Positions 1 through 64,000 of a stretch of DNA of 64,000 nt are shown piece after piece. The stretch comes from Melioribacteraceae bacterium (GTDB lineage Bacteria; Bacteroidota; Ignavibacteria; Ignavibacteriales; Melioribacteraceae). The translations under genes and the position numbers were made by a program. Numbering within the stretch: the first letter of the stretch is position 1; every line of letters begins with the position of its first letter. A model generated the notes under the pieces. The model had not been told where the DNA came from. It worked only from the letters and a program-made list of their open reading frames with translations, and did not search any database. The stretch lies in the NCBI GenBank assembly GCA_016342755.1, contig JAEINS010000003.1:1-64000 (forward strand), given 5' to 3'.

Positions 1-337
1 GCTTTGCTAGTCAGAATCAATATCTTAAGAACACGTATGTGAAAAAATCACAGACAAGTAAATTACCACTCTCATCCTTTAATTGCAAATCTTTTTTTAG
101 TTTTTTTCTTTTTAATAATCGTAGTATTTATCTTCTATTATATAAGTATAGTATATAAATATCTTTTTGTACTCCTAACTTACGTTTAGGTCAAAAAATT
201 GTGCATAGTCAATATTGCTTGACATTAATAATTTTTTGAAGCAAATTAAAATTATTGTTCTAAAAAATTATGTATGGAGGTCTTATTTAACATTTGCTAC
301 CTTTTTTCTTTAATAGTGTAAGAAAAGGGAGTAATAC
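1..337. other. Leading stretch without a recognisable gene
   Basis: This AT-rich segment has no open frame I can assign. A frame open from position 3 to about 150 could be the tail of a gene that starts before the window, but its sequence is low-complexity (Lys/Phe/Ser) and I do not recognise it. A TTGACA at 219-224 resembles a -35 box, but no good -10 hexamer lies 16-18 bases downstream. The last bases before 338 carry an AAGGGAG ribosome binding site for the next gene. Confidence 0.4.
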
Positions 338-589
338 ATGCTAGGTTCACAAGTTGAAAAAGGGATTAATCCGTTATCTGATTTAATTAGTGATGAAATT
401 TACGATTTACTTGAATCACGAAGTTTAATTAATGAAAAATCTGTTCGTGATTATCAGATAAGGAGAAAATTCAAAGATATGCGTGCAAACGATGTTGGTG
501 CAAGTGAGGCTATTGATATTTTAAGAAATGAACATCCTTATTTACAGTTCGATACTATAAGAAAGATTGTTTATCAAATACACAAATAA
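338..589 (+). CDS. Small hypothetical protein, 83 aa
   Basis: I do not recognise this family. The ATG follows an AAGGGAG Shine-Dalgarno sequence at a good distance, so the start is well supported. The protein is soluble and charged, with no signal peptide or membrane segment. Its second half (about residues 36-83) looks all-helical and ends in a segment, FDTIRKIVYQIHK, that resembles the recognition helix of a helix-turn-helix protein; this is only an impression. The gene stands alone: a strong promoter begins six bases after its stop codon and a terminator follows, so it is probably transcribed separately from the genes downstream. A small DNA-binding protein is the best guess, with low confidence. 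Confidence 0.55.
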   Translation: MLGSQVEKGINPLSDLISDEIYDLLESRSLINEKSVRDYQIRRKFKDMRANDVGASEAIDILRNEHPYLQFDTIRKIVYQIHK

Positions 590-595
590 TTGTCC

Positions 596-624
596 TTGAC
601 AAACTTGTATTGTTAGTTTATATT
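596..624 (+). promoter_or_regulatory. Strong sigma-70 type promoter
   Basis: TTGACA at 596-601 and TATATT at 619-624 are separated by exactly 17 bases, a near-consensus vegetative promoter. Transcription should begin around 631. It lies immediately after the stop of the 83 aa gene and only about 50 bases before a complete intrinsic terminator, so its direct product is a short RNA unless there is read-through into the DUF3098-eutN-dprA genes. Confidence 0.75.
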
Positions 625-630
625 AAAGAT

Positions 631-704
631 ATCTATTTCAAAGATCTTTTGGTCTTTGTATTTATTACGTTAGCCCAGTGTACCCCCCCAACACTGGGTT
701 TTTT
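631..704 (+). ncRNA. Putative 75-nt structured RNA or leader
   Basis: Downstream of the 596-624 promoter the predicted transcript folds into two hairpins. The first pairs 639-646 with 651-658 around a UUUU loop (eight pairs, one a U-G). The second is the terminator pairing 674-681 with 691-698, whose nine-base loop holds seven consecutive C. A run of six T follows at 699-704. No start codon lies within it. It could be a trans-acting small RNA with a C-rich loop, or a leader for the operon at 728. No segment complementary to the terminator arms is visible, which argues against classical attenuation. This is inferred from sequence only. Confidence 0.5.
674..704 (+). terminator. Intrinsic terminator with C7 loop
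   Basis: CCCAGTGT at 674-681 pairs perfectly with ACACTGGG at 691-698 and is followed by six T. It would end both the short RNA started at about 631 and any transcript from the 83 aa gene. It sits 24 bases before the next start codon. Confidence 0.85.
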
Positions 705-727
705 ATATAATTAAAAAGTTAAATATT

Positions 728-991
728 ATGGCAAAACAAATTAAAAAGAAAATAAGAAACGAAAAATCAACCCCTTCTCCATTTAATTTTTACTGGAAAA
801 AAGAGAATGCTTATTTATTAGGTCTTGGAATGGTTATATTAGTATTGGGATTTTTTCTAATGTCAATTGATCCATTTGATAGTTTTCCATCACTAACTCT
901 TTCTCCTATTGTTTTACTACTTGCTTATCTTGTAGTTTTTCCTCTATCTATATTATATAGGAAGAAGAATAAAGTTGAACAAGAAAAATGA
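728..991 (+). CDS. DUF3098-like small membrane protein
   Basis: This is an 87 aa protein with two predicted membrane helices, at about residues 27-45 and 57-75. A charged N-terminus rich in Lys/Arg and a charged C-terminus suggest that both ends are cytoplasmic. The segment FDSFPSLTLSPIVLLLAYL matches what I recall of the DUF3098 family, which is common in Bacteroidota and Chlorobiota and has no known function. The start lacks a clear Shine-Dalgarno sequence; the leader is A-rich instead. Its stop overlaps the next start in an ATGA (988-991), so translation is probably coupled to the eutN-like gene. Confidence 0.7.
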   Translation: MAKQIKKKIRNEKSTPSPFNFYWKKENAYLLGLGMVILVLGFFLMSIDPFDSFPSLTLSPIVLLLAYLVVFPLSILYRKKNKVEQEK

Positions 992-1263
992 TTCTTGCAA
1001 AGGTTAAAGGAAATATTGTTTCTACTCAAAAAAATAAGCACTTAGTTTCCGAAAAACTATTATTAGTACAACCCATTGATTTAGAGGGCAAGTTTATCGG
1101 GAACAAAGATCTTATTGTTATTGATAATCTTGATGCAGGAATTGGTGACAGAGTTATGGTGACACAAGAGGGTGATGCTGTTCAGCAAATTTTAGGACAT
1201 AAAAACGCTCCTGTACATTCTATTATTGTTGGTATAATTGACGGAATAGATATTCAAAAATAA
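988..1263 (+). CDS. EutN/CcmL-family microcompartment vertex protein, divergent
   Basis: This 91 aa protein has the EutN/CcmL (BMC-P) layout. It starts MILAKVKGNIVSTQK (family form: xLGxVxGxVxxTxK), continues with KLLLVQPID, and ends with VHSIIVGIIDGI in place of the usual VDAAIVGIVD. The family forms pentamers that cap the vertices of bacterial microcompartments. The central glycine-rich loop reads IDNLDAGIGDRV rather than the usual VDTVGAGVGE, so this copy is more divergent than the two at 48.2-48.8 kb. It overlaps the DUF3098-like gene by four bases and is followed 14 bases later by dprA. No hexameric shell gene (BMC-H or BMC-T) is present in the window, so a shell role is unproven. Confidence 0.8.
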   Translation: MILAKVKGNIVSTQKNKHLVSEKLLLVQPIDLEGKFIGNKDLIVIDNLDAGIGDRVMVTQEGDAVQQILGHKNAPVHSIIVGIIDGIDIQK

Positions 1264-1277
1264 TTATATAGATTACA

Positions 1278-2393
1278 ATGAACCAAGAAAGTCTAATAAA
1301 CTTCCAGAATCTTAGACTTCTATTAAGCATTGAAAATGTTGGGCAAATAAAAATTCTTAATCTTATCTCAAAATTTGGAACAATTGATGAGATATTTAAT
1401 GCTGGAATTTTCAAACTTCAAAATGCTGAATATATAAGTCAGGAAGTAGCAAACAAAATTCATTACACAATTTCAAATAAAGATGAATTCCTTTCCGATT
1501 TAGAACCTGAACTTGATTACCTGCAACAAAATAATATAAAGGTTCTGACAATACTTTGTGACGAATATCCTATTGCATTGAAGAATATATACTCCCCGCC
1601 TATAATTTTGTATTACAAAGGAAAACATCCAAATGAATTTGATAATTCTATAGCAGTTGTTGGAACACGAACTCCGACACAGTATGGGAAGAATCATGCT
1701 AAATTTTTTTCTGAAGAATTAGCAAATAATGGAATTCCAATTGTAAGCGGAATGGCTAGAGGCATTGATTCAATTGCGCATAAATCAGCTTTAAGTGTAC
1801 AGGGCAAGACTATTGCAGTAATAGGTTCCGGTCTGGATGTAATTTATCCTCCGGAAAATAGAGCTCTGTTTGAAGAAATTTGTGAAAAGGGCTGTGTTCT
1901 TAGCGAATATAAATGCGGGACAAAACCAGATGCACAAAACTTCCCCAAACGTAACAGAATAATTTCCGGTTTATCAAAAGGGACATTAATTATTGAAACA
2001 AAGAAAAAAGGGGGTGCGCTTCAAACCGCTTCGCTTGCTTTAGATCAGAATAGAGATGTTTTTGCCTTACCGGGTAATGTCGGATCACCTCAGAGTGAAG
2101 GAACAAATATTCTGATTCAAAAAGGGGAAGCAAAACTTGTATTATCCCCTCAAAATATTATTTCAGAATTGGGATTGAATAATAACCGGGATAGAAATGA
2201 TGTAAAACTTGCGATTGCGCTTTCATTGTTTGAAGAAAAAATTTATGACCTATTAAGCGACATTCCAATTCATATAGATAATATTGCTCTTGAAGCAAAT
2301 ATGCCAACTGCTGATTGTTTGGTTAACTTGTTAAATATGGAATTTAAGGGTGTTGCTAAACAGTTGTATGGAAAAACGTTTATTAAAGCCTAG
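1278..2393 (+). CDS. dprA: DNA-processing protein DprA
   Basis: DprA (Smf) binds incoming single-stranded DNA during natural transformation and loads RecA. The 371 aa protein has the normal full length. An N-terminal helical region of about 100 residues precedes the Rossmann-like core, with VVGTRTPT near 125, SGMARGIDSIAH near 157, GSGLD near 183, the RNRIISGLS signature near 225 and ALPGN near 264. A C-terminal winged-helix (DprA_WH) domain fills the last 60 or so residues. It is the last gene of the plus-strand group, and its end overlaps the end of the convergent rarA gene by four bases, so no terminator fits between them. Confidence 0.95.
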   Translation: MNQESLINFQNLRLLLSIENVGQIKILNLISKFGTIDEIFNAGIFKLQNAEYISQEVANKIHYTISNKDEFLSDLEPELDYLQQNNIKVLTILCDEYPIALKNIYSPPIILYYKGKHPNEFDNSIAVVGTRTPTQYGKNHAKFFSEELANNGIPIVSGMARGIDSIAHKSALSVQGKTIAVIGSGLDVIYPPENRALFEEICEKGCVLSEYKCGTKPDAQNFPKRNRIISGLSKGTLIIETKKKGGALQTASLALDQNRDVFALPGNVGSPQSEGTNILIQKGEAKLVLSPQNIISELGLNNNRDRNDVKLAIALSLFEEKIYDLLSDIPIHIDNIALEANMPTADCLVNLLNMEFKGVAKQLYGKTFIKA

Positions 2394-3682
2394 TATTTTT
2401 TTATTCCCTTCCAGAAAGAAACTAACCTTTCCTTTAAAGATTTCTCAATACCGTTTTCTGTCGGATGATAATACTGGGTATTTTTCATTTCATCAGGTAG
2501 ATAATTTTCCGGTACAAAATTGTTCTTGAAATCATGCGGATACTTATATTTATCGCCATAACCTATATCCTTCATTAATTTAGTAGGAGCATTTCTTAAA
2601 TGAAGCGGTACTTTATAAAGAGGATTATTTTTAACATCACCAAGTGCTTTTCCAATAGCCATATAAGACGCATTACTTTTAGGACATGACGCAAGATACG
2701 TTGTACACTGGGATAAAAGAATTCTTCCCTCGGGCATACCAATTTTTTCTATTGAACTAAATGTTGATTCTGCCAGCAATAAAGCATTTGGAGAAGCGTT
2801 TCCTATGTCTTCCGAAGATAGAATAATAAGTCTGCGGGCAATAAACAGAGGATCTTCGCCGCCTTCAATCATTCTTGCAAGCCAATACAAAGCCGCATCC
2901 GGGTCGCTTCCTCTAACACTTTTTATAAACGCAGAAATTATATTATAATGCTCTTCTCCATTTTTATCAAAAGCAATATTCTTTTTCTGAACAACATTTT
3001 CTATCACTTCCCTGCTTATAACAATTTCATCATTTTCTATTTCCTGAATTACCGCAGCTTCAAATATACCAAGCAAACTACGCGCGTCTCCTCCGGATAT
3101 ATAATATAGAAAGTCTTTATCGATAGCTGTTATATTAAGCGACCTCAAGAACTCATCTTTTTGAATCGCAAAATTTAGAATACTTTCCAGATCAATATTC
3201 GACAATTCTTCTAAAACAAAAACTCTGACTCTGGAACGTAAAGCCGAAATAACTTCAAATGAAGGATTTTCGGTTGTTGCACCAATTAAGATAATTTCAC
3301 CAGATTCAACTGACGATAACAAAGCATCTTGCTGTGCTTTATTAAAGCGATGAATTTCATCAATAAATAAAATTGTTCTGCGATGGTATTCTAAATTTTC
3401 TTTTGCAATTTCAATTACCCTGCGTACATCTTTAACACCGGACGATACTGCATTAATCTTGTAGAACTCTGAACTTGTCTGGTTAGAAATTATTTTTGCA
3501 AGAGTGGTTTTTCCTGTACCCGGAGGTCCCCATAAAATGAAAGAACTGAGATTATCACTTTCTATCATTGTTCTAAGAGGTTTACCAATTGCTGTTAATT
3601 TAGTTTGTCCTTGAAATTCGTCTAAACTTTCTGGTCTTATGCGCTCTGGAAGCGGTATATGCGGGATTTCTTTAGTACTCAT
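2390..3682 (-). CDS. rarA: Replication-associated recombination protein A (RarA/MgsA)
   Basis: RarA is a clamp-loader-like AAA+ ATPase that acts at stalled replication forks. The 430 aa protein has Walker A WGPPGTGKTT at 51-60, Walker B plus sensor FIDEIHRF at about 106-113, the sensor-1 motif GATTENPSF, the arginine finger region ALRSRVRVF, and the C-terminal RarA oligomerisation part (RGSDPDAALYWLARM). Length is typical. It is the last gene of a minus-strand run that begins at the acylase gene, with the ftsB-like gene eight bases upstream. Its 3' end overlaps dprA tail to tail. Confidence 0.95.
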   Translation of the reverse strand: MSTKEIPHIPLPERIRPESLDEFQGQTKLTAIGKPLRTMIESDNLSSFILWGPPGTGKTTLAKIISNQTSSEFYKINAVSSGVKDVRRVIEIAKENLEYHRRTILFIDEIHRFNKAQQDALLSSVESGEIILIGATTENPSFEVISALRSRVRVFVLEELSNIDLESILNFAIQKDEFLRSLNITAIDKDFLYYISGGDARSLLGIFEAAVIQEIENDEIVISREVIENVVQKKNIAFDKNGEEHYNIISAFIKSVRGSDPDAALYWLARMIEGGEDPLFIARRLIILSSEDIGNASPNALLLAESTFSSIEKIGMPEGRILLSQCTTYLASCPKSNASYMAIGKALGDVKNNPLYKVPLHLRNAPTKLMKDIGYGDKYKYPHDFKNNFVPENYLPDEMKNTQYYHPTENGIEKSLKERLVSFWKGIKKY

Positions 3683-3690
3683 GTATAATC

Positions 3691-3987
3691 TTATTTTTCA
3701 ATAACTTCAATAAGTTTTTCGCCCTTCCGTTTCATTCTGTATTTCTTGCGGGCTACTTCTTCAATCTTAGCGTCGTTATACTGCAAAGAATCAATCTGGT
3801 TATCAACTTTTTTCTGCTTAGCTTCTACGTCCTGAATTTTATCTTCAATAGAAGATACTTCGTTTTTTATTTCTAAATAACTAAGTATTCCTTTCTCATT
3901 AAAAACAAGAAATGAAACTGCAAGAATTATAAGAAGAGCAAATAAATATTTGCCAAGATTTATATTTTTAAGAAACTCCATTTTCAT
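3691..3987 (-). CDS. FtsB/DivIC-like septum formation initiator
   Basis: This 98 aa protein has a short cytoplasmic N-terminus, one membrane helix at about residues 14-30, then a periplasmic coiled coil at about 36-70, and the motif EEVARKKYRMKRKGEK near the C-terminus. That is the FtsB/DivIC layout (compare ARE.Y.MVKPGE). These proteins join FtsL and FtsQ in the divisome. The start codon overlaps the ddl stop as ATGA (3984-3987), so it is probably translationally coupled to ddl, which fits a shared role in wall synthesis and division. Confidence 0.85.
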   Translation of the reverse strand: MKMEFLKNINLGKYLFALLIILAVSFLVFNEKGILSYLEIKNEVSSIEDKIQDVEAKQKKVDNQIDSLQYNDAKIEEVARKKYRMKRKGEKLIEVIEK

Positions 3988-4985
3988 TTTAGGGCTTCAT
4001 TAATAATTGATTTAATTACTTCATTAAAGTTCATGTTATCTGCCGCAGCTACCTTAGGAAGCAAACTGTGAGTAGTTAATCCGGGTAAAGTGTTTACTTC
4101 TAAACAATAGGCATTATCATTTTCATCAAGAATAAAGTCTACTCTTCCATAACCTTCGCAGCATAATGATTTATAAGCTTTAAAAGCAGTCTTAATTAGT
4201 TTCTCCGACACATGTTCTAATATTTTAGCAGGAACTTCATACTCAGACATACCGTCAGAATATTTACATTCATAATCATACAAAGAATGTTTTGGCTTTA
4301 TTTCTAAAACCGGGAATACACGTTCTCCAATTATACCAACTGTTAACTCTCTGCCTTTAATAAATTTCTCAACTATAACCTTACTGCAATATTTAAATGC
4401 TAATTTAAGAGCTTCATCAATTTGATTTTCAGATTTACAAACAGTTAATCCAATTGTAGAACCGCCGTCATTGGGCTTTATAATACAAGGGAAACCAATT
4501 TCGCTGGTTATTTTTTCTCTAATTGATCTTTCGTAATAATCTTTTGATACAGTAAGCCAGTCGGCCGTTAACACGTTGTGATCTCTAAAAATAGACTTTG
4601 ACATTGATTTATCCATTGCCAAAGCGCTTGCAAGCACTTTTGACCCGGTATATTTAATTCCGCGAAACTCTAATAAAGACTGCATTGTTCCGTCTTCACC
4701 ATTGGTACCATGCAAACCTAAAAAGACTAAATCTATATCATTCAGTAAATTGGAATTAACAAGGTCTAAACAGTTTTTATTACAAATCTCAAAAAGGTCT
4801 TTATTTTCAAAAAAAGTTTGATGTTCTTTAGGCTGGTTAAGACCATAAGCCGGATCTAATACTTTTACATTAAATCCTAACTTAATAAGGGAATTATAGA
4901 TACAACTGCTAGTCATTTTTGATACTTCTCTTTCCGGTGAAGTACCGCCTGCAAAAAGTGCGACATTTATATTTTTATTATTCAT
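3984..4985 (-). CDS. ddl: D-alanine--D-alanine ligase
   Basis: Ddl makes the D-Ala-D-Ala dipeptide for peptidoglycan precursors, using ATP. The protein (333 aa from the ATG at 4985) has the glycine-rich start VALFAGGTSPEREVS, LGLHGTNGEDGTMQ, YTGSKVLASALAMDK, the ATP-grasp segment PCIIKPNDGGSTIGL, and the metal-binding end GRVDFILDEN plus CLEVNTLPGLT. I chose the ATG over an in-frame TTG three codons upstream because the ATG has a GGA at a usable distance and the TTG has none. It lies 25 bases after the Gfo/Idh/MocA gene and overlaps the ftsB-like start. Confidence 0.96.
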   Translation of the reverse strand: MNNKNINVALFAGGTSPEREVSKMTSSCIYNSLIKLGFNVKVLDPAYGLNQPKEHQTFFENKDLFEICNKNCLDLVNSNLLNDIDLVFLGLHGTNGEDGTMQSLLEFRGIKYTGSKVLASALAMDKSMSKSIFRDHNVLTADWLTVSKDYYERSIREKITSEIGFPCIIKPNDGGSTIGLTVCKSENQIDEALKLAFKYCSKVIVEKFIKGRELTVGIIGERVFPVLEIKPKHSLYDYECKYSDGMSEYEVPAKILEHVSEKLIKTAFKAYKSLCCEGYGRVDFILDENDNAYCLEVNTLPGLTTHSLLPKVAAADNMNFNEVIKSIINEALK

Positions 4986-5010
4986 TAAGTCCAATTTTAT
5001 TAAAGCAAAA

Positions 5011-6030
5011 TTATTTGTTCGAATTTTTCTCTAGTTCTTCCATTAATTCCATATTAAGAAAACCATCTCTTCCGTTTACTAAAGGTTCTTCATTATGCAG
5101 GAATGAATTTGTTACTGATCTTAACAAATGTGTAAGATTATTAGCTTTCTTTCGGAATGATTTTTTCCCTTCGCCAGCCAAATCAATTGTTAATTTACTT
5201 GAAGAATTTTTACGTCCTATAAAATGCTCAAGACAGAGACAACCTTTGTACCCAATTATTTCAATCCTGTTAAATGCTGTCCGCGCATTAAACGAAACAT
5301 TAAATCTTCCAAATCCATTTTTTTCAAATTTTACAAGTCCCGAAGAAAAATCATCAACTTCGCTTTTATAAATCACATTACTTACATAACCCTTTATATC
5401 TTCAATCTCTCCGCCAAAATATCTTAAAAGATCAATCATATGAGTTCCTAAATCTCTTATAGCACCGCCGCCACTTTCACATTTTTTAAATCGGAAATTT
5501 TCGTTTGGCGCAAAATTGATTGAGAAATCTGCGGATATAGAAATAATTTTCCCAAGCATCTCTTTTTCTATAATCTCTTTAGACTTAACAGCCAAAGGAT
5601 GAAAACGATATACGTAATTTACTCCTAGTCTCACATTGTTTTTTTTGCAAACCTTTAACATATCTTCCGCTTGTTTTGCGGTAATTGCAAGTGGTTTCTC
5701 ACACAAAATATGCTTACCGGCTTCAGCGGCTTTTATAACCTGATCATAATGTTCAGAGTTAATGCTGCTTATGTATACTGCATCAATATCCGATTTTAAA
5801 AACTCATTATAGTTTGAATAAGAAAACCGGGCAGCAAATTTATCTCTTATAAAAGCTGCACGCTCATCATCCTTGCTAAAAACAGATATTAACTGATTTT
5901 TCTTTTGAAGTTTAAGAGTTGGTAAAAATGTATTCTCTAAATATCTTCCGCAGCCTACAACTCCCCATTTAAGCTTTTTTATATTCTTTTTATGGAGTTT
6001 ATTCTTCTTTTCTTCAGAAATTATTTTCAT
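5011..6030 (-). CDS. Gfo/Idh/MocA-family oxidoreductase
   Basis: This 339 aa protein belongs to the NAD(P)-dependent sugar or inositol dehydrogenase superfamily. A Rossmann start, WGVVGCGRYLENTF, lies near residue 22; the dinucleotide and substrate motif CEKPLA near 110 carries the conserved EKP lysine; GGGAIRDLGTHMIDLLRYF in the C-terminal half carries the usual D and H. About twenty basic residues precede the Rossmann fold, slightly more than normal. Substrate cannot be read from sequence. It sits between metF (2-base gap) and ddl, so it is co-transcribed with housekeeping genes rather than sugar genes. Confidence 0.88.
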   Translation of the reverse strand: MKIISEEKKNKLHKKNIKKLKWGVVGCGRYLENTFLPTLKLQKKNQLISVFSKDDERAAFIRDKFAARFSYSNYNEFLKSDIDAVYISSINSEHYDQVIKAAEAGKHILCEKPLAITAKQAEDMLKVCKKNNVRLGVNYVYRFHPLAVKSKEIIEKEMLGKIISISADFSINFAPNENFRFKKCESGGGAIRDLGTHMIDLLRYFGGEIEDIKGYVSNVIYKSEVDDFSSGLVKFEKNGFGRFNVSFNARTAFNRIEIIGYKGCLCLEHFIGRKNSSSKLTIDLAGEGKKSFRKKANNLTHLLRSVTNSFLHNEEPLVNGRDGFLNMELMEELEKNSNK

Positions 6031-6032
6031 TA

Positions 6033-6986
6033 TTATATTTTCAATTTGTCCATTAACATTTTAATAGGTTTCGAGTTCTGCATTATGTAAAAATGGATTG
6101 CAGGAACATTTTTATTTAATAATTCTTCAACTTGTTTTGCAGTCCACTCAACGCCAATTTCTAAAGTATGTTCAGGTTTAGCTTCTAATACTTCATTAGC
6201 AAAATCCTCAGGTATATCTATATAAAAATTCTTAGGTAAGTTATATATATGAGATTTTTGAGTAAGAATTTTTAATCCGGGAATTATTGGAGCCTCTATT
6301 CCTATTTCTCTGCATTTATCTAAATAATTAAAATAGTTTTCGTTTTTATAAAACATCTGGGTTACAATATAATCGGCACCGGCATCTATTTTTTCTTTTG
6401 TAAATTCTATATCAGTTTTAAGATTAGGAGCTTCAAAATGTTTTTCAGGATATCCGCCAATACCAACACAAAAATCCATTGCATATGCGTCTAAAAGACT
6501 GTCTTCAACATATCTTCCGCTATTTACATCCCCAAGCTGCTTTACTAAATCAAGCGCGTAATTATTTATGCTGCGGCCAAATTTTAACGGCTTTTTATAA
6601 GAACTTTCATCTCCTCTAATTGCAAGAACATTATCTATACCTAAGTAATGAAGCTCAATTAAAAAGTCTTCTGTTTCCTCTTTTGTAAAACCGTTGCATA
6701 TAACGTGAGGAACCGCGTCAATATTATATTTATTTTGGATAAGTGCACAAATACCTAATGTACCCGGTCTTTTTCTTTTTACCTTAACTTTGAAACCGCC
6801 ATCCGACTGTTCTTCATAATCAACTTCAGCAGCATGACTTGTAATATCAATAAATGGAGGATTATACTTTACTATATCGTCCAAAACTCCCATTAATGCT
6901 TTTATATCTCCACCTCGCTTGGGTGGAATAATTTCGAAACTTATAAGAGACTCTGTTGCCTTTTCCAAATGTTCAATAACTTTCAT
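6033..6986 (-). CDS. metF: Methylenetetrahydrofolate reductase
   Basis: MetF reduces 5,10-methylene-THF to 5-methyl-THF with FAD and a nicotinamide cofactor, feeding methionine synthesis. The 317 aa protein has the family start SFEIIPPKRGGD, then FIDITSHAA, the FAD-binding region with VPHVICNGFTKEE and NVLAIRGD, CVGIGGYPEKH, and DAGADYIVTQMFY with its conserved aspartate and glutamine. It is slightly longer than Escherichia coli MetF (296 aa), through an insertion near residue 60. It lies 60 bases downstream of the acylase gene and 2 bases before the dehydrogenase gene. Confidence 0.94.
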   Translation of the reverse strand: MKVIEHLEKATESLISFEIIPPKRGGDIKALMGVLDDIVKYNPPFIDITSHAAEVDYEEQSDGGFKVKVKRKRPGTLGICALIQNKYNIDAVPHVICNGFTKEETEDFLIELHYLGIDNVLAIRGDESSYKKPLKFGRSINNYALDLVKQLGDVNSGRYVEDSLLDAYAMDFCVGIGGYPEKHFEAPNLKTDIEFTKEKIDAGADYIVTQMFYKNENYFNYLDKCREIGIEAPIIPGLKILTQKSHIYNLPKNFYIDIPEDFANEVLEAKPEHTLEIGVEWTAKQVEELLNKNVPAIHFYIMQNSKPIKMLMDKLKI

Positions 6987-7046
6987 CAGATACCTTTATT
7001 TTAAAGTCAAATTTAATACATTATTCTCAAAACTGCTTATATAATT

Positions 7047-9470
7047 TTACTTTGAGACTTTTAATACAATCTTGTTTTCCAAATTATTTTTAATAAACTC
7101 TTCATCCAGATGTACAGTCCGGTACTTCCCGTTTACCCAGTCTTCCGACATATCATTATAATGTTTGCTAAAAACATGCCCCGACTGACCAGTTGGCAGT
7201 ATGTAGAAAAATTTATCTTTATCAGAAAAATCGTAGATGTATCTCATAGACGGGCCTATCTGTACATCATAAGGATTAGAAAGCGAATATGATGTTTTGA
7301 ATAAGGAGGTTGCGTCACCTCCAATTTCAAATGGACCAATGTTTATCAACTGATCAAGAAGTGAAGACTGCCCGCTAAACAAATGCCTAAATTCAACTGA
7401 ATGCAATTTCCGCCATTGCCAATTCGCAATATCAGTTCCCAATTTAGATTCTAGCTCTTCAATAGCTTCAATAAGACTCTTTCTTAGAATGATATTTTTA
7501 TTTTCAATTTTATCAGTATTTTTATCATCAAACCAAAATGAATATCCGCGCTCTAACAAAGTAAGAGTCATCCGCATTGGTATATTAGCCAGAAACGAAT
7601 ATTCATTAAATAACTCCTCACCCATTTCGTCAAGAAAAATATTCTTTATCAGTTTATTAAAAAACACAGAATACAATGCTGGCACCTGACTCTCTTTATC
7701 AAGATTATAATCCCATTTTTTTATTATTGATAAAGCAAGATTCAGATTTTCATCCTTTATTTCTGTTTTCTCAAATGCTTTTACCAAATGTTTTAATAAC
7801 TTTTTAGAATGAAGAGATTTAAAATCCATTTGATAATTCATAAAATCAGCTACAGAATGTTTTTCCTTGGATTCAAGCAATTCTGTAATTCTATCTATTC
7901 TGGAAGTTGGCTCCCAAATGTTTGTTATATGATATTTGAAATTTTTAATGACTTTATTATTCGCCGTTGCTATCCGTCCGCTTGCGGGTTTATAAAGCTT
8001 CGGCATTTTATTATATGGAACAAACCCTTTCCAATCATGTGCTGTTGTTGAACCATCGTAAACAAATGTCGGGTTATTACTGCTTCTTATCGGTAGTTTG
8101 GAAGCACAAATATACCCTATATTCCCTTCTTTATCGGCATAAATAAAATTCTGTCCGGGTGCGCTAAAATTGGATAACGCATTATTAAACTCATTCCAGT
8201 TTTTTGCTTTATTAACATTTAGAATAGCATTCATTTCTTTATGAAATTCAAAAGAAGTCCAGCGCATACTTATATTAGCCTTTTTCTGGTATTCGTTACC
8301 AAAAAGGCTATTATATAAGTGAATATCCGATATAACCGGACCACGATGAGTTTTGCGAATTGTTAAAATTGCATCGGCTGAATCTTTAACAGCAAACGTA
8401 TCTTTAACAACTTCCAGATCTTTCCATGCATTATTTAAGAAATACTTTGTTTTTGAGGAATCAAATTGTTCAACATAAAAATCAGAATCATCAGTCATTA
8501 CATTAGTAACAGCCCACGAAATATTTTTATTTTTACCAATTACAATTGCCGGAACTCCGGGAAGTGTAAACCCCTGAACATTAAAGCTTTTGCTCTTTAG
8601 AGATGCAACATACCATTTACCCGGCACCTGTAGTGATAAATGCGGATCGTTAGCTATAATAGGAGATCCGGAAGACGACCTTGCGGAATCAACTACCCAG
8701 TTGTTTGATCCTAAATGAGTTCCTTCAAGTCCTGTGAAGCTTTTAAAATCCTTATTAAGCTTTATGAAATCAGTTCCTATAGCCGTAAAATTCCTAATGT
8801 TTTTGGGAATGATAGTTGGCGAATTTTCAGGATAGTCCGGAATTATATCTTTAACCAGTTCATCACCTAATTTTTGAGTTAAATGAGAATAAGCAATATC
8901 ACTCCACCAGCTTAAGTTCAGTTCCCACGCGAGCAATTTAACTATCAGTAAAGTGTGAACCGGCTTCCAAAGTTCAGGTTCATAATTTAGAATATCAAAC
9001 TCAATGGAATAGTTGAAATTACTTTGAATATATTCATTAACCCCGTTACAATAATTTTCAACAATCTTAGCCGTTTTTTCATCAAGTTTCGAAAGAGATT
9101 TTTCCGCTAATGACTCTATTCCAATGGTTCTAAACATTTTATCTATATTAACAGTTTTACTTCCAAATATTTCACTTAATTTACCTGTCCCTGCTCTTCG
9201 CAAAATATCCATCTGAAAAAGTCTTTCGCGGGCATGAGTAAATCCTAGAGCATAAAAAGCATCTTCATCAGAGTTTGCATAAATATAGGGTACCGCATTT
9301 TTATCAAAATATATATCAATATCATCTTTAATTGAACTAACTATCTGCCCACCAGAATAATCCGGGACCGGTGCTTTTAGCATATAAAAAGCAATTACAG
9401 TTGCTCCGGCAGTAAAGACAAGAATACTAATTGAAATACCGATTAAGGTTTTCCAAATTGATTTTTTCAA
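7047..9470 (-). CDS. Penicillin acylase-family hydrolase (Ntn), exported
   Basis: This 807 aa protein is an N-terminal-nucleophile amidase of the penicillin G acylase / acyl-homoserine lactone acylase family (S45). A signal anchor lies at about residues 8-30. The alpha-chain part contains FTHARERLFQMDILRRAGTGKLSE. The autoprocessing site is GSNNWVV, with the expected catalytic Ser255 as the new N-terminus of the beta chain. The oxyanion asparagine is in NISWAVTNV. Substrate (N-acyl amino acid, peptide or AHL) cannot be predicted. It starts with TTG seven bases after AAGGA. It is the promoter-proximal gene of the minus-strand group. Confidence 0.88.
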   Translation of the reverse strand: MKKSIWKTLIGISISILVFTAGATVIAFYMLKAPVPDYSGGQIVSSIKDDIDIYFDKNAVPYIYANSDEDAFYALGFTHARERLFQMDILRRAGTGKLSEIFGSKTVNIDKMFRTIGIESLAEKSLSKLDEKTAKIVENYCNGVNEYIQSNFNYSIEFDILNYEPELWKPVHTLLIVKLLAWELNLSWWSDIAYSHLTQKLGDELVKDIIPDYPENSPTIIPKNIRNFTAIGTDFIKLNKDFKSFTGLEGTHLGSNNWVVDSARSSSGSPIIANDPHLSLQVPGKWYVASLKSKSFNVQGFTLPGVPAIVIGKNKNISWAVTNVMTDDSDFYVEQFDSSKTKYFLNNAWKDLEVVKDTFAVKDSADAILTIRKTHRGPVISDIHLYNSLFGNEYQKKANISMRWTSFEFHKEMNAILNVNKAKNWNEFNNALSNFSAPGQNFIYADKEGNIGYICASKLPIRSSNNPTFVYDGSTTAHDWKGFVPYNKMPKLYKPASGRIATANNKVIKNFKYHITNIWEPTSRIDRITELLESKEKHSVADFMNYQMDFKSLHSKKLLKHLVKAFEKTEIKDENLNLALSIIKKWDYNLDKESQVPALYSVFFNKLIKNIFLDEMGEELFNEYSFLANIPMRMTLTLLERGYSFWFDDKNTDKIENKNIILRKSLIEAIEELESKLGTDIANWQWRKLHSVEFRHLFSGQSSLLDQLINIGPFEIGGDATSLFKTSYSLSNPYDVQIGPSMRYIYDFSDKDKFFYILPTGQSGHVFSKHYNDMSEDWVNGKYRTVHLDEEFIKNNLENKIVLKVSK

Positions 9471-9650
9471 AAATAATTCCTTAAAATTTTATATCAATTG
9501 TCCATATATCATTCATTTTTAAAATAAAATCAATAAAAAGACTTTCAAAAATAAGAATATTAGATAACATATGAATATAATAATCTCTATTTATGCATAA
9601 TTTTATATATTTGTGAACAAAATTTTACATCTAAAAAACCTGGTCTTATC

Positions 9651-10961
9651 ATGGAACTCACAACAATTTTACTTTTGATTTTGAATTTATCAATCATTTT
9701 TTTACTGATTTTTCTTCTTAGTAAAACAAAAAAGAAAAATGATTCTGATATTTTAGATAAATTCTCGCTGCTGCTTAAAGAAAATTCTCAGCAAAACGAT
9801 AAACTGCTGCGCGATGAGTTTGCCAGAAACCGGGATGAATTTAATAAGAATTCTAAAGACAGCCGTGAAGAACTGAGTAAATCGCTAAATATGTTCAGCG
9901 ACAATCTTCTAAAACGGATGTCTGAAATTGCGCAAATGCAGAAGGCGCAGCTAGATACTTTTGCGCAGCAATTAACAAACCTTACTGCAACAAACGAAGA
10001 TAAGTTTGAAAAACTTCAAACAAAAGTCTCTGATCAGTTAAAAGAAATTCAGGAAAACAACAGCAAGAAACTTGAAGAAATGAGAGTTACTGTTGATGAA
10101 AAACTTCATGAAACTTTGGAAAAACGTTTAGGTGAATCATTTAAACTTGTAAGTGACAGATTAGAACTTGTGCATAAAGGATTAGGAGAAATGCAGACTC
10201 TGGCAACCGGAGTTGGCGATCTGAAAAAAGTTCTTACAAATGTTAAGACACGCGGTACCTGGGGCGAAATTCAGCTTGAAAATTTAATTGATCAAATTTT
10301 AGCTCCTGATCAGTATGAAAAAAATGTTCAGACAAAAAAAGGAAGTCAGGCAAGAGTTGAGTTTGCAATTAAACTTCCGGGCAGAAACGAAATAAAAGAT
10401 GAAGTTGTCTGGATGCCGATTGATGCTAAGTTCCCTCTTGAAGATTATCAGAGATTAATGGAAGCACAGGAAAAGGGCGATATTCCGGCAATTGAAGAAG
10501 CGGGAAAATTGATAGAACGCAGAATAAAAGATGAAGCAAAATCAATTTCATCAAAATATTTAGATCCTCCAAATACAACAGACTTTGCAATAATGTTTTT
10601 GCCAATTGAAGGACTTTATGCAGAAGTTCTTAGAAGAGTAGGTTTGGCTGATACAATTCAGCATGATTTTCGCATTATTATAGCCGGTCCAACTAACATT
10701 GCGGCACTTTTAAACAGTCTGCAAATGGGATTCCGTACACTGGCAATAGAAAAACGCAGTAGCGAAGTATGGAAACTTCTTGCCGTTGTAAAAACAGAGT
10801 TTGGAAAATTTGGCGATCTTCTTGATAAAACTCATACAAAATTAGAACAGGCCAGCAAATCGATTGGTGAAGCAACACGTAAAACCAGAACTATTGAACG
10901 CAAACTAAGAGATGTTCAGGAATTGCCTTCTTCAGAACAGACTGATTTATTGGATGAATAA
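9651..10961 (+). CDS. rmuC: DNA recombination protein RmuC
   Basis: RmuC limits rearrangement at inverted repeats in Escherichia coli and contains a PD-(D/E)XK-like fold. This 436 aa protein has an N-terminal membrane anchor at about residues 4-22, a long charged coiled coil to about residue 190, and the RmuC core: TRGTWGEIQLENLIDQIL, DEVVWMPIDAKFPLEDYQRL, FAIMFLPIEGLYAEVLR and GPTNIAALLNSLQMGFRTLAIE. It stands alone after a 180-base divergent spacer shared with the acylase gene, and is followed by the suf promoter region. Confidence 0.94.
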   Translation: MELTTILLLILNLSIIFLLIFLLSKTKKKNDSDILDKFSLLLKENSQQNDKLLRDEFARNRDEFNKNSKDSREELSKSLNMFSDNLLKRMSEIAQMQKAQLDTFAQQLTNLTATNEDKFEKLQTKVSDQLKEIQENNSKKLEEMRVTVDEKLHETLEKRLGESFKLVSDRLELVHKGLGEMQTLATGVGDLKKVLTNVKTRGTWGEIQLENLIDQILAPDQYEKNVQTKKGSQARVEFAIKLPGRNEIKDEVVWMPIDAKFPLEDYQRLMEAQEKGDIPAIEEAGKLIERRIKDEAKSISSKYLDPPNTTDFAIMFLPIEGLYAEVLRRVGLADTIQHDFRIIIAGPTNIAALLNSLQMGFRTLAIEKRSSEVWKLLAVVKTEFGKFGDLLDKTHTKLEQASKSIGEATRKTRTIERKLRDVQELPSSEQTDLLDE

Positions 10962-11067
10962 ATAATAACCAATAAAGGAAGTCGTGCTCATTTTCAGAAT
11001 TAAAATCATTTAACCAATTATTTTATTCCTCATTATAATTCGTCCTATAAATTTATTTTTTTTAATC

Positions 11068-11096
11068 TTGACAAAAATTTCCAGATTCATTAGGTT
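11068..11096 (+). promoter_or_regulatory. Candidate suf operon promoter
   Basis: TTGACA at 11068-11073, a 17-base spacer and TAGGTT at 11091-11096 (three of six matches to TATAAT) precede sufB by about 50 bases. The -35 box is perfect and the -10 is weak, which would suit an activated or repressible promoter. An Rrf2-type regulator is encoded at the end of the cluster, but I see no clear dyad here. Confidence 0.4.
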
Positions 11097-11145
11097 GTTA
11101 TCACAAAAAAAATAAAATAAGACAATAAATCCTATTGGAGATATA

Positions 11146-12591
11146 ATGAGTGATGATATGAAGGTAGTTAACGACTTAACCGAATCGGATTATAAGTGGG
11201 GTTTTGTCACAGATATTGAATCTGAAAAACTGCCCAAGGGATTAAATGAAGATACTGTACGGTTTATTTCTAAAAAGAAAAATGAACCTGAGTGGATGAC
11301 AGAATGGCGGCTGAAAGCTTTTAGGAAATGGCAGGAAATGGAAGAACCAAAGTGGCCAAACGTAAAATATCCCAAAATTGATTTTCAGGATATCAGCTAC
11401 TACTCTGCTCCAAAACAAAAGCCAAAATTGGATAGTTTAGATGAAGTAGATCCAGAATTACTGGCAACTTTTGAAAAATTAGGAATTCCTCTGGAAGAAC
11501 AGAAAAAACTTTCGGGTGTTGCCGTGGATGCGGTATTTGATTCTGTTTCGGTTAAAACTACTTTTCATGATGAACTGGAAAAAAAAGGAATTATCTTCTG
11601 TTCAATCTCAGATGCATTAAAAACTCATCCCGAGTTAGTAAAAAAATATCTTGGATCGGTTGTACCACAAACAGATAATTTTTATGCGGCTCTTAACGCA
11701 GCAGTATTCAGCGACGGTTCATTTGTATATATTCCAAAAGGCGTTAGATGCCCAATGGAATTATCAACATATTTTAGAATTAACGATATGGAAACCGGAC
11801 AGTTTGAAAGAACTTTAATTGTTGCGGATGAAGGAAGTTACGTTAGTTATTTAGAAGGCTGTACTGCGCCACAACGTGATAAAAACCAATTACACGCTGC
11901 TGTTGTTGAGTTAGTTATTATGAAAGATGCAGAAATTAAATATTCAACGGTGCAAAACTGGTATCCTGGTGATAAAGAAGGAAAAGGCGGAATTTATAAT
12001 TTTGTAACAAAACGCGCAATCTGTAAAGGTGATAATTCCAAAGTTTCATGGACTCAGGTTGAAACTGGTTCGGCTATTACCTGGAAATATCCGGCTTGTA
12101 TATTGAAAGGCGATAATTCCATAGGTGAATTTTTCTCAGTTGCTCTTACAAATAATTATCAGCAGGCCGATACCGGAACAAAAATGATTCACCTTGGGAA
12201 AAACACTAAAAGTACAATTATATCTAAAGGAATCTCGGCCGGGAAAAGCCAGAATTCTTACAGAGGATTAGTTAAAATTGGAAAGAATGCCGAAAACTCA
12301 AGAAACTTCTCTCAATGCGATTCCATGTTAATGGGCGATAAATGCGGTGCCCACACATTTCCATATATAGAAATTGATAATAAATCAGCTACTGTTGAAC
12401 ATGAAGCAACAACCTCAAAAGTTGGTGAAGATCAAATCTTCTATCTAAACCAGAGAGGTATTAGCACGGAAGACGCTGTTAATATGATTGTGATGGGATA
12501 TTGCAAAGAAGTGTTTAAGAATCTTCCTATGGAATTTGCAGTTGAAGCACAAAAACTTCTTGCTATAAGTTTGGAAAACAGTGTTGGATAG
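11146..12591 (+). CDS. sufB: Fe-S cluster assembly protein SufB
   Basis: SufB is the scaffold subunit of the SufBCD complex on which Fe-S clusters are built. The 481 aa protein shows the family landmarks: [58 protein letters not shown], the beta-helix repeats, and the end [15 protein letters not shown], then [21 protein letters not shown]. Start ATG follows TTGGAGAT at good spacing. It opens the suf cluster. The 121-base gap to sufC is longer than the other gaps in the cluster (2-31 bases). Confidence 0.97.
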
Positions 12592-12712
12592 ATTTTTATT
12601 CCGATTAAAATTTAGCTGAGACCCTAATCTAAACCACAAAATAGATGTCGGCACAAAACATACCGGTGTAACAAAAGTTGTTAATAGAATTGAAAATTAT
12701 AGGATATAGAAA

Positions 12713-13477
12713 ATGTTAAAAATTAAAGACCTTCGGGCTAGTATTGAAGAAAAACAAATATTAAAAGGAATAAACCTTGAAATAAAAAAAGGTGAAGTTC
12801 ACGCAATTATGGGACCAAACGGTTCCGGCAAAAGTACTTTATCTAATATACTTGCCGGGCATGAAGCTTATGAAGTTACTGGTGGAACTGTAGAATTTGA
12901 AGGGAAAGACCTTTTAGAATTAGAAGCCGATGAAAGAGCCAGAGAAGGAATATTTTTAGCTTTCCAATATCCGGTAGAAATTCCGGGAGTTAACAACGCA
13001 ACATTTCTTAGAACTTCTCTAAATGAGATTAGAAAACATAATGGTGAGCCGGAACTTTCCGGGAAAGAATTTCTTGATCTGATAAAAGTTAAAATGGTAG
13101 AAATCGGATTGCCGGAAAATTTAATCCAGCGGTCAGTTAATCAGGGATTCTCTGGCGGTGAGAAAAAGAGGAATGAAATTTTTCAGATGTCTGTATTAAA
13201 TCCTAAACTAGCCTTACTGGATGAAACTGATTCCGGCTTAGATATAGACGCGCTTAAAATTGTTGCGGATGGTGTTAACAAGTTTAAGAACGATGATAAC
13301 GCTGTTCTTCTTGTAACTCATTATCAGAGACTGCTAAACTATATTGTCCCCGATTTTGTACATGTTTTATATCAGGGAAAAATAATTAAAACCGGCGGCA
13401 AAGAATTAGCTTATGAACTTGAAGAAAAAGGTTATGATTGGATAATAAATGATTTCAAAGAAGTTGAAAGTGTATAG
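12713..13477 (+). CDS. sufC: Fe-S cluster assembly ATPase SufC
   Basis: SufC is the ABC-type ATPase that drives the SufBCD scaffold. The 254 aa protein has Walker A GPNGSGKS at about 34-41, a Q-loop in [11 protein letters not shown], the ABC signature [14 protein letters not shown], Walker [15 protein letters not shown] and the H-loop LVTHYQRLL. All catalytic elements look intact. It is followed nine bases later by sufD. Confidence 0.97.
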
Positions 13478-13485
13478 GAGAAATC

Positions 13486-14820
13486 ATGAATAAAGATAAA
13501 GCTGAAAAATCTATGATTAACAAATGGGCAGAGAACTTTAGGAAATTTGAAGCTGGATTAAATGGAGAATCTAAGTCTGAGTTTCATAAATCCAGACAAA
13601 ATGCATTTAAGATTTTCTCTAAACTTGGCTTCCCCTCTATAAAAAATGAAGAATGGAAATACACGAACTTAGCTAAATTTCATAAACATGAATTTGTACA
13701 TGCCTCTGAAATTGAAGAAGTTAAATATAAAAAAGAAGATATTGAAAAATACTTGTTCAAGGGATTTGATCATCATCTATTAGTGTTTGTAAATGGGAAA
13801 TATTCTGAAAAATTATCTTGTGTTGGCGAAACGGAGAATAATGTTTTTATTGGAAGTTTATGTGACTTGTTGAAGGAAAAGCCAGAATTACTGGACAATG
13901 TTTACAAAGGGGAAAATAATACTAGCGCCATAACGGCATTAAATAATGCTTTTACTCAGGATGGAGCCGCTATTATTGTGCCCGATAATAAAGTAATTGA
14001 AAAACCAGTTCAGGTTCTTTATTTAAATGGCACACAAAACGAAAAAGTTCACATAACCCCTTATAACTTGATTATAGCTGGCAAAAATAGCGGTGTTAAG
14101 ATTTTAACAAGCTATAACAGTACTTTTGAAAATGTCTATTTTACAAACGCGGTTACAAATATAAATGCTGATGAAAACGCACATGTTGATTATTACAAAA
14201 TTCAGAATGAAAATGAAAATGCGTTTCATGTACATCAGGTAAATATAGAACAGCAAAAATCAAGTAATGTAAGTTCATACTCGCTCTCATTTGGAAGTCA
14301 GCTTGCCAGAAATGAAATAATAGCTACTCTAAATGATGAAGACATCGATTGTAATCTATTTGGATTATACTTGGGGAAAGATAATCAGCACATCGATAAT
14401 CACACCATGATTGATCATGCAAATCCAAATTGCAGAAGTAACGAACTTTACAAGGGAATTTTAGATGATAATGCTCATGGCGTTTTTTCCGGAAAAGTTT
14501 TAGTAAGACAAGATGCTCAAAAAACCGATGCATATCAGTCGAACAAAACCATACTGTTATCTGATACCGCATCAATAGATACAAAACCCCAATTAGAAAT
14601 TTTTGCAGATGATGTAAAATGCAGTCACGGAGCAACCATTGGTCACTTAGATGAAGAAGCAATGTTCTATCTAAAAACACGCGGCATTCCGACAGAACTT
14701 GCAAACTCAATGCTGATAAGAGGATTTGTAGATGATGTAGTACAGACAATAAAAATAGAAGAATTAAAAGATCAGATTAATCACATAATATTTGACCACT
14801 TACATAAAATAGAAATCTAA
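13486..14820 (+). CDS. sufD: Fe-S cluster assembly protein SufD
   Basis: SufD pairs with SufB in the SufBCD scaffold. The 444 aa protein has the characteristic N-terminal segment FPSIKNEEWKYTNLAKF and the SufBD core: YKGILDDNAHGVFSGKVLVR, then QKTDAYQSNKTILLSD, the conserved CSHGATIGHLDEEAMFYLKTRGI, and a helical C-terminus. Its start follows AGGAGAAATC after sufC. The gap to sufS is two bases. Confidence 0.97.
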   Translation: MNKDKAEKSMINKWAENFRKFEAGLNGESKSEFHKSRQNAFKIFSKLGFPSIKNEEWKYTNLAKFHKHEFVHASEIEEVKYKKEDIEKYLFKGFDHHLLVFVNGKYSEKLSCVGETENNVFIGSLCDLLKEKPELLDNVYKGENNTSAITALNNAFTQDGAAIIVPDNKVIEKPVQVLYLNGTQNEKVHITPYNLIIAGKNSGVKILTSYNSTFENVYFTNAVTNINADENAHVDYYKIQNENENAFHVHQVNIEQQKSSNVSSYSLSFGSQLARNEIIATLNDEDIDCNLFGLYLGKDNQHIDNHTMIDHANPNCRSNELYKGILDDNAHGVFSGKVLVRQDAQKTDAYQSNKTILLSDTASIDTKPQLEIFADDVKCSHGATIGHLDEEAMFYLKTRGIPTELANSMLIRGFVDDVVQTIKIEELKDQINHIIFDHLHKIEI

Positions 14821-14822
14821 TT

Positions 14823-16097
14823 ATGGAAGAATTATTAAGAGTTAAAAAAACTCCGAATGAAGTTATTAAGAAAAGACCGTTTAATATAGATCTTGTAAAA
14901 AAAGATTTTCCTATTTTAGATATAAAAGTAAACGGAAAGCCTTTAGTTTATCTTGATAATGCGGCAACAACACAAAAACCGGAAATAGTGATAGAAAGTA
15001 TTAAACACTATTACACTCATGAAAATGCTAATGTTCATCGTGGTTTACACTTCTTAAGCGAAGCGGCAACTTCGGCATTTGAAAACGCGCGTATGAAGGT
15101 TAAAGAATTTCTTAATGCTATGAGTACTTCAGAAATCATCTTTGTTAAAGGTGCTACTGAAGCTATAAATCTTATTGCTAATACAATGTGCCGGGCCGGC
15201 TGGATTAAAGCAGGTGATGAAATAATTATCTCGCACATGGAACATCATGCTAACATAGTTCCCTGGCAATTAATGTGTAAAAGAAACGGAGCTAAATTAA
15301 GAGTTATTCCTATTGATGATAATGGTGAATTGATTCTTGACGATTTTGAAAATATGTTCTCGGAAAAGACTAAAATGGTCTCGGTTGTTCATGCTTCAAA
15401 TTCACTTGGAACCATTAACGATGTAGAAACAATTACAAATATTGCTCACAAGTATGATGTACCGGTATTACTTGACGGTTCGCAGGCAGTAGCTCATTTC
15501 CCTATCGATGTTCAGAAACTGAACTGTGATTTTTATGTATTCTCAGGTCATAAGATTTTTGGACCGACCGGCATTGGTGTTTTATATGGCAGAACAAAAT
15601 ACCTTAATGAACTTCCGCCATATCAGGGCGGCGGCGATATGATCCGTAAAGTTACATTTGAAGAAACAACTTTTGAGGATCTTCCTAATAAATTTGAAGC
15701 CGGAACACCAAATATTGTTGGTGGAATTGGTTTAGCAGTTGCCTTAAAATACTTAAATTCATTCGATTATAAAGATCTACTAAAGCACGAAGAGGAACTT
15801 CTAAAATACGCGACAGAAAAACTTTTAGAAGTTGAGGGGCTTAAAATAATTGGAACCGCAAAACACAAGGTTTCTGTTTGTTCATTTATAATAGATGGAA
15901 TTCATCCTTATGATATTGGTACAATCATAGACACAGAAGGAGTTGCCATTAGAACCGGACATCACTGTACACAACCGATTATGCAGAGATATAACTTACC
16001 AGCCACGGCACGGGCTTCGTTTTCATTTTATAATTCAAAAGAAGATGTTGATGTTTTAGTTAACGCGTTAAATAAAGTAAAAAAATTATTTGGTTAA
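14823..16097 (+). CDS. sufS: Cysteine desulfurase SufS
   Basis: SufS takes sulfur from L-cysteine for Fe-S assembly, using PLP. The 424 aa protein has YLDNAATTQKP near 43, SHMEHHANIVPWQ near 138, the PLP lysine K244 in FSGHKIFGPTG, and the persulfide-forming Cys382 in RTGHHCTQP. The N-terminus carries about 20 residues before the usual start of the family. SufS enzymes normally hand sulfur to SufE or SufU; neither is encoded next to it, and the following genes are a DUF59 protein and a bacilliredoxin. Confidence 0.96.
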   Translation: MEELLRVKKTPNEVIKKRPFNIDLVKKDFPILDIKVNGKPLVYLDNAATTQKPEIVIESIKHYYTHENANVHRGLHFLSEAATSAFENARMKVKEFLNAMSTSEIIFVKGATEAINLIANTMCRAGWIKAGDEIIISHMEHHANIVPWQLMCKRNGAKLRVIPIDDNGELILDDFENMFSEKTKMVSVVHASNSLGTINDVETITNIAHKYDVPVLLDGSQAVAHFPIDVQKLNCDFYVFSGHKIFGPTGIGVLYGRTKYLNELPPYQGGGDMIRKVTFEETTFEDLPNKFEAGTPNIVGGIGLAVALKYLNSFDYKDLLKHEEELLKYATEKLLEVEGLKIIGTAKHKVSVCSFIIDGIHPYDIGTIIDTEGVAIRTGHHCTQPIMQRYNLPATARASFSFYNSKEDVDVLVNALNKVKKLFG

Positions 16098-16099
16098 TA

Positions 16100-16414
16100 A
16101 TGATTGATAAAAAATTTATAGAAAAAGAAATTATCAGAGTTTTAAAAACATGTTATGATCCTGAAATACCAGTTGATATTTATGAATTAGGATTAATATA
16201 TGAGATCAATGTAAATGATGATTCTATAGCTGAGATAAAAATGACTCTTACTTCTCCGGCTTGCCCTGTTGCAGAAAGTCTGCCAAATGAAGTTAAAGAG
16301 AAAGTAGAAAAATTAGATCAGCTTGATAAAGTTAATATTGAATTAGTTTGGGAGCCGCAATGGAATCAGCAAATGATGACTGAAGCTGCCAGGTTAGAGT
16401 TAGGTTTATTTTAA
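16100..16414 (+). CDS. DUF59/MIP18-family Fe-S maturation protein (SufT-like)
   Basis: This 104 aa protein is a MIP18/DUF59 family member. The motif CYDPEIPVDIYELGLIY lies near residue 14, and the reactive cysteine is in LTSPACPVAESLP. Members of the family (SufT, PaaD, CIA2/MIP18) help to deliver or mature Fe-S clusters. It starts two bases after sufS, so it belongs to the operon. The call as SufT rests on this context; the sequence alone shows only the DUF59 domain. Confidence 0.9.
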   Translation: MIDKKFIEKEIIRVLKTCYDPEIPVDIYELGLIYEINVNDDSIAEIKMTLTSPACPVAESLPNEVKEKVEKLDQLDKVNIELVWEPQWNQQMMTEAARLELGLF

Positions 16415-16445
16415 AAATCCAAAAACAAATGAGAAAGAAATATTT

Positions 16446-16982
16446 ATGTCAATAAATAATCAGTATGCACCAACATACGATCCGATAGCAGTTCAGCCCT
16501 TAAGAAATGAACTAACAGATGTCGGTTTTTCAGAAGTATTAACAGTTGAAGATTTTGAATCTGTTGTAAATCAAAATAATGATGAAACTGTTTTCCTTTT
16601 TATAAACTCCGTTTGCGGGTGTTCCGCCGGAACAGCGCGCCCTGGAGCTACTTTAGCGTTACAAGGCGAGGTTATACCCAATAAATTAGTAACCGCGTTT
16701 GCCGGACAAGAGAAAGAGGTTATTCAGCATATTAGAGAAAAATACTTAAATGAATTTTCTCCTTGTTCCCCATGTATGGCAATGTTCAGAAATGGGAAGT
16801 TGGAATTTTATTTACCGCGATTTGAAATTGAAAAAAAACGTGCTGAAGATATTGCAGAAATCCTTACCGGCTTATTCAAAGAAAGATGCAGTAATAACGG
16901 GCCTTCAATTCCGTCTGAAGATTTTGAGAAATTGAAATATAAAAGAATGTGCGGTTCCAAAATAGAGATGAATAATAATTAA
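16446..16982 (+). CDS. Bacilliredoxin BrxA/BrxB family protein
   Basis: This 178 aa protein matches the YphP/YqiW (DUF1094) bacilliredoxins: NSVCGCSAGTARPG carries the family C-G-C motif at residues 57-59, followed by a thioredoxin-like fold (AGQEKEVIQHIREKY, SPCSPCMAMFRNGKLEFYLPR). Known members remove bacillithiol from oxidised proteins. It is longer than the usual 145 or so residues at both ends. It follows the DUF59 gene by 31 bases with an AGAAAGAAA leader and is the last gene before the nested inverted repeat. In this operon it may protect the Suf machinery or move sulfur; that is inference. Confidence 0.88.
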   Translation: MSINNQYAPTYDPIAVQPLRNELTDVGFSEVLTVEDFESVVNQNNDETVFLFINSVCGCSAGTARPGATLALQGEVIPNKLVTAFAGQEKEVIQHIREKYLNEFSPCSPCMAMFRNGKLEFYLPRFEIEKKRAEDIAEILTGLFKERCSNNGPSIPSEDFEKLKYKRMCGSKIEMNNN

Positions 16983-16996
16983 AAATGATTTAACTT

Positions 16997-17070
16997 AAAG
17001 ATTTCTCAGTCATAAACCCTGAAATGACAATTGGTGTCATTATAAATTTTGTTATGAGTGAGAAATCTTT
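16997..17070 (+). promoter_or_regulatory. Nested inverted repeat before the Rrf2 gene
   Basis: The 19-base arm at 16997-17015 is the reverse complement of 17052-17070 with a single mismatch. Inside the 36-base loop lies a second perfect dyad, AATGACA at 17023-17029 and TGTCATT at 17035-17041. Five T at 17068-17072 follow, so the whole could end the suf transcript as an intrinsic terminator. The inner dyad also looks like a protein operator placed 60-80 bases before the Rrf2 start codon. Both roles are possible; neither is proven. Confidence 0.6.
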
Positions 17071-17100
17071 TTCAATCTTAAATTTTAATAGAAAATAATT

Positions 17101-17553
17101 ATGAAATTTAGTTCACAAGAAGAATACGGTTTAAGATTTTTAATCAGGATTGGTAAATTTTATCATGTGGAAAAATCCTTTACAATCCCCGAAATAAGTA
17201 CTGCTGAAGGAGTTTCTGAACATACAGTTGCAAAAATACTGCGGCAATTAAGGCTTGGTGGATTTTTAGAAAGTGTCAGGGGGCAACAAGGCGGTTACAC
17301 CTTAACACGGTCGCCGGATAATATTGTTATTGCCGATGTATTTGATATTCTGGGCGGACGCTTATTTGATGATGAATTCTGCGGTACTCATGGAGGAGAA
17401 AATTTGATCTGTAACAACACTATTGATTGCTCCGTTAGATCATTATGGAAAGCTATTCAGGATTCTATTGATAAGGTTTCAAAAAATCTTACTTTAAAAG
17501 ATCTTTTATCAACAGAAGATAATGTCTATCAAAAAACCAGTGAATTTAATTAA
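17101..17553 (+). CDS. Rrf2-family transcriptional regulator (IscR-like)
   Basis: This 150 aa protein has the Rrf2 winged helix-turn-helix in the N-terminal half (KFSSQEEYGLRFLIRI, ISTAEGVSEHTVAKILRQL, GGFLESVRGQQGGYTLTR). Three cysteines follow at 94, 104 and 110, spaced much like the cluster ligands of IscR, so it may sense Fe-S status and adjust the suf genes upstream. It is separated from them by 118 bases holding the nested inverted repeat, and converges on the kinase gene with only 15 bases between stops. Confidence 0.9.
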   Translation: MKFSSQEEYGLRFLIRIGKFYHVEKSFTIPEISTAEGVSEHTVAKILRQLRLGGFLESVRGQQGGYTLTRSPDNIVIADVFDILGGRLFDDEFCGTHGGENLICNNTIDCSVRSLWKAIQDSIDKVSKNLTLKDLLSTEDNVYQKTSEFN

Positions 17554-17568
17554 ACTTAATTGCCAAAA

Positions 17569-18492
17569 CTAAAAAACCAAAGTAATGGTAGTACCTTCCC
17601 ACTTTTTACTTTTAACTAAAACATCTATCTTATTTAGATCACAATATTTTTTAACTAATGCTAATCCCAAACCATTACCTTCATATTTTCTTGTATAGCC
17701 AGATTCTTCCTGCATAAAAGGAGCAAATAATAATTTTTTAAATTCGTCACTAATTCCAATGCCTGTATCCTGTATATCAATACAAAAACGTTTTTTAGAA
17801 TTATGATAAAGTATAATCTCTATACTTCCTTTCTCAGTATATTTTATTGCGTTATCAATAAGATGAATTAACACTTGCGTTGACATATGTTTATCACACT
17901 TAACTACGCAGCTATCTGCTACGGATGTATGCAAACTGATGGAAAGCCCTTTTGCCTCAGCTAAATTTTTGAATTCTTTTATAACAGGTAAAATTAAATC
18001 TTTTTCTAATTCAAAGTCCGAAGCTTTCATATCAAAACTGCCGGCCTGCACCTCAGACATATTTAATATCAAATCAATAGTTCTTATTAATCTTCTGCCA
18101 CCACTTTCTATAATTCCAAAACCTTCTTTCAACTCGTCAGGAAGTTTGTTCTCAAGTTCCTGCTGAATAAGCGATGAAAAACATAAAATTGAGTTAACCG
18201 GAGTTCTAATTTCGTGGGAAATTTGAGTTAAGAAATCAGACTTTAGTTTTTCAGAGTTTTGTTCGATGTGTTTAAATTCTTCAATTTCGGATTTATATTT
18301 TTTTAATTGTCTGTTTTTTGAAAAATACAGATATAAAATAACCGCAATTATTAAGAGTAAAAATAGAATTATATATGGCTGGAAAGAATGTAAATTACTT
18401 CCATTTAAATTTAAATTACCCTCCTGAGCTGCTAATTCGCTTGTCAAAATTAAAATCAAAAGACTGCATCCGTGCAATAAGCTTTTTATCAA
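17569..18492 (-). CDS. Membrane histidine kinase with minimal sensor region
   Basis: From the TTG at 18492 this is a 307 aa kinase. A signal-peptide-like helix (about 5-22), some 15 periplasmic residues and a membrane helix (about 38-57) precede a short coiled coil, HisKA with the phosphoacceptor His93 in ISHEIRTPVN, and an HATPase domain (NAIKYTEKG, DIQDTGIGIS, EGNGLGLALVKKYC). An AGGGGA six bases upstream of TTG decides the start; a GTG 51 bases earlier has no such site. No sensory domain is visible. The transmitter is very like that of the kinase at 29.1-31.3 kb. No response regulator is adjacent. Confidence 0.88.
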   Translation of the reverse strand: MIKSLLHGCSLLILILTSELAAQEGNLNLNGSNLHSFQPYIILFLLLIIAVILYLYFSKNRQLKKYKSEIEEFKHIEQNSEKLKSDFLTQISHEIRTPVNSILCFSSLIQQELENKLPDELKEGFGIIESGGRRLIRTIDLILNMSEVQAGSFDMKASDFELEKDLILPVIKEFKNLAEAKGLSISLHTSVADSCVVKCDKHMSTQVLIHLIDNAIKYTEKGSIEIILYHNSKKRFCIDIQDTGIGISDEFKKLLFAPFMQEESGYTRKYEGNGLGLALVKKYCDLNKIDVLVKSKKWEGTTITLVF

Positions 18493-18498
18493 TGTATT

Positions 18499-18504
18499 TC
18501 CCCT
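18499..18504 (-). promoter_or_regulatory. Ribosome binding site selecting a TTG start
   Basis: AGGGGA (minus strand) lies six bases upstream of the TTG at 18490-18492. The alternative in-frame GTG at 18541-18543 lacks any purine-rich site upstream. Starting at TTG leaves a clean signal-peptide-like N-terminus. Confidence 0.65.
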
Positions 18505-18601
18505 AAAACATCCATAATTGTTAAAACAATTTACTAAATACACTATCGGATGTTTTTGGTGATTTTAAAGTAAAAGCAAACGTTATTTAAACATTTAGGG
18601 A

Positions 18602-18629
18602 ATAGTCCGCGAAATTTATCACGGACTAT
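18602..18629 (-). terminator. Hairpin after the FAD/Fe-S dehydrogenase gene, possible terminator
   Basis: ATAGTCCG at 18602-18609 pairs perfectly with CGGACTAT at 18622-18629. It lies 19 bases past the stop of the dehydrogenase gene on the minus strand. No T run follows, so it may be a weak terminator or an RNA-stabilising hairpin. Confidence 0.45.
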
Positions 18630-18647
18630 CATAAAAAGTGTAAATTT

Positions 18648-21497
18648 TTATTGTTTTCTTGAAGTGCACTCGTCAACAAGATAAAAAATTGAATTATATT
18701 CTATTCCGCTATTGTTTGAGAGCCCAATCTCACAAGTTTTACTGCTGGAATAACCATGATTACAATCTTCCGGCAATTGTGGCTTTAAATCTTTTAAGGC
18801 CGATTCATTTAACTCAGGATGAGTAAATCCCCTGTCACCCGCAAATCCGCAGCAGCTAACATGATTGGGAATTATGACTTCTGAAGCACATAATTCTGCT
18901 ACATCCTTAAATAAATCGGTTAATCCCATTTTTGTAGAGCTGCAGGTTGTATGAATTGTAATTTTTTTATCTAACTTTTTAAAATCCAGTTTATCTCTTA
19001 AAAATTTATAAATAAACTCTATTGGTTCAAACAGCTCTAATTTCAGATCATATTTAGCGGAATTCTTTTTCAAAAATTCTTTTATATGATACAGACAGGG
19101 ACTTGTATCGAACAAAATTGGATATTCGCCATAATTACTTGCTGCAATTAGTTCATTTAATAGTTCAATAGATTTTTCATCTGCCTGATCTTTAAATCCT
19201 TTACTGGCAAATGGCATTCCGCAACAAAGATTTGCCATTGATTTTGGATAAATTATTTCGTAACCGGCTTTTGCCAAAACTTCATGAGTTTTTGTATTCA
19301 AAGAAACTGTTTCATTACTATTATTTGGCAATCCCATACTTCTTGAAATACAGCTTGGGAAATAGACAACTTTATCTAAACTTCCCAAATTATTTATTTC
19401 CGGGATCCGGGAATCAGCACCTTTTGGCAGATATTTATTCCAGAGAGGAATTCTATCCCCAGAAATTTTTCTTAAAAATTTTGAAGAACCTTCCATAATA
19501 CCATTACCAAGAATCTTGCCTTTAAATGCTACTATATTTAATCCAATTCTGGCAGAAGTCTCAACTGCACTCATATTATTTGAAATAAATGAAGCAATAC
19601 TTTTTGCTGTGTTGCTGTTTGTTTCAAGTCTAAGTTTTTTTATCAGCGATCCAGTATTAATATCAACCGGACAGGTTAGTTCACAAAGTCCATCAACAGC
19701 ACAAGTTTCTTCGCCATAATACTTAAATGATTTTTTAAGACTTGTTAATCTATTTGGATCTTCACCGGTTTTATGCAATAATGAAATTTCTCTATACGAA
19801 ACAATTCTTTGGCGTGGAGTTAACGTTAAATTTCTCGATGGACATTGAACTTCACAGAATCCGCATTCTATACATTTGTCAATTAGTTCATCGGCAATTG
19901 GAAATGGCTTAAGATTTTTAAGATGAAGATTTTTATCAGCGTTTAACACAACACCCGGATTAAAAATGTTTTTTTCATCAAAAATACTTTTAACTTTTTT
20001 CATTACTTTATAAGCGTCACTTCCCCATTCGTATTCAACAAACGGAGCCATATTTCTTCCAGTTCCATGCTCAGCTTTTAAAGAACCGTTATATTCCTCT
20101 ACAACCAGCCGCGCAATATCTTTCATGAAATTATCATATCTAACAATCTCACTTTTACTGCTGAAATCCTGACTAAATACAAAGTGAATATTTCCAACTA
20201 AAGAATGTCCCCAAATTACTGTTTCATTATAACCATGTTTCTTAAACATATCCTGAAGTTTAAGAACGGCTTCTGCCAGCTTTGAAGTCGGGAAGTTCAC
20301 ATCCTCAATTATAGAAGTAGTTCCCGGCTTACGCGATTTACATGCTGATGGGAAAATACCTTTACGAACATCCCACATTCTTTTAAATTCCACTTTATCC
20401 GAAGTAAAACTGACCGGATGAGCTTTTGGTAAATGCTTAATTGATTTTGTGATACTTTCAATATTCTTCTTCAACTCATCTTCACTTGTTGAAGTTGTTT
20501 CAACTAAAAGTGCTGCAACTTTTTCGTCTAGCTCTTTTAGATAATCTGGCATTCCCGGTTTATCTTCAACCGATCTTAATGCAGGCCTATCCATTACTTC
20601 TGCGGCATTCACACATTCAGTTTCAAAAATTGGAATAGCTTTACATGCTGCATCAATATCTTTGAACAACATTAGTGATGTAGCTTTGTATGGATTATCT
20701 GGCATTGTACGAAGTGTAATTTGCGATATAAATCCTAATATACCTTCTGAACCAATCATTAAATGCTGAAGAATATTAAACGGATCTTCAAAATCGACAA
20801 AACTGTTTATTCCTAATCCAGTTGTGTTTTTTAATTTATATTTTGTTTTGATTCTGTTTAAAAGCTCTTCATTATTATGAATTTCTTCTCTTAACTTTTT
20901 TATATCTTCTATAACTTCTGGTTTCTTTTTTAAAAATTCATTTCTACTAGATTTATCTCCAGTATCTAGAATAGTACCATCGTTAAAGACTATTCTCATA
21001 CTTTCCAAAGAGTTGTAAATATTATTAGCGGTTCCGCTTGTCATTCCAGATGCATTATTAGCTGCAATTCCAGAAATCATAGCTGAATTTATTGAAGCCG
21101 GATCCGGCCCTATTCTTTTTCCGTAAGGTATTAAATATGTGTTTGCATGTCCGCCAATAACACCCGGAGCAAGCTTAATTAATTCACCATTTTGTAAAAC
21201 TTCAAAACCTTTCCAGTTGCGTGACACTCTTAGTAAAACAGAATCGGTTACAGACTGACCTGATAAACTGGTGCCGGCAGAACGAAAAGTAATCGGAATA
21301 TTTAATTCGTTACATTTTTTTATAACTCCGACAGTTTCATTTTCATTTTCAACAGTTACTACTAGTTTTGGAATTAATTTGTAAAAACTGCCGTCAGTTC
21401 CGTATGCAAGTGTCCGTAGTTCGTCGTAAACAAGATTGTCTTCTGAAAGGAAAGCTTGTAATTGTTTGAAAAGCTCAAGATATTTACCAGAAAGCAT
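18648..21497 (-). CDS. FAD-linked oxidase fused to Fe-S/CCG domains (D-2-hydroxyacid dehydrogenase type)
   Basis: This 949 aa protein joins the two halves of glycolate/D-lactate oxidases in one chain. The FAD-binding PCMH domain is at the N-terminus (ITFRSAGTSLSGQSV near 50, SGIAANNASGMTSGT near 145), then the FAD-oxidase C domain (KAEHGTGRNMAPFVE). Two 4Fe-4S motifs follow, CIECGFCEVQCP near 541 and CAVDGLCELTCP near 599, then two CCG domains, near 757 and 881. The plan matches YdiJ and Dld-II-like enzymes that oxidise D-lactate, D-2-hydroxyglutarate or similar acids and pass electrons to carriers. Substrate is not readable. The ATG follows GGGGA. Confidence 0.9.
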   Translation of the reverse strand: MLSGKYLELFKQLQAFLSEDNLVYDELRTLAYGTDGSFYKLIPKLVVTVENENETVGVIKKCNELNIPITFRSAGTSLSGQSVTDSVLLRVSRNWKGFEVLQNGELIKLAPGVIGGHANTYLIPYGKRIGPDPASINSAMISGIAANNASGMTSGTANNIYNSLESMRIVFNDGTILDTGDKSSRNEFLKKKPEVIEDIKKLREEIHNNEELLNRIKTKYKLKNTTGLGINSFVDFEDPFNILQHLMIGSEGILGFISQITLRTMPDNPYKATSLMLFKDIDAACKAIPIFETECVNAAEVMDRPALRSVEDKPGMPDYLKELDEKVAALLVETTSTSEDELKKNIESITKSIKHLPKAHPVSFTSDKVEFKRMWDVRKGIFPSACKSRKPGTTSIIEDVNFPTSKLAEAVLKLQDMFKKHGYNETVIWGHSLVGNIHFVFSQDFSSKSEIVRYDNFMKDIARLVVEEYNGSLKAEHGTGRNMAPFVEYEWGSDAYKVMKKVKSIFDEKNIFNPGVVLNADKNLHLKNLKPFPIADELIDKCIECGFCEVQCPSRNLTLTPRQRIVSYREISLLHKTGEDPNRLTSLKKSFKYYGEETCAVDGLCELTCPVDINTGSLIKKLRLETNSNTAKSIASFISNNMSAVETSARIGLNIVAFKGKILGNGIMEGSSKFLRKISGDRIPLWNKYLPKGADSRIPEINNLGSLDKVVYFPSCISRSMGLPNNSNETVSLNTKTHEVLAKAGYEIIYPKSMANLCCGMPFASKGFKDQADEKSIELLNELIAASNYGEYPILFDTSPCLYHIKEFLKKNSAKYDLKLELFEPIEFIYKFLRDKLDFKKLDKKITIHTTCSSTKMGLTDLFKDVAELCASEVIIPNHVSCCGFAGDRGFTHPELNESALKDLKPQLPEDCNHGYSSSKTCEIGLSNNSGIEYNSIFYLVDECTSRKQ

Positions 21498-21542
21498 ATT
21501 ATCCCCATAATATTCAATTTTTATCAGTGTAAATATAAAAAA

Positions 21543-21564
21543 AACGCAGCCAAATGACTGCGTT
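21543..21564 (-). terminator. Intrinsic terminator of the aminopeptidase gene
   Basis: AACGCAG at 21543-21549 pairs with CTGCGTT at 21558-21564, and on the minus strand the hairpin is followed by a run of T. It sits just after the aminopeptidase stop codon and isolates that gene from the dehydrogenase gene downstream. Confidence 0.85.
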
Positions 21565-21589
21565 CAAAACTAGCATAGTTACAAAAAAT

Positions 21590-22987
21590 TTATTTTAAAA
21601 TACCTTCACAGGCATTTTCAACATCTTCAACAGTTTTAGGAATCGGCTTACCTAATACACGGCATCCATTAAAATCTACATAAACATCATCTTCAATCCT
21701 GACACCGCCAAAATCTAAGTAGTTTTCTAATTCTTTATAATTTATAAAATCGATATGCTTACTTTCCGATTTCCATTTTTCAATCAGCTTTGGAATAAAA
21801 TAACAACCCGGTTCAACAGTTAAAACAAAACCTGGTTCAAGTTTTCTTCCTAATCGTAAATAAGCTAAACCAAATTGTTCGCTGCGTTTTATTTCGGTGT
21901 TATAGCCTACAAAATTTTCACCCAGACCTTCCATATCGTGAACATCAAGTCCCATCATATGTCCGAGTCCATGCGGCATAAATAAAGCGTGTGCACCTTC
22001 TTTAACAGCTTCATCAATATCGCCTTTCATAATCCCTAAATCTTTAAGTCCTTCTGCTAAAGTTCGAACAGCTTTTAAATGAACATCTTTAAAAAGAACA
22101 CCAGGCTTTATCTCTGAAAGAGCAGTATTACTTGCGTTCAGAACAGAGTTGTAAATTGCTTTTTGTTTTTCAGAAAACTTTCCGTTTACAGGAATTGTTC
22201 TTGTAATATCACTGGCATAATGAAGTAATGATTCAGCTCCAGAATCTAAAACTGCAATATCACCGTCCTGCATTAGGTTACCGTGATAATGATTATGAAG
22301 AGTTTCGCCGTGAACAGAATAAATAATAGGGAACGAAATTCCTTCTCCCATTGATAATGCAATTCCTTCAACAACACCGGAAATTTCTCTTTCATATATT
22401 CCCGGTTTTGTTGCCATCATTGCGTAAGTATTCATCACATAACTTATTTCAATAGCGTTTTCTATTTCAGCAACTTCTTCATCAGATTTAATTGATCTTT
22501 GAGCAACTACGGCTTTAATAAGATTGTTTGAGGCATATTTATTTATTGCAGTATGATTTATTCCCAACAAACTTTCTAATAGATTAATACTATCGTGTCT
22601 GTACTGTGGAAGATAATGTACTTTACGTTTCGAATTAACTGCGGATAGAACGAACTCAGCAAGTGCGTTTTCAGATTGAACTTCTTTTATCCCCACTAAT
22701 TTTGCCTGGTCGGCAAGTTTAGGTAAATCTCCCATCCATACCATATCATCTAGCGAAAAATCATCGCCAAAAATAATTTCTCTGCCTTCATCAATATCTA
22801 TAACTGCATTTAAACCCGATTTATCAATTCCAAAATAATATAAGAATGAACTTTCTTGTCTAAATTTATACTCGTTAGCAGGATAATTAAAAGAAACTTC
22901 TTTATTACCCGGGAAAATAATTACACCGCTTTTTACTAACTGTTTAAGTTGTCTTCGTCTTTCAGAATAAGTTTTTTCACTAAACAT
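21590..22987 (-). CDS. pepP: Xaa-Pro aminopeptidase (M24B)
   Basis: Aminopeptidase P removes the N-terminal residue before proline. The 465 aa protein has an N-terminal aminopeptidase-P domain (NYPANEYKFRQESSFLYYFG) and the M24 pita-bread domain with the five metal ligands: the two Asp in LDSGAESLLHYASDITR, His in FMPHGLGHMMGLDVHD, Glu in TVEPGCYF and Glu in GGVRIEDDV. I start it at the ATG at 22987, which has GGAGG four bases upstream, rather than at an in-frame codon eight residues earlier with no such site. It is monocistronic with its own terminator. Confidence 0.93.
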   Translation of the reverse strand: MFSEKTYSERRRQLKQLVKSGVIIFPGNKEVSFNYPANEYKFRQESSFLYYFGIDKSGLNAVIDIDEGREIIFGDDFSLDDMVWMGDLPKLADQAKLVGIKEVQSENALAEFVLSAVNSKRKVHYLPQYRHDSINLLESLLGINHTAINKYASNNLIKAVVAQRSIKSDEEVAEIENAIEISYVMNTYAMMATKPGIYEREISGVVEGIALSMGEGISFPIIYSVHGETLHNHYHGNLMQDGDIAVLDSGAESLLHYASDITRTIPVNGKFSEKQKAIYNSVLNASNTALSEIKPGVLFKDVHLKAVRTLAEGLKDLGIMKGDIDEAVKEGAHALFMPHGLGHMMGLDVHDMEGLGENFVGYNTEIKRSEQFGLAYLRLGRKLEPGFVLTVEPGCYFIPKLIEKWKSESKHIDFINYKELENYLDFGGVRIEDDVYVDFNGCRVLGKPIPKTVEDVENACEGILK

Positions 22988-23116
22988 TTGTCCTCCTTCA
23001 ATGATACACAAATATAATAAAACAGACCAAATTGAAAAACAATATCCTTATGTAAACTGAAAATTATCTTTTTTTTTCTTAAATTTATCTTCATTTAAAA
23101 AAATTGAGGGAATGAT

Positions 23117-23467
23117 TTGAAAAAAATTATGTACGTAATCGTATTATTTATTTCTACTTTGTTTATAATTTCCTGCACCCAAAAGGATCTGAAGACATCT
23201 AATAAATTAGATGAAAATATTAAAACAAATACTGAATCAATTGAAGGAATGATTACGGTTGTTGGGAATGAACCTTTCACCAGACTTGCATTGCTTGTTA
23301 ATGATTCAACTACTTATGTATTAGACTGCGACTCTTTAATAAAAAGTGATTTGCTGAATAATCAAGGAAAAACATACAAAATTGAATATTCCGTCAAAGA
23401 AAAATTGAACCAGGGAATTGCACTAAAAGTAACAAAAATTAATCCGATTATAAAAAATGATAAATAA
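23117..23467 (+). CDS. Small predicted lipoprotein
   Basis: This 116 aa protein starts with TTG preceded by GAGGGA. Its N-terminus (MKKIMYVIVLFISTLFIISC) is a lipoprotein signal peptide with the lipobox IISC at about 17-20. The mature part (TESIEGMITVVGNEPFTRLALLVNDSTTYVL) looks like a small beta-barrel or OB-like domain of about 75 residues; I do not recognise the family with certainty. It precedes the T9SS metallopeptidase by 13 bases and is probably co-transcribed. Location: outer or inner membrane, periplasmic face. Confidence 0.75.
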   Translation: MKKIMYVIVLFISTLFIISCTQKDLKTSNKLDENIKTNTESIEGMITVVGNEPFTRLALLVNDSTTYVLDCDSLIKSDLLNNQGKTYKIEYSVKEKLNQGIALKVTKINPIIKNDK

Positions 23468-23480
23468 AAAAGGATATAAT

Positions 23481-25757
23481 ATGAAAAACGTTCTATCACT
23501 ATTGCTTATTTGTATAATTTCTACCAATCTGGTTTCCGCACAGGAAATTAGAATGAATATGGTTGATGAAGGTCAATATTCAGTTGAAAAAACTTATAAA
23601 ATAGATGCACGTCCGCTGCTTGAAAAAGGAATGAAAGAAGCTTCAGAATTCTTAAAAGCAAATCCTGACTACTTTTCAAGTTTAAAGAAAAAAGCCGCCT
23701 GGAATTTTACAGTGGGAACACAAAGAGAATGGTGGACTAGTAATTTTGTAACCGATAAATTCGAGAAAGTTCCTTCAACATGCAGAGCTGTTGGAACTAA
23801 TTGTTATATATTTGTAGAAGATGATATTTGGAATACAAAAGTTAACCAGGCTAACGTTAATAAAATAGTTGAATCATTTGATAGCTCTACACCGGCTAAT
23901 AATAGTAAAGGAATTTACCAAACTGTTACAGAGGCTTTTGGAACTCCGCCTGATGTTGATGGTGATCCTAAAATAATAATTTTTGTTTTGGATATTAGAG
24001 ACGGATATAATGGCTCGGGCGGTTATGTTGCCGGTTATTTCCATTCATTAAACGAAGTGGTTCACACTAACAGTAATAGAGCTGAGATTTATTATCTTGA
24101 TGCGGATCCGGCTAATTTATCGACAGATGCCGGTCTAAACGATGTAATGTCTACTACTTCCCATGAATTCCAGCACATGGTTCATTATAGATATCATAAT
24201 GCAGGCTTAAATTCTGAACAGTTAACTTTTGTTAACGAAGGCTGTTCATTAACATCAGAGGTTTTATGCGGCTACCCTATTTATAATCAATCATTATTTA
24301 ATAACGAAACTAATCATTATCTTTTTGATTGGAGAGACGGTGATGAGAACCTAAAAGATTACTCTCGTGCAGCAAGATACATGACTTATATGTACGAACA
24401 ATTTGGAGTTGAATTTTTAACTAAACTTACTCAAAGTTCTTCTAAGGGTTACCACGGAATAAATAGTGCTCTTAGTAACCTTACAACACCAACAAGTCTG
24501 CGCTTTAAAGAAACGGTCGAAAACTGGCAGATGGCAAATATAGTTAATGATAAAAATAAAAACTCTGCCTGGGGTTACACTGTTGGAGGTGTTTCTTCAG
24601 TAAATGGTGATGTTTTTGTAAATGCGAATATATCTGAAACTGCCGTAACTGTTGAACAGGCCGCAGCTTATTATATGTCTTTCCAGTTAGGTGAAGACTT
24701 AAAAATTACGTTTGATGATGACGGTGATAACAAATTGATTTTTAAAGCAATAAAAGAAAAAAGTGATGGAAGTTTAGATATTGAAGATGTAACCGCCGGA
24801 ACTGAGTATGCTGTGTCCGGTTACGGAACTACATACCCAATAGTGCATTTCGCTGTAATTAATAATGATGCTTTTTATACGCACGATTTTAGTTTTACTT
24901 CTACAGGCGGTTCTAGTTCAACAGAGTTAGCTTATGATTTAAACAAACCAACCGGTGTTTTACCATTAACCGCTAACGATACAATTTGTGTAGTATTTGA
25001 TGGAATTACTGGTGGTAATATAGATTCAATCAGAGTTGCTCTTCGTCAGGCAGGTAGTGTTTATGGCGGTATTTATAAGTACTCTGGTGCTACAAGACCT
25101 TCGCCACTTGGACAGAAAATCAAAGATTTAACTGTAACATCTAACATTGCTGTTAGACCAGTTTATGATACTGAAGCTGAAAGTTACGATATTCCTTTCC
25201 CTAACTGGATTACTGTTGATCTTACTTCTGACAACATTGCTAGCTCTGAACCGTTTGTTGTTGCATTTATTGTTGAAGGAACTTATCCCGAAAATAACAG
25301 GGTTATGATAACTACACAATCGGATGCCAATGTTCATAGTTATACTTATTTAAATGATCCATATCCATCTTCGGGTTTGCCGGATTGGTATTATATATCA
25401 TTATCCAATACTGAAGTATATGCTTATCTAATTAGAGCTTACGTTGGCTTTGGTGTTACCGGTGTTAATGATGAAGTTTCAGAACTATTACCCGGATCAT
25501 TTGAACTAAAACAAAATTATCCAAATCCGTTTAATCCAACTACCCAGATTGATTATTCAATTGCTGATAATGGATTTGTTAAATTAAAAATATTTGATGT
25601 ATTAGGAAATGATGTTGCTGAATTAGTTAATGAAATAAAAAACTCTGGCAATTATTCTGTAAACTTTAATGCAAAAAATTTATCGAGCGGAACTTATTTT
25701 TATTCCTTACAGGTTAATGGAAAAACTATAACTAAAAAGTTGATGCTGCTTAAATAA
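23481..25757 (+). CDS. Secreted metallopeptidase with T9SS sorting domain (M30-like)
   Basis: This 758 aa exported protein starts at the ATG at 23481, with AAAAGGA upstream; an in-frame ATG eight codons earlier overlaps the lipoprotein gene and lacks a site. A signal peptide (about 1-20, ending VSAQ) is followed by a propeptide-like part, then a gluzincin domain with the zinc motif HEFQHMVHY (His228, Glu229, His232) and NEGCSLTSE downstream as the third ligand region, resembling hyicolysin-type M30 peptidases. A beta-rich middle follows. The last 85 or so residues are a type IX sorting domain (FELKQNYPNPFNPTTQIDYS to KKLMLLK). It is probably exported to the cell surface or medium. Confidence 0.86.
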   Translation: MKNVLSLLLICIISTNLVSAQEIRMNMVDEGQYSVEKTYKIDARPLLEKGMKEASEFLKANPDYFSSLKKKAAWNFTVGTQREWWTSNFVTDKFEKVPSTCRAVGTNCYIFVEDDIWNTKVNQANVNKIVESFDSSTPANNSKGIYQTVTEAFGTPPDVDGDPKIIIFVLDIRDGYNGSGGYVAGYFHSLNEVVHTNSNRAEIYYLDADPANLSTDAGLNDVMSTTSHEFQHMVHYRYHNAGLNSEQLTFVNEGCSLTSEVLCGYPIYNQSLFNNETNHYLFDWRDGDENLKDYSRAARYMTYMYEQFGVEFLTKLTQSSSKGYHGINSALSNLTTPTSLRFKETVENWQMANIVNDKNKNSAWGYTVGGVSSVNGDVFVNANISETAVTVEQAAAYYMSFQLGEDLKITFDDDGDNKLIFKAIKEKSDGSLDIEDVTAGTEYAVSGYGTTYPIVHFAVINNDAFYTHDFSFTSTGGSSSTELAYDLNKPTGVLPLTANDTICVVFDGITGGNIDSIRVALRQAGSVYGGIYKYSGATRPSPLGQKIKDLTVTSNIAVRPVYDTEAESYDIPFPNWITVDLTSDNIASSEPFVVAFIVEGTYPENNRVMITTQSDANVHSYTYLNDPYPSSGLPDWYYISLSNTEVYAYLIRAYVGFGVTGVNDEVSELLPGSFELKQNYPNPFNPTTQIDYSIADNGFVKLKIFDVLGNDVAELVNEIKNSGNYSVNFNAKNLSSGTYFYSLQVNGKTITKKLMLLK

Positions 25758-25767
25758 AATTTTCTAT

Positions 25768-25798
25768 AAGATGACATCTTTCAAAAAGATGTCATCTT
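25768..25798. terminator. Bidirectional terminator
   Basis: A perfect 14-base stem (25768-25781 with 25785-25798) with a 3-base loop lies between the converging metallopeptidase and rlmB genes. Short A/T runs flank it on both sides, so it can serve both strands. Confidence 0.85.
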
Positions 25799-25808
25799 TA
25801 ATATAATA

Positions 25809-26537
25809 TTACTTTCCTCTTTGTCTCAATACTTCAAACAAAATTACTCCCGTTGCTACCGAAACATTTAACGATTGGATCTTCCCTTTCATTGGTATTT
25901 CTACAAGGAAGTCACAATTTTTTGCAGTTAAATTTCTTATACCGTTTTCTTCGTTGCCCATTACAATTGCGGCTGGACCTTTATAATCAACATCACTGTA
26001 ACTTTTATCTCCGCCTAAAGCTGTTCCCGTAATCCAGAAACCTTTTTCTTTCAAAATACTCATAGCATTTGCCAGATTATTAACTTTACATATTTTTAGA
26101 TGAGATACAGCTCCAGCCGATGTTTTTATGGCGGTATCAGTTATAGGAGCACTGTTATGAGTAGTTATAATAACACCGTCAACACCTGTACATTCTGCTG
26201 TTCTTAAAATAGCACCAAGGTTTTGAGGATCCTGAATAGAATCCAGTAAAAGCAGAAAAGGTTCGTCCTGACTTGTAGAATATGTAATCAGTTCACCTAA
26301 AGAAGAATAATTAAGCTCGCTTAGTGTAGCAATAACACCCTGTGTATTTTTATCCTCTGCCATTTCCTTAAACTTGGCTAAAGATACTTCAGAAACTTTT
26401 ATATTGTTTTTTTTTGCAGCAAGTTTTATTTTTTCAATGAAACCGCCATGCTGGCCATAAGCAATAAACACCTGTTCAATTTCATCACCCGCTTTAATAG
26501 CTTCAAATACTGGTTTTCTTCCATATAATCTATTCAT
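25809..26537 (-). CDS. rlmB: 23S rRNA 2'-O-methyltransferase RlmB (TrmH family)
   Basis: RlmB methylates the ribose of G2251 in Escherichia coli 23S rRNA with S-adenosylmethionine. The 242 aa protein has the N-terminal substrate-binding domain (LYGRKPVFEAIKAG) and the SPOUT knot with motif 1 DSIQDPQNLGAILRTAE, motif 2 AIVMGNEENGIRNLT and motif 3 IPMKGKIQSLNVSVATGVILFE. Length is typical. Other TrmH-family rRNA or tRNA enzymes are possible, but this subgroup fits best. It follows hisS on the same strand with a terminator between them. Confidence 0.9.
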   Translation of the reverse strand: MNRLYGRKPVFEAIKAGDEIEQVFIAYGQHGGFIEKIKLAAKKNNIKVSEVSLAKFKEMAEDKNTQGVIATLSELNYSSLGELITYSTSQDEPFLLLLDSIQDPQNLGAILRTAECTGVDGVIITTHNSAPITDTAIKTSAGAVSHLKICKVNNLANAMSILKEKGFWITGTALGGDKSYSDVDYKGPAAIVMGNEENGIRNLTAKNCDFLVEIPMKGKIQSLNVSVATGVILFEVLRQRGK

Positions 26538-26586
26538 TATTCAACTCACTTTTTGTATACAATCTAACATCGAATATAAAATAAAA

Positions 26587-26615
26587 AAGGATCAATTTTA
26601 AATAAACTGATCCTT
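26587..26615 (-). terminator. Intrinsic terminator of hisS
   Basis: AAGGATCA at 26587-26594 pairs with TGATCCTT at 26608-26615, and a T-rich run follows on the minus strand. It lies just past the hisS stop, so rlmB needs its own promoter or read-through. Confidence 0.8.
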
Positions 26616-26640
26616 AAAAATTTCACAAATAATTTTTATG

Positions 26641-27897
26641 TTATTTTATTATTTTAATAATACTTTCTATATTTTCAAAATCAATATTTTGCTGTTCACT
26701 AGTTTCCATATTTTTAAGAACAACCTTATTATTTTCAAACTCTTCTCCGCCAACAAGCAAAGTATATTTAGCGTTTAATCTATTTGCTTCTCTCATCTGA
26801 GCCTTAATACTACGTAAAGAATAATCAAGTTCTACTTCTAATCCGGCACGTCTTAGTAATAATCCGTATTCATAGGCTTTTGCGGAAAGTTCTTTATCTA
26901 AACGGACTATATAACAATCTAATTTTTCTTCTGGTAAATTTAGCGACTCTTCTGTTTCACAAGCCAGAAGAATTCTTTCGATACCTGCAGCAAAACCAAC
27001 AGCAGGAACTTCTTTTCCGCCAAGCTGATTTACAAGCAGATTATATCGGCCTCCGCCACATAGCGCGCTTTGCGAACCAACACTGCTGCTCACTATTTCA
27101 AATGTTGTATTTGTATAGTAATCTAATCCTCTTACCAGTTTGGGATCAATTTCGAAAGGTACTTTAGCAGATAATAGAATTTGTTTTACTTTTTCAAAAT
27201 GTTCCAGGCTCTCATCATCCAGATGTTCTAATAATAGAGGAGCATTTTTCATTATCTCCTGATCATGTTCATCCTTACTGTCAAACAATCTTAAAATATT
27301 TGTTTCGTAACGATTCTTACTTTCTTCAGATAGATTTTCAAATTTATCTTTAAGATAATCTCTTAATATTGTTTTATATTCTTCCCGCGAACTTGGAACA
27401 CCTAAAGAATTAATTTTAACGGTTAAATTTTTTATCCCAAACTCTTTAATAATATCGTAAGCCAGAATAATCATTTCCGCATCTAAAGAAGGATCGTTAC
27501 TTCCCAAGGCTTCGGCACCAAACTGATGGAACTGACGCAATCTGCCAGCCTGTGGTCTTTCCTGTCTGAACATTGGAGAGATGTAATAGAGTTTATTCAA
27601 ATTCTGCTGCTTGTCTAAAAAGTGCTCTATAAGTGCTCTTACAACTGATGCTGTCATTTCGGGACGCAATGTAACACTATTATTGCTGCGATCTGTAAAA
27701 GTATACATTTCCTTACCAACAATATCAGTTGCTTCACCAATTCCTCTGCTAAAAAGAGCAGTCTCTTCGAATACAGGGGTTCTTATTTCTTTGTAATTAA
27801 ACTGCCGCATTTTTTCAGCAACAATATTTTCTATAAAATTCCATGCAGGAATATCCTTCGGAAGGATATCCTTTGTTCCCTTAATTGCTTTAATCAT
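26641..27897 (-). CDS. hisS: Histidyl-tRNA synthetase
   Basis: HisRS charges tRNA-His. The 418 aa protein has the class II landmarks: GTKDILPKDIPAWNFIE at the N-terminus, motif 2 SPMFRQERPQAGRLRQFHQFG, the histidine motifs VRGLDYYTNTTFEI and GGGRYNLL, motif 3 AVGFAAGIERIL, and a C-terminal anticodon-binding domain ending near 418. Its length matches the bacterial enzyme. It lies downstream of the ptsN-like gene with a 27-base gap. Confidence 0.97.
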   Translation of the reverse strand: MIKAIKGTKDILPKDIPAWNFIENIVAEKMRQFNYKEIRTPVFEETALFSRGIGEATDIVGKEMYTFTDRSNNSVTLRPEMTASVVRALIEHFLDKQQNLNKLYYISPMFRQERPQAGRLRQFHQFGAEALGSNDPSLDAEMIILAYDIIKEFGIKNLTVKINSLGVPSSREEYKTILRDYLKDKFENLSEESKNRYETNILRLFDSKDEHDQEIMKNAPLLLEHLDDESLEHFEKVKQILLSAKVPFEIDPKLVRGLDYYTNTTFEIVSSSVGSQSALCGGGRYNLLVNQLGGKEVPAVGFAAGIERILLACETEESLNLPEEKLDCYIVRLDKELSAKAYEYGLLLRRAGLEVELDYSLRSIKAQMREANRLNAKYTLLVGGEEFENNKVVLKNMETSEQQNIDFENIESIIKIIK

Positions 27898-27924
27898 TAT
27901 AATTTCTTCGATTAGTGGTAGAAA

Positions 27925-28395
27925 TTAGATTTCGATGTACTGTTTTTCCTCTTCATCAAAAATTTTGTATATCTCTTCAGAAGATTTTGCTCCTAAAAGC
28001 TTTGCTCTAAATTCATCCTTGTTCATCATTCTGGATATACGACTTAAAAGTTTGATATGAGGACCAACCATATTTTCTTTGCCAACCAGTAAAAATACTA
28101 AATTAACTGGTTCACCATCCAGTGCTTCAAAATCAATTGGCTGAGAAGTTTTAGCAAATCCGGCAATAATATCATTTACTCCGTTTGTTTTTGCATGAGG
28201 GATTGCAAATCCTTTACCAACACCAGTCGACATTATTTTTTCCCTCTCAAGAACTGCTGCTCTAACAACACCTAAATCCGCAATTCTTTTATCATCTTCA
28301 AACAGATCAATTAAATTATTAATTATTTCATCTTTGCTTACAACATTAAATTCCGGTATAATTTTATCCGGACTTAGGATATCACATATTTTCAT
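27925..28395 (-). CDS. PTS EIIA-type protein, PtsN-like
   Basis: This 156 aa protein is a fructose/nitrogen-type EIIA domain. The phosphorylatable His67 lies in GKGFAIPHAKTNGVND, with LSPDKIIPEF at the start and PVNLVFLLVGKENMVGPHIKLLSRISRMM later. I start it at the ATG at 28395, which gives the usual MKICDILSP N-terminus, not at an upstream TTG that adds 19 unrelated residues. No sugar permease is nearby, so a regulatory role (PTS-Ntr) is more likely than transport. It sits upstream of hisS and is probably co-transcribed. Confidence 0.88.
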   Translation of the reverse strand: MKICDILSPDKIIPEFNVVSKDEIINNLIDLFEDDKRIADLGVVRAAVLEREKIMSTGVGKGFAIPHAKTNGVNDIIAGFAKTSQPIDFEALDGEPVNLVFLLVGKENMVGPHIKLLSRISRMMNKDEFRAKLLGAKSSEEIYKIFDEEEKQYIEI

Positions 28396-28605
28396 AGTAT
28401 CAATTATTTTTTTATGAACTGTAAATGTACTAAAGCTACAAAAGTATATCAATTCTAATAAACAGATTATCTTTTATTTTTATGAGCTAAAATATATTCA
28501 TTTTTATTTATTTAAAAATGTAAATTCCTATTTGTAAGGTTCTACTTGATTTTTAATTATTTTGACCTTATAATACACATTAATTCTTATTATATGTGGG
28601 TTAAA

Positions 28606-29043
28606 ATGGACAAGCAAGTAACCATACTTATTGCAGAAGATGATATGGGGCACGCATCTTTAATAAAAAAAAATCTTGGTAGAGCCGGTGTTACTAATCC
28701 TATTCTTCATTTTAAGGACGGACAGGAAATTTTAGACTTTTTATTTTCAGATACAATATGCAAATCACCAGAAGATTCTTATCTGCTTTTGCTAGATATA
28801 AGAATGCCAAAGGTTGATGGAATTACTGTTCTGAGAAAACTAAAAGAAGATCCTAAGTATAAAGGTCTGCCTGTTATTATGCTTACTACAACCGACGATC
28901 CTAAAGAGATTGCAGAATGCCATAATATTGGATGCAGTACTTATGTTGTTAAACCTATCGATTATGATTTATTTATAAAAGCTATAGTTCAACTAGGTCT
29001 ATTCTTTTCAGTCATTGAAATTCCACAATTAAATGTTGTTTAA
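28606..29043 (+). CDS. Single-domain response regulator (Rcp1-like)
   Basis: This 145 aa receiver has no output domain. The acid pair Asp12-Asp13 is in AEDDMGHASLI, the phosphoacceptor Asp64 in LLLLDIRMPKVDG, the conserved Thr in MLTTTDD and Lys116 in YVVKPIDY. The extended loop before the phosphoacceptor strand is typical of Rcp1-type partners of hybrid or phytochrome kinases. I use the ATG at 28606, which gives the normal N-terminus; an upstream in-frame start would add 20 odd residues. The PAS histidine kinase starts nine bases later, so the two are almost certainly a pair. Confidence 0.9.
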   Translation: MDKQVTILIAEDDMGHASLIKKNLGRAGVTNPILHFKDGQEILDFLFSDTICKSPEDSYLLLLDIRMPKVDGITVLRKLKEDPKYKGLPVIMLTTTDDPKEIAECHNIGCSTYVVKPIDYDLFIKAIVQLGLFFSVIEIPQLNVV

Positions 29044-29052
29044 GGAATTATA

Positions 29053-31335
29053 ATGGATAGATCAAAAAATGCTGAAGATGAAATTGAAAGACCTGATTTC
29101 TTAATATATATAATTGAAGATGATCAGAACCTCGCATTTCTGATAAATAAGGATTTAAAAAGAAATAATTTTGAAGCAGAAATTATTACAAGCGGTACTG
29201 AAGCGCTTGAGAAAATAAGAGCAAATATCCCCTCCTTATTATTATTGGATTATAGACTTCAGGACATGTCCGGAGTTGAAATAATAAATACATTGCGTGA
29301 ACTAAATCTTAAAATACCTTTCATAATTATGACTGGATTTGGAGATGAGAGAATTGCAGTTGAAATGATGAAACTGGGAGCGCAAGATTACTTAATAAAA
29401 GATCAGCATTTTTTAGAAATATTATTACCGATTATTGAAAAAGTAAAATCGCAGATTGAAATTGGAATTCAGTTAAACACCGCACAAAGCGATTTGAAAA
29501 AAAGTGAAATACGCTTTAAAGCTCTTATTGAAAATAATACAGACCTGATTGGTATTTTAAATAACAATGCTGATTTAACCTATTATTCACCTTCATTTGA
29601 AAAAACATTTACAGCTTATCTTTCTAAACCTGTTATATTAGACTTCTTTCAATTAGTTCATGATGAAGACAAGGAACATATTCAGGATATTTTTAATAAA
29701 GTCCGTGAGCAGCCTGGTAAGGTTCATCATATTTCTTTTAGAGCTGTTAAAAAAAACAATGATATAGTTTTTTTAGAAGGAACATTTAACAACCTGTTGC
29801 GCGATTTAAACATAAAAGGAATAGTTGCAAACTTAAGAAATGTAACAGCTAAAACTCTGGCGGAAGATGCTCTAAGAAAATTATCGAGAGCAGTTGAGCA
29901 ATCTTCGGTTGGTATAATTATATCGGATATAGAAGGCTATATAGAATATGCAAATCCCTATTACACTGAAATAACCGGATATGGCTTAAATGAAATAATT
30001 GGCTCTAAAAATGAATTGGTTAAATCTGAAAGTACTCCGATTAATACTTATAAAAATCTAAAAGAATCAATCTATGCCGGAAAAGAGTGGAAAGGTGAAT
30101 TCCTAAATAAAAAGAAAAATGGAGAGCTTTATTGGGAAAGTTCAACTATAACTCCCATATACGACAAGAATAATAAAATTACACACTTTCTTTCTTTAAA
30201 AGAAGATATTACTGAAAAAAAATCTATTCAGGATAAAATAAAAAAGGCAAATGAATTTTATTTAACTCTACTGGAAGATTCTCCAACAATGATCTGGCGG
30301 ACTAACAGTATTAATGAGCGGGATTATTTTAATCAGACCTGGTTAAAATTTAGAGGCTACCGTATTGATGAAGAAGTTAGAGATGGCTGGAAGGTTGGAA
30401 TTTATTCTGAGGATCTTGAAGATTACCTGATGGTAGTTGATGAAGCTTTTAGAAACAGACAGTCCTTCACTGTAAATTACAGACTTTTACGAAGAGATGG
30501 TGAACACAGATGGATAACTGAATTTGGAAAACCATTCTTTAATCTTGACGGGAATTTTTCTGGATTTATAGGTTCATCGCTTGATATAACAGATATTAAA
30601 AATGCTGAAGAGGCTATGAGAGATGCAAAAGAAAGTGCTGAAAGATCTGAAAGATTAAAAACGGAATTTTTAGCTCAGATCTCGCATGAAATTCGTACTC
30701 CTATAAATGCAATCTTAAGTTTTACATCTCTGCTAAAATTTGAATTAGAGAACCAGGTTGGTGATGATCTGAAAGAAAGTTTCAAAATAATTGACCGTGG
30801 CGGAAGAAGATTAATTAGAACTATTGACTTACTGTTGCATATGTCTGAAATGCAGACCGGCAGTTATGAGTTAAAGAAAAAACCCTTAAATCTTGATGCG
30901 GATATAATTGAAAACGTAATTTTAGAATTGATGAATCAGGTTCAGGCTAAAAAACTTGAATTAAATTTCACTAAAGAAGTTGACAAATCATTGATTAATG
31001 CTGATGAAAATTCAGTGATTCAGATTTTTGAAAATATAATTGATAACGCGATTAAATATACAAAACAAGGATCAGTTGATATACGATTGTATAAATGCGA
31101 TAATGATATCTGTGTTGATATAAAAGATTCCGGCATTGGTATTTCTAAAGAGTTTCTCCCCCATCTTTTTACACCTTTTACGCAGGAAGAAACAGGATAT
31201 ACAAGAAGATTTGAAGGTAATGGTCTGGGTCTTGCGCTAGTTAAAAAATATTGTGAACTGAACAACGCCGAAATTGGAGTAGAAACTGAAAAAGGAAAAG
31301 GCAGTACATTTACTGTTAAATTTAAGGTTAATTAA
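29053..31335 (+). CDS. REC-PAS-PAS-PAS histidine kinase
   Basis: This 760 aa soluble kinase has an N-terminal receiver domain (EDDQN near 22, phosphoacceptor Asp66 in LLLLDYRLQDMSG, Lys in YLIKDQHF), then three PAS domains at roughly 150-275, 280-400 and 400-525 (GYIEYANPYYTEITGYG, YFNQTWLKFRGYR). The transmitter has HisKA with His545 in AQISHEIRTPINA and HATPase with NAIKYTKQGS, DIKDSGIGIS and EGNGLGLALVKKYC. No membrane helix is visible. It probably works with the receiver just upstream. Its 3' end meets the transglycosylase gene tail to tail, one base apart. Confidence 0.92.
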   Translation: MDRSKNAEDEIERPDFLIYIIEDDQNLAFLINKDLKRNNFEAEIITSGTEALEKIRANIPSLLLLDYRLQDMSGVEIINTLRELNLKIPFIIMTGFGDERIAVEMMKLGAQDYLIKDQHFLEILLPIIEKVKSQIEIGIQLNTAQSDLKKSEIRFKALIENNTDLIGILNNNADLTYYSPSFEKTFTAYLSKPVILDFFQLVHDEDKEHIQDIFNKVREQPGKVHHISFRAVKKNNDIVFLEGTFNNLLRDLNIKGIVANLRNVTAKTLAEDALRKLSRAVEQSSVGIIISDIEGYIEYANPYYTEITGYGLNEIIGSKNELVKSESTPINTYKNLKESIYAGKEWKGEFLNKKKNGELYWESSTITPIYDKNNKITHFLSLKEDITEKKSIQDKIKKANEFYLTLLEDSPTMIWRTNSINERDYFNQTWLKFRGYRIDEEVRDGWKVGIYSEDLEDYLMVVDEAFRNRQSFTVNYRLLRRDGEHRWITEFGKPFFNLDGNFSGFIGSSLDITDIKNAEEAMRDAKESAERSERLKTEFLAQISHEIRTPINAILSFTSLLKFELENQVGDDLKESFKIIDRGGRRLIRTIDLLLHMSEMQTGSYELKKKPLNLDADIIENVILELMNQVQAKKLELNFTKEVDKSLINADENSVIQIFENIIDNAIKYTKQGSVDIRLYKCDNDICVDIKDSGIGISKEFLPHLFTPFTQEETGYTRRFEGNGLGLALVKKYCELNNAEIGVETEKGKGSTFTVKFKVN

Positions 31336-31336
31336 T

Positions 31337-32809
31337 TTATCCCAAATCCCCAATTTCTTCAACAGCCAGTAGTTGTCTATAATGCCCGTATCTTGTTAAA
31401 ATTTCGTTTACATAATTAACGGCTTCAATTCCCCTGCAATATCCGTGTAATACTACTTCGTCAGAAAAATATCTTTTTTTAGATTTGTTTAATAAAAACC
31501 TCTCAACATTATCCTGCCAGATAAGAGACTCAGCTTCATATTTTTCAGCAAGTTTTTTAGCATCTTTTATATGTCCGAGTCCAATATTATAAGAAGCTAA
31601 AACAAATTTTATCCTTTCTGATTTATCTTCAACAAACTGCTTCCAATATTTATCGAGCCAGACAATATGTTTAATTCCGCCTTCAATATTTTCATAAGGA
31701 TCAATTGGATTTAACACTTTATATTGTTCAATTGTAGCAGGCATTAATTGCATAAGACCAACAGCACCAGCCCACGATTTTGCATTGGGATTAAACTGCG
31801 ATTCTTGAAACATTTGTGACGCAAGTAATCTCCAGTCCCAGCCAATACTATCAGCATAAGACTTTATTACTTCATCATACTCAGAAATTTTTCCACTTTT
31901 ATTTGTAAAAAATTCACTGCTAACTCTGGATTTAAATCCATTTCTAATTTTATAATACTTATTATAAATAACATAGTAATCAGTTTTTCTTTTCATCGAT
32001 TCAATCCATGAATCAACTTCCGATAAAAATTGTCCGGCATTTTTTCTAACTGCCCAGGCAATTCTCTGGTCAAGCGAAATCTGAGTTTTATAATCAAGAT
32101 TTTTATTATACTCATGAACAAGTTTTGCAATGTTCTCATCGGCTATTGTATATTCAATACTTCCATTTGCAACATTTTCAATTAGTTCTTCAATTGTTAA
32201 ATCAGCTTCTGCTTCAATAATTTTAATATCGCCGCCAATCTCATCTGACAGATTTAATAATCTCTGTTTGTAAGCTGATCCTCTTCGTATAGTAACGGTT
32301 CTCCCAATCAGATCAATCGGGTTTCTTAACATTCCGTCTTCAATCTGATCGTAAGTTAAATCTCTCCAATTGTCAGGCCGCCTCTGAACTAAAACCTGCC
32401 TGGTAGTATTATGGTAAGTAGTAAATGCAACTTTATCAAATCGCTTCTTAGTAACAGTAAGATTAAACGCAATTAAATCTCCTTCTCCGTTATTAAGCAT
32501 TTCAAACATTTTATCAATTTCGCGAACAATCTTAAACTCAACTTCAACTCCCAAGTGTTCGGCCAGTTTATTTACAAGTTCATACTCATAACCCATAGGA
32601 GCACCTTTGTAAATAAAATAACTATAAGCATTGTAGCCGGTTAATGCTATAAGCTTTCCGCGCTCTTTAATTTTATCTAAATCGAAATCTACAATTGATA
32701 ATTCTTTCTCCTGTTCATTTTCACAGCTCTGCAGAAAAATGAAACCCAGAATTATCAGAATGAAAATCATTTTAAATTGATAAAAATATTTATACTTTAG
32801 CTTGCTCAA
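31337..32809 (-). CDS. mltF: MltF-like membrane-bound lytic transglycosylase
   Basis: MltF-type enzymes cleave peptidoglycan and carry a solute-binding-like domain. This 490 aa protein has a lipoprotein signal (FIFLQSC, cysteine near 29), a SBP_bac_3 domain at about 45-290 (ERGKLIALTGYNAYSYFIYKG, VTIRRGSAYKQRL) and a C-terminal SLT domain with the catalytic Glu at about 335 in MFQESQFNPNAKSWAGAVGL, MQLMPATIEQY and LASYNIGLGHIKDA. The start is probably TTG at 32809, giving a basic N-region; an ATG 13 codons on would remove it. It is probably anchored in the outer membrane. Confidence 0.9.
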   Translation of the reverse strand: MSKLKYKYFYQFKMIFILIILGFIFLQSCENEQEKELSIVDFDLDKIKERGKLIALTGYNAYSYFIYKGAPMGYEYELVNKLAEHLGVEVEFKIVREIDKMFEMLNNGEGDLIAFNLTVTKKRFDKVAFTTYHNTTRQVLVQRRPDNWRDLTYDQIEDGMLRNPIDLIGRTVTIRRGSAYKQRLLNLSDEIGGDIKIIEAEADLTIEELIENVANGSIEYTIADENIAKLVHEYNKNLDYKTQISLDQRIAWAVRKNAGQFLSEVDSWIESMKRKTDYYVIYNKYYKIRNGFKSRVSSEFFTNKSGKISEYDEVIKSYADSIGWDWRLLASQMFQESQFNPNAKSWAGAVGLMQLMPATIEQYKVLNPIDPYENIEGGIKHIVWLDKYWKQFVEDKSERIKFVLASYNIGLGHIKDAKKLAEKYEAESLIWQDNVERFLLNKSKKRYFSDEVVLHGYCRGIEAVNYVNEILTRYGHYRQLLAVEEIGDLG

Positions 32810-33115
32810 ACCCTATCCAGTCAACTTTAAACAAAAGCTAACTATTTTTTTCTGAAACCACAAGGTTGCATGTTAGTTCTAATTTTATACACCATTTTAT
32901 CAAAAACCACGCAAAACTAACTGAGACTGTTCGTTTTTCACAAAGTCAAAAATACTATAAAGACTAAATTATTTAGGCACTTTTAATAAACCCTTTAACT
33001 AACTTTTGACCATTCTTTTTTCCTTATTCTTGTACTAAAAATGATTAGGAACTCTTGATCTAATTTAATAAATTCGCCTTCAAAACAGACAATTTATAAC
33101 TAATTAGGTAGCGAA
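32810..33115. other. Divergent spacer between mltF and the aminotransferase gene
   Basis: This 306-base AT-rich region holds the divergent promoters of the two genes. A TTGACC at 33006-33011 could be a -35 box for the plus-strand gene, but the best downstream hexamer (TGTACT, 33031-33036) is two bases too far, so I do not claim it. No open frame, tRNA or clear dyad is seen. Confidence 0.4.
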
Positions 33116-34333
33116 ATGACAAGTCAGGACTTTATTAATTTAGAAGACAAACATGGCGCGCATAACTATCATCCATTACCAGTTGTACTTGCAAAAGGAG
33201 AAGGATGTAAAGTTTGGGATGCCGAAGGAAAAGAGTATTACGATTTTTTATCAGCTTATTCTGCTGTTAACCAGGGACACTGTCATCCAAAAATTATTGA
33301 CGCTCTTGTTGATCAGGCAAGAGTATTAACTTTAACTTCCCGTGCTTTTTATAATGATCAGTTAGGACCGTACGAAAAGTATATTACAGAATTTTTTGGA
33401 TATGATAAAATTTTACCAATGAACTCGGGCGCGGAAGCCGATGAAACTGCTTTGAAACTTGCACGCCGTTGGGGATACGATAAAAAAGGTGTTCCGGAAA
33501 ACCAGGCTAAAATTGTTGTTTGCGAAGGCAACTTTCACGGTAGAACTATCACAATAATCTCAATGTCTACTGATCCGGATTCTTTTAAAGGTTTTGGACC
33601 ATATACACCGGGATTTGAAGTTGTACCTTACAACGATCTTCCGGCGTTAGAAAAAGCTTTAGAAGATCCTAATGTAGTTGGATTTTTAGTAGAACCTATT
33701 CAGGGTGAAGCCGGTGTTTATGTTCCTGATGATGGCTATCTTAAAAAAGCTTACGATGTATGTAAATCTAAAAATGTTCTTTTTATTGCAGATGAAGTTC
33801 AGACCGGAATAGCCAGAACCGGTAAAATGTTAGCATGCGATCATGAAGGTGTAAGACCTGATGTTTTAATATTAGGCAAGGCTCTTTCGGGCGGTGTATT
33901 ACCTGTATCTGCTGTATTAGCTGACGATGATATTATGCTTGTTATTAAACCAGGTGAACATGGTTCAACATTTGGCGGAAATCCAATGGCATGTAGAGTT
34001 GCTATGGCAGCTTTAGAAGTAGTTAAGGAAGAAAACCTTGCAGAAAAATCTGAAAAACTTGGTGAGATTTTCCGTGCTGAATTAGAAAAAATTGATAACG
34101 ATATGATTGAATTAGTTCGTGGTAAAGGACTTTTAAATGCAATTGTTATTAAACCTAAAAACGGGAAAGAAGCTTGGGATGTTTGTGTTAAAATGGCTGA
34201 GAACGGTTTATTAGCTAAACCAACACACGGTCATATTATTCGTTTTGCTCCTCCTCTTGTAATTACAGAAGAACAAATTCACGAATGTATAACAATCATC
34301 AAAAAATCACTTGATGAAATAAGCGCTGAATAA
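33116..34333 (+). CDS. rocD: Ornithine--oxo-acid aminotransferase
   Basis: RocD converts ornithine and 2-oxoglutarate to glutamate semialdehyde and glutamate. The 405 aa PLP enzyme has [20 protein letters not shown] at the N-terminus, [61 protein letters not shown] and the PLP lysine K255 in [15 protein letters not shown]. These segments match ornithine aminotransferases better than acetylornithine or 4-aminobutyrate aminotransferases. It has its own terminator at 34348-34381 and no arginine or proline genes beside it. Confidence 0.93.
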
Positions 34334-34347
34334 ATTTTTTAATTATA

Positions 34348-34381
34348 ATTCCGGTTTCTCAGTTTTTGAGAATACCGGAAT
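34348..34381 (+). terminator. Intrinsic terminator of rocD
   Basis: ATTCCGGT at 34348-34355 pairs with ACCGGAAT at 34374-34381, extended inward by CTCA/TGAG across a small bulge. A T-rich stretch follows. It lies 14 bases after the rocD stop codon. Confidence 0.8.
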
Positions 34382-34520
34382 ATATTTTTAAAGTTTAGAT
34401 GCCGTAAAAATTCAGACCGGCATTAATAAAAAATTTTAATTGTATTCCCCATTCCAAAAATCACCCAACATCAATTTTCAAAACTTTGTATCTTTACAAT
34501 CAAATTATTATGGAGTTTTA

Positions 34521-35438
34521 ATGAAACCTAGACGTTCCGTAATGTCTATTCCCGGACATATTGAAAAGATGCATCATAAAGCCTCTTTAAGCGGTGTGGA
34601 TGTACCAATGCTCGATCTGGAAGATAGTGTTCCAATTGATAAAAAAGATGAAGCCAGAAACCTGATTATAAAATCGATAAATGAAATTGATTGGCAAAAC
34701 AAATCTGTTACTTACAGAATTAATGGTCTTGATACTGAATTTTTCTATAATGATGTTATTGAAGTAATTGAAAATGCCGGAAGTAAAATTGATGCAGTTG
34801 TAATTCCTAAAGTAAATAATGTTGGTGATGTTTTAGCAATCAGCAGATTACTTGACGGAATTGAGTTAAGAAAAGGATTTAAGAATAAAATTGGAATTGA
34901 AGTTTCAATTGAATCTGCCGAAGGATTAGAAAATATTTCTGCAATTGCAAAATGTGATTCACGGATAAAAACAATAGTCTTTGGAATCGCGGATTTCCAA
35001 GCATCCATAGGCGCAAAACTGATTTCCATTTCGGGGCATGGTGAAAATGAAGAAGATATTTATCCCGGACATCGCTGGAATTATGTTTTAAGTAAGATTG
35101 TTACTTCAGCAAAGGCAAATAATTTATTAGCAATTGATGCTGCTTACGGAAACTTTAAAGATGATATAGGATTAAAAAAATCGGCACAAATTTCCAGAGC
35201 TTTAGGATGTGATGGAAAATGGGCAATCCATCCAAATCAGATTGAAACAATAAACAGAATTTTCTCGCCGGATAAAGATGAAATTGCAAGAGCTAAAAAA
35301 ATAATAGAAGCCCATGAACAAGCAATTTCTGAAGGAAAAGGCGCGGTTGCAATTGAAGGGAAAATGGTTGATTTTGCTACAATTAGAATGGCGAAAAAAC
35401 TTTGGCAGGAAGCCGGATTTTTAGGTTTGCTTAAATAA
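34521..35438 (+). CDS. HpcH/HpaI aldolase, CitE-like CoA-ester lyase
   Basis: This 305 aa protein belongs to the CitE/malyl-CoA lyase family, which cleaves or forms (3S)-malyl-CoA, citramalyl-CoA and similar thioesters with Mg2+. It shows PRRSVMSIPGH at the start, PMLDLEDSVPIDKKDEAR near 30, a conserved YRINGLDTEF, VIPKVNN, and the metal ligand region IEVSIESAEGLENI and FGIADFQASIG, then KWAIHPNQIETIN. I start it at the ATG at 34521, which has GGAG upstream; 27 codons of open frame before it have no family resemblance. The exact thioester is not readable, and no other citrate lyase gene is near. Confidence 0.85.
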   Translation: MKPRRSVMSIPGHIEKMHHKASLSGVDVPMLDLEDSVPIDKKDEARNLIIKSINEIDWQNKSVTYRINGLDTEFFYNDVIEVIENAGSKIDAVVIPKVNNVGDVLAISRLLDGIELRKGFKNKIGIEVSIESAEGLENISAIAKCDSRIKTIVFGIADFQASIGAKLISISGHGENEEDIYPGHRWNYVLSKIVTSAKANNLLAIDAAYGNFKDDIGLKKSAQISRALGCDGKWAIHPNQIETINRIFSPDKDEIARAKKIIEAHEQAISEGKGAVAIEGKMVDFATIRMAKKLWQEAGFLGLLK

Positions 35439-35443
35439 AATTA

Positions 35444-35484
35444 TTGCCGGCTTACACTTAAACTTATTCAGTGACAGCCGGCAA
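35444..35484. terminator. Bidirectional terminator
   Basis: TTGCCGGCT at 35444-35452 pairs perfectly with AGCCGGCAA at 35476-35484, with an inner CACT/AGTG pairing. It lies between the converging CitE-like and nitroreductase genes, with A/T runs on both sides. Confidence 0.85.
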
Positions 35485-35487
35485 AAC

Positions 35488-36087
35488 TTAAAATTTATTT
35501 TTTATCACAACATCACCATACTCAAGAATATCTTTTGGCTGTGCCTCTTTAACCTTCTTCCCAACTACAACAAACATTGTTATAATATAATCTTCCGGCA
35601 GATTTATCAATTCAGCAACTTTTTTCGAATCATATCCGGCCATAGCGCAAGAATCATATCCCATTCCCTTTGCGGCTAACATAATTGTCTGTGCAGCAAT
35701 TCCACAAGATCTAAAAGCCTCATCACGCTGAACCCTTTCATTTCCATTGTAAAATCCATTCATATATTGCACTATGGAATTTTGAACTTCTTCAGGAGCG
35801 TTTCTAAAATATCTTTTTGGTTCTTTTTCCCATGCCTTAAGGTCAGCACATAAAATTATTAATATAGAAGAATCAGCAACCTGGTTCTGCCCAAACGAAG
35901 CTTTTTTAATTTCTTCTTTTAAATTTTTATCATCAACTAAAACAAACCTCCAGTTCTGCATATTAAATGAAGTTGGAGATAACATAGCTAAATTCATTAA
36001 TTCTGTTTTTTCATCTTCTGTCATTTCATGATTTCTATCAAAATGTTTTATAGATCGTCTTTCAATAATCGCATCCTTCACATTCAC
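35488..36087 (-). CDS. Nitroreductase-family protein
   Basis: This 199 aa protein is an FMN-dependent nitroreductase-family oxidoreductase. It starts with the FMN-binding motif ERRSIKHFD, and has MLSPTSFNMQNWRFVLVDD, then SCGIAAQTIMLAAKGMGYDSCAMAGYD and LPEDYIITMFVVVGKK. Such enzymes reduce nitro compounds, quinones or flavins with NAD(P)H; the true substrate is unknown. It is monocistronic and divergent from hsp20 across a 309-base regulatory spacer. Confidence 0.9.
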   Translation of the reverse strand: MNVKDAIIERRSIKHFDRNHEMTEDEKTELMNLAMLSPTSFNMQNWRFVLVDDKNLKEEIKKASFGQNQVADSSILIILCADLKAWEKEPKRYFRNAPEEVQNSIVQYMNGFYNGNERVQRDEAFRSCGIAAQTIMLAAKGMGYDSCAMAGYDSKKVAELINLPEDYIITMFVVVGKKVKEAQPKDILEYGDVVIKNKF

Positions 36088-36209
36088 ATCAATACCTTTG
36101 CCTTTAATTCGGATTTATTGTCTAATTTTACCTGTGCAAATTTACAAAAGATTTCTTTTAGATAAAATTTAATGTGATGACAATCACCGGGCACTCAAAA
36201 GCGTCAGAA

Positions 36210-36251
36210 TGTCAGACAGAATTGCTATCCTATATTTTCAGACAATTTGTC
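36210..36251 (+). promoter_or_regulatory. Repeated TCAGACA sites upstream of hsp20
   Basis: Two similar elements start at 36212 and 36238, 26 bases apart. The first is part of the 9-base dyad TGTCAGACA (36210-36218) and the second of GACAATTTGTC (36241-36251). They lie about 100-140 bases upstream of the expected transcription start, a distance typical of bound activators of sigma-54 promoters. The protein that binds is unknown. Confidence 0.45.
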
Positions 36252-36321
36252 ATAATTTCGGATATAAAAACAATTTTCAACTTGCCTCGTTGATTTTATG
36301 CTGTTTTCAGTGTTTTTTACG

Positions 36322-36345
36322 TTGGCTCGCCGTTTGTTTTATATT
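36322..36345 (+). promoter_or_regulatory. hsp20 promoter: sigma-54-like, overlapping a TATATT box
   Basis: TTGGCTCG at 36322-36329, four bases, then TTGTT at 36334-36338 matches the sigma-54 -24/-12 pattern (TGGCACG-N4-TTGC) with GG and the -12 G ten bases apart; the usual C after that G is T. An alternative is a sigma-70 promoter with TATATT at 36340-36345 and TTTACG at 36316-36321 (18-base spacer). Either predicts a start near 36350. Confidence 0.45.
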
Positions 36346-36352
36346 AGATGTA

Positions 36353-36368
36353 GTAATCAATTGATTAC
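36353..36368. promoter_or_regulatory. 16-base perfect palindrome in the hsp20 leader
   Basis: GTAATCAA at 36353-36360 is followed directly by its reverse complement at 36361-36368. It lies just downstream of the predicted start of transcription, where a bound repressor would block hsp20. It has no loop, so a protein site is more likely than an RNA hairpin. Confidence 0.55.
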
Positions 36369-36396
36369 CGGGAAATTTTAATTTTAGGAGGTCATT

Positions 36397-36837
36397 ATGA
36401 CACTAGTAAGATGGAACCCAGCAAGAGAATTATCAAACGTTGAAAGAGAATTTAACAAATTCTGGAATAATTTTGGACTTACGCAAAATGAGGAAACGGA
36501 TAATTCAGTTTGGTCACCTTTAACTGATATTTCTGAGGATAAGGACAATTATTATATTAACACTGATTTGCCAGGTATTTCGAAAGAAAATCTTAAGCTA
36601 AATATTACCGATGGCGAACTTACAATTAGCGGTGAAAGAAATCAGATTAAAGAAGAAAAAGAAAAAACATTTCATCGTATTGAAAGAAACTACGGAAAAT
36701 ACTATAGGAAATTCAATCTGCCAGAAAAAATAGTAACTGATAAAATTGATGCAAAATTCAAAGACGGTCAGTTAATAATTGTAATTCCAAAAGCAGAAGA
36801 ATCAAAACCAAGGGAACTTGAAATAAAAATTAATTAA
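36397..36837 (+). CDS. Hsp20/alpha-crystallin small heat-shock protein
   Basis: This 146 aa protein is a small heat-shock chaperone that holds unfolding proteins. A short N-terminal arm (VRWNPARELSNVEREFNKFW) precedes the alpha-crystallin domain at about 45-135 (DKDNYYINTDLPGISKENLKLNITDGELTISGER is the family core, seen in parts) with the conserved GQLIIVIPKAE at its end and a short C-terminal tail. The start has an excellent TAGGAGG. The gene stands alone between a complex promoter region and a strong terminator. Confidence 0.95.
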   Translation: MTLVRWNPARELSNVEREFNKFWNNFGLTQNEETDNSVWSPLTDISEDKDNYYINTDLPGISKENLKLNITDGELTISGERNQIKEEKEKTFHRIERNYGKYYRKFNLPEKIVTDKIDAKFKDGQLIIVIPKAEESKPRELEIKIN

Positions 36838-36840
36838 AAA

Positions 36841-36876
36841 AAGCACAGGGCTTGAGTAACCTCAAGCCCTGTGCTT
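36841..36876. terminator. Bidirectional terminator after hsp20
   Basis: A perfect 16-base stem (36841-36856 with 36861-36876) with loop TAAC lies between hsp20 and the convergent endonuclease gene. An A run precedes it, so the minus strand has a T tract. It is among the strongest hairpins in the window. Confidence 0.9.
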
Positions 36877-36918
36877 AGTATTTATTAACACTTTTCCTTT
36901 TCATGTGGTCATTTGATA

Positions 36919-39900
36919 CTATTTGAGCAAAAGCATTTTTTTTACCTCGACTCTGGAATCAGAAATTATACTGTAAAAATAAACTCCGCTTGCTAAATTT
37001 TTTGAGTTAAATTCTACTTCATAAATTCTGCGTGCGTCGGCTTTATTATTAAACAGTTCAGCAACTTCCTTTCCAATTGAATTATAAACTTTCAGTTTTG
37101 CATTAGTTTTGGTTTTGAAGCCAAATCTGATTTTTGTAGTTGGATTAAACGGATTAGGGAAATTCTGTTCTAATATAAATTTGTCTGTCATTCCCCCCAC
37201 TTCTACAGAAACAGCTCCATGGTATTCAAACTCACCGTCAGTATCAATTTGTTTCAGTCTATAATAAAAAATTCCAAAGTCATTGTTTATGTCAGTATAA
37301 AAATAGTTTTTAGGCGAATTACTGTTTCCATATCCTTCTATAAAATCTAAATTGATCCATGTTTCTTCATCATCAGAACGTTCAATTTCAAATCCATAAT
37401 TATTTACTTCTGTTGCAGTTGACCATTCCAGTTTTACAATATTCTTTGTAACATTAGCTGTGAATGAAACTAGTTCTACCGGTAATGGACTTATCCCGTT
37501 ATTAAAAAAGCCTGGAGAAAATAATTTACCGTTTGCCGCAGAAACTGTAGAATGTTTAACAAACGTACCTGTAATATCAGGATTTCTTGTTAGTGACTGA
37601 TTATCTCCGCCTTCACTTCCGTAAGTATAAGATATAGCTAAATCAGAACCATCACTAATAGTAACAATATCTCCAGTATTGTTTAAGCCAAGAGTGCCGG
37701 AACTTGCGGTTTGAACTAAAGCACCGCCAAAATCACCAGTCGGGGTTCCTCCGCCAAAAACAACCAAACAACTATTTGCAGTTATAATTGTACCTGATGG
37801 AAATGTATGTCTTAAACCTACTTCATCAGATATTGTCCACCCAGATATATTCACATCAAAATTTGAGTTATTATAAATCTCAACAAACTCATCTTGACCA
37901 GTACTTACTGATCCATCTTCATTGGCGTCACCATTTGTTGCGTCTGGATCGGCAAGAATTTCATTTATAACAATGTCCGTTACTACTTCAAAATCTGTTC
38001 TGCATCTTGGAATTAATTGATAAGAATCGAGCAAAGGAACTGCATAATCATACTGTGAAAATATTCCAATCATATTAGTTGGCCAAACTGGTTCCGTTGA
38101 ACCATCAATATCAGTATCAACATAAACAGGCATCGTAATTGTCGCTCCGGCATCCGATATTTCAAGTTCGTAGGCATTACTTCCTTCAGCAGGCCAGGAT
38201 CCGCTTATTAAACTTACATTATCAATTTTGACTAACATACCTTCGTAAGTTTCTGCTGAGGCATATAATTCTGAGATAGATTTTGAAATTGCGGCAACCG
38301 GTTCTACTTTACCATAATCAATACCTTCACTTAATATAATTTCTGTAACCCCTCTATATTGGGCAATTTCTCCTGTTACTGAATATTCATGATTTTCAGT
38401 AATTGCAAAAATATTCCCATCGCTGTTGTATATATTTATGCCTCCACCGCTATCTTGCAAATAACAAGAAAGATTTGAAGATTTCAAAACCCCGCTTGAA
38501 ACAGTCGCGGTTCCACGGACTCTTGCCGATATACCCTTATATAATAAAACCCCGTCTGCATCAATAGATTTAACCCGCGAAATACTTGCAGTACCGGCCA
38601 TAAATTTATTGGAAACTGATATTCCCGGATTTCCATCGTTATCAAAAGCAGTGATCCAATAATTTACAATATCTTCATTTGCATATTCTGAAGAAGGAAT
38701 TGTTCCACTAAAATAATCGCCAGAAACATTTAACATATTTTGTGTCGAAACAAATCCTCCATTAATAGTATAGTTTATTTGAACATTTGTAATTGAACCA
38801 TCATCAGTAATGATTGAAGTAATCTCTAAGTCCTGGTCTTCAAACGGTACTAACTGAGAACGGTTTACATCAGAAATTTCTGGTGTAATTACATCAGTTT
38901 CCCAAATCTTAGAAACATATTCGGGATGATCAATAAAAGGATTTCTATTTTTTTGATATTGATATACAACTTCATTTCTATTTCTTTCAAAATCATCCGG
39001 CGGATCGTCTTTATGCCATTGTATTAATGTGGATAGTTTACCATGAAAAGGAGCTGTAGCTCCAATGCCGCTGTTGTTAGTATTATCCACAGCTACCAAA
39101 TCAGGTTCGCTGTTCCCGCCTTCGTATCTAACATCCATATACAAAATCATTCTGGCAACATCACCCTTTACAGCATCTCTTGGTTCCCATGAATCACTAT
39201 CATAATAACATTCAGTTGCTTCTGCATGCTGACTGCCGCCATTATCAAAATCCAAATTACTTCTAGAACTATTCACGGTTTTATCCGCAGGTCTTAAATG
39301 ATGGCAATCGGTTCCGGCTCCAGGTTCTGTTCCAAAATCACCATGCGATTTAGCCCAGACATGTTCTCTGTTCCATGCATCATTATCGTCGCTAACACCG
39401 TCATTAAAGCCTTTGTCCTGTGAACGGCCAGTATACAAAAGAACTACATTATTACTATTATTTGGATCTTCATCGGATTCCATTAGAATATCCCATACAT
39501 CAGTTGTTGATGCTGTGTAGGGAAATTCAATATGATCTTTTATTAAATAGTGAAGAACATTTCTTAATCCATTACCAACGTATGAATCAAGTACCGAAGC
39601 GTAATAACCAGAAGATGAACCATCATTATCGCTTATGGAAAGTGTGAACTGATTATTACTACCAACTGCGGCTAAATTTCCGCCGCTTACATTCTGAATT
39701 GTAAAAACAAAATTTTCCAAAGTTTCATCTTCACTATCATCAGTTATAGTTACAGAAACTGTCTGATTATCATTACTCCCAACCAAAAAGGAAATTGATT
39801 GTGTTGAATAATTATTTATATCCGCATTGTCTCCGCTTGTTAAAACTATATCAGCCGTTGTTGCAGTACCAGCATCCGGATTTGAAATAGATATTTCCAA

Positions 39901-40827
39901 ATCGAATGAACCGGCATACTCGCTCTTGGTTGCCGATGTAGAAACAAAATTAATTTCTGTATTTGGAACTGCTAAAGTATGAGCCGTAATTACATTTGAA
40001 TTACTACTTGTTCCGGCTGAATTATTAGCTCTTACTCTGTAATAATAATCTGATGTAGCATTTAAGCCAGATATAGCATGTGATGTTACATTACCAACAT
40101 CTAAATTTTCGGAACCAGTTACAAATGTAGAAAAATCAAATAATTCAGAAACATCCAGAAAATATGATGTTGCTCCGGTTGATAAATTCCAATTAGCAGT
40201 AAACCCGGAAGATGTAATTGATAAAGCCGCAGTTGCCAAAGGAGCATTTGGAAGTGTAATGGAACCTCCATGACTTCCTAGTCCATCAACATTATCTATT
40301 AGATAACCATCCCATTCTATTGACGGATCAAAATCATCACTTCCATTTTGATCACCGGAAAAAATTGACGACTTTCTACGAAGTGTTTTATTTTGAGTCG
40401 AGGCATCACCATTCGTCCAAACTTTTTGTTCTCCAATTTTTCCAATTACATCAACAAAACTATCACCCGATACTTTTACCAATGCAATTGCATCATCACC
40501 ATTAAAATTAATACTTGAAAGTACAATTGTTGCTCCTAAAAAAATATTCGCACTACTATTTCTATACACTACTACAGAATTATTTGCAATAGTACCAGAC
40601 AAAGTATTGGTTATAGTGGCGGCAGTGCTGCCATTAGCATATAGTCTTATTTGATATTCGGATAAATCAATAGAGTTACCAGTTCCGTTAAAGATTTCCA
40701 AATATTTATTATAAGAAGAACCTTCTACATATTCAGATATAAATAAATCCGAAACTGTCTGCGCATTCAAATTAAAATTAAAAACTATCATAAATACGAG
40801 AAACGAATTCAAAAAATATTTATTCAC
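36919..40827 (-). CDS. Large secreted endonuclease I-family protein with T9SS sorting domain
   Basis: This 1302 aa exported protein has, in order: a signal peptide (to about 22), a lamin-tail-like domain (LFISEYVEGSSYNKYLEIFN), a fibronectin III domain, a Calx-beta-like domain, and an endonuclease I nuclease (roughly 410-690) with REHVWAKSHGDFG and DCHHLRPADKTVNSSRSN holding the catalytic His region. A further beta-sandwich, an OB-like part and a second lamin-tail domain (VINEILADPDATNGDANEDG) follow. The last 80 or so residues are a type IX sorting domain (FILEQNFPNPFNPTTKIRF to KKMLLLK). The start is GTG after GGAGG. It probably degrades extracellular DNA or RNA at the cell surface. Confidence 0.88.
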   Translation of the reverse strand: MNKYFLNSFLVFMIVFNFNLNAQTVSDLFISEYVEGSSYNKYLEIFNGTGNSIDLSEYQIRLYANGSTAATITNTLSGTIANNSVVVYRNSSANIFLGATIVLSSINFNGDDAIALVKVSGDSFVDVIGKIGEQKVWTNGDASTQNKTLRRKSSIFSGDQNGSDDFDPSIEWDGYLIDNVDGLGSHGGSITLPNAPLATAALSITSSGFTANWNLSTGATSYFLDVSELFDFSTFVTGSENLDVGNVTSHAISGLNATSDYYYRVRANNSAGTSSNSNVITAHTLAVPNTEINFVSTSATKSEYAGSFDLEISISNPDAGTATTADIVLTSGDNADINNYSTQSISFLVGSNDNQTVSVTITDDSEDETLENFVFTIQNVSGGNLAAVGSNNQFTLSISDNDGSSSGYYASVLDSYVGNGLRNVLHYLIKDHIEFPYTASTTDVWDILMESDEDPNNSNNVVLLYTGRSQDKGFNDGVSDDNDAWNREHVWAKSHGDFGTEPGAGTDCHHLRPADKTVNSSRSNLDFDNGGSQHAEATECYYDSDSWEPRDAVKGDVARMILYMDVRYEGGNSEPDLVAVDNTNNSGIGATAPFHGKLSTLIQWHKDDPPDDFERNRNEVVYQYQKNRNPFIDHPEYVSKIWETDVITPEISDVNRSQLVPFEDQDLEITSIITDDGSITNVQINYTINGGFVSTQNMLNVSGDYFSGTIPSSEYANEDIVNYWITAFDNDGNPGISVSNKFMAGTASISRVKSIDADGVLLYKGISARVRGTATVSSGVLKSSNLSCYLQDSGGGINIYNSDGNIFAITENHEYSVTGEIAQYRGVTEIILSEGIDYGKVEPVAAISKSISELYASAETYEGMLVKIDNVSLISGSWPAEGSNAYELEISDAGATITMPVYVDTDIDGSTEPVWPTNMIGIFSQYDYAVPLLDSYQLIPRCRTDFEVVTDIVINEILADPDATNGDANEDGSVSTGQDEFVEIYNNSNFDVNISGWTISDEVGLRHTFPSGTIITANSCLVVFGGGTPTGDFGGALVQTASSGTLGLNNTGDIVTISDGSDLAISYTYGSEGGDNQSLTRNPDITGTFVKHSTVSAANGKLFSPGFFNNGISPLPVELVSFTANVTKNIVKLEWSTATEVNNYGFEIERSDDEETWINLDFIEGYGNSNSPKNYFYTDINNDFGIFYYRLKQIDTDGEFEYHGAVSVEVGGMTDKFILEQNFPNPFNPTTKIRFGFKTKTNAKLKVYNSIGKEVAELFNNKADARRIYEVEFNSKNLASGVYFYSIISDSRVEVKKMLLLK

Positions 40828-41266
40828 TTTTCCTCCAATATTTCACTAATGAGTTAGTCCTGGTATTTCTGGATAGATGAATTTTTATTAATAAGATTAA
40901 AAGGTGTATTTCTCTAAATATGTTCTATCCAATAGATAAGTATATTATAGTAAGGAGGTATTTCGGAAAAAATGATTGATTGGGAATTAAAAAGGCAACA
41001 ATAAATAGTTTATCTTTCTTTACTGGTATACTTTAACAAATTTTATTTTGCTAATTTATATCAACAAATAAAGTTTCCGAATTAGTTTTTGTCTCCTAAC
41101 TCTTCTCTATCTATTGCTGCCATTTTTTACATTAAGTTTATCTTAATGCCGAAACAAATAAGCAATTAATTATTTTTATCGGCAATACTAAATTTCATGC
41201 ACTTAATAATTAATCTTCATTTTTTTTAAAATCATTATAAATTATGAACAATTAATAATTATATAT
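40828..41266. other. Gene-free spacer upstream of the endonuclease gene
   Basis: This 439-base AT-rich region between the endonuclease gene and the acyl-CoA synthetase gene (both minus strand) has no gene that I can support. It contains the 13-base dyad TCTATCCAATAGA at 40924-40936 about 100 bases upstream of the endonuclease start, which may be an operator. A plus-strand AAGGAGG near 40951 precedes a ten-codon frame that is too short to call. I see no clear promoter hexamers and no terminator for the synthetase gene's downstream side. Confidence 0.4.
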
Positions 41267-43093
41267 TTAAGATTTTTCTCTCAGTGCTTTGTACATATCA
41301 TCAATTAATTCGCCATATCTTTCTTCAACAATTTTCCTTTTTACTTTCAATGTCGGAGTAAGTTCACCATCTTCAATAGTAAAAGGTTTATCAAGTAATG
41401 TAAACCTTCTAACTTTTTCAAAATTTGCCAAATTTTTCTGGAAGAACTTAAAATCTGTTTCTAATAACTCATTAATCTGTTTAAGATTTACTAAATCTTC
41501 TTCTGATGTATATTGAATTCTATTTGCATCTGCATATTCTTTTAAAGCTTCAAAGTCCGGAACAATCAGAGCTGTTAAAAACATTCTTCTATCGCCAATA
41601 AGAACAAACTGCTCAATATATTTACTTGCCAAAAACATATTTTCGATTGGAGTAGGAGCAACATATTTTCCGCCAGAAGTTTTAAATAGATGTTTTTTCC
41701 TATCGGTAATTATTAAAAATCCCTGAGCATCAAAAACACCAATATCGCCAGTATGCAGCCAGCCGTCTTTAATAGTTGCTTCAGTTTCTTTTTTATTTTT
41801 ATAATAGCCTTTCATTATGTTAGGACCATAAGCTAAAATTTCACCATCCTTGGCTATCTTAATTTCAACTCCGGGAACAGGATGTCCAATAGATCCAAAT
41901 TTATAATTATTTAGCGAGTTAGCTGTAAGAACAGGTGAAGATTCGGTTAATCCGTATCCCTCTAGAATTATAATGCCAATAGCCTCAAAAAATTCTCCGT
42001 GCTCTCTTGGTAATGCGGCACCGCCTGAAACAAAAAATCTAAGTTTTCCGCCAGTCTTTTCTTTAAGTTTCGAATAAACCAGTTTATCGGCTAACTTATG
42101 TTTTAGTGTTAATGAAACTGGTATACTTTCTGTTGAGTTTTTTGCCTGAGCATAATCACGTCCTACTTCTAAAGCCCAGTTAAATATTTTTTGTTTCTTT
42201 GGAGATTGGTTATCAATATTTCTTTTAATTTTTGAATATAATCTCTCAAAAAATCGCGGTACTGCAGTCATAATAGTTGGTGATACTTCTATTAAATTAG
42301 TAGCAACTTTTTCAATACTCTCGGCATAATAAATCTGGCTTCCGGCAGAAAAAGGTGTGTAATAACCACCCATTCTTTCGAATATGTGACACAATGGTAG
42401 GAAACTTAAAAATACATCAGTATCATCAAATCCAAAAACTTCATTTGCAGCTTTAACATTAGAACAAATATTCTTGTTAGTAAGCATTACGCCTTTAGGT
42501 TCGCCGGTTGTACCAGAAGTATAAATAATTGTACATAGATCTTCTTCTCCAACTAATTTAGAATTATCCTTAAAGTATGTCGGGTTTTCATTCTTAAATA
42601 AACTGCCCATTTGCTGAATTTGCCTGAATGAATAGACGTCAGGCTCATTCATATCTTCAATTTCATTCATTACTATTATGGATTTTAAATACTTAAGATT
42701 TTTTCTAACTTTTAATACTTTATTAAGATGAAATTTATTAGAGACTACAATACTTTTTGCTTCCGAGTTATTTAATATAAACTGAATTGAATCAGCAGTT
42801 AAAATTGGATATAACGGAACGTCTATTGCGCCTAGTCCAATAACTCCCATATCAGTATATAGCCATTCCGGTCTATTTTCAGAAATAATTGCAACCTTAT
42901 CTTCTTTTTTTATTCCCAATGATACCAATCCCAAAGCAAAACTTTCAGTGTTATCCCATACTTCTTCGTATGAAATTCCTACATATTTTCCATTAACTTT
43001 GTGTGCTATACATGTTCTTGATTGTCCGTTAAAAGAATCAACAATATTTGTAAACAATTCTGGTATTGTTTTAAAATCTCTGTAAATAGCCAT
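41267..43093 (-). CDS. Long-chain acyl-CoA synthetase (FadD/ACSL-like)
   Basis: This 608 aa AMP-forming enzyme activates fatty acids to acyl-CoA. It has the AMP-binding P-loop YTSGTTGEPKGVMLT near 190, FLPLCHIFERMGGYY, the A5 motif GYGLTESSPVLTANS, the core GWLHTGDIGVFDAQGFL and the C-terminal DRKKHLFKTSGGKYVAPTPIEN. The layout (long-chain type, with the VPRFFERLYSKIK linker) is that of bacterial long-chain synthetases. It stands alone; the next gene upstream on the same strand ends 102 bases before its start. Confidence 0.92.
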   Translation of the reverse strand: MAIYRDFKTIPELFTNIVDSFNGQSRTCIAHKVNGKYVGISYEEVWDNTESFALGLVSLGIKKEDKVAIISENRPEWLYTDMGVIGLGAIDVPLYPILTADSIQFILNNSEAKSIVVSNKFHLNKVLKVRKNLKYLKSIIVMNEIEDMNEPDVYSFRQIQQMGSLFKNENPTYFKDNSKLVGEEDLCTIIYTSGTTGEPKGVMLTNKNICSNVKAANEVFGFDDTDVFLSFLPLCHIFERMGGYYTPFSAGSQIYYAESIEKVATNLIEVSPTIMTAVPRFFERLYSKIKRNIDNQSPKKQKIFNWALEVGRDYAQAKNSTESIPVSLTLKHKLADKLVYSKLKEKTGGKLRFFVSGGAALPREHGEFFEAIGIIILEGYGLTESSPVLTANSLNNYKFGSIGHPVPGVEIKIAKDGEILAYGPNIMKGYYKNKKETEATIKDGWLHTGDIGVFDAQGFLIITDRKKHLFKTSGGKYVAPTPIENMFLASKYIEQFVLIGDRRMFLTALIVPDFEALKEYADANRIQYTSEEDLVNLKQINELLETDFKFFQKNLANFEKVRRFTLLDKPFTIEDGELTPTLKVKRKIVEERYGELIDDMYKALREKS

Positions 43094-43195
43094 TACCTCT
43101 CCTCTAAAAAAATTCTTTTCTTTTTATGCAAAATTTAGATTTTTTCGAATATTAACTTATTGTTAAATATAAGAAACATTAATAATTAATCCCTA

Positions 43196-44353
43196 CTAAA
43201 CTTTTATGAAAATCTTTTTTGCATATAGAATCCACATTAGTCCTAACCAAATAAGAATATACACTAATGCATATGCCAATGAAGCATTTATTGGTTCTAA
43301 CCAGGACAGATATAAATTATTATAAATAATTGTTTTAATTCCCATTGGTTCGCCGTTAAATGGAATTTTTATCATGTACATTAATCGCCCTATTACACCA
43401 GACAAAAAGAATACTGCTATCGCATTCATTCCATAAACATGAAACGGTTTTGCCCAGGCTTTATAGCCTTTAACATCTATAAGCCAGTAGCACATTGCTA
43501 AAAATATTAAAGCCCAGCCACCTGTAAAAATAACATATGTGCTGGTCCAAATACCTTTATTTATAGGAAACCACATATCAGTAACATAACCGCCTAATAA
43601 AAGGAAATTACCGGCAACAAATAGCCAGACTACTTTAACTGAGCTTTCAACATCTTTTCTTAACCATTGCCCGGTTAGGATTCCTATAATTGTTGTTCCG
43701 ATAGCTGGTATTGTGCTGAACAAACCTTCCGGATCCCATGGCGCAGAACCACTCCAAACATGACTACCAAGAATTATTCTATCGAACCATGCTGATAGAT
43801 TAGTGGCTATTTCTCCCGGTTTAGATAATAAGTCAGGCATCCCAAATCCGGGAACCGGAATAAAGTTCATAACCAACCAGTAAAATATTAATATTCCACT
43901 GCCAATGTAGGTTAATGATTTTGTGCTAACCTTTAAGAAAAGTACTGATGAGATAAAATAGACTATTGCAATACGCTGTAAAACTCCCATTATCCGGAAA
44001 GTAGAAAAATCGATAAAACTAAATCCATCTGACCATGTAAAAAACGGAAATCCATTTAATATTAATCCCAACCCAAAAAGTGTTAAACTTCTTTTAAATA
44101 TTTGTGCTATCATTTCTGAATGATTATCACCTCTTTCTTTTCTTTTCGATAAAGAATAAGTAATAGCCACCCCTACAATAAAAAGAAAAAATGGAAATAT
44201 TAGATCCGTTGGTGTGCAGCCATTCCAGGATGCATGTGCTACAGCAGGATATAAATCGCCCCATGATCCGGGATTATTGACCAATATCATTCCGGCAATT
44301 GTAATACCTCTAAAAACATCAAGAGATAATAAACGTTCTGATTTTGTTCCCAT
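43196..44353 (-). CDS. DUF5009/HGSNAT-like membrane acyltransferase
   Basis: This 385 aa polytopic protein begins RLLSLDVFRGITIAGMILVNN, the signature of the heparan-alpha-glucosaminide N-acetyltransferase-like family (DUF5009/DUF1624), followed by HASWNGCTPTDLIFPFFLFIVG. About ten membrane helices are predicted. The eukaryotic relative acetylates glucosamine using acetyl-CoA across the membrane; in bacteria the substrate is mostly unknown, perhaps a sugar of the wall or of scavenged glycans. No sugar-catabolic genes adjoin it. Confidence 0.86.
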   Translation of the reverse strand: MGTKSERLLSLDVFRGITIAGMILVNNPGSWGDLYPAVAHASWNGCTPTDLIFPFFLFIVGVAITYSLSKRKERGDNHSEMIAQIFKRSLTLFGLGLILNGFPFFTWSDGFSFIDFSTFRIMGVLQRIAIVYFISSVLFLKVSTKSLTYIGSGILIFYWLVMNFIPVPGFGMPDLLSKPGEIATNLSAWFDRIILGSHVWSGSAPWDPEGLFSTIPAIGTTIIGILTGQWLRKDVESSVKVVWLFVAGNFLLLGGYVTDMWFPINKGIWTSTYVIFTGGWALIFLAMCYWLIDVKGYKAWAKPFHVYGMNAIAVFFLSGVIGRLMYMIKIPFNGEPMGIKTIIYNNLYLSWLEPINASLAYALVYILIWLGLMWILYAKKIFIKV

Positions 44354-44487
44354 AATAAACCATAATTTTAATTAATAAAATGCTCTTAAAAATAATAAGA
44401 TTTACTACTCTTAAACAAATCTTAATTTCTAAATTGGAATGATTTTTCTTATAATTGATCTTTACTTTTCAAAATTGTGGATAATAA

Positions 44488-45102
44488 ATGACCTGGGTTA
44501 GAAAATTATATGATTGGGTTCTTCACTGGGCTGAATCACCTTACGGAACAATGGCTCTATTTATTCTGGCATTTGCCGAAGCTTCTTTTTTTCCTATTCC
44601 TCCGGATGCACTACTTATAGCACTAGTTTTGGGTGCCCGGACAAAAGCTTTTAAGTTTGCCGCAAACTGTACAATTGGTTCGGTTACCGGTGCATTATTG
44701 GGATACTCAATAGGATATTTTATTTGGTGGAACGGCGATAATACATTTTCATCTTTTGCGCTATTCTTCTTTAATTCTATTCCGGGATTTAATGAGAATA
44801 TTTTTAATAGTGTAAAAATAATGTACGAAGAATGGGATTTTTGGATAATATTTACAGCCGGTTTTACACCAATTCCTTATAAAGTATTTACAATCTCCAG
44901 TGGTGCTTTTAATATTAGCCTGCCTATGTTTATAATTGCAAGTGTTATAAGCAGAGCTGCCCGTTTCTTTTTAGTGGCTGGATTAATCTGGAAGTTTGGA
45001 CCCCAAATTAAAAACTTCATTGATAAATACTTCAACATTCTTGCTGTAGGATTTACAATTTTACTTATCGGCGGATTTGTTGCAATAAAATATTTACTCT
45101 AA
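44488..45102 (+). CDS. VTT/DedA-type membrane protein, YqaA-like
   Basis: This 204 aa protein belongs to the VTT (SNARE-associated, DedA-like) superfamily. It shows FAEASFFPIPPDALLIALVLGA near 28 with the conserved acidic E and proline pair, GSVTGALLGYSIGYFIWW, and FTAGFTPIPYKVFTISSGAF, typical of the YqaA branch. Four to five membrane helices are predicted, with re-entrant loops. Related proteins flip or scramble lipids or carry undecaprenyl phosphate. It stands alone and ends at a bidirectional terminator. Confidence 0.88.
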   Translation: MTWVRKLYDWVLHWAESPYGTMALFILAFAEASFFPIPPDALLIALVLGARTKAFKFAANCTIGSVTGALLGYSIGYFIWWNGDNTFSSFALFFFNSIPGFNENIFNSVKIMYEEWDFWIIFTAGFTPIPYKVFTISSGAFNISLPMFIIASVISRAARFFLVAGLIWKFGPQIKNFIDKYFNILAVGFTILLIGGFVAIKYLL

Positions 45103-45105
45103 AAA

Positions 45106-45140
45106 AAAGACCTTCAGAGAAATAATTCCCGAAGGTCTTT
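45106..45140. terminator. Bidirectional terminator
   Basis: AAAGACCTTC at 45106-45115 pairs with GAAGGTCTTT at 45131-45140. It lies between the converging VTT gene and fumC, with an A run on the left that gives a T tract on the minus strand. Confidence 0.85.
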
Positions 45141-45164
45141 ACTTTCCATCTAAACATATTTTAT

Positions 45165-46556
45165 TTATTTCTTTGGTCCAACCATTTCTTCCGGGCGAAC
45201 TTTTTCTTTAAATTCTTCTGGTGTTAATAAACCCAGTGCGCTTGCGGCTTCAATAAGTGTAGTGTTATCATTAAACGCTTTTTTAGCTACTTTAGCGGCA
45301 TTGTCATATCCAATATGAGGATTTAATGCGGTTACCAGCATTAATGAGTTAGTCAGATTTTTTTCAATGTTAATTTCATTAGCTTCAATACCAACAACAC
45401 AGTTATCTGTAAAGCTTTCTGAAGCATCCGCTAACAATCTAATTGATTGAAGCAGGTTATAAATCATTACTGGTTTAAAAACATTTAGTTCGAAGTGACC
45501 AGTTGCTCCGCCAACGTTTATAGCAGTATCGTTCCCAATAACCTGGGAACATACCATTGTCATTGCTTCAGCCTGAGTAGGATTAACTTTACCAGGCATA
45601 ATAGAACTGCCAGGCTCGTTTGCCGGAAGATTAAGTTCACCAATACCACAACGTGGGCCAGAGCCTAATAATCTAATATCATTGGCAATTTTCATTAATG
45701 AACATGCCAAAGTTTTCATAACACCACTCGTCTCAACAATAGCATCATGAGCAGCTAAAGCTTCAAATTTATTTGGAGCTGTTACAAATTTTTGTCCCGA
45801 AATTTCAGAAATAATTTCTGCTGATTTAACTGCAAAATCCGGGTGTGTGTTTAAGCCAGTACCAACAGCGGTTCCGCCAAGTGCTAATTCAGAAAGTCGT
45901 GGCAAACAACCATTAATTCTATCTAATCCATAAGTTAATTGTTGAACATAACCAGAAAACTCTTGTCCAAGTGTTAATGGAACAGCATCCATTAAATGTG
46001 TTCTGCCAATTTTGATTATGTCTTTGAACTCATCCGATTTAACAGCAAGCGCATCACGAAGTTTAGTAATCATAGGTATAAGTCTTCTGTATATCTCTTC
46101 AACAGCGGCAATATGCATAGCGGTAGGGAAAGTATCGTTTGAAGACTGAGCTTTGTTTACATCATCATTTGGATGAACAGGTTTTTTACTTCCCATTTCT
46201 CCACCGGCAATTTCAATAGCTCTATTAGAGATAACTTCATTAGAGTTCATGTTTGTTTGCGTACCAGAACCAGTCTGCCAAACAACTAACGGAAAGTGAT
46301 CATCTAATTTCCCTTCTATAACTTCATCGGCAGCTTTAGAGATTAAATCAGCCTTTTCTGCACTAAGTGTTCCTAACTCTTTGTTTGTTAGAGCGGCGGC
46401 TTTTTTAAGAATCCCAAGTGCTCTAATTAATTCGCGTGGAAATCTTTCTCCACCAATCTTAAAATTCATTAGCGATCTTGCAGTCTGCGCACCATAATAC
46501 CTATCAACCGGAACTTTAATTTCACCCATTGTATCGGTTTCAATTCTGTATTCCAT
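45165..46556 (-). CDS. fumC: Fumarate hydratase class II
   Basis: FumC interconverts fumarate and L-malate in the TCA cycle, without metal. The 463 aa protein has the start [20 protein letters not shown], the substrate region [58 protein letters not shown], and the superfamily signature [17 protein letters not shown] with the catalytic Ser loop. Length is typical. GAGGAGA precedes the ATG. It is separated by 98 bases from the NlpC/P60 gene upstream. Confidence 0.97.
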
Positions 46557-46654
46557 TTTCTCCTCACTATAATTAGTTTCTAAATGATTTTCATTTAACT
46601 TCTATAGATAATAAAAAAAAATATTGAATGAAAGATATCGAGAAATTTTTCTTC

Positions 46655-47341
46655 TTATTTTGATATTTTTCCTATGCGGCGGGCACCAACATAACGCTGG
46701 GCATAATAACTGCTTTTTAAGGATGAAACAGTTACACCCTGACTTGAACTTGCGTGCGCAAAAAGATCGTTGCCCAGATATAATCCTACATGACCGGGGT
46801 ATGATTCTTTTCTTGTATTGAAAAAAATTAAATCCCCAAACACTAAATCAGTTTTTTCAGATTGCCCGACTTTATATTGTTCACTTGCAGTACGGGGAAG
46901 ATTAATTTTTAACGCTTTATTAAAAACATTTTGTGTAAAGGCGGAACAGTCAATACCTTGATAATTATTACCCCCATATTGATACGGAGTTTCCAGGTAA
47001 CCAACAACCTCAAACAGAACTCTTTCGCGTTTAGTTAAAGTAGATATTAAACTTGCCGGAACTTTATTGCTTTTGATAAACTCCTTTGTATCGATTAATA
47101 CGTCATCATAAGGTTCTTCATCAAATTCTTTACTATAATTACTAACTGTAATCTCTTTTTCCTTTTTTGCAAAAGAGATTAACCCAACATCATTATCAGA
47201 AGTAAACCGAACTGACTTTGTAACCGCATCTTCTTCAGTTTCAATTTTATTATATCTTTTACTAACTGTTGAAGATGAACACCCTATAAAATAAAGCGAG
47301 ATGAAGACAATAGTATATAAACCCCTTATATATCTATGCAT
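46655..47341 (-). CDS. NlpC/P60-family lipoprotein, peptidoglycan endopeptidase
   Basis: This 228 aa protein has a lipoprotein signal ending YFIGC (Cys21), a linker of about 90 residues, and a C-terminal NlpC/P60 cysteine peptidase domain with Cys132 in GIDCSAFTQNVF, His183 in PGHVGLYLG and a third polar His195 in FAHASSSQGV. Such enzymes cut the D-Glu-diaminopimelate bond of wall peptides. It starts five bases after rpoD and is probably co-transcribed with it. Location: membrane-anchored, periplasmic. Confidence 0.92.
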   Translation of the reverse strand: MHRYIRGLYTIVFISLYFIGCSSSTVSKRYNKIETEEDAVTKSVRFTSDNDVGLISFAKKEKEITVSNYSKEFDEEPYDDVLIDTKEFIKSNKVPASLISTLTKRERVLFEVVGYLETPYQYGGNNYQGIDCSAFTQNVFNKALKINLPRTASEQYKVGQSEKTDLVFGDLIFFNTRKESYPGHVGLYLGNDLFAHASSSQGVTVSSLKSSYYAQRYVGARRIGKISK

Positions 47342-47346
47342 AAAGG

Positions 47347-48201
47347 TCAGCCTAAATATGTTCTTAGATTTTTGCTTCTTGAAGTATGCCTTAATCTACG
47401 AATTGCCTTTTCTTTAATTTGTCTAACCCGTTCTCTTGTAAGGTTAAACATTTCACCTATTTCTTCTAAGGTAAGAGAATGTTCACTATCAATTCCAAAA
47501 TAAAGTTTAATTACTTCAGCTTCACGTTCGGTAAGTGTTGAAAGTGCTCTGGAGACTTCACTCTTAAATGAAGCGCTCATAAGTGAGAAATCCGGGTTAG
47601 GCTGCTGATCATTTTCTATAACATCCAATAATCTATTTTCCTCACCCTGCTGAAACGGCGCATCCATAGATACATGGCGACCGGAAATCTTTAAAGTATC
47701 AGCAACTTCACTTATATCCATGTCTAGTTCAAGTGCCAACTCTTCCGCATTTGGTTCCCGTTCATATTCTTGTTCAAGATTACTATATGCTTTACCAATT
47801 TTATTTATGGCGCCAACTCTGTTTAACGGAAGTCTTACAATTCTTGATTGCTCGGCTAAAGCTTGTAATATTGATTGTCTAATCCACCAGACAGCATACG
47901 AAATAAATTTAAATCCCCGGGTTTCATCAAATCTTTTTGCTGCTTTTATTAATCCTAAATTCCCTTCATTTATTAAATCACCTAAGGAAAGCCCTTGATT
48001 CTGATATTGCTTTGCAACACTTACAACAAAACGCAGGTTTGCCTTAACAAGCTTTTCCAGTGCCTCTTTATTGTTTTTTTTAATTAGGAGCGCAAGTTCA
48101 ATTTCTTCTTCAGGTTTTAGAAGATCAACTTTGCCAATTTCTTGAAGATATTTATCCAACGATTGACTTTCTCTATTTGTAAATTGCTTAGTAATCTTCA
48201 A
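47347..48201 (-). CDS. rpoD: RNA polymerase sigma factor, RpoD/SigA type
   Basis: This 284 aa sigma factor has region 1.2 ([15 protein letters not shown]), region 2 ([39 protein letters not shown]), the -10 recognition helix [14 protein letters not shown], region 3, and region 4 ([20 protein letters not shown]). Region 1.1 is absent, as in the short primary sigma factors of Bacteroidota and Chlorobiota. The start is TTG six bases after AGGAGG, and it gives the family's MKITKQ N-terminus. It lies 18 bases after a eutN-like gene and 5 bases before the NlpC/P60 gene. It is likely to be the housekeeping sigma factor. Confidence 0.93.
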
Positions 48202-48219
48202 ACCAAACCTCCTACTTAA

Positions 48220-48483
48220 TTAAGAGTTTATAGAATCAACAATACCTACGATTGATGCATCAACCGGAGCCATTTCCACATCCATCGGAATTACGGCTTC
48301 GCTAGCAGTTATATAACATATTATTTCGCCGGGACCAGCTCCAACTGTATCAACAGCAATAATCGGATCAGCAATTACCTTCTTATCAGAGTTAAGCGGT
48401 TCCACAAACAGAAGCTTAAAACCGGTTAATGTTTCATACTTCTTTGTAGCCCAAATTGACCCTATAACTCTTCCCAAAAACAT
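48220..48483 (-). CDS. EutN/CcmL-family microcompartment vertex protein
   Basis: This 87 aa protein is a canonical BMC-P. It reads MFLGRVIGSIWATKKYETL, then GFKLLFVEPLN, the glycine loop AVDTVGAGPGE and the closing APVDASIVGIVDSI. Family members form the pentamers that close microcompartment vertices. It lies five bases after a second eutN-like gene and 18 bases before rpoD, so three genes appear to share a transcript. There is no BMC hexamer gene in the window; it may act with shell genes elsewhere or have another role. Confidence 0.88.
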   Translation of the reverse strand: MFLGRVIGSIWATKKYETLTGFKLLFVEPLNSDKKVIADPIIAVDTVGAGPGEIICYITASEAVIPMDVEMAPVDASIVGIVDSINS

Positions 48484-48488
48484 ATCTG

Positions 48489-48770
48489 TTAACTATCCTC
48501 AGAATTAGATATATCAAGCTTATCAACAATTGCCATAATAACAGCATCTATCGGTTTATTTTTAGTAATATTTGTTTGTCGGGCCGAACTTCCTGTTGCC
48601 ATTATAACAATTTCCCCAACACCGGAACCAACAGAATCAACCGCAATATTAAAAGACTCTTTTTCAGTCAGATCTAAATTAAGATGTCTAACTATCATGA
48701 ACTTCGATCCAATTAAATTTTCATCTTTTCTTGTTGACCAAACAGTACCAACTACTTTTCCTAAAACCAA
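48489..48770 (-). CDS. EutN/CcmL-family microcompartment vertex protein
   Basis: This 93 aa protein is a canonical BMC-P, MVLGKVVGTVWSTRKDENL at the start, the glycine loop AVDSVGSGVGE, GSSARQT and KPIDAVIMAIVDKL at the end, with a short acidic tail. It begins with TTG preceded by AGAGG at six bases. It is five bases ahead of a second eutN-like gene, followed by rpoD and the NlpC/P60 gene in one tight run. The phosphopentomutase gene ends 120 bases upstream of its start. Confidence 0.88.
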   Translation of the reverse strand: MVLGKVVGTVWSTRKDENLIGSKFMIVRHLNLDLTEKESFNIAVDSVGSGVGEIVIMATGSSARQTNITKNKPIDAVIMAIVDKLDISNSEDS

Positions 48771-48890
48771 AATTTGCCTCTCTTAAAAACATGTAACGTT
48801 TTAACTTATGCAAGTTTACAATATTCTATTTAATTATTCTAGAATTATTTCTAAATATTTTATAAAAAAGGGTGATAAATTTTTGAAATG

Positions 48891-50054
48891 CTATTGATTT
48901 AAGAAACTTTTCCCTTTTAGCGAATTGTTCACTTTAAAAAAATGTGCGGCAGTTTGTGCTACATCCGAAAAAGTTTCCCGGGTTCCTAAATCAACTCCGT
49001 CTTTATTTTTTCTAAAATATAACAAAGGCACATACTCTCTTGTGTGATCTGTACTTTTAACTGTTGGATCATTTCCATGATCAGCAGTAAAAACAATTGC
49101 ATCCGATTCATCCAGGCTTCCAATTATATTAGGAAGTTCGTCATCAAACTCTTTAAGAGCTTTATAGAAACCTCCAGGATCAAGCCTATGACCGTAATAA
49201 ACATCAAAATCTACCAGATTAGTAAATATAAGACTATTACTTACTTTAGCAGTATAATCAATAATCTTTTTAATTCCCTCTTTATTACTTTTGGTTTTTT
49301 CTTGAACTTTTATTCCCCGGTAATTAAATAGATCGTTAACCTTTCCAATAGCAACGGTATTAATATTGTTCTCCAAAAACAAGTCTAATATTGTTTTACC
49401 AGACGGATCAATAGAAAAATCTTTTCGGTTAGTTGTCCTAACATAATTTCCGCTTGTACCAACAAATGGTCTTGCTATAACACGCCCAACTGAGTCCCCG
49501 CCGACTAATAATTTATTACGGGCAATTTTACAAATTTCATATTGTCTTTCTAAAGGGATAACTTCTTCATGAGCAGCAATTTGAAAAACAGAATCAGCAG
49601 ATGTATAAACTATTGGATAGCTGGTTTTAACGTGTTCATCACCAAGCTCCTTTATAATCTCAGTTCCTGAAGCAGCAATATTTCCAAGAATACCTCCGCA
49701 GTCAGTTAACCTGATAAACTCATCAACTAATTTTTGTGGAAATCCGTTTGGGTAATATGGGAAATCAAAATCAACTTTAACACCGCCAAGTTCCCAATGC
49801 CCCGTTGTAGAATCCTTTCCGAGAGATATTTCTGTTAACTTTCCCCACGAAGCTAACGGATTACTTTCCGGAGGAACTCCTTCAATATCAGTGATATTTC
49901 CTAATCCAAACTTTTGTAAATTCGGCAGTGAAATTCCATTCTGACTTTTTGCAATATTTGCAATAGTATTTGAACCGGCATCACCATAGCTAGCTGCATC
50001 TGGCATTTCACCAACTCCAACACCATCAAGCACTACAATAAAAAAGTTATTCAT
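48891..50054 (-). CDS. deoB: Phosphopentomutase
   Basis: DeoB interconverts ribose or deoxyribose 1-phosphate and 5-phosphate with Mn2+, in nucleoside salvage and catabolism. The 387 aa protein has the metal site start FFIVVLDGVGVGEMPDA, GSNTIANIAKSQ, the active-site GKDSTTGHWELGGV with its phosphoacceptor Thr, FTNLVDFDVYYGHRLDPGGF, and the second metal site FTADHGNDPTVKSTDHTREYVPLL. Length is typical. It follows the GAF-domain gene by 17 bases and precedes the tandem eutN-like genes by 120 bases. No terminator is seen in that gap. Confidence 0.95.
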   Translation of the reverse strand: MNNFFIVVLDGVGVGEMPDAASYGDAGSNTIANIAKSQNGISLPNLQKFGLGNITDIEGVPPESNPLASWGKLTEISLGKDSTTGHWELGGVKVDFDFPYYPNGFPQKLVDEFIRLTDCGGILGNIAASGTEIIKELGDEHVKTSYPIVYTSADSVFQIAAHEEVIPLERQYEICKIARNKLLVGGDSVGRVIARPFVGTSGNYVRTTNRKDFSIDPSGKTILDLFLENNINTVAIGKVNDLFNYRGIKVQEKTKSNKEGIKKIIDYTAKVSNSLIFTNLVDFDVYYGHRLDPGGFYKALKEFDDELPNIIGSLDESDAIVFTADHGNDPTVKSTDHTREYVPLLYFRKNKDGVDLGTRETFSDVAQTAAHFFKVNNSLKGKSFLNQ

Positions 50055-50071
50055 AAAAATTATCTTTCACT

Positions 50072-51967
50072 TTAATTAATACTCTTAACTTGGTTGCCGC
50101 CATTACTTATTGCTTTATCAAGAGCAAGTTCAGCGTTCCTTATTACTTCTTCAACGTCGGTTTTGCCGTCAGTGGAAGCAACACCGGCAGAAATTGTAAA
50201 AGTAGTTTGTTTTAGAGCAACAGAAATAGGCTTTCGCGCAATTTTAACACGTAATTTTTCGGCCCACAGATAAACATCTTTTGCGCTTACATTAAAGAAA
50301 TAGACACAGAATAGTTTATTATCCAGCCGGCCAAAAATTGTTGTATCGGACATTTCTTCCGAAATTACGTCTGCTACCGATTTTAATACTTTAGGGAAAG
50401 GATCGTTTTCAAAAAGAGTTTCCTGTTCAATAAAATCATCAATTTTAATTAAAGTTATGGCTCCCTGAATATTAATGCTATTGGCTTTACTTAAATCGGA
50501 AGCTAATCTATCCATAAAATTGTCATAATTCAGAGCTCTGGTTTCAACATCAATTGAGAGCAGTCCTTTTAAAATGTTTTGCGATGAATATGAAAAAACT
50601 ATATGCGAAAAAATCTTACTCGCATTTTTCATAAATCTAACATCAGAATTATGATAGAGATTCTTTTTAAGACTCTCAAAACATAAAGCTCCGTAATACT
50701 GATCATCATAAACTAACGGGATTGCAAGAAAAGAACCATCAAAACTAACATCTTCTAATGGCGAATATCTTTTGAATTCTCGCAAAGATGTATCATCAAT
50801 TTTAACAGGTGTTCCGGTCAAAATTGTTTTTCCAACTAGTGTACCATCTAATTCAACTTGAAGATTTTCGCCTATGTATTTCAACGAGGTTTTATTTACA
50901 ATTCTTTTTGATAAAAACTTTTTCTCACTTGCATCAAAATAAACTAATGTAAAAGCATCCCACGGAATTAATGTCTTAACAGAATTTTCGATAGTATTAA
51001 ATAGTTCTGTCTGATTATCGAACTTTTTATCTCCTACTAAAATTCCAAGTAAAGCTTTTAACCTTTGCTCGGCTTTCGAATCCTCAAATTTTTCATCAAA
51101 TAAGCCGATAATAATTGATATAACTCTTACAATGCGCCCAAGAGAGTAGATGGTTTCAATTCCAAAAGCATCAGCCATTTTAGAATCTAATGCAAGAATA
51201 CCTGAAATATGTTTTCCAAAAAAGAGAGGAACACCTACAAAACTTTTAATTCCCTGAGGTAATGAATAGTATCTTATTACGTCTGTTTCAGCATTTGGAG
51301 TAATATCAGTTAAAAGTTCAGGTTCTTCATTTTGAATAATCTTACTTAATATATCATTTTCCAAATCGAATTTTTGTTTAGTAATATCCTGAGAACTTGA
51401 AATAAATTTCTCTAAAGTTAATTTTTCCTTTTTCCCGTTAAACCAAAAAAATACAGCTGTGTGTGCCATAAATGCTTCTTTTGCAACACTTAATATTTTT
51501 TCTAAAACAAAGCCAAACTGCTCATCCTGTCCGGCTTCTTCCGGGACAACTTCAGTTGCAATTCTATCAAAAGTTTCTTTTAAATCCCGAGGTTTAAAGA
51601 AATTCTGCTGCTGTGTAACTTTACCCGGAACATATGTATCGGCAGTGATTACTTCTAATTTTTTATTCGCTGATATAATTTTGAAATCTTCACCAAAATC
51701 TGTTTCAAAACTATTTTTTGAATTTACTGGTTTGTCTTGTACGTCGGGTTCAATTTCATCATCAGTATCTTTATCAGAAGGTTCCTCACCAAATTGCGGT
51801 CCCTGCCCTGAATCTCGTAAAAATATAATAAAACCAACATACAAAAGTAGTAATATAGTGGATGCTAATCGAATGTAAATATCTTCAGTCAGATATGGAA
51901 TAATCGATATTATCGGGATAAATAGGAATATTAAAATTCTTTTTCTAAGTTTTACTGGAATTCCCAT
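50072..51967 (-). CDS. Membrane GAF-domain protein with degenerate GGDEF domain
   Basis: This 631 aa protein has two N-terminal membrane helices (about 10-50), an acidic linker (about 57-80), two GAF-like domains (roughly 140-290 and 310-460) and a C-terminal GGDEF-fold domain (about 480-631). The GGDEF site is replaced: the segment reads IFGRLDNKLFCVYF, lacking the catalytic acidic pair, though later family motifs (FTISAGVAST, AELALDKAISNGGN) are kept. So it probably does not make cyclic di-GMP; it may bind a nucleotide or act by contact. It sits upstream of deoB with a 17-base gap. Confidence 0.82.
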   Translation of the reverse strand: MGIPVKLRKRILIFLFIPIISIIPYLTEDIYIRLASTILLLLYVGFIIFLRDSGQGPQFGEEPSDKDTDDEIEPDVQDKPVNSKNSFETDFGEDFKIISANKKLEVITADTYVPGKVTQQQNFFKPRDLKETFDRIATEVVPEEAGQDEQFGFVLEKILSVAKEAFMAHTAVFFWFNGKKEKLTLEKFISSSQDITKQKFDLENDILSKIIQNEEPELLTDITPNAETDVIRYYSLPQGIKSFVGVPLFFGKHISGILALDSKMADAFGIETIYSLGRIVRVISIIIGLFDEKFEDSKAEQRLKALLGILVGDKKFDNQTELFNTIENSVKTLIPWDAFTLVYFDASEKKFLSKRIVNKTSLKYIGENLQVELDGTLVGKTILTGTPVKIDDTSLREFKRYSPLEDVSFDGSFLAIPLVYDDQYYGALCFESLKKNLYHNSDVRFMKNASKIFSHIVFSYSSQNILKGLLSIDVETRALNYDNFMDRLASDLSKANSINIQGAITLIKIDDFIEQETLFENDPFPKVLKSVADVISEEMSDTTIFGRLDNKLFCVYFFNVSAKDVYLWAEKLRVKIARKPISVALKQTTFTISAGVASTDGKTDVEEVIRNAELALDKAISNGGNQVKSIN

Positions 51968-52079
51968 ACGCTAACTAAGTCTAGTTAAATAATTTAATTT
52001 TAATCATTTAAGTCACTTCAGCTAAATTACGTAATTTTTAAGTAATCCACAAAAGAAATAAATAAGAAATTATATTTTT

Positions 52080-52661
52080 TTATTTAAATATTGAGTTAAA
52101 ACGGGAAAGTATTTCTTTTCTGCCAGTATTTTTAACTGAGGAATATATTAATAAATTATCATTTAAGCTGAGATGGGGAAAATATTCCATAGCGGTTTTA
52201 ACTGATTTTGATAATTCGGACTGCTTTAATTTATCAACTTTACTTAAAATTACATTAACGGGAATATCCAGTTCCATTAAATAGTCGTTTAACATAACAT
52301 CTAAAGGAGTAGGATGGTGTCTGCTATCAACAAAATGAAATGCTAAAGCAATATTCCTTTCTTGAGAAAGATAGTCTGTAATAAACTTCTGCCAGCTTTC
52401 ACGCTCTTTTTTACTAACTTTAGCATAACCAAAACCCGGCAAGTCAACCAGATAAAAAAGATCATTTACTAAATAGTAATTCAAAGATCTAGTTTTCCCG
52501 GGAGTTGAACTTGTCTTTGCAAGACTTTTTCTATTGAAAATTGAATTTATAAAAGAAGATTTACCTACGTTGGATCGCCCGCAAAGTATAACTTCAGGAA
52601 TTCCATCATCAGGAAGATGTTTAGTAGCAAACGCGGATTTTATGAATTTAATATTTTGCAT
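52080..52661 (-). CDS. engB: Ribosome biogenesis GTPase EngB (YsxC/YihA)
   Basis: EngB is an essential GTPase in large-subunit ribosome assembly. The 193 aa protein has the P-loop LCGRSNVGKSSFIN near 27, switch I around TSSTPGKTRSLNYY, G3 LVDLPGFGYAKVSKKERE, G4 VILSKVDKLKQ and a G5 region YSSVKNTG. Length matches the family. It comes after the rplQ terminator on the same strand. Confidence 0.95.
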   Translation of the reverse strand: MQNIKFIKSAFATKHLPDDGIPEVILCGRSNVGKSSFINSIFNRKSLAKTSSTPGKTRSLNYYLVNDLFYLVDLPGFGYAKVSKKERESWQKFITDYLSQERNIALAFHFVDSRHHPTPLDVMLNDYLMELDIPVNVILSKVDKLKQSELSKSVKTAMEYFPHLSLNDNLLIYSSVKNTGRKEILSRFNSIFK

Positions 52662-52671
52662 AATAAAAAAA

Positions 52672-52700
52672 AAAGAGTAATCAGATTTTGATTACTCTTT
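52672..52700 (-). terminator. Terminator of the ribosomal protein operon
   Basis: AAAGAGTAATCA at 52672-52683 pairs perfectly with TGATTACTCTTT at 52689-52700; on the minus strand the hairpin is followed by a run of about ten T. It closes the S10-spc-alpha transcription unit after rplQ, just before engB. Confidence 0.93.
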
Positions 52701-52722
52701 TAATTTGAACTTAACTTTGTAG

Positions 52723-53247
52723 TTATTTATCGTCTTTTTTATCTTCAGATTCTGCTTCAGTTGTTTCTTCAACAATAGTAGCATCTTCAATTTTATCTTC
52801 AGTAACTACTTCTGTTTTTTCTGAAACTATTTCGGCTTTTTCTTCAACAGTTTTTTCTTTAACAACTTTTTTAGTTTTTTCAACACCTTCAGCAAAATCA
52901 ACTAATTCCAATAACGCCATTTCTGCAGCGTCACCTAAACGTCGTCCAAGTTTTACTACTCTGGTGTAACCACCAGGTCTTTCACCAATTGCAGGAACTA
53001 TTTCATTAAATAATTCTTTAACAACATCTTTATCATTTATAAAACGTGCAACATATCTTCTATTCGCAACAGAATCAGTTTTCGCTTTAGTAATTAAGCC
53101 TTCAGCAAAAGATCTAGCTTCTTTAGCTTTTGCAACAGTAGTTTTTATTTTTTTATGTGTAAATAAAGCTGTTGCAAGCGCATTTAATGTTGCTCTTCTA
53201 TGACTAGCTGTTCTACTTAATTTTCTACCTTTAACTCTGTGTCTCAT
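52723..53247 (-). CDS. rplQ: 50S ribosomal protein L17 with long acidic tail
   Basis: The first 118 or so residues are standard L17 (MRHRVKGRKLSRTASHRRA, LFTHKKIKTTVAKAKEAR, IGERPGGYTRVVKLGRRLGDAAEM). They are followed by about 55 residues rich in Glu, Lys, Val and Thr (from KKVVKEKTVEEK to the end), with no counterpart in Escherichia coli L17 (127 aa). It is the last gene of the operon, 21 bases after rpoA. Confidence 0.96.
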   Translation of the reverse strand: MRHRVKGRKLSRTASHRRATLNALATALFTHKKIKTTVAKAKEARSFAEGLITKAKTDSVANRRYVARFINDKDVVKELFNEIVPAIGERPGGYTRVVKLGRRLGDAAEMALLELVDFAEGVEKTKKVVKEKTVEEKAEIVSEKTEVVTEDKIEDATIVEETTEAESEDKKDDK

Positions 53248-53268
53248 CAGTCTACCTTCTTAACCCAA

Positions 53269-54264
53269 TTAGTTATTATCTGATTTATCTTTAACATATT
53301 TATCTACATCCATACCGAACTTCAAATTATATTGTTCAGCAATATCAAGTAATTCGGCAAGTGATTTTCGGCCAAAGTTTCTGAACTTAAGCATTTCACT
53401 TTCATCTTTACGTACTAAATCACCAAGAGTTTTAATATCCGCGGCTTTAAGACAGTTATGAGAACGAACACTTAATTCAAGATCATCGACACTAGTAGTT
53501 AAGATTTTGCGTAATCTTTCTGTTTCAGCATCTTCTTCAGTAACAACTTTTTCTTCTTCTTGTTCTTGATCGAAGTTAATAAATAAGTTAATATGGTCTC
53601 TTAAAATTTTTCCACAGCTCGATAATGCATCTTCCGCAGTAATAGAACCATCTGTTGTAACTTCAAGTTTCAATTCTTCATAATCATTTCTTTCACCAAT
53701 ACGAACGTTTTTAACGTCGTAACGCACATTTCTAATTGGTGTGAAAATAGAATCTATCGGAATTAATCCAATTGATTGATCAGATAGGTTTTGTTCATTT
53801 GCCGGAACATATCCTTTACCAAAACCAAACATAAGTTCAATAGTAAATTTAGCATCATCATTTAATGTAGCAATATGCTGCTCTGGATTCAAGATTTCAA
53901 CATCTGGACAAGCTTTTTGAATATCTTCGCCGGTAAAATTACAAGATCCGTTTAATGAAACTTCAATTCTATCTGTTTTTTTATTTAACACTTTAATTCT
54001 TATCTTTTTAAGATTAAGAATAATTTCTGTAACATCCTCTAATACGCCAGGAACATTAGTAAACTCGTGTAGTATTCCGTCAATTTTAATAGCGGTAATT
54101 GCAGCTCCAGTTAGCGAAGAAAGTAAAACACGTCTAAATGAATTACCTAAAGTAACTCCGAATCCTCTTTCTAAAGGCTGAATTGAAAACTTACCGTAAC
54201 TACTTGTTGCAGTAGATTCTTCTTGTACTACTCCATCTGGCATTTTGATATAAGGATAACTCAT
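53269..54264 (-). CDS. rpoA: RNA polymerase alpha subunit
   Basis: The 331 aa protein has the alpha N-terminal dimerisation domain (YGKFSIQPLERGFGVTLGN, SFRRVLLSSLTGAAI) and, after an acidic linker (about 240-255), the C-terminal domain that contacts UP elements and activators (DDLELSVRSHNCLKAADI, KFRNFGRKSLAELLDIAEQY). Both domains are complete. It lies between rpsD and rplQ, the usual alpha-operon place. Confidence 0.98.
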   Translation of the reverse strand: MSYPYIKMPDGVVQEESTATSSYGKFSIQPLERGFGVTLGNSFRRVLLSSLTGAAITAIKIDGILHEFTNVPGVLEDVTEIILNLKKIRIKVLNKKTDRIEVSLNGSCNFTGEDIQKACPDVEILNPEQHIATLNDDAKFTIELMFGFGKGYVPANEQNLSDQSIGLIPIDSIFTPIRNVRYDVKNVRIGERNDYEELKLEVTTDGSITAEDALSSCGKILRDHINLFINFDQEQEEEKVVTEEDAETERLRKILTTSVDDLELSVRSHNCLKAADIKTLGDLVRKDESEMLKFRNFGRKSLAELLDIAEQYNLKFGMDVDKYVKDKSDNN

Positions 54265-54289
54265 TTAGGTTCCTCTTAATTAGTTAAAC

Positions 54290-54916
54290 TTACTTAGAAT
54301 ATAACTCAACAATTAATTGTTCGTTAGCTATCAATGGTACTTCTTCTCTTTCTGGAACCTGATTAAATGTTCCGGTAAGACCAGCTTTATCAACTGTTAA
54401 CCAGTTATAAACACCATCTTTAGCTTTTCTTAACGAGTTATGTATAACGTCAAGTTTTTTACTGCCTTCTTTTACCGCAATCACTTCGCCAGAAGTTAAA
54501 ATATACGAAGGTATATCCACAACTTGACCATTAACAGTAAAATGTCTATGTATAACTAATTGTCTTGCAGCTTTTCTTGATGGAGCAAACCCTAATCTAA
54601 AAATAACATTGTCAAGTCTACTTTCTAATAATGAAACAAGGTTTTCACCAGTTACACCCTTTTGACGATTTGCCTTTTCAAAATAACTTCTAAATTGACT
54701 TTCTAATAGACCGTATATTCTTTTAACTTTTTGTTTTTCTCTTAGCTGTACACCATATTCAGAAAATTTAGCTCTACGACCTAAACCATGCTGACCAGGA
54801 ACATAATTCTTTTTTTCCAAAGGACAAATTTCGGAATGACATTTTGTACCTTTTAAGAACAACTTCTGTTTTTCTCTTCTACATAATTTACAACTTGGGC
54901 CAGTATATCTTGCCAT
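54290..54916 (-). CDS. rpsD: 30S ribosomal protein S4
   Basis: The 208 aa protein binds 16S rRNA early in assembly. It keeps four N-terminal cysteines (9, 12, 26, 31), as in the zinc-binding form of S4, followed by YVPGQHGLGRRAKFSEYGVQ and the S4 RNA-binding domain (ESRLDNVIFRLGFAPSRKAA, RQLVIHRHFTVNG). In many bacteria S4 represses the alpha operon; I did not find the leader structure. ATG start. Confidence 0.97.
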   Translation of the reverse strand: MARYTGPSCKLCRREKQKLFLKGTKCHSEICPLEKKNYVPGQHGLGRRAKFSEYGVQLREKQKVKRIYGLLESQFRSYFEKANRQKGVTGENLVSLLESRLDNVIFRLGFAPSRKAARQLVIHRHFTVNGQVVDIPSYILTSGEVIAVKEGSKKLDVIHNSLRKAKDGVYNWLTVDKAGLTGTFNQVPEREEVPLIANEQLIVELYSK

Positions 54917-54932
54917 CTAATTCTCTCCTAAT

Positions 54933-55319
54933 TTAAACTCTTCTTCGTTTCGGTGGTCTGCAACCGTTATGTGGTATTGGTGTAATATCCTTTATAGAGG
55001 TAATTTGCAATCCAGCAGTATTTAAGGCACGAATAGCAGCTTCGCGACCAGACCCTGGACCTTTAACCAATACATCTACTCTTCTTAATCCTAAATCATA
55101 TGCTTCTTTAGCAGCAGCTTCTGATGTAACTTGAGAAGCGAATGGAGTATTTTTTCTTGAACCCTTAAATCCGTTTTTGCCAGCAGACGACCATGAAATG
55201 GTATTTCCATATACATCTGTAATAGTTACAAGAACATTATTAAAAGATGCTTTAACATGAGCAACTCCCACTGCATCAACATGAACTTTTTTCTTAGTCT
55301 TTTTGGTTACCTTAGCCAA
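54933..55319 (-). CDS. rpsK: 30S ribosomal protein S11
   Basis: The 128 aa protein forms part of the 30S platform. It has [19 protein letters not shown], the conserved [19 protein letters not shown], and [20 protein letters not shown] with [15 protein letters not shown] at the end. It starts with TTG, eight bases after AGGAG; the N-terminus [11 protein letters not shown] fits the family and there is no ATG nearby in frame. Confidence 0.97.
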
Positions 55320-55358
55320 ATCTATTACTCCTAATTAAATTTTACCTTACCTAACTAA

Positions 55359-55739
55359 TTATTTAGTCGGTGTTTTCTTTTTACCAGCTACAGTTCTACG
55401 TCTACCTTTTCTAGTACGAGAATTTGTTTTTGTTCTTTGTCCTCTACATGGTAAACTTCTTCTGTGTCTTAAGCCTCTGTAGCAGCCAATATCCATAAGT
55501 CTCTTAATATTTTGTTGTACTTCACTTCTAAGAGAACCTTCAACCTTATAATCCGTAGTCATAATAGCTCTAATTTGGGCTATTTCTTCTTCACTCAATT
55601 CTTGAATTTTTTTATTAGGATCTACTTTTGCTTCTTCAAGAATAGATAATGAAGAATGCTGACCAATACCATAAATATAAGTTAATCCTATATAGGCTTT
55701 TTTTCTCTTTGGTAAATCGATTCCTGCGATACGAGCCAA
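55359..55739 (-). CDS. rpsM: 30S ribosomal protein S13
   Basis: The 126 aa protein bridges the subunits at the head of the 30S particle. It has the family start [30 protein letters not shown], and the basic end [20 protein letters not shown]. It starts with TTG preceded at seven bases by AGGAGG; the start is fixed by the conserved N-terminus. It lies between rpmJ and rpsK. Confidence 0.97.
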
Positions 55740-55762
55740 ACCTTATCCTCCTAAAATTACTT

Positions 55763-55876
55763 TTAACCTTGACGTTGTTTATGTTTTGGATTTTTGCAAA
55801 TCACTCTAACAACGCCTTTCCTTTTAATCACTTTACAATTTTCACAAATTTTCTTCACCGAAGCTCGAACTTTCAT
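55763..55876 (-). CDS. rpmJ: 50S ribosomal protein L36
   Basis: This is a 37 aa protein, [20 protein letters not shown] onward, ending [10 protein letters not shown]. It keeps the zinc ligands Cys11, Cys14, Cys27 and His32, so it is the zinc-ribbon form. It lies between infA and rpsM, its usual place, ten bases after infA. Confidence 0.96.
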
Positions 55877-55886
55877 GACTTCTCCG

Positions 55887-56105
55887 CTATTTATACCTAT
55901 ATGTAATTCTACCTTTATTTAAATCATATGGTGATAATTCTATTGCAACTTTATCACCGACGAGAATTTTAATAAAATGCATTCTCATTTTGCCAGAAAT
56001 ATGCGCTAACAATTCGTGACCATTATCCAACTTAACTTTAAAATGAGCATTGGGTAATGTTTCTGTAACTATTCCATCAATTTTAATCGGTTTTTGTTTT
56101 GACAT
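55887..56105 (-). CDS. infA: Translation initiation factor IF-1
   Basis: The 72 aa protein is a single OB fold that binds the A site during initiation. It has [40 protein letters not shown] and [20 protein letters not shown], matching the family along its whole length. It follows a 422-base gap after secY where adk and map often lie in other bacteria, so it may start its own transcript. Confidence 0.97.
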
Positions 56106-56527
56106 AAATTCAACACATTGTTAATATTTCTGGTTAACCATTAATTTTCACTATCGTATGCTCAAAATGGATAAGTATAATTTTTAATTATATAACCAAT
56201 TTTCACATATATATACATTCTTTCAATAAACTGTAATCTGAGGATCTTCAAAAAACTTTTTATTCAAAACCGTGTTTACACAAAGTTTGAACAAACTGAA
56301 AATCAATTTGCCTCTAAACTCATTTAAACATTGTCAATTAAATTGCCAACTTTAAAATGTTCAATTGCGTAATATACACAATTTTCTTTAATTAACAGCA
56401 AAAGTTTTCATCCTCAGAAATATTTTCTGCCGCAACACTAATTGCGGCATCATCACAATATCTATTTTCTTAATACTTTAACATCAACAGATACTATTTC
56501 ATTAACTTTAAGAACAACTTTCAAATA
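56106..56527. other. 422-base gap between secY and infA
   Basis: No gene is seen here. The map and adk genes that often fill this place in other phyla are absent. An 8-base stem with a 6-base loop (56428-56435 with 56442-56449) lies about 80 bases after the secY stop and may be a terminator or a processing hairpin, though without a clean T run. On the minus strand, a TTGGCA box 17 bases before TAAATG (around 56330-56360) is a weak promoter candidate for infA onward. Confidence 0.4.
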
Positions 56528-57862
56528 TTACTTTCTACTTTTCATCTTACCAGATTTCATGAAACCATCATAATGTCTCATTAATAAGTGCGATTCAACT
56601 TGTTGTAATGAATCAAGCGCAACACCAACAATAATCAATAAACTTGTACCGCCAAAGAATGAAGCAAAACTAGGCGAAACTCCTAAGTTAGCAACAAAGG
56701 CTGGTAATATTGTTACAAGTGCTAAGAATATTGATCCCGGCAAAGTAATTTTTGTTAAGATATTATCAATAAACTCAGAAGTTTGTTTTCCAGGTCTAAT
56801 ACCAGGAATAAAACCACCTTGTTTTTTCATATTATCAGCAACATCTTTAGGATTGAATGCTATAGCCGTATAAAAATATGTGAAGAATACAACTAATAAA
56901 CCAATCATTAAAGAATAACCAACCGAACCATATTGCACATAAGTTCCAACACTTTGTAAAAATTCATTGTCAGGGAAAAATGCTAATACAGTACTAGGAA
57001 TAAACATAATTGACTGTGCAAAGATAATTGGCATTACACCGGCAGTATTAACACGTAATGGTATATATTGTGTTACTCCGCCATAAACTTTTCTGCCAAC
57101 AACTCTTTTAGCATATTGAACAGGTATTCTTCTTGTACCTTGAGTTAATAAAATAACAGAAGCAATAATACCCATCATAAATCCAAGTATTACTAATTCA
57201 ATAACAATATTCCTGGTTCCAGAGGCAATTAACCTATACTCATCAAGAATTGCAAATGGGAATCTGTTTATAATTCCTATAAAAATTATTAATGAAATAC
57301 CGTTTCCAATACCTTTTTCTGTAATTTGTTCACCAATCCACATCATAAAAACAGTACCGGCAACAAGAAAAACCACAGAGGAAATTAAAAAGCCAAATCC
57401 TTGAACAGCTTCAGGAACAACCGAAACACCCTGAATATCCAAACTTGTTAGATGTATAGTAACACCCCAAGCCTGGAAAGTAGATATTAAAACAGTTCCA
57501 TATCTAGTAAGCTGTGTAATTTTCTTTCTTCCTTCTTCCCCTTCTTGTTGAAGTTTTTGGAAATAAGGAACAACAGCACCTGCTAACTGTATTATAATAG
57601 ATGCACTAATATAAGGCATTATACCAAGTGCAAAAATAGCAGCATTAGAAAACGCACCACCAACAAATAAATCGTATAAACCAAATAAATTATCCGAAGT
57701 TCTATTTGCCATAGCTTCAGATAATAAGTGAGAATCAATACCCGGTAATGTAATGTGGGCACCCAATCTTACTATCACCAATAACGCAAGAGTATATAAT
57801 ATTCTTTGCCTTAATTCGTGAATCTTAAAAATATTTCGGAATGTTTCTTGTACTTTACCCAT
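56528..57862 (-). CDS. secY: Protein translocase subunit SecY
   Basis: SecY is the channel of the general secretion system. The 444 aa protein has ten predicted membrane helices, with LVIVRLGAHITLPGID at the first, the plug region NLFGLYDLFVGGAFSNAAIFALGIMPYISASII seen in parts, QITEKGIGNGISLIIF, and NPKDVADNMKKQGGFIPGIRPG before the last helices. Its start overlaps the last base of the rplO stop, so the two are coupled. Confidence 0.98.
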   Translation of the reverse strand: MGKVQETFRNIFKIHELRQRILYTLALLVIVRLGAHITLPGIDSHLLSEAMANRTSDNLFGLYDLFVGGAFSNAAIFALGIMPYISASIIIQLAGAVVPYFQKLQQEGEEGRKKITQLTRYGTVLISTFQAWGVTIHLTSLDIQGVSVVPEAVQGFGFLISSVVFLVAGTVFMMWIGEQITEKGIGNGISLIIFIGIINRFPFAILDEYRLIASGTRNIVIELVILGFMMGIIASVILLTQGTRRIPVQYAKRVVGRKVYGGVTQYIPLRVNTAGVMPIIFAQSIMFIPSTVLAFFPDNEFLQSVGTYVQYGSVGYSLMIGLLVVFFTYFYTAIAFNPKDVADNMKKQGGFIPGIRPGKQTSEFIDNILTKITLPGSIFLALVTILPAFVANLGVSPSFASFFGGTSLLIIVGVALDSLQQVESHLLMRHYDGFMKSGKMKSRK

Positions 57863-58326
57863 TAATCTTTAATCTCTTTTAATGTTCCACCAGCAGATTC
57901 AATTTTTTCTTTTGCAGATGCACTAAATGCATGTGCTTCAACACTTAATTTAACACTTAATTCACCAGTACCCAAAACTTTATAAGGTGCTGTTGCTTTT
58001 GAAAGAAGACCATTTTTATATAAAACAGTCGCATTCACTACGCCATCTTCCAGCTTGTTCTCATCAGCTAATTTCTGTAATCTTTGAACATTAACAGCTG
58101 TAAAATGAACTTTAAATATATTAGTAAAACCACGTTTAGGAACACGTCTTTGTAAAGGCATCTGACCACCTTCGAACCAAGCTCTTTGTTTATATCCTGA
58201 ACGAGATTTTTGACCGTTCATACCTTTTGTAGAAGTTCCTCCACGTCCAGTACCTTCACCGCGACCAATTCTTTTCTTTTGCTTTCTAGAACCTTCAGCG
58301 TATTTAAGATTACTTAAAATATCCAT
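57862..58326 (-). CDS. rplO: 50S ribosomal protein L15
   Basis: The 154 aa protein starts at ATG, with the glycine-rich RNA-binding part KRIGRGEGTGRGGTSTKGM, GQKSRSGYKQRAWFEGGQMP and RRVPKRGFTN, and a C-terminal fold ending LKEIKD. It is complete. It follows rpmD by 14 bases and overlaps secY by one base. Confidence 0.97.
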   Translation of the reverse strand: MDILSNLKYAEGSRKQKKRIGRGEGTGRGGTSTKGMNGQKSRSGYKQRAWFEGGQMPLQRRVPKRGFTNIFKVHFTAVNVQRLQKLADENKLEDGVVNATVLYKNGLLSKATAPYKVLGTGELSVKLSVEAHAFSASAKEKIESAGGTLKEIKD

Positions 58327-58340
58327 TGCAGTCCTTAACC

Positions 58341-58523
58341 TTATTCTTCTATTTCTTCAAATTTTACTAAATGTGCAACTTTATTAACCATACCTCTAAT
58401 TTGAGGTGTATCATTATGCTCTACAGTTCTGTGCAGCTTACCTAATCCCAAAGCCTGTATAGTTAATTTTTGCTTTTTCTTTCTATCAATTGTACTTTTA
58501 ACTTGTGTAATTCTAAGTTTCAT
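58341..58523 (-). CDS. rpmD: 50S ribosomal protein L30
   Basis: The 60 aa protein ([53 protein letters not shown]) matches L30 from end to end. It lies between rpsE and rplO in the conserved spc order, 15 bases after rpsE. Confidence 0.96.
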
Positions 58524-58538
58524 TGCCTATCTCACCTA

Positions 58539-59045
58539 TTAGGAATTAAATAATTCACCAACTGACATACCACGTTTTGCAGCCATTGTTCTAGCATCAA
58601 CAAGATTTAATAATCCTGATAATGTAGCTTTTACTTGATTATGAGGATTGCTAGATCCTAAAGATTTTGTTAAGATGTCGTTAACACCAGCAGCCTCAAG
58701 AACAGCTCTAACACCACCACCAGCAATTAAGCCAGTACCATGCGATGCAGGTTTTAATAACACTTTTCCAGCACCGTATTTACCAACTATTTGGTGAGGT
58801 ATTGTTCCTTTAAGAATAGGAACTCTATATACATTCTTTTTAGCATCATCAATACCTTTGGAGATAGCATCAGTAACTTCGTTAGCTTTTCCAAGCCCGA
58901 CACCAACATGACCATCACCATCACCAACCACTACGATAGCATTAAAACTAAATCTTCTACCACCTTTAACAACCTTAGCTACACGGTTAATATGAACAAC
59001 CTTTTCTTTAAGTCCATCTAACACTGTTACTTTTTTGTGTTTCAA
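58539..59045 (-). CDS. rpsE: 30S ribosomal protein S5
   Basis: The 168 aa protein acts at the decoding centre and affects fidelity. It has the double-stranded RNA-binding part [40 protein letters not shown] and the C-terminal [20 protein letters not shown]. It starts with TTG seven bases after GGAG, and no ATG fits. The 87-base gap to rplR is wide for this operon. Confidence 0.97.
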
Positions 59046-59132
59046 TTTAATTCTCCGTTAATTGCAGTTATTAACATAAACATCTAAATAGTCCGAAATT
59101 AGATTGCATTTGCAAGCGCTAATCTTCAGCAA

Positions 59133-59495
59133 CTATATTTTTAATCCGGCTTCCCGCGCACTATCAGCTAAAGCTTTAATACGTCCATGATAACGAAAAC
59201 CATTTCTGTCAAAAACTACTTCGTTTATTTTATTATCAATTGCTTTTTTGGCAACTAAATTGCCAACTATCTTACTTAACTCAATTTTATTTTTAGCTTC
59301 TTTTACTTCATTTTCAATATCTTTTGAAAGTGTTGATGCAGAAACTAATGTTTTGCCAGTTGAATCATCAATTATCTGAGCATAAACATGTTTTAGACTT
59401 TTAAATACAGATAATCTAGGCTTCACGGTTGTACCGAACATATTCTTTCGAATTCTAAATTTCTTTCTAAGTCTATTTTTCGTCTTTGTATTCAT
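59133..59495 (-). CDS. rplR: 50S ribosomal protein L18
   Basis: The 120 aa protein binds 5S rRNA. It has [40 protein letters not shown] and [20 protein letters not shown], then AREAGLKI, all as in the family. It follows rplF by 25 bases. Confidence 0.96.
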
Positions 59496-59520
59496 CTTAT
59501 ACTTAGTCTCCTAATATCGC

Positions 59521-60057
59521 TTATTTACCAGCAGTTTTACCAGCTTTTCTTTGAATGATTTCATCAGAGTATTTAATACCTTTACCTTTATATGGCTCAG
59601 GTTTTCTGAAAGATCTAATTTTTGCAGCAACCATTCCAACTAATACTTTATCAACACCACTAATTTTAATTTGAGTAGTTGTAGGACATTCAATAGTAAT
59701 TTCTTCTGGAGGCATAAAATAAATTGGGTGCGAATAGCCGATTATTAATAATAAATTCTTACCTTTCATATCAGCACGGTAACCAACACCAACTATATCT
59801 AAAGTTTTTGAATAACCTTCTGTTACACCAACAACCATATTTTGAACTAATGCTCTGCCTAAACCATGAAGAGCTTTATTCTCTTTTCTATCATTAGGTC
59901 TATGTACAACTAATTCTTCTCCCTCTATTACAACAGAAAGATTTTCGTGAAGAACTGTAACAAGTTCGCCTAACTTACCTTTCACCTTAATCTCATTACC
60001 GGTTTGAGTTACAGTAACATCTTTAATGTTTACCGGCTTTTTACCTATTCTTGACAC
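59521..60057 (-). CDS. rplF: 50S ribosomal protein L6
   Basis: The 178 aa protein lies near the GTPase centre of the large subunit. It starts with GTG and reads MSRIGKKPVNIKDVTV, followed by two L6 domains and the conserved end IRSFRKPEPYKGKGIKYSDE. Complete. It lies between rpsH and rplR. Confidence 0.97.
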   Translation of the reverse strand: MSRIGKKPVNIKDVTVTQTGNEIKVKGKLGELVTVLHENLSVVIEGEELVVHRPNDRKENKALHGLGRALVQNMVVGVTEGYSKTLDIVGVGYRADMKGKNLLLIIGYSHPIYFMPPEEITIECPTTTQIKISGVDKVLVGMVAAKIRSFRKPEPYKGKGIKYSDEIIQRKAGKTAGK

Positions 60058-60077
60058 TTCCTTACCTCACTCAATTT

Positions 60078-60473
60078 TTACCAAATATGGCAAACAACTT
60101 CGCCGCCAATAGATTCTGATCTTGCTTGTTTATCTGTCATTAAACCTTTGCTGGTAGATAAAATAGCAATACCAAGTCCATTTAATACACGCGGTATTTC
60201 TTCTTTACCAACATAAACTCTAAGACCAGGAGTACTAATTCTTTTCAATCCACTCAGTGAAGGAACTTCATTAATATACTTCAACGAAACTCTTAAAATA
60301 TTTTGCTTATTATCTTCTAGAACTGTAAAATCGTTTATGAAATTATTGCTTTTCAATATTTCACTAATGCCAATCTTCATTTTTGAAGATGGAATTTCTA
60401 CGAATTTTTTCTTAGCTCCAACGGCGTTTCTTACTCTTGTCAAATAATCCGCTACAGGATCTGTCATTGCCAT
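60078..60473 (-). CDS. rpsH: 30S ribosomal protein S8
   Basis: The 131 aa protein binds the central domain of 16S rRNA. It has [56 protein letters not shown] and the end [20 protein letters not shown]. In other bacteria S8 represses the spc operon through an L5 leader site; I could not identify that site by eye. Confidence 0.97.
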
Positions 60474-60492
60474 TTATTATTCTCCTAATCTT

Positions 60493-60762
60493 TTACCAAC
60501 TTGACTTTTTAACTCCTGGAATTTCGCCACGTAAAGCCATTTCTCTAAAAACAAGTCTAGAGATTCCGAATTTCCTGTAATTTCCACGTGCACGACCACT
60601 CATCGTACATCTATTATGCAATCTAACTTTTGAAGAGTCTCTAGGCAATAATTGTAAAGCATCATAATCACCTTTTTCTTTCAGCTCTTTTCTTAAATCA
60701 GCATATTTAGCAACTAATTTTTGTCTTTTGGCTTCACGAGCTATCAAACTTTTTCTTGCCAT
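60493..60762 (-). CDS. rpsN: 30S ribosomal protein S14, long zinc-free form
   Basis: The 89 aa protein is the longer S14 type without the zinc Cys pairs ([58 protein letters not shown]). L36 and S4 in the same operon keep their cysteines, so only S14 is of the zinc-independent form. Confidence 0.97.
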
Positions 60763-60778
60763 ATACTCACAATCCTCT

Positions 60779-61414
60779 TTAAGCGTTTATAATTTCTTTT
60801 TTCACAAATGGAACACCAAATGCTTTTAATAATTCAAATGCTTCTTTATCAGTTTTAGCACTTGTTACAAAAGTAATGTCCATTCCAAGAACTTTGTTAA
60901 TTTTATCAATGTTCATTTCCGGAAATATAATGTGCTCTTTAATTCCAAGAGTATAATTACCTCTTCCATCAAATGATTTATCGGGAATACCTCTAAAATC
61001 ACGAACTCTTGGTAGTGCAACACTAACTAATCGATCAAGAAATTCATACATCATTTCTCTGCGTAATGTAACCGCTGCACCAATTTTCATTCCGTCTCTA
61101 AGTTTGAAGTTCGAAATAGCTTTTTTCGCCAACCTAACTTTTGGTTTTTGTCCGGTAATTGTTTCAATGTCTTTAACAGCTTCATCAATTAACTTTGAAT
61201 CTAACGCTGCTGCTCCAACACCCATATTAACAACTATCTTCTCTAGCTTCGGAACTTCCATAATATTATTATAAGAAAAATGTTCTTTTAATTTAGGAAC
61301 TATTTCTTCTTTATACTTAATAAATAATCTTGCAGGAACTTTTACTTCAACTGCACCTTTTTCAGCTTTTTTGCCAGCTTCTTTTACCATGTCTACTTTT
61401 TCTTTTTTTGCCAT
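60779..61414 (-). CDS. rplE: 50S ribosomal protein L5 with N-terminal extension
   Basis: The L5 core begins near residue 29 ([80 protein letters not shown]). Before it lie about 28 Lys/Glu/Val-rich residues, making 211 aa against about 180 in most bacteria. The ATG start leaves no nearer alternative with a good site. L5 binds 5S rRNA. Confidence 0.96.
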
Positions 61415-61440
61415 AATCTGTTAAAATCCCTAATGTTAAA

Positions 61441-61767
61441 TTAAGACAACATTTCTCCGCTTAATCTACTTATTCTTTCTCTTTTCTTTTTACCAGTTTT
61501 GTCATCTATAATAATCTGAGTTCCAATTCTAGTCGGTGCATTTTTTTTAGGATCCACAACCATAACATTCGAAGCATTTACAGAGGCTTCTTTTTCTATT
61601 ATGCCACCCTGAGGGTTAGCCTGGTTAGGTTTTGTGTGTCTTTTTACTATGTTAACACCTTCAACAATAACTCTATTTTGTTTAGGAAATACTTTTAATA
61701 CTTTTCCGGTTTTTCCTTTGTTGTTGCCGGCAATTACTATAACATTATCGTCTTTACGAATCTTCAT
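61441..61767 (-). CDS. rplX: 50S ribosomal protein L24
   Basis: The 108 aa protein starts large-subunit assembly. The KOW motif is at the N-terminus ([40 protein letters not shown]) and [20 protein letters not shown] follows. Complete, with ATG start, between rplN and rplE. Confidence 0.97.
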
Positions 61768-61784
61768 TTTTCATAATCCTATCT

Positions 61785-62153
61785 TTATAAAACTTCAGGC
61801 GCTAAAGAAACGATTTTCATATATTTTTTATCACGCAATTCTCTGGCAACAGGGCCAAAAATACGTGTGCCTCTTGGTTCGCCTTGTGCATTTAATAGAA
61901 CCGCGGCATTTTCATCAAATCTTATATATGACCCATCATTTCTTCTTACTTCTTTTTTAGTTCTAACGATAACTGCGCGGCTAATTTCACCTTTTTTGAT
62001 GTTACCATTAGGAATAGCTGCTTTAACAGAAACTACAACAAGATCACCAACACTTGCATATCTGCGGTTACTTCCGCCAAGCACTCTAATGCATCTTACT
62101 CTCTTTGCACCTGAGTTATCCGCAACTACTAAATTTGTTTCTTCTTGTACCAT
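61785..62153 (-). CDS. rplN: 50S ribosomal protein L14
   Basis: The 122 aa protein is a conserved 23S rRNA-binding beta barrel: [60 protein letters not shown] and [20 protein letters not shown]. Length is standard. Confidence 0.98.
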
Positions 62154-62180
62154 TATATCATACTCCTGCTACAGGTTCAA

Positions 62181-62438
62181 TTACTTAGCTTTTTCAACAA
62201 TTTCTACTAATCGCCAGTTCTTACGCGAACTTAGTGGCCTACATTCAACTATTTTAACTACATCACCTTTAGTACATTCATTTTTCTCATCATGAGCCAT
62301 TAGTTTTGTAGTTTTCTTAAAATACTTTTTGTATAATGGATGAGCAACTTTTCTTTCGATAGAAACAACTATACTCTTATCCATTTTTACACTTACAACA
62401 ACACCAACTCTAGTTTTTCTTAACGCACGTGTTTCCAT
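62181..62438 (-). CDS. rpsQ: 30S ribosomal protein S17
   Basis: The 85 aa OB-fold protein has [40 protein letters not shown] and [20 protein letters not shown], matching S17 along its length. It follows rpmC by ten bases. Confidence 0.97.
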
Positions 62439-62448
62439 AACTTAACAC

Positions 62449-62664
62449 TTACTCCTTATTTAGTTCAGCTGAGTTTACAGTTTCGCGATTCTTAAGCTCA
62501 GATTGCATACGCGCTATATCTCTGCGAATTTCTTTTAACTTAGCTGTGTTTGTTAATTGTTTCAACTCATGCTGGAATTTAAGATCCACGAGGTTGTTTT
62601 CTTCCTCATCAATCCTTTTCACTATTTCGTCGCTGCTCATTTCTCTTATTTCATATATCTTCAT
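62449..62664 (-). CDS. rpmC: 50S ribosomal protein L29
   Basis: The 71 aa helical hairpin protein (MKIYEIREMSSDEIVKRIDE, LKFQHELKQLTNTAKLKEIR, RDIARMQSELKNRE) is L29, near the exit tunnel. A dozen or so extra residues lie at the C-terminus. It lies between rplP and rpsQ. Confidence 0.96.
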   Translation of the reverse strand: MKIYEIREMSSDEIVKRIDEEENNLVDLKFQHELKQLTNTAKLKEIRRDIARMQSELKNRETVNSAELNKE

Positions 62665-62681
62665 TTCTATAACCTTACCAA

Positions 62682-63098
62682 TTATTCGTAATCTGGTCTA
62701 GTGACAAATTTAGTTTTAATAGGTAATTTGTGAGAAGCTATTCTAAAAGCATCTTGCGCAACTTCTTTAGAAACACCAGAAACTTCAAACAATATTCTAC
62801 CAGCTTTTACTACTGCTACCCAAAACTCAGGAGCACCTTTACCTTTACCCATCCTTGTTTCTAACGGCTTTTTTGTTACAGGTTTATCTGGGAAGATTCT
62901 AATCCAAGACTTTCCATCTCTCTTTGTTTTCCTAGATATTGCAACTCTACAAGCCTCAATTTGTCTGCTAGTAATCCATGCAGGCTCTAATGCTTTTAAT
63001 CCGAAATCACCAAATGCAACTGTGCTTCCACGAAAAGCCTTTCCTGTCATTCTTCCGCGATGTATCTTTCTATATTTTACGCGTTTAGGCATTAACAT
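62682..63098 (-). CDS. rplP: 50S ribosomal protein L16
   Basis: The 138 aa protein helps shape the A site and peptidyl-transferase centre. It has [60 protein letters not shown]. The first ATG (63098) has GGAG nearby; a second ATG two codons later is also possible and would give the more usual MPKR start. Confidence 0.97.
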
Positions 63099-63118
63099 AA
63101 TAATTCACTCCGAAACTT

Positions 63119-63760
63119 TTAATCTGACAACCTTTTACCTAAAATCTCACCACGGCAAATCCAAACTTTTACACCGATAGCGCCATAAATAGTCCTTGCA
63201 GTACCTGTTGCGTAATCTATATCAGCTCTAATAGTATGCAATGGAGTTCTACCATCTTTATATTTTTCCGTACGTGCCATTTCAGCACCACCTAATCTAC
63301 CGCTACATTGCACCTTAATACCTTCAGCACCCATTCTCATTGCTGAAGTTATAGCAGATTTCATAGCTCTTCTAAAAGATATACGACCCTGCAACTGGTT
63401 TGCAATATTTTCTGCTACTAAATACGCATCAAGTTCAGGGCGTTTAATTTCGTTAATCTGAACTTTAACTTCTTTAGTAGTAACTGTTTTTAATTCTTGT
63501 TCTAGTTGTGCTATTTCTTTACCGCTCTTACCAATTACTACACCAGGGCGTGATGTATGAATAGTAACAATTATATTCTTCGATGTACGATCAATAATTA
63601 TACGGGAAATACCAGCTTTTTTCAATCTTTGACGAATATACTGTCTCAACTTCTTATCTTCTAATAATTTTCCAGAGTAACTTTTACTTTCGTACCAGTT
63701 AGATTCCCAACCCCGGATAACACCAACTCTGAATCCTATTGGGTGTGTCTTCTGTCCCAA
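63119..63760 (-). CDS. rpsC: 30S ribosomal protein S3
   Basis: The 213 aa protein lines the mRNA entry site. It has [20 protein letters not shown], the KH domain ([20 protein letters not shown]), and the C-terminal [20 protein letters not shown] plus [20 protein letters not shown]. It begins with TTG five bases after AGGAGG; the conserved MGQK N-terminus fixes this start. Confidence 0.98.
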
Positions 63761-63775
63761 AAAATCCTCCTACGC

Positions 63776-64000
63776 TTAACCTTTGTTAGCAACAACTATT
63801 GTTAAATGATTACTTCTTTTTCTAATTCTAAAAGCTCTACCCATAGGAGCAGGCTGTATTCTTTTAATTGCCGGTCCTCCATCTACAAATGCTTCTTTAA
63901 CAAATAATTCTGAAGTCTCAAATTTTGCTTCTTCATCTTTATTATAAAGATTTGCAACTGCTGACCTTAACACCTTTTCTGCATCTCTTGAAGCATGCTT
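63776..64000 (-). CDS. rplV: 50S ribosomal protein L22, N-terminus beyond the window
   Basis: The last 74 residues of L22 are present; the gene runs off the right edge of the window. The visible part, KHASRDAEKVLRSAVANLYN and the long hairpin end RIQPAPMGRAFRIRKRSNHL, matches the family. The frame stays open to base 64000, and an internal GTG at 63973 is not a start. It precedes rpsC by 15 bases as in other genomes. Confidence 0.95.
   Translation of the reverse strand, partial: KHASRDAEKVLRSAVANLYNKDEEAKFETSELFVKEAFVDGGPAIKRIQPAPMGRAFRIRKRSNHLTIVVANKG

What the first reader, a model, noticed from the sequence alone, without database searches (positions are those of the whole stretch)
596..704. 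Near-perfect promoter feeding straight into a two-hairpin RNA with a seven-C terminator loop
TTGACA-17-TATATT is followed within 50 bases by a complete terminator, so the expected product is a 70-75 nt RNA that codes for nothing. The terminator loop is ACCCCCCCA. C-rich terminator loops that pair with G-rich leaders are known, for example RepG of Helicobacter pylori and the UCCC-loop RNAs of Staphylococcus. Several genes here have G-rich Shine-Dalgarno sequences, such as the GGGG before the TTG-start kinase. Alternatively this is a leader for the DUF3098-eutN-dprA operon, but no antiterminator is visible.
Basis: partly seen in the sequence, partly recalled or inferred. Interest (0 to 1): 0.65.

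Follow-up and report, generated by a model that had tools for sequence, protein, structure and literature searches.

The report
C-loop small RNA conserved across Ignavibacteria
The window holds one member of a previously unlisted family of roughly 75-base regulatory RNAs, found across a whole class of little-studied bacteria, whose C-rich loop looks made to pair with G-rich ribosome sites of genes for exported proteins; it works like known regulators but in a group where I found none described.

Summary
TTGACA-17-TATATT (596-624) leads into a two-hairpin, roughly 75-nt unit ending in a terminator with an ACCCCCCCA loop (672-704). The same element occurs at 27 of 29 related DUF3098 loci, and a covariance model finds the family in 95 of 294 genomes of the class, with nothing convincing elsewhere in the phylum. 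All three helices covary. Some genomes carry up to 8 copies, many solitary or in tandem, so it is a trans-type sRNA and not only a DUF3098 leader. No Rfam family claims it. In the window's family (Melioribacteraceae) the loop's UCCCCCC matches a GGGGGGA Shine-Dalgarno. Genes with that site are 34/43 signal-peptide-like against 77/329 for other genes, and homologues of a secreted HEAT-repeat protein carry it (26/39 genes, against 0/30 in sister families). Counter-evidence: three genomes without a detectable sRNA keep the site in their HEAT gene. Best reading: an Hfq-independent antisense sRNA acting on G-rich ribosome sites of exported-protein genes, working like 6C/B11 and RepG. Expression and pairing are untested.

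The parts
596..601 (+). -35 element TTGACA
   Evidence: conserved in relatives; in 92 family members 82 have at least 9/12 matches to TTGACA-16/18-TATATT against 23% of shuffled upstreams
619..624 (+). -10 element TATATT, 17-nt spacer
631..704 (+). predicted sRNA (about 74 nt); 5' end inferred from a -10 end to model-start distance of 5-6 nt
   Evidence: covariance model R2 matches 630-705 at 64.6 bits, E 4.1e-11 in the own genome (the window is one of 50 sequences in R2); R1, built without the window or its family, gives 42.2 bits, E 4.1e-6
639..658 (+). hairpin 1 CAAAGATC-TTTT-GGTCTTTG; its C-rich loop (UCUCCCCU elsewhere in the class) is lost in this family
672..700 (+). terminator hairpin, stem 672-681/691-700
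   Evidence: helix 3 covaries
682..690 (+). ACCCCCCCA loop, proposed pairing seed
   Evidence: C run of 4 or more in 85 of 93 family members
699..704 (+). T tract of the terminator
338..589 (+). upstream conserved 83-aa gene, no Pfam or NCBIfam family
   Evidence: conserved upstream neighbour in Ignavibacteriales, not detected at the other class loci
728..991 (+). downstream DUF3098-like gene, the class-wide downstream neighbour of the main copy
   Evidence: (E 4e-4, below the Pfam cut-off)

Best explanation
The locus encodes a stand-alone, terminator-ended sRNA of about 75 nt, a member of a class-wide family not in Rfam 15. The strong vegetative-type promoter transcribes it, the terminator ends it, and the rigid terminator hairpin presents a run of C as a single-stranded seed. 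In Melioribacteraceae that seed (UCCCCCC in most species, ACCCCCCC here) pairs with GGGGGG(A) Shine-Dalgarno sequences and blocks ribosome binding on a set of mRNAs, mostly for exported or envelope proteins, including secreted HEAT-repeat proteins. It acts without Hfq, which these genomes lack. Shown here: existence, conservation, covariation, promoter conservation, multicopy and solitary copies, G6 sites on exported-protein genes. Inferred: transcription, pairing, and direction of regulation (repression).
For: Structure and promoter in relatives; model hits in 96/146 relatives and 95/294 class genomes, only three matches outside the class, all E above 0.003; covariation 17/22 and 22/22 pairs with double changes, 97.2% and 95.8% of cells paired against 83.5% and 75.6% shuffled and at most 47% slid; promoter conserved; solitary and tandem copies, those in tandem each with its own upstream promoter-like sequence in most cases. 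Targets: three paralogous HEAT proteins with GGGGGG in the own genome; 26/39 HEAT genes in the family against 0/30 in sister families; G033, whose sRNA lost the C run, also lacks G6; G6A genes 34/43 signal-peptide-like against 77/329 (Fisher p 1e-12) and against 20/68 with ordinary strong Shine-Dalgarno (p 3e-7); G6A sites that start an exported ORF 29/66 in three sRNA-bearing against 6/42 in three sRNA-lacking genomes (p 0.0015); loop-target duplexes -15 to -19 kcal/mol against -6 for a G3 paralogue; no Hfq in 38 genomes, with positive controls found.
Against: No expression data. G002, G029 and G032 have no detectable sRNA yet keep the G6 site in a HEAT gene. G005 and G014 have the sRNA but no G6 HEAT site. 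The f2 sRNAs also have six C but HEAT genes there lack G6. The 29/66 figure is driven by G009 (20 of 29) and is not corrected for phylogeny. The signal-peptide rule is a simple hydrophobicity test. The own genome has only 19 G6-ATG sites against 12 in the reversed control. Constant synteny with DUF3098 leaves room for a cis role.
Confidence: 0.66

Rival explanations
1. A cis-acting leader or attenuator of the DUF3098-eutN-dprA operon: the promoter drives the operon and the terminator sets how much reads through, perhaps under control of an unknown signal.
For: The main copy is directly upstream of DUF3098 in 27/29 relatives and 19/20 loci in other families of the class, although the upstream gene changes; no other good promoter lies between terminator and DUF3098.
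Against: 18 of 20 further loci carry the RNA without DUF3098, often facing an opposite-strand gene, and three loci carry 2-3 tandem copies. No alternative antiterminator fold is seen. The C runs are conserved, which a plain attenuator does not need.
Confidence: 0.14
2. A protein-binding RNA: the C-rich loops are a docking site for a conserved RNA-binding protein (titration or chaperone), not a base-pairing seed.
For: Loop 1 (UCUCCCCU) is close to invariant over many families while its stem changes; tandem copies would suit titration.
Against: No candidate C-binding protein identified; the G6 sites on exported genes and the loss of loop 1 in Melioribacteraceae fit base pairing better.
Confidence: 0.12
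3. The G6 Shine-Dalgarno of exported genes is an independent feature (translation tuning or slippage-prone tract); the sRNA is real but has other targets.
For: G6 HEAT sites persist in three genomes without a detectable sRNA; GGGGGGA before ATG is also enriched over its reversed control in sister families (82 against 37) and sRNA-lacking genomes (67 against 28), though less than in sRNA-bearing ones (145 against 39).
Against: The exported-gene bias was weaker in the sRNA-lacking genomes sampled: 29/34 against 6/13 of ORFs, p 0.01; the site has the exact complement of the loop.
Confidence: 0.3
4. Just a terminator of the upstream 83-aa gene plus a chance promoter.
For: Lies 83 nt after the stop codon; in family f2 the unit follows that gene with no clear promoter.
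Against: Promoter conserved, hairpin 1 covaries, and the unit persists where the 83-aa gene is absent.
Confidence: 0.03

Closest known systems
6C RNA / mycobacterial B11 (Rfam RF01066)
   Same: Two C-rich hairpin loops, terminator loop C run, extra solitary copies in some genomes (PMC9569102); B11 uses its terminator C loop on G tracts next to ribosome sites, blocks translation and affects envelope glycolipids (PMC12395582); the 6C sRNA is titled as working independent of RNA chaperones (Mai 2019, seen only as a reference in PMC9569102).
   Different: Actinobacteria-specific. The Rfam model scores class relatives at 16.9-20.6 bits against a cut-off of 47 and does not list the window. The window's branch keeps only one C loop.
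RepG of Helicobacter pylori
   Different: Unrelated lineage; the RepG G repeat is phase-variable and upstream in a leader, here the G6 sits at the Shine-Dalgarno itself and is fairly constant at six.
RsaE/RoxS (RF01820)
   Same: UUCUCCC...CCCUUUG stretch resembles UUCUCCCCUGCCCUUUG of the Ignavibacteriaceae members; weak model matches.
   Different: 26.4 bits against a cut-off of 79; the rest of the molecule differs; likely convergent anti-Shine-Dalgarno sequence.
Alphaproteobacterial ar14/ar7 and Burkholderia anti-hemB sRNAs
   Same: Short, C-rich-loop, terminator-ended sRNAs; best sub-threshold Rfam matches of class relatives.
   Different: At most 33.9 bits against 58.8 for ar14; no member reaches a gathering score.

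Membership tests
6C RNA (RF01066) | Covariance model score at or above the gathering cut-off (47 bits) | tested here: not met
   16.9 and 20.6 bits for two class relatives; window not listed up to E 10
6C RNA (RF01066) | Two hairpins with C-rich loops | tested here: not met
   Met in most class relatives, but the window and Melioribacteraceae keep only the terminator C loop
6C RNA (RF01066) | Targets G-rich sequences at ribosome sites | tested here: inconclusive
   Statistical support only
RepG-type G-repeat regulators | C-rich terminator loop complementary to a G tract in target mRNA leaders | tested here: met
   Sequence complementarity and duplex energies; pairing in cells not tested
RepG-type G-repeat regulators | Target G tract varies in length and sets the outcome | tested here: inconclusive
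   G6 in most species, G7 in G009 whose loop also has seven C; no within-species data
RsaE/RoxS (RF01820) | Gathering score 79 bits | tested here: not met
   At most 26.4 bits
ar14 (RF02344) | Gathering score 58.8 bits | tested here: not met
   30.6 and 33.9 bits
Riboswitch/attenuator leader | Always in cis upstream of a regulated gene, with an alternative antiterminator fold | tested here: not met
   18 solitary or tandem loci without DUF3098; no antiterminator in the minimum-energy or centroid fold
Any trans sRNA | Discrete short transcript in cells | not testable with these tools
   No RNA data on hand

The most novel reading that the evidence does not exclude
Melioribacteraceae mark a large part of their exported-protein genes with a dedicated GGGGGGA Shine-Dalgarno that serves as an address for one 75-nt, Hfq-independent sRNA, so that a single RNA sets output of exported proteins across the cell; the wider class uses the same RNA with a second, near-invariant UCUCCCCU loop for another target set.
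Probability: 0.33. Interest if true: 0.75.

Novelty: new member of a known kind. Interest (0 to 1): 0.6.

Why it matters
I found no described sRNA for Ignavibacteria in the papers searched, and this phylum lacks Hfq in the genomes tested, so how it does antisense regulation is an open question. A class-wide, strongly covarying RNA with a ready list of candidate targets makes that testable with one northern blot and a two-plasmid reporter. It is also a further case in which unrelated lineages arrived at the same C-loop against G-rich ribosome-site solution, apparently again for envelope or exported products.

Tried and rejected
Rfam at gathering and permissive thresholds: no member family. Plain MAFFT alignments misplaced the short-loop Melioribacteraceae members, so model R1 was built from the cleaner families and used to realign. 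A genome contigs pattern scan also found C-loop terminators in Pseudomonas and Arthrobacter; these are not in Rfam and were taken as unrelated terminators since they lie outside the class and were picked by a pattern that selects for them. Weak model hit at window 36837-36893 (E 0.27) rejected as chance. A genome-wide G6-ATG count alone is weak evidence, since GGGGGGA is itself a usable Shine-Dalgarno. One viral scan for the exact window terminator: none. Target search for the UCUCCCCU loop of the other families was not done for lack of searches.

Full report
Observation. The window (C28:1-64000 of a 4.73-Mb genome) has TTGACA at 596-601, a 17-nt spacer and TATATT at 619-624, then an 8-bp hairpin (639-658) and a terminator (stem 672-681/691-700, loop ACCCCCCCA, T699-704). 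The strand folds at -23.1 kcal/mol, z -4.7. No ORF of 60 aa or more overlaps it. Promoter-like sites by consensus are no more frequent in this region than in shuffles, so the case rests on conservation.

Conservation. A search with the downstream DUF3098-like protein gave 30 loci. In 27 of 29 relatives the intergenic stretch has a GCCCAGTG-type terminator with a C-rich loop (26 by pattern, plus L013 by model), nearly always with a TTGACAAA-17-TATATTT promoter and a first hairpin of changing sequence; one of these, L018, has lost the C run. L010 and L012 lack it. Pattern hits with names place the window's family (f1) in Melioribacteraceae and f3 in Ignavibacteriaceae.

Covariance models. R1 was built from ten f3 and f2 sequences only; it finds the window at 42.2 bits, E 4.1e-6 over the genome, as the only match there, and hits 96 of 146 relatives. 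R2, built from 50 matches, hits 95 of 294 class genomes (68 of 151 genera) in at least seven further families. In a phylum sample only three matches lie outside the class, all with E above 0.003. On the model-fitted alignments, 17 of 22 and 22 of 22 pairs show changes on both sides, and 97.2% and 95.8% of cells pair against 83.5% and 75.6% in shuffles and at most 47% when the helices are slid. These alignments lean towards the model, but independent folding of unaligned sequences gives the same two hairpins.

Anatomy of the family. Consensus outside Melioribacteraceae: CGACC...CAACAGUU-UCUCCCCU-GACUGUUG...GGUCA-AG-CCCGGCGUU-CCCCCC-AACGCUGGGCUUUUUU. Loop 1 is CUCCCC-bearing in 66 of 93 members and is lost in the window's family; loop 2 has a run of four or more C in 85 of 93. 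The promoter scores at least 9/12 in 82 of 92 members against 23% of shuffled upstreams, and its -10 usually ends 5-6 nt before the model start, so the RNA should begin at the first helix.

Gene context. The main copy lies directly upstream of DUF3098 in Ignavibacteriales and in 19 of 20 loci from other families of the class, although the upstream gene changes. Eighteen of 20 further loci have the RNA without DUF3098, and L156, L166 and L167 hold two or three tandem copies. A cis-only role is therefore unlikely for the family. A cis contribution at the main copy remains possible, since no clear promoter separates the terminator from DUF3098.

Candidate targets. In the own genome GGGGGG-N2-12-ATG occurs 19 times (12 in the reversed control), and three of the real genes are paralogous secreted HEAT_2 proteins. 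Homologues carry a run of six or more G at the Shine-Dalgarno in 26 of 39 Melioribacteraceae genes and in 0 of 30 genes of f2 and f3, which use AGGAGG-like sites. G033, whose sRNA lost the C run, has AGGAGGA there. Against this, G002, G029 and G032 keep G6 with no sRNA found by a relaxed model search or by a C-loop terminator pattern, and G005 and G014 have the sRNA without G6 HEAT sites.

Beyond HEAT genes, GGGGGGA-N1-8-ATG is 145 against 39 reversed in eight sRNA-bearing Melioribacteraceae, 67 against 28 in eight sRNA-lacking ones, and 82 against 37 in eight f3 genomes. ORFs behind such sites in sRNA-bearing genomes are signal-peptide-like in 34 of 43 cases by a simple rule, against 77 of 329 genes from random stretches (p 1e-12) and 20 of 68 with strong ordinary sites (p 3e-7). 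At the level of sites, 29 of 66 start an exported ORF in three sRNA-bearing genomes against 6 of 42 in three sRNA-lacking ones (p 0.0015; G009 contributes 20). Loop-target duplexes are -15 to -19 kcal/mol. No Hfq was found in 38 genomes while the controls were found.

Known relatives. No Rfam family reaches its cut-off for any member tested. Sub-threshold matches go to ar14, ar7, anti-hemB, RsaE, sX13 and 6C, which share the C-rich-loop trait. The closest in working are B11/6C, whose terminator C loop pairs with G tracts by ribosome sites (PMC12395582), and RepG (PMC8295292). It works like them; it is not a member of RF01066 by score.

Verdict. A real, class-wide, undescribed sRNA family of a known functional kind (existence about 0.93). 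Action by the C loop on G-rich ribosome sites is likely (about 0.66), and the exported-protein regulon is a well-supported but unproven hypothesis.

Noticed in passing
338-589 (+): Conserved 83-aa protein with no Pfam or NCBIfam match, the upstream neighbour of the sRNA throughout Ignavibacteriales (SVRDYQIRRKFK...YLQFDTIRKIVYQI).
   Followed up: partly
L172, L188, L189, L305 and relatives: A multi-copy family of small secreted HEAT_2 proteins widespread in Ignavibacteriales; Melioribacteraceae members have a UCCGGGGGGA-like ribosome site.
   Followed up: yes
L017, L023, L031 (family f2): Here the sRNA follows the 83-aa gene with no clear -35, so it may be a 3' UTR-derived RNA in this family.
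   Followed up: no
L156:2449-2735, L166:2455-2854, L167:2498-3210: Tandem arrays of two or three sRNA copies; two of the arrays lie between genes unrelated to DUF3098.
   Followed up: partly
L018:338-428 (G033): sRNA whose terminator loop lost the C run (GCAAGCACTGC); its HEAT gene has AGGAGGA instead of G6.
   Followed up: yes
L063-L124 (Pseudomonas, Arthrobacter, Paenarthrobacter rows): CCCAGTG..CCCC..CACTGGGCTT terminators recur in Pseudomonas and Arthrobacter species and are not in Rfam; may be other C-loop RNAs or plain terminators.
   Followed up: no
988-1263 (+): A lone EutN/CcmL shell-vertex-type gene between DUF3098 and dprA, kept in relatives (L157, L166); no other microcompartment gene was looked for.
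   Followed up: no
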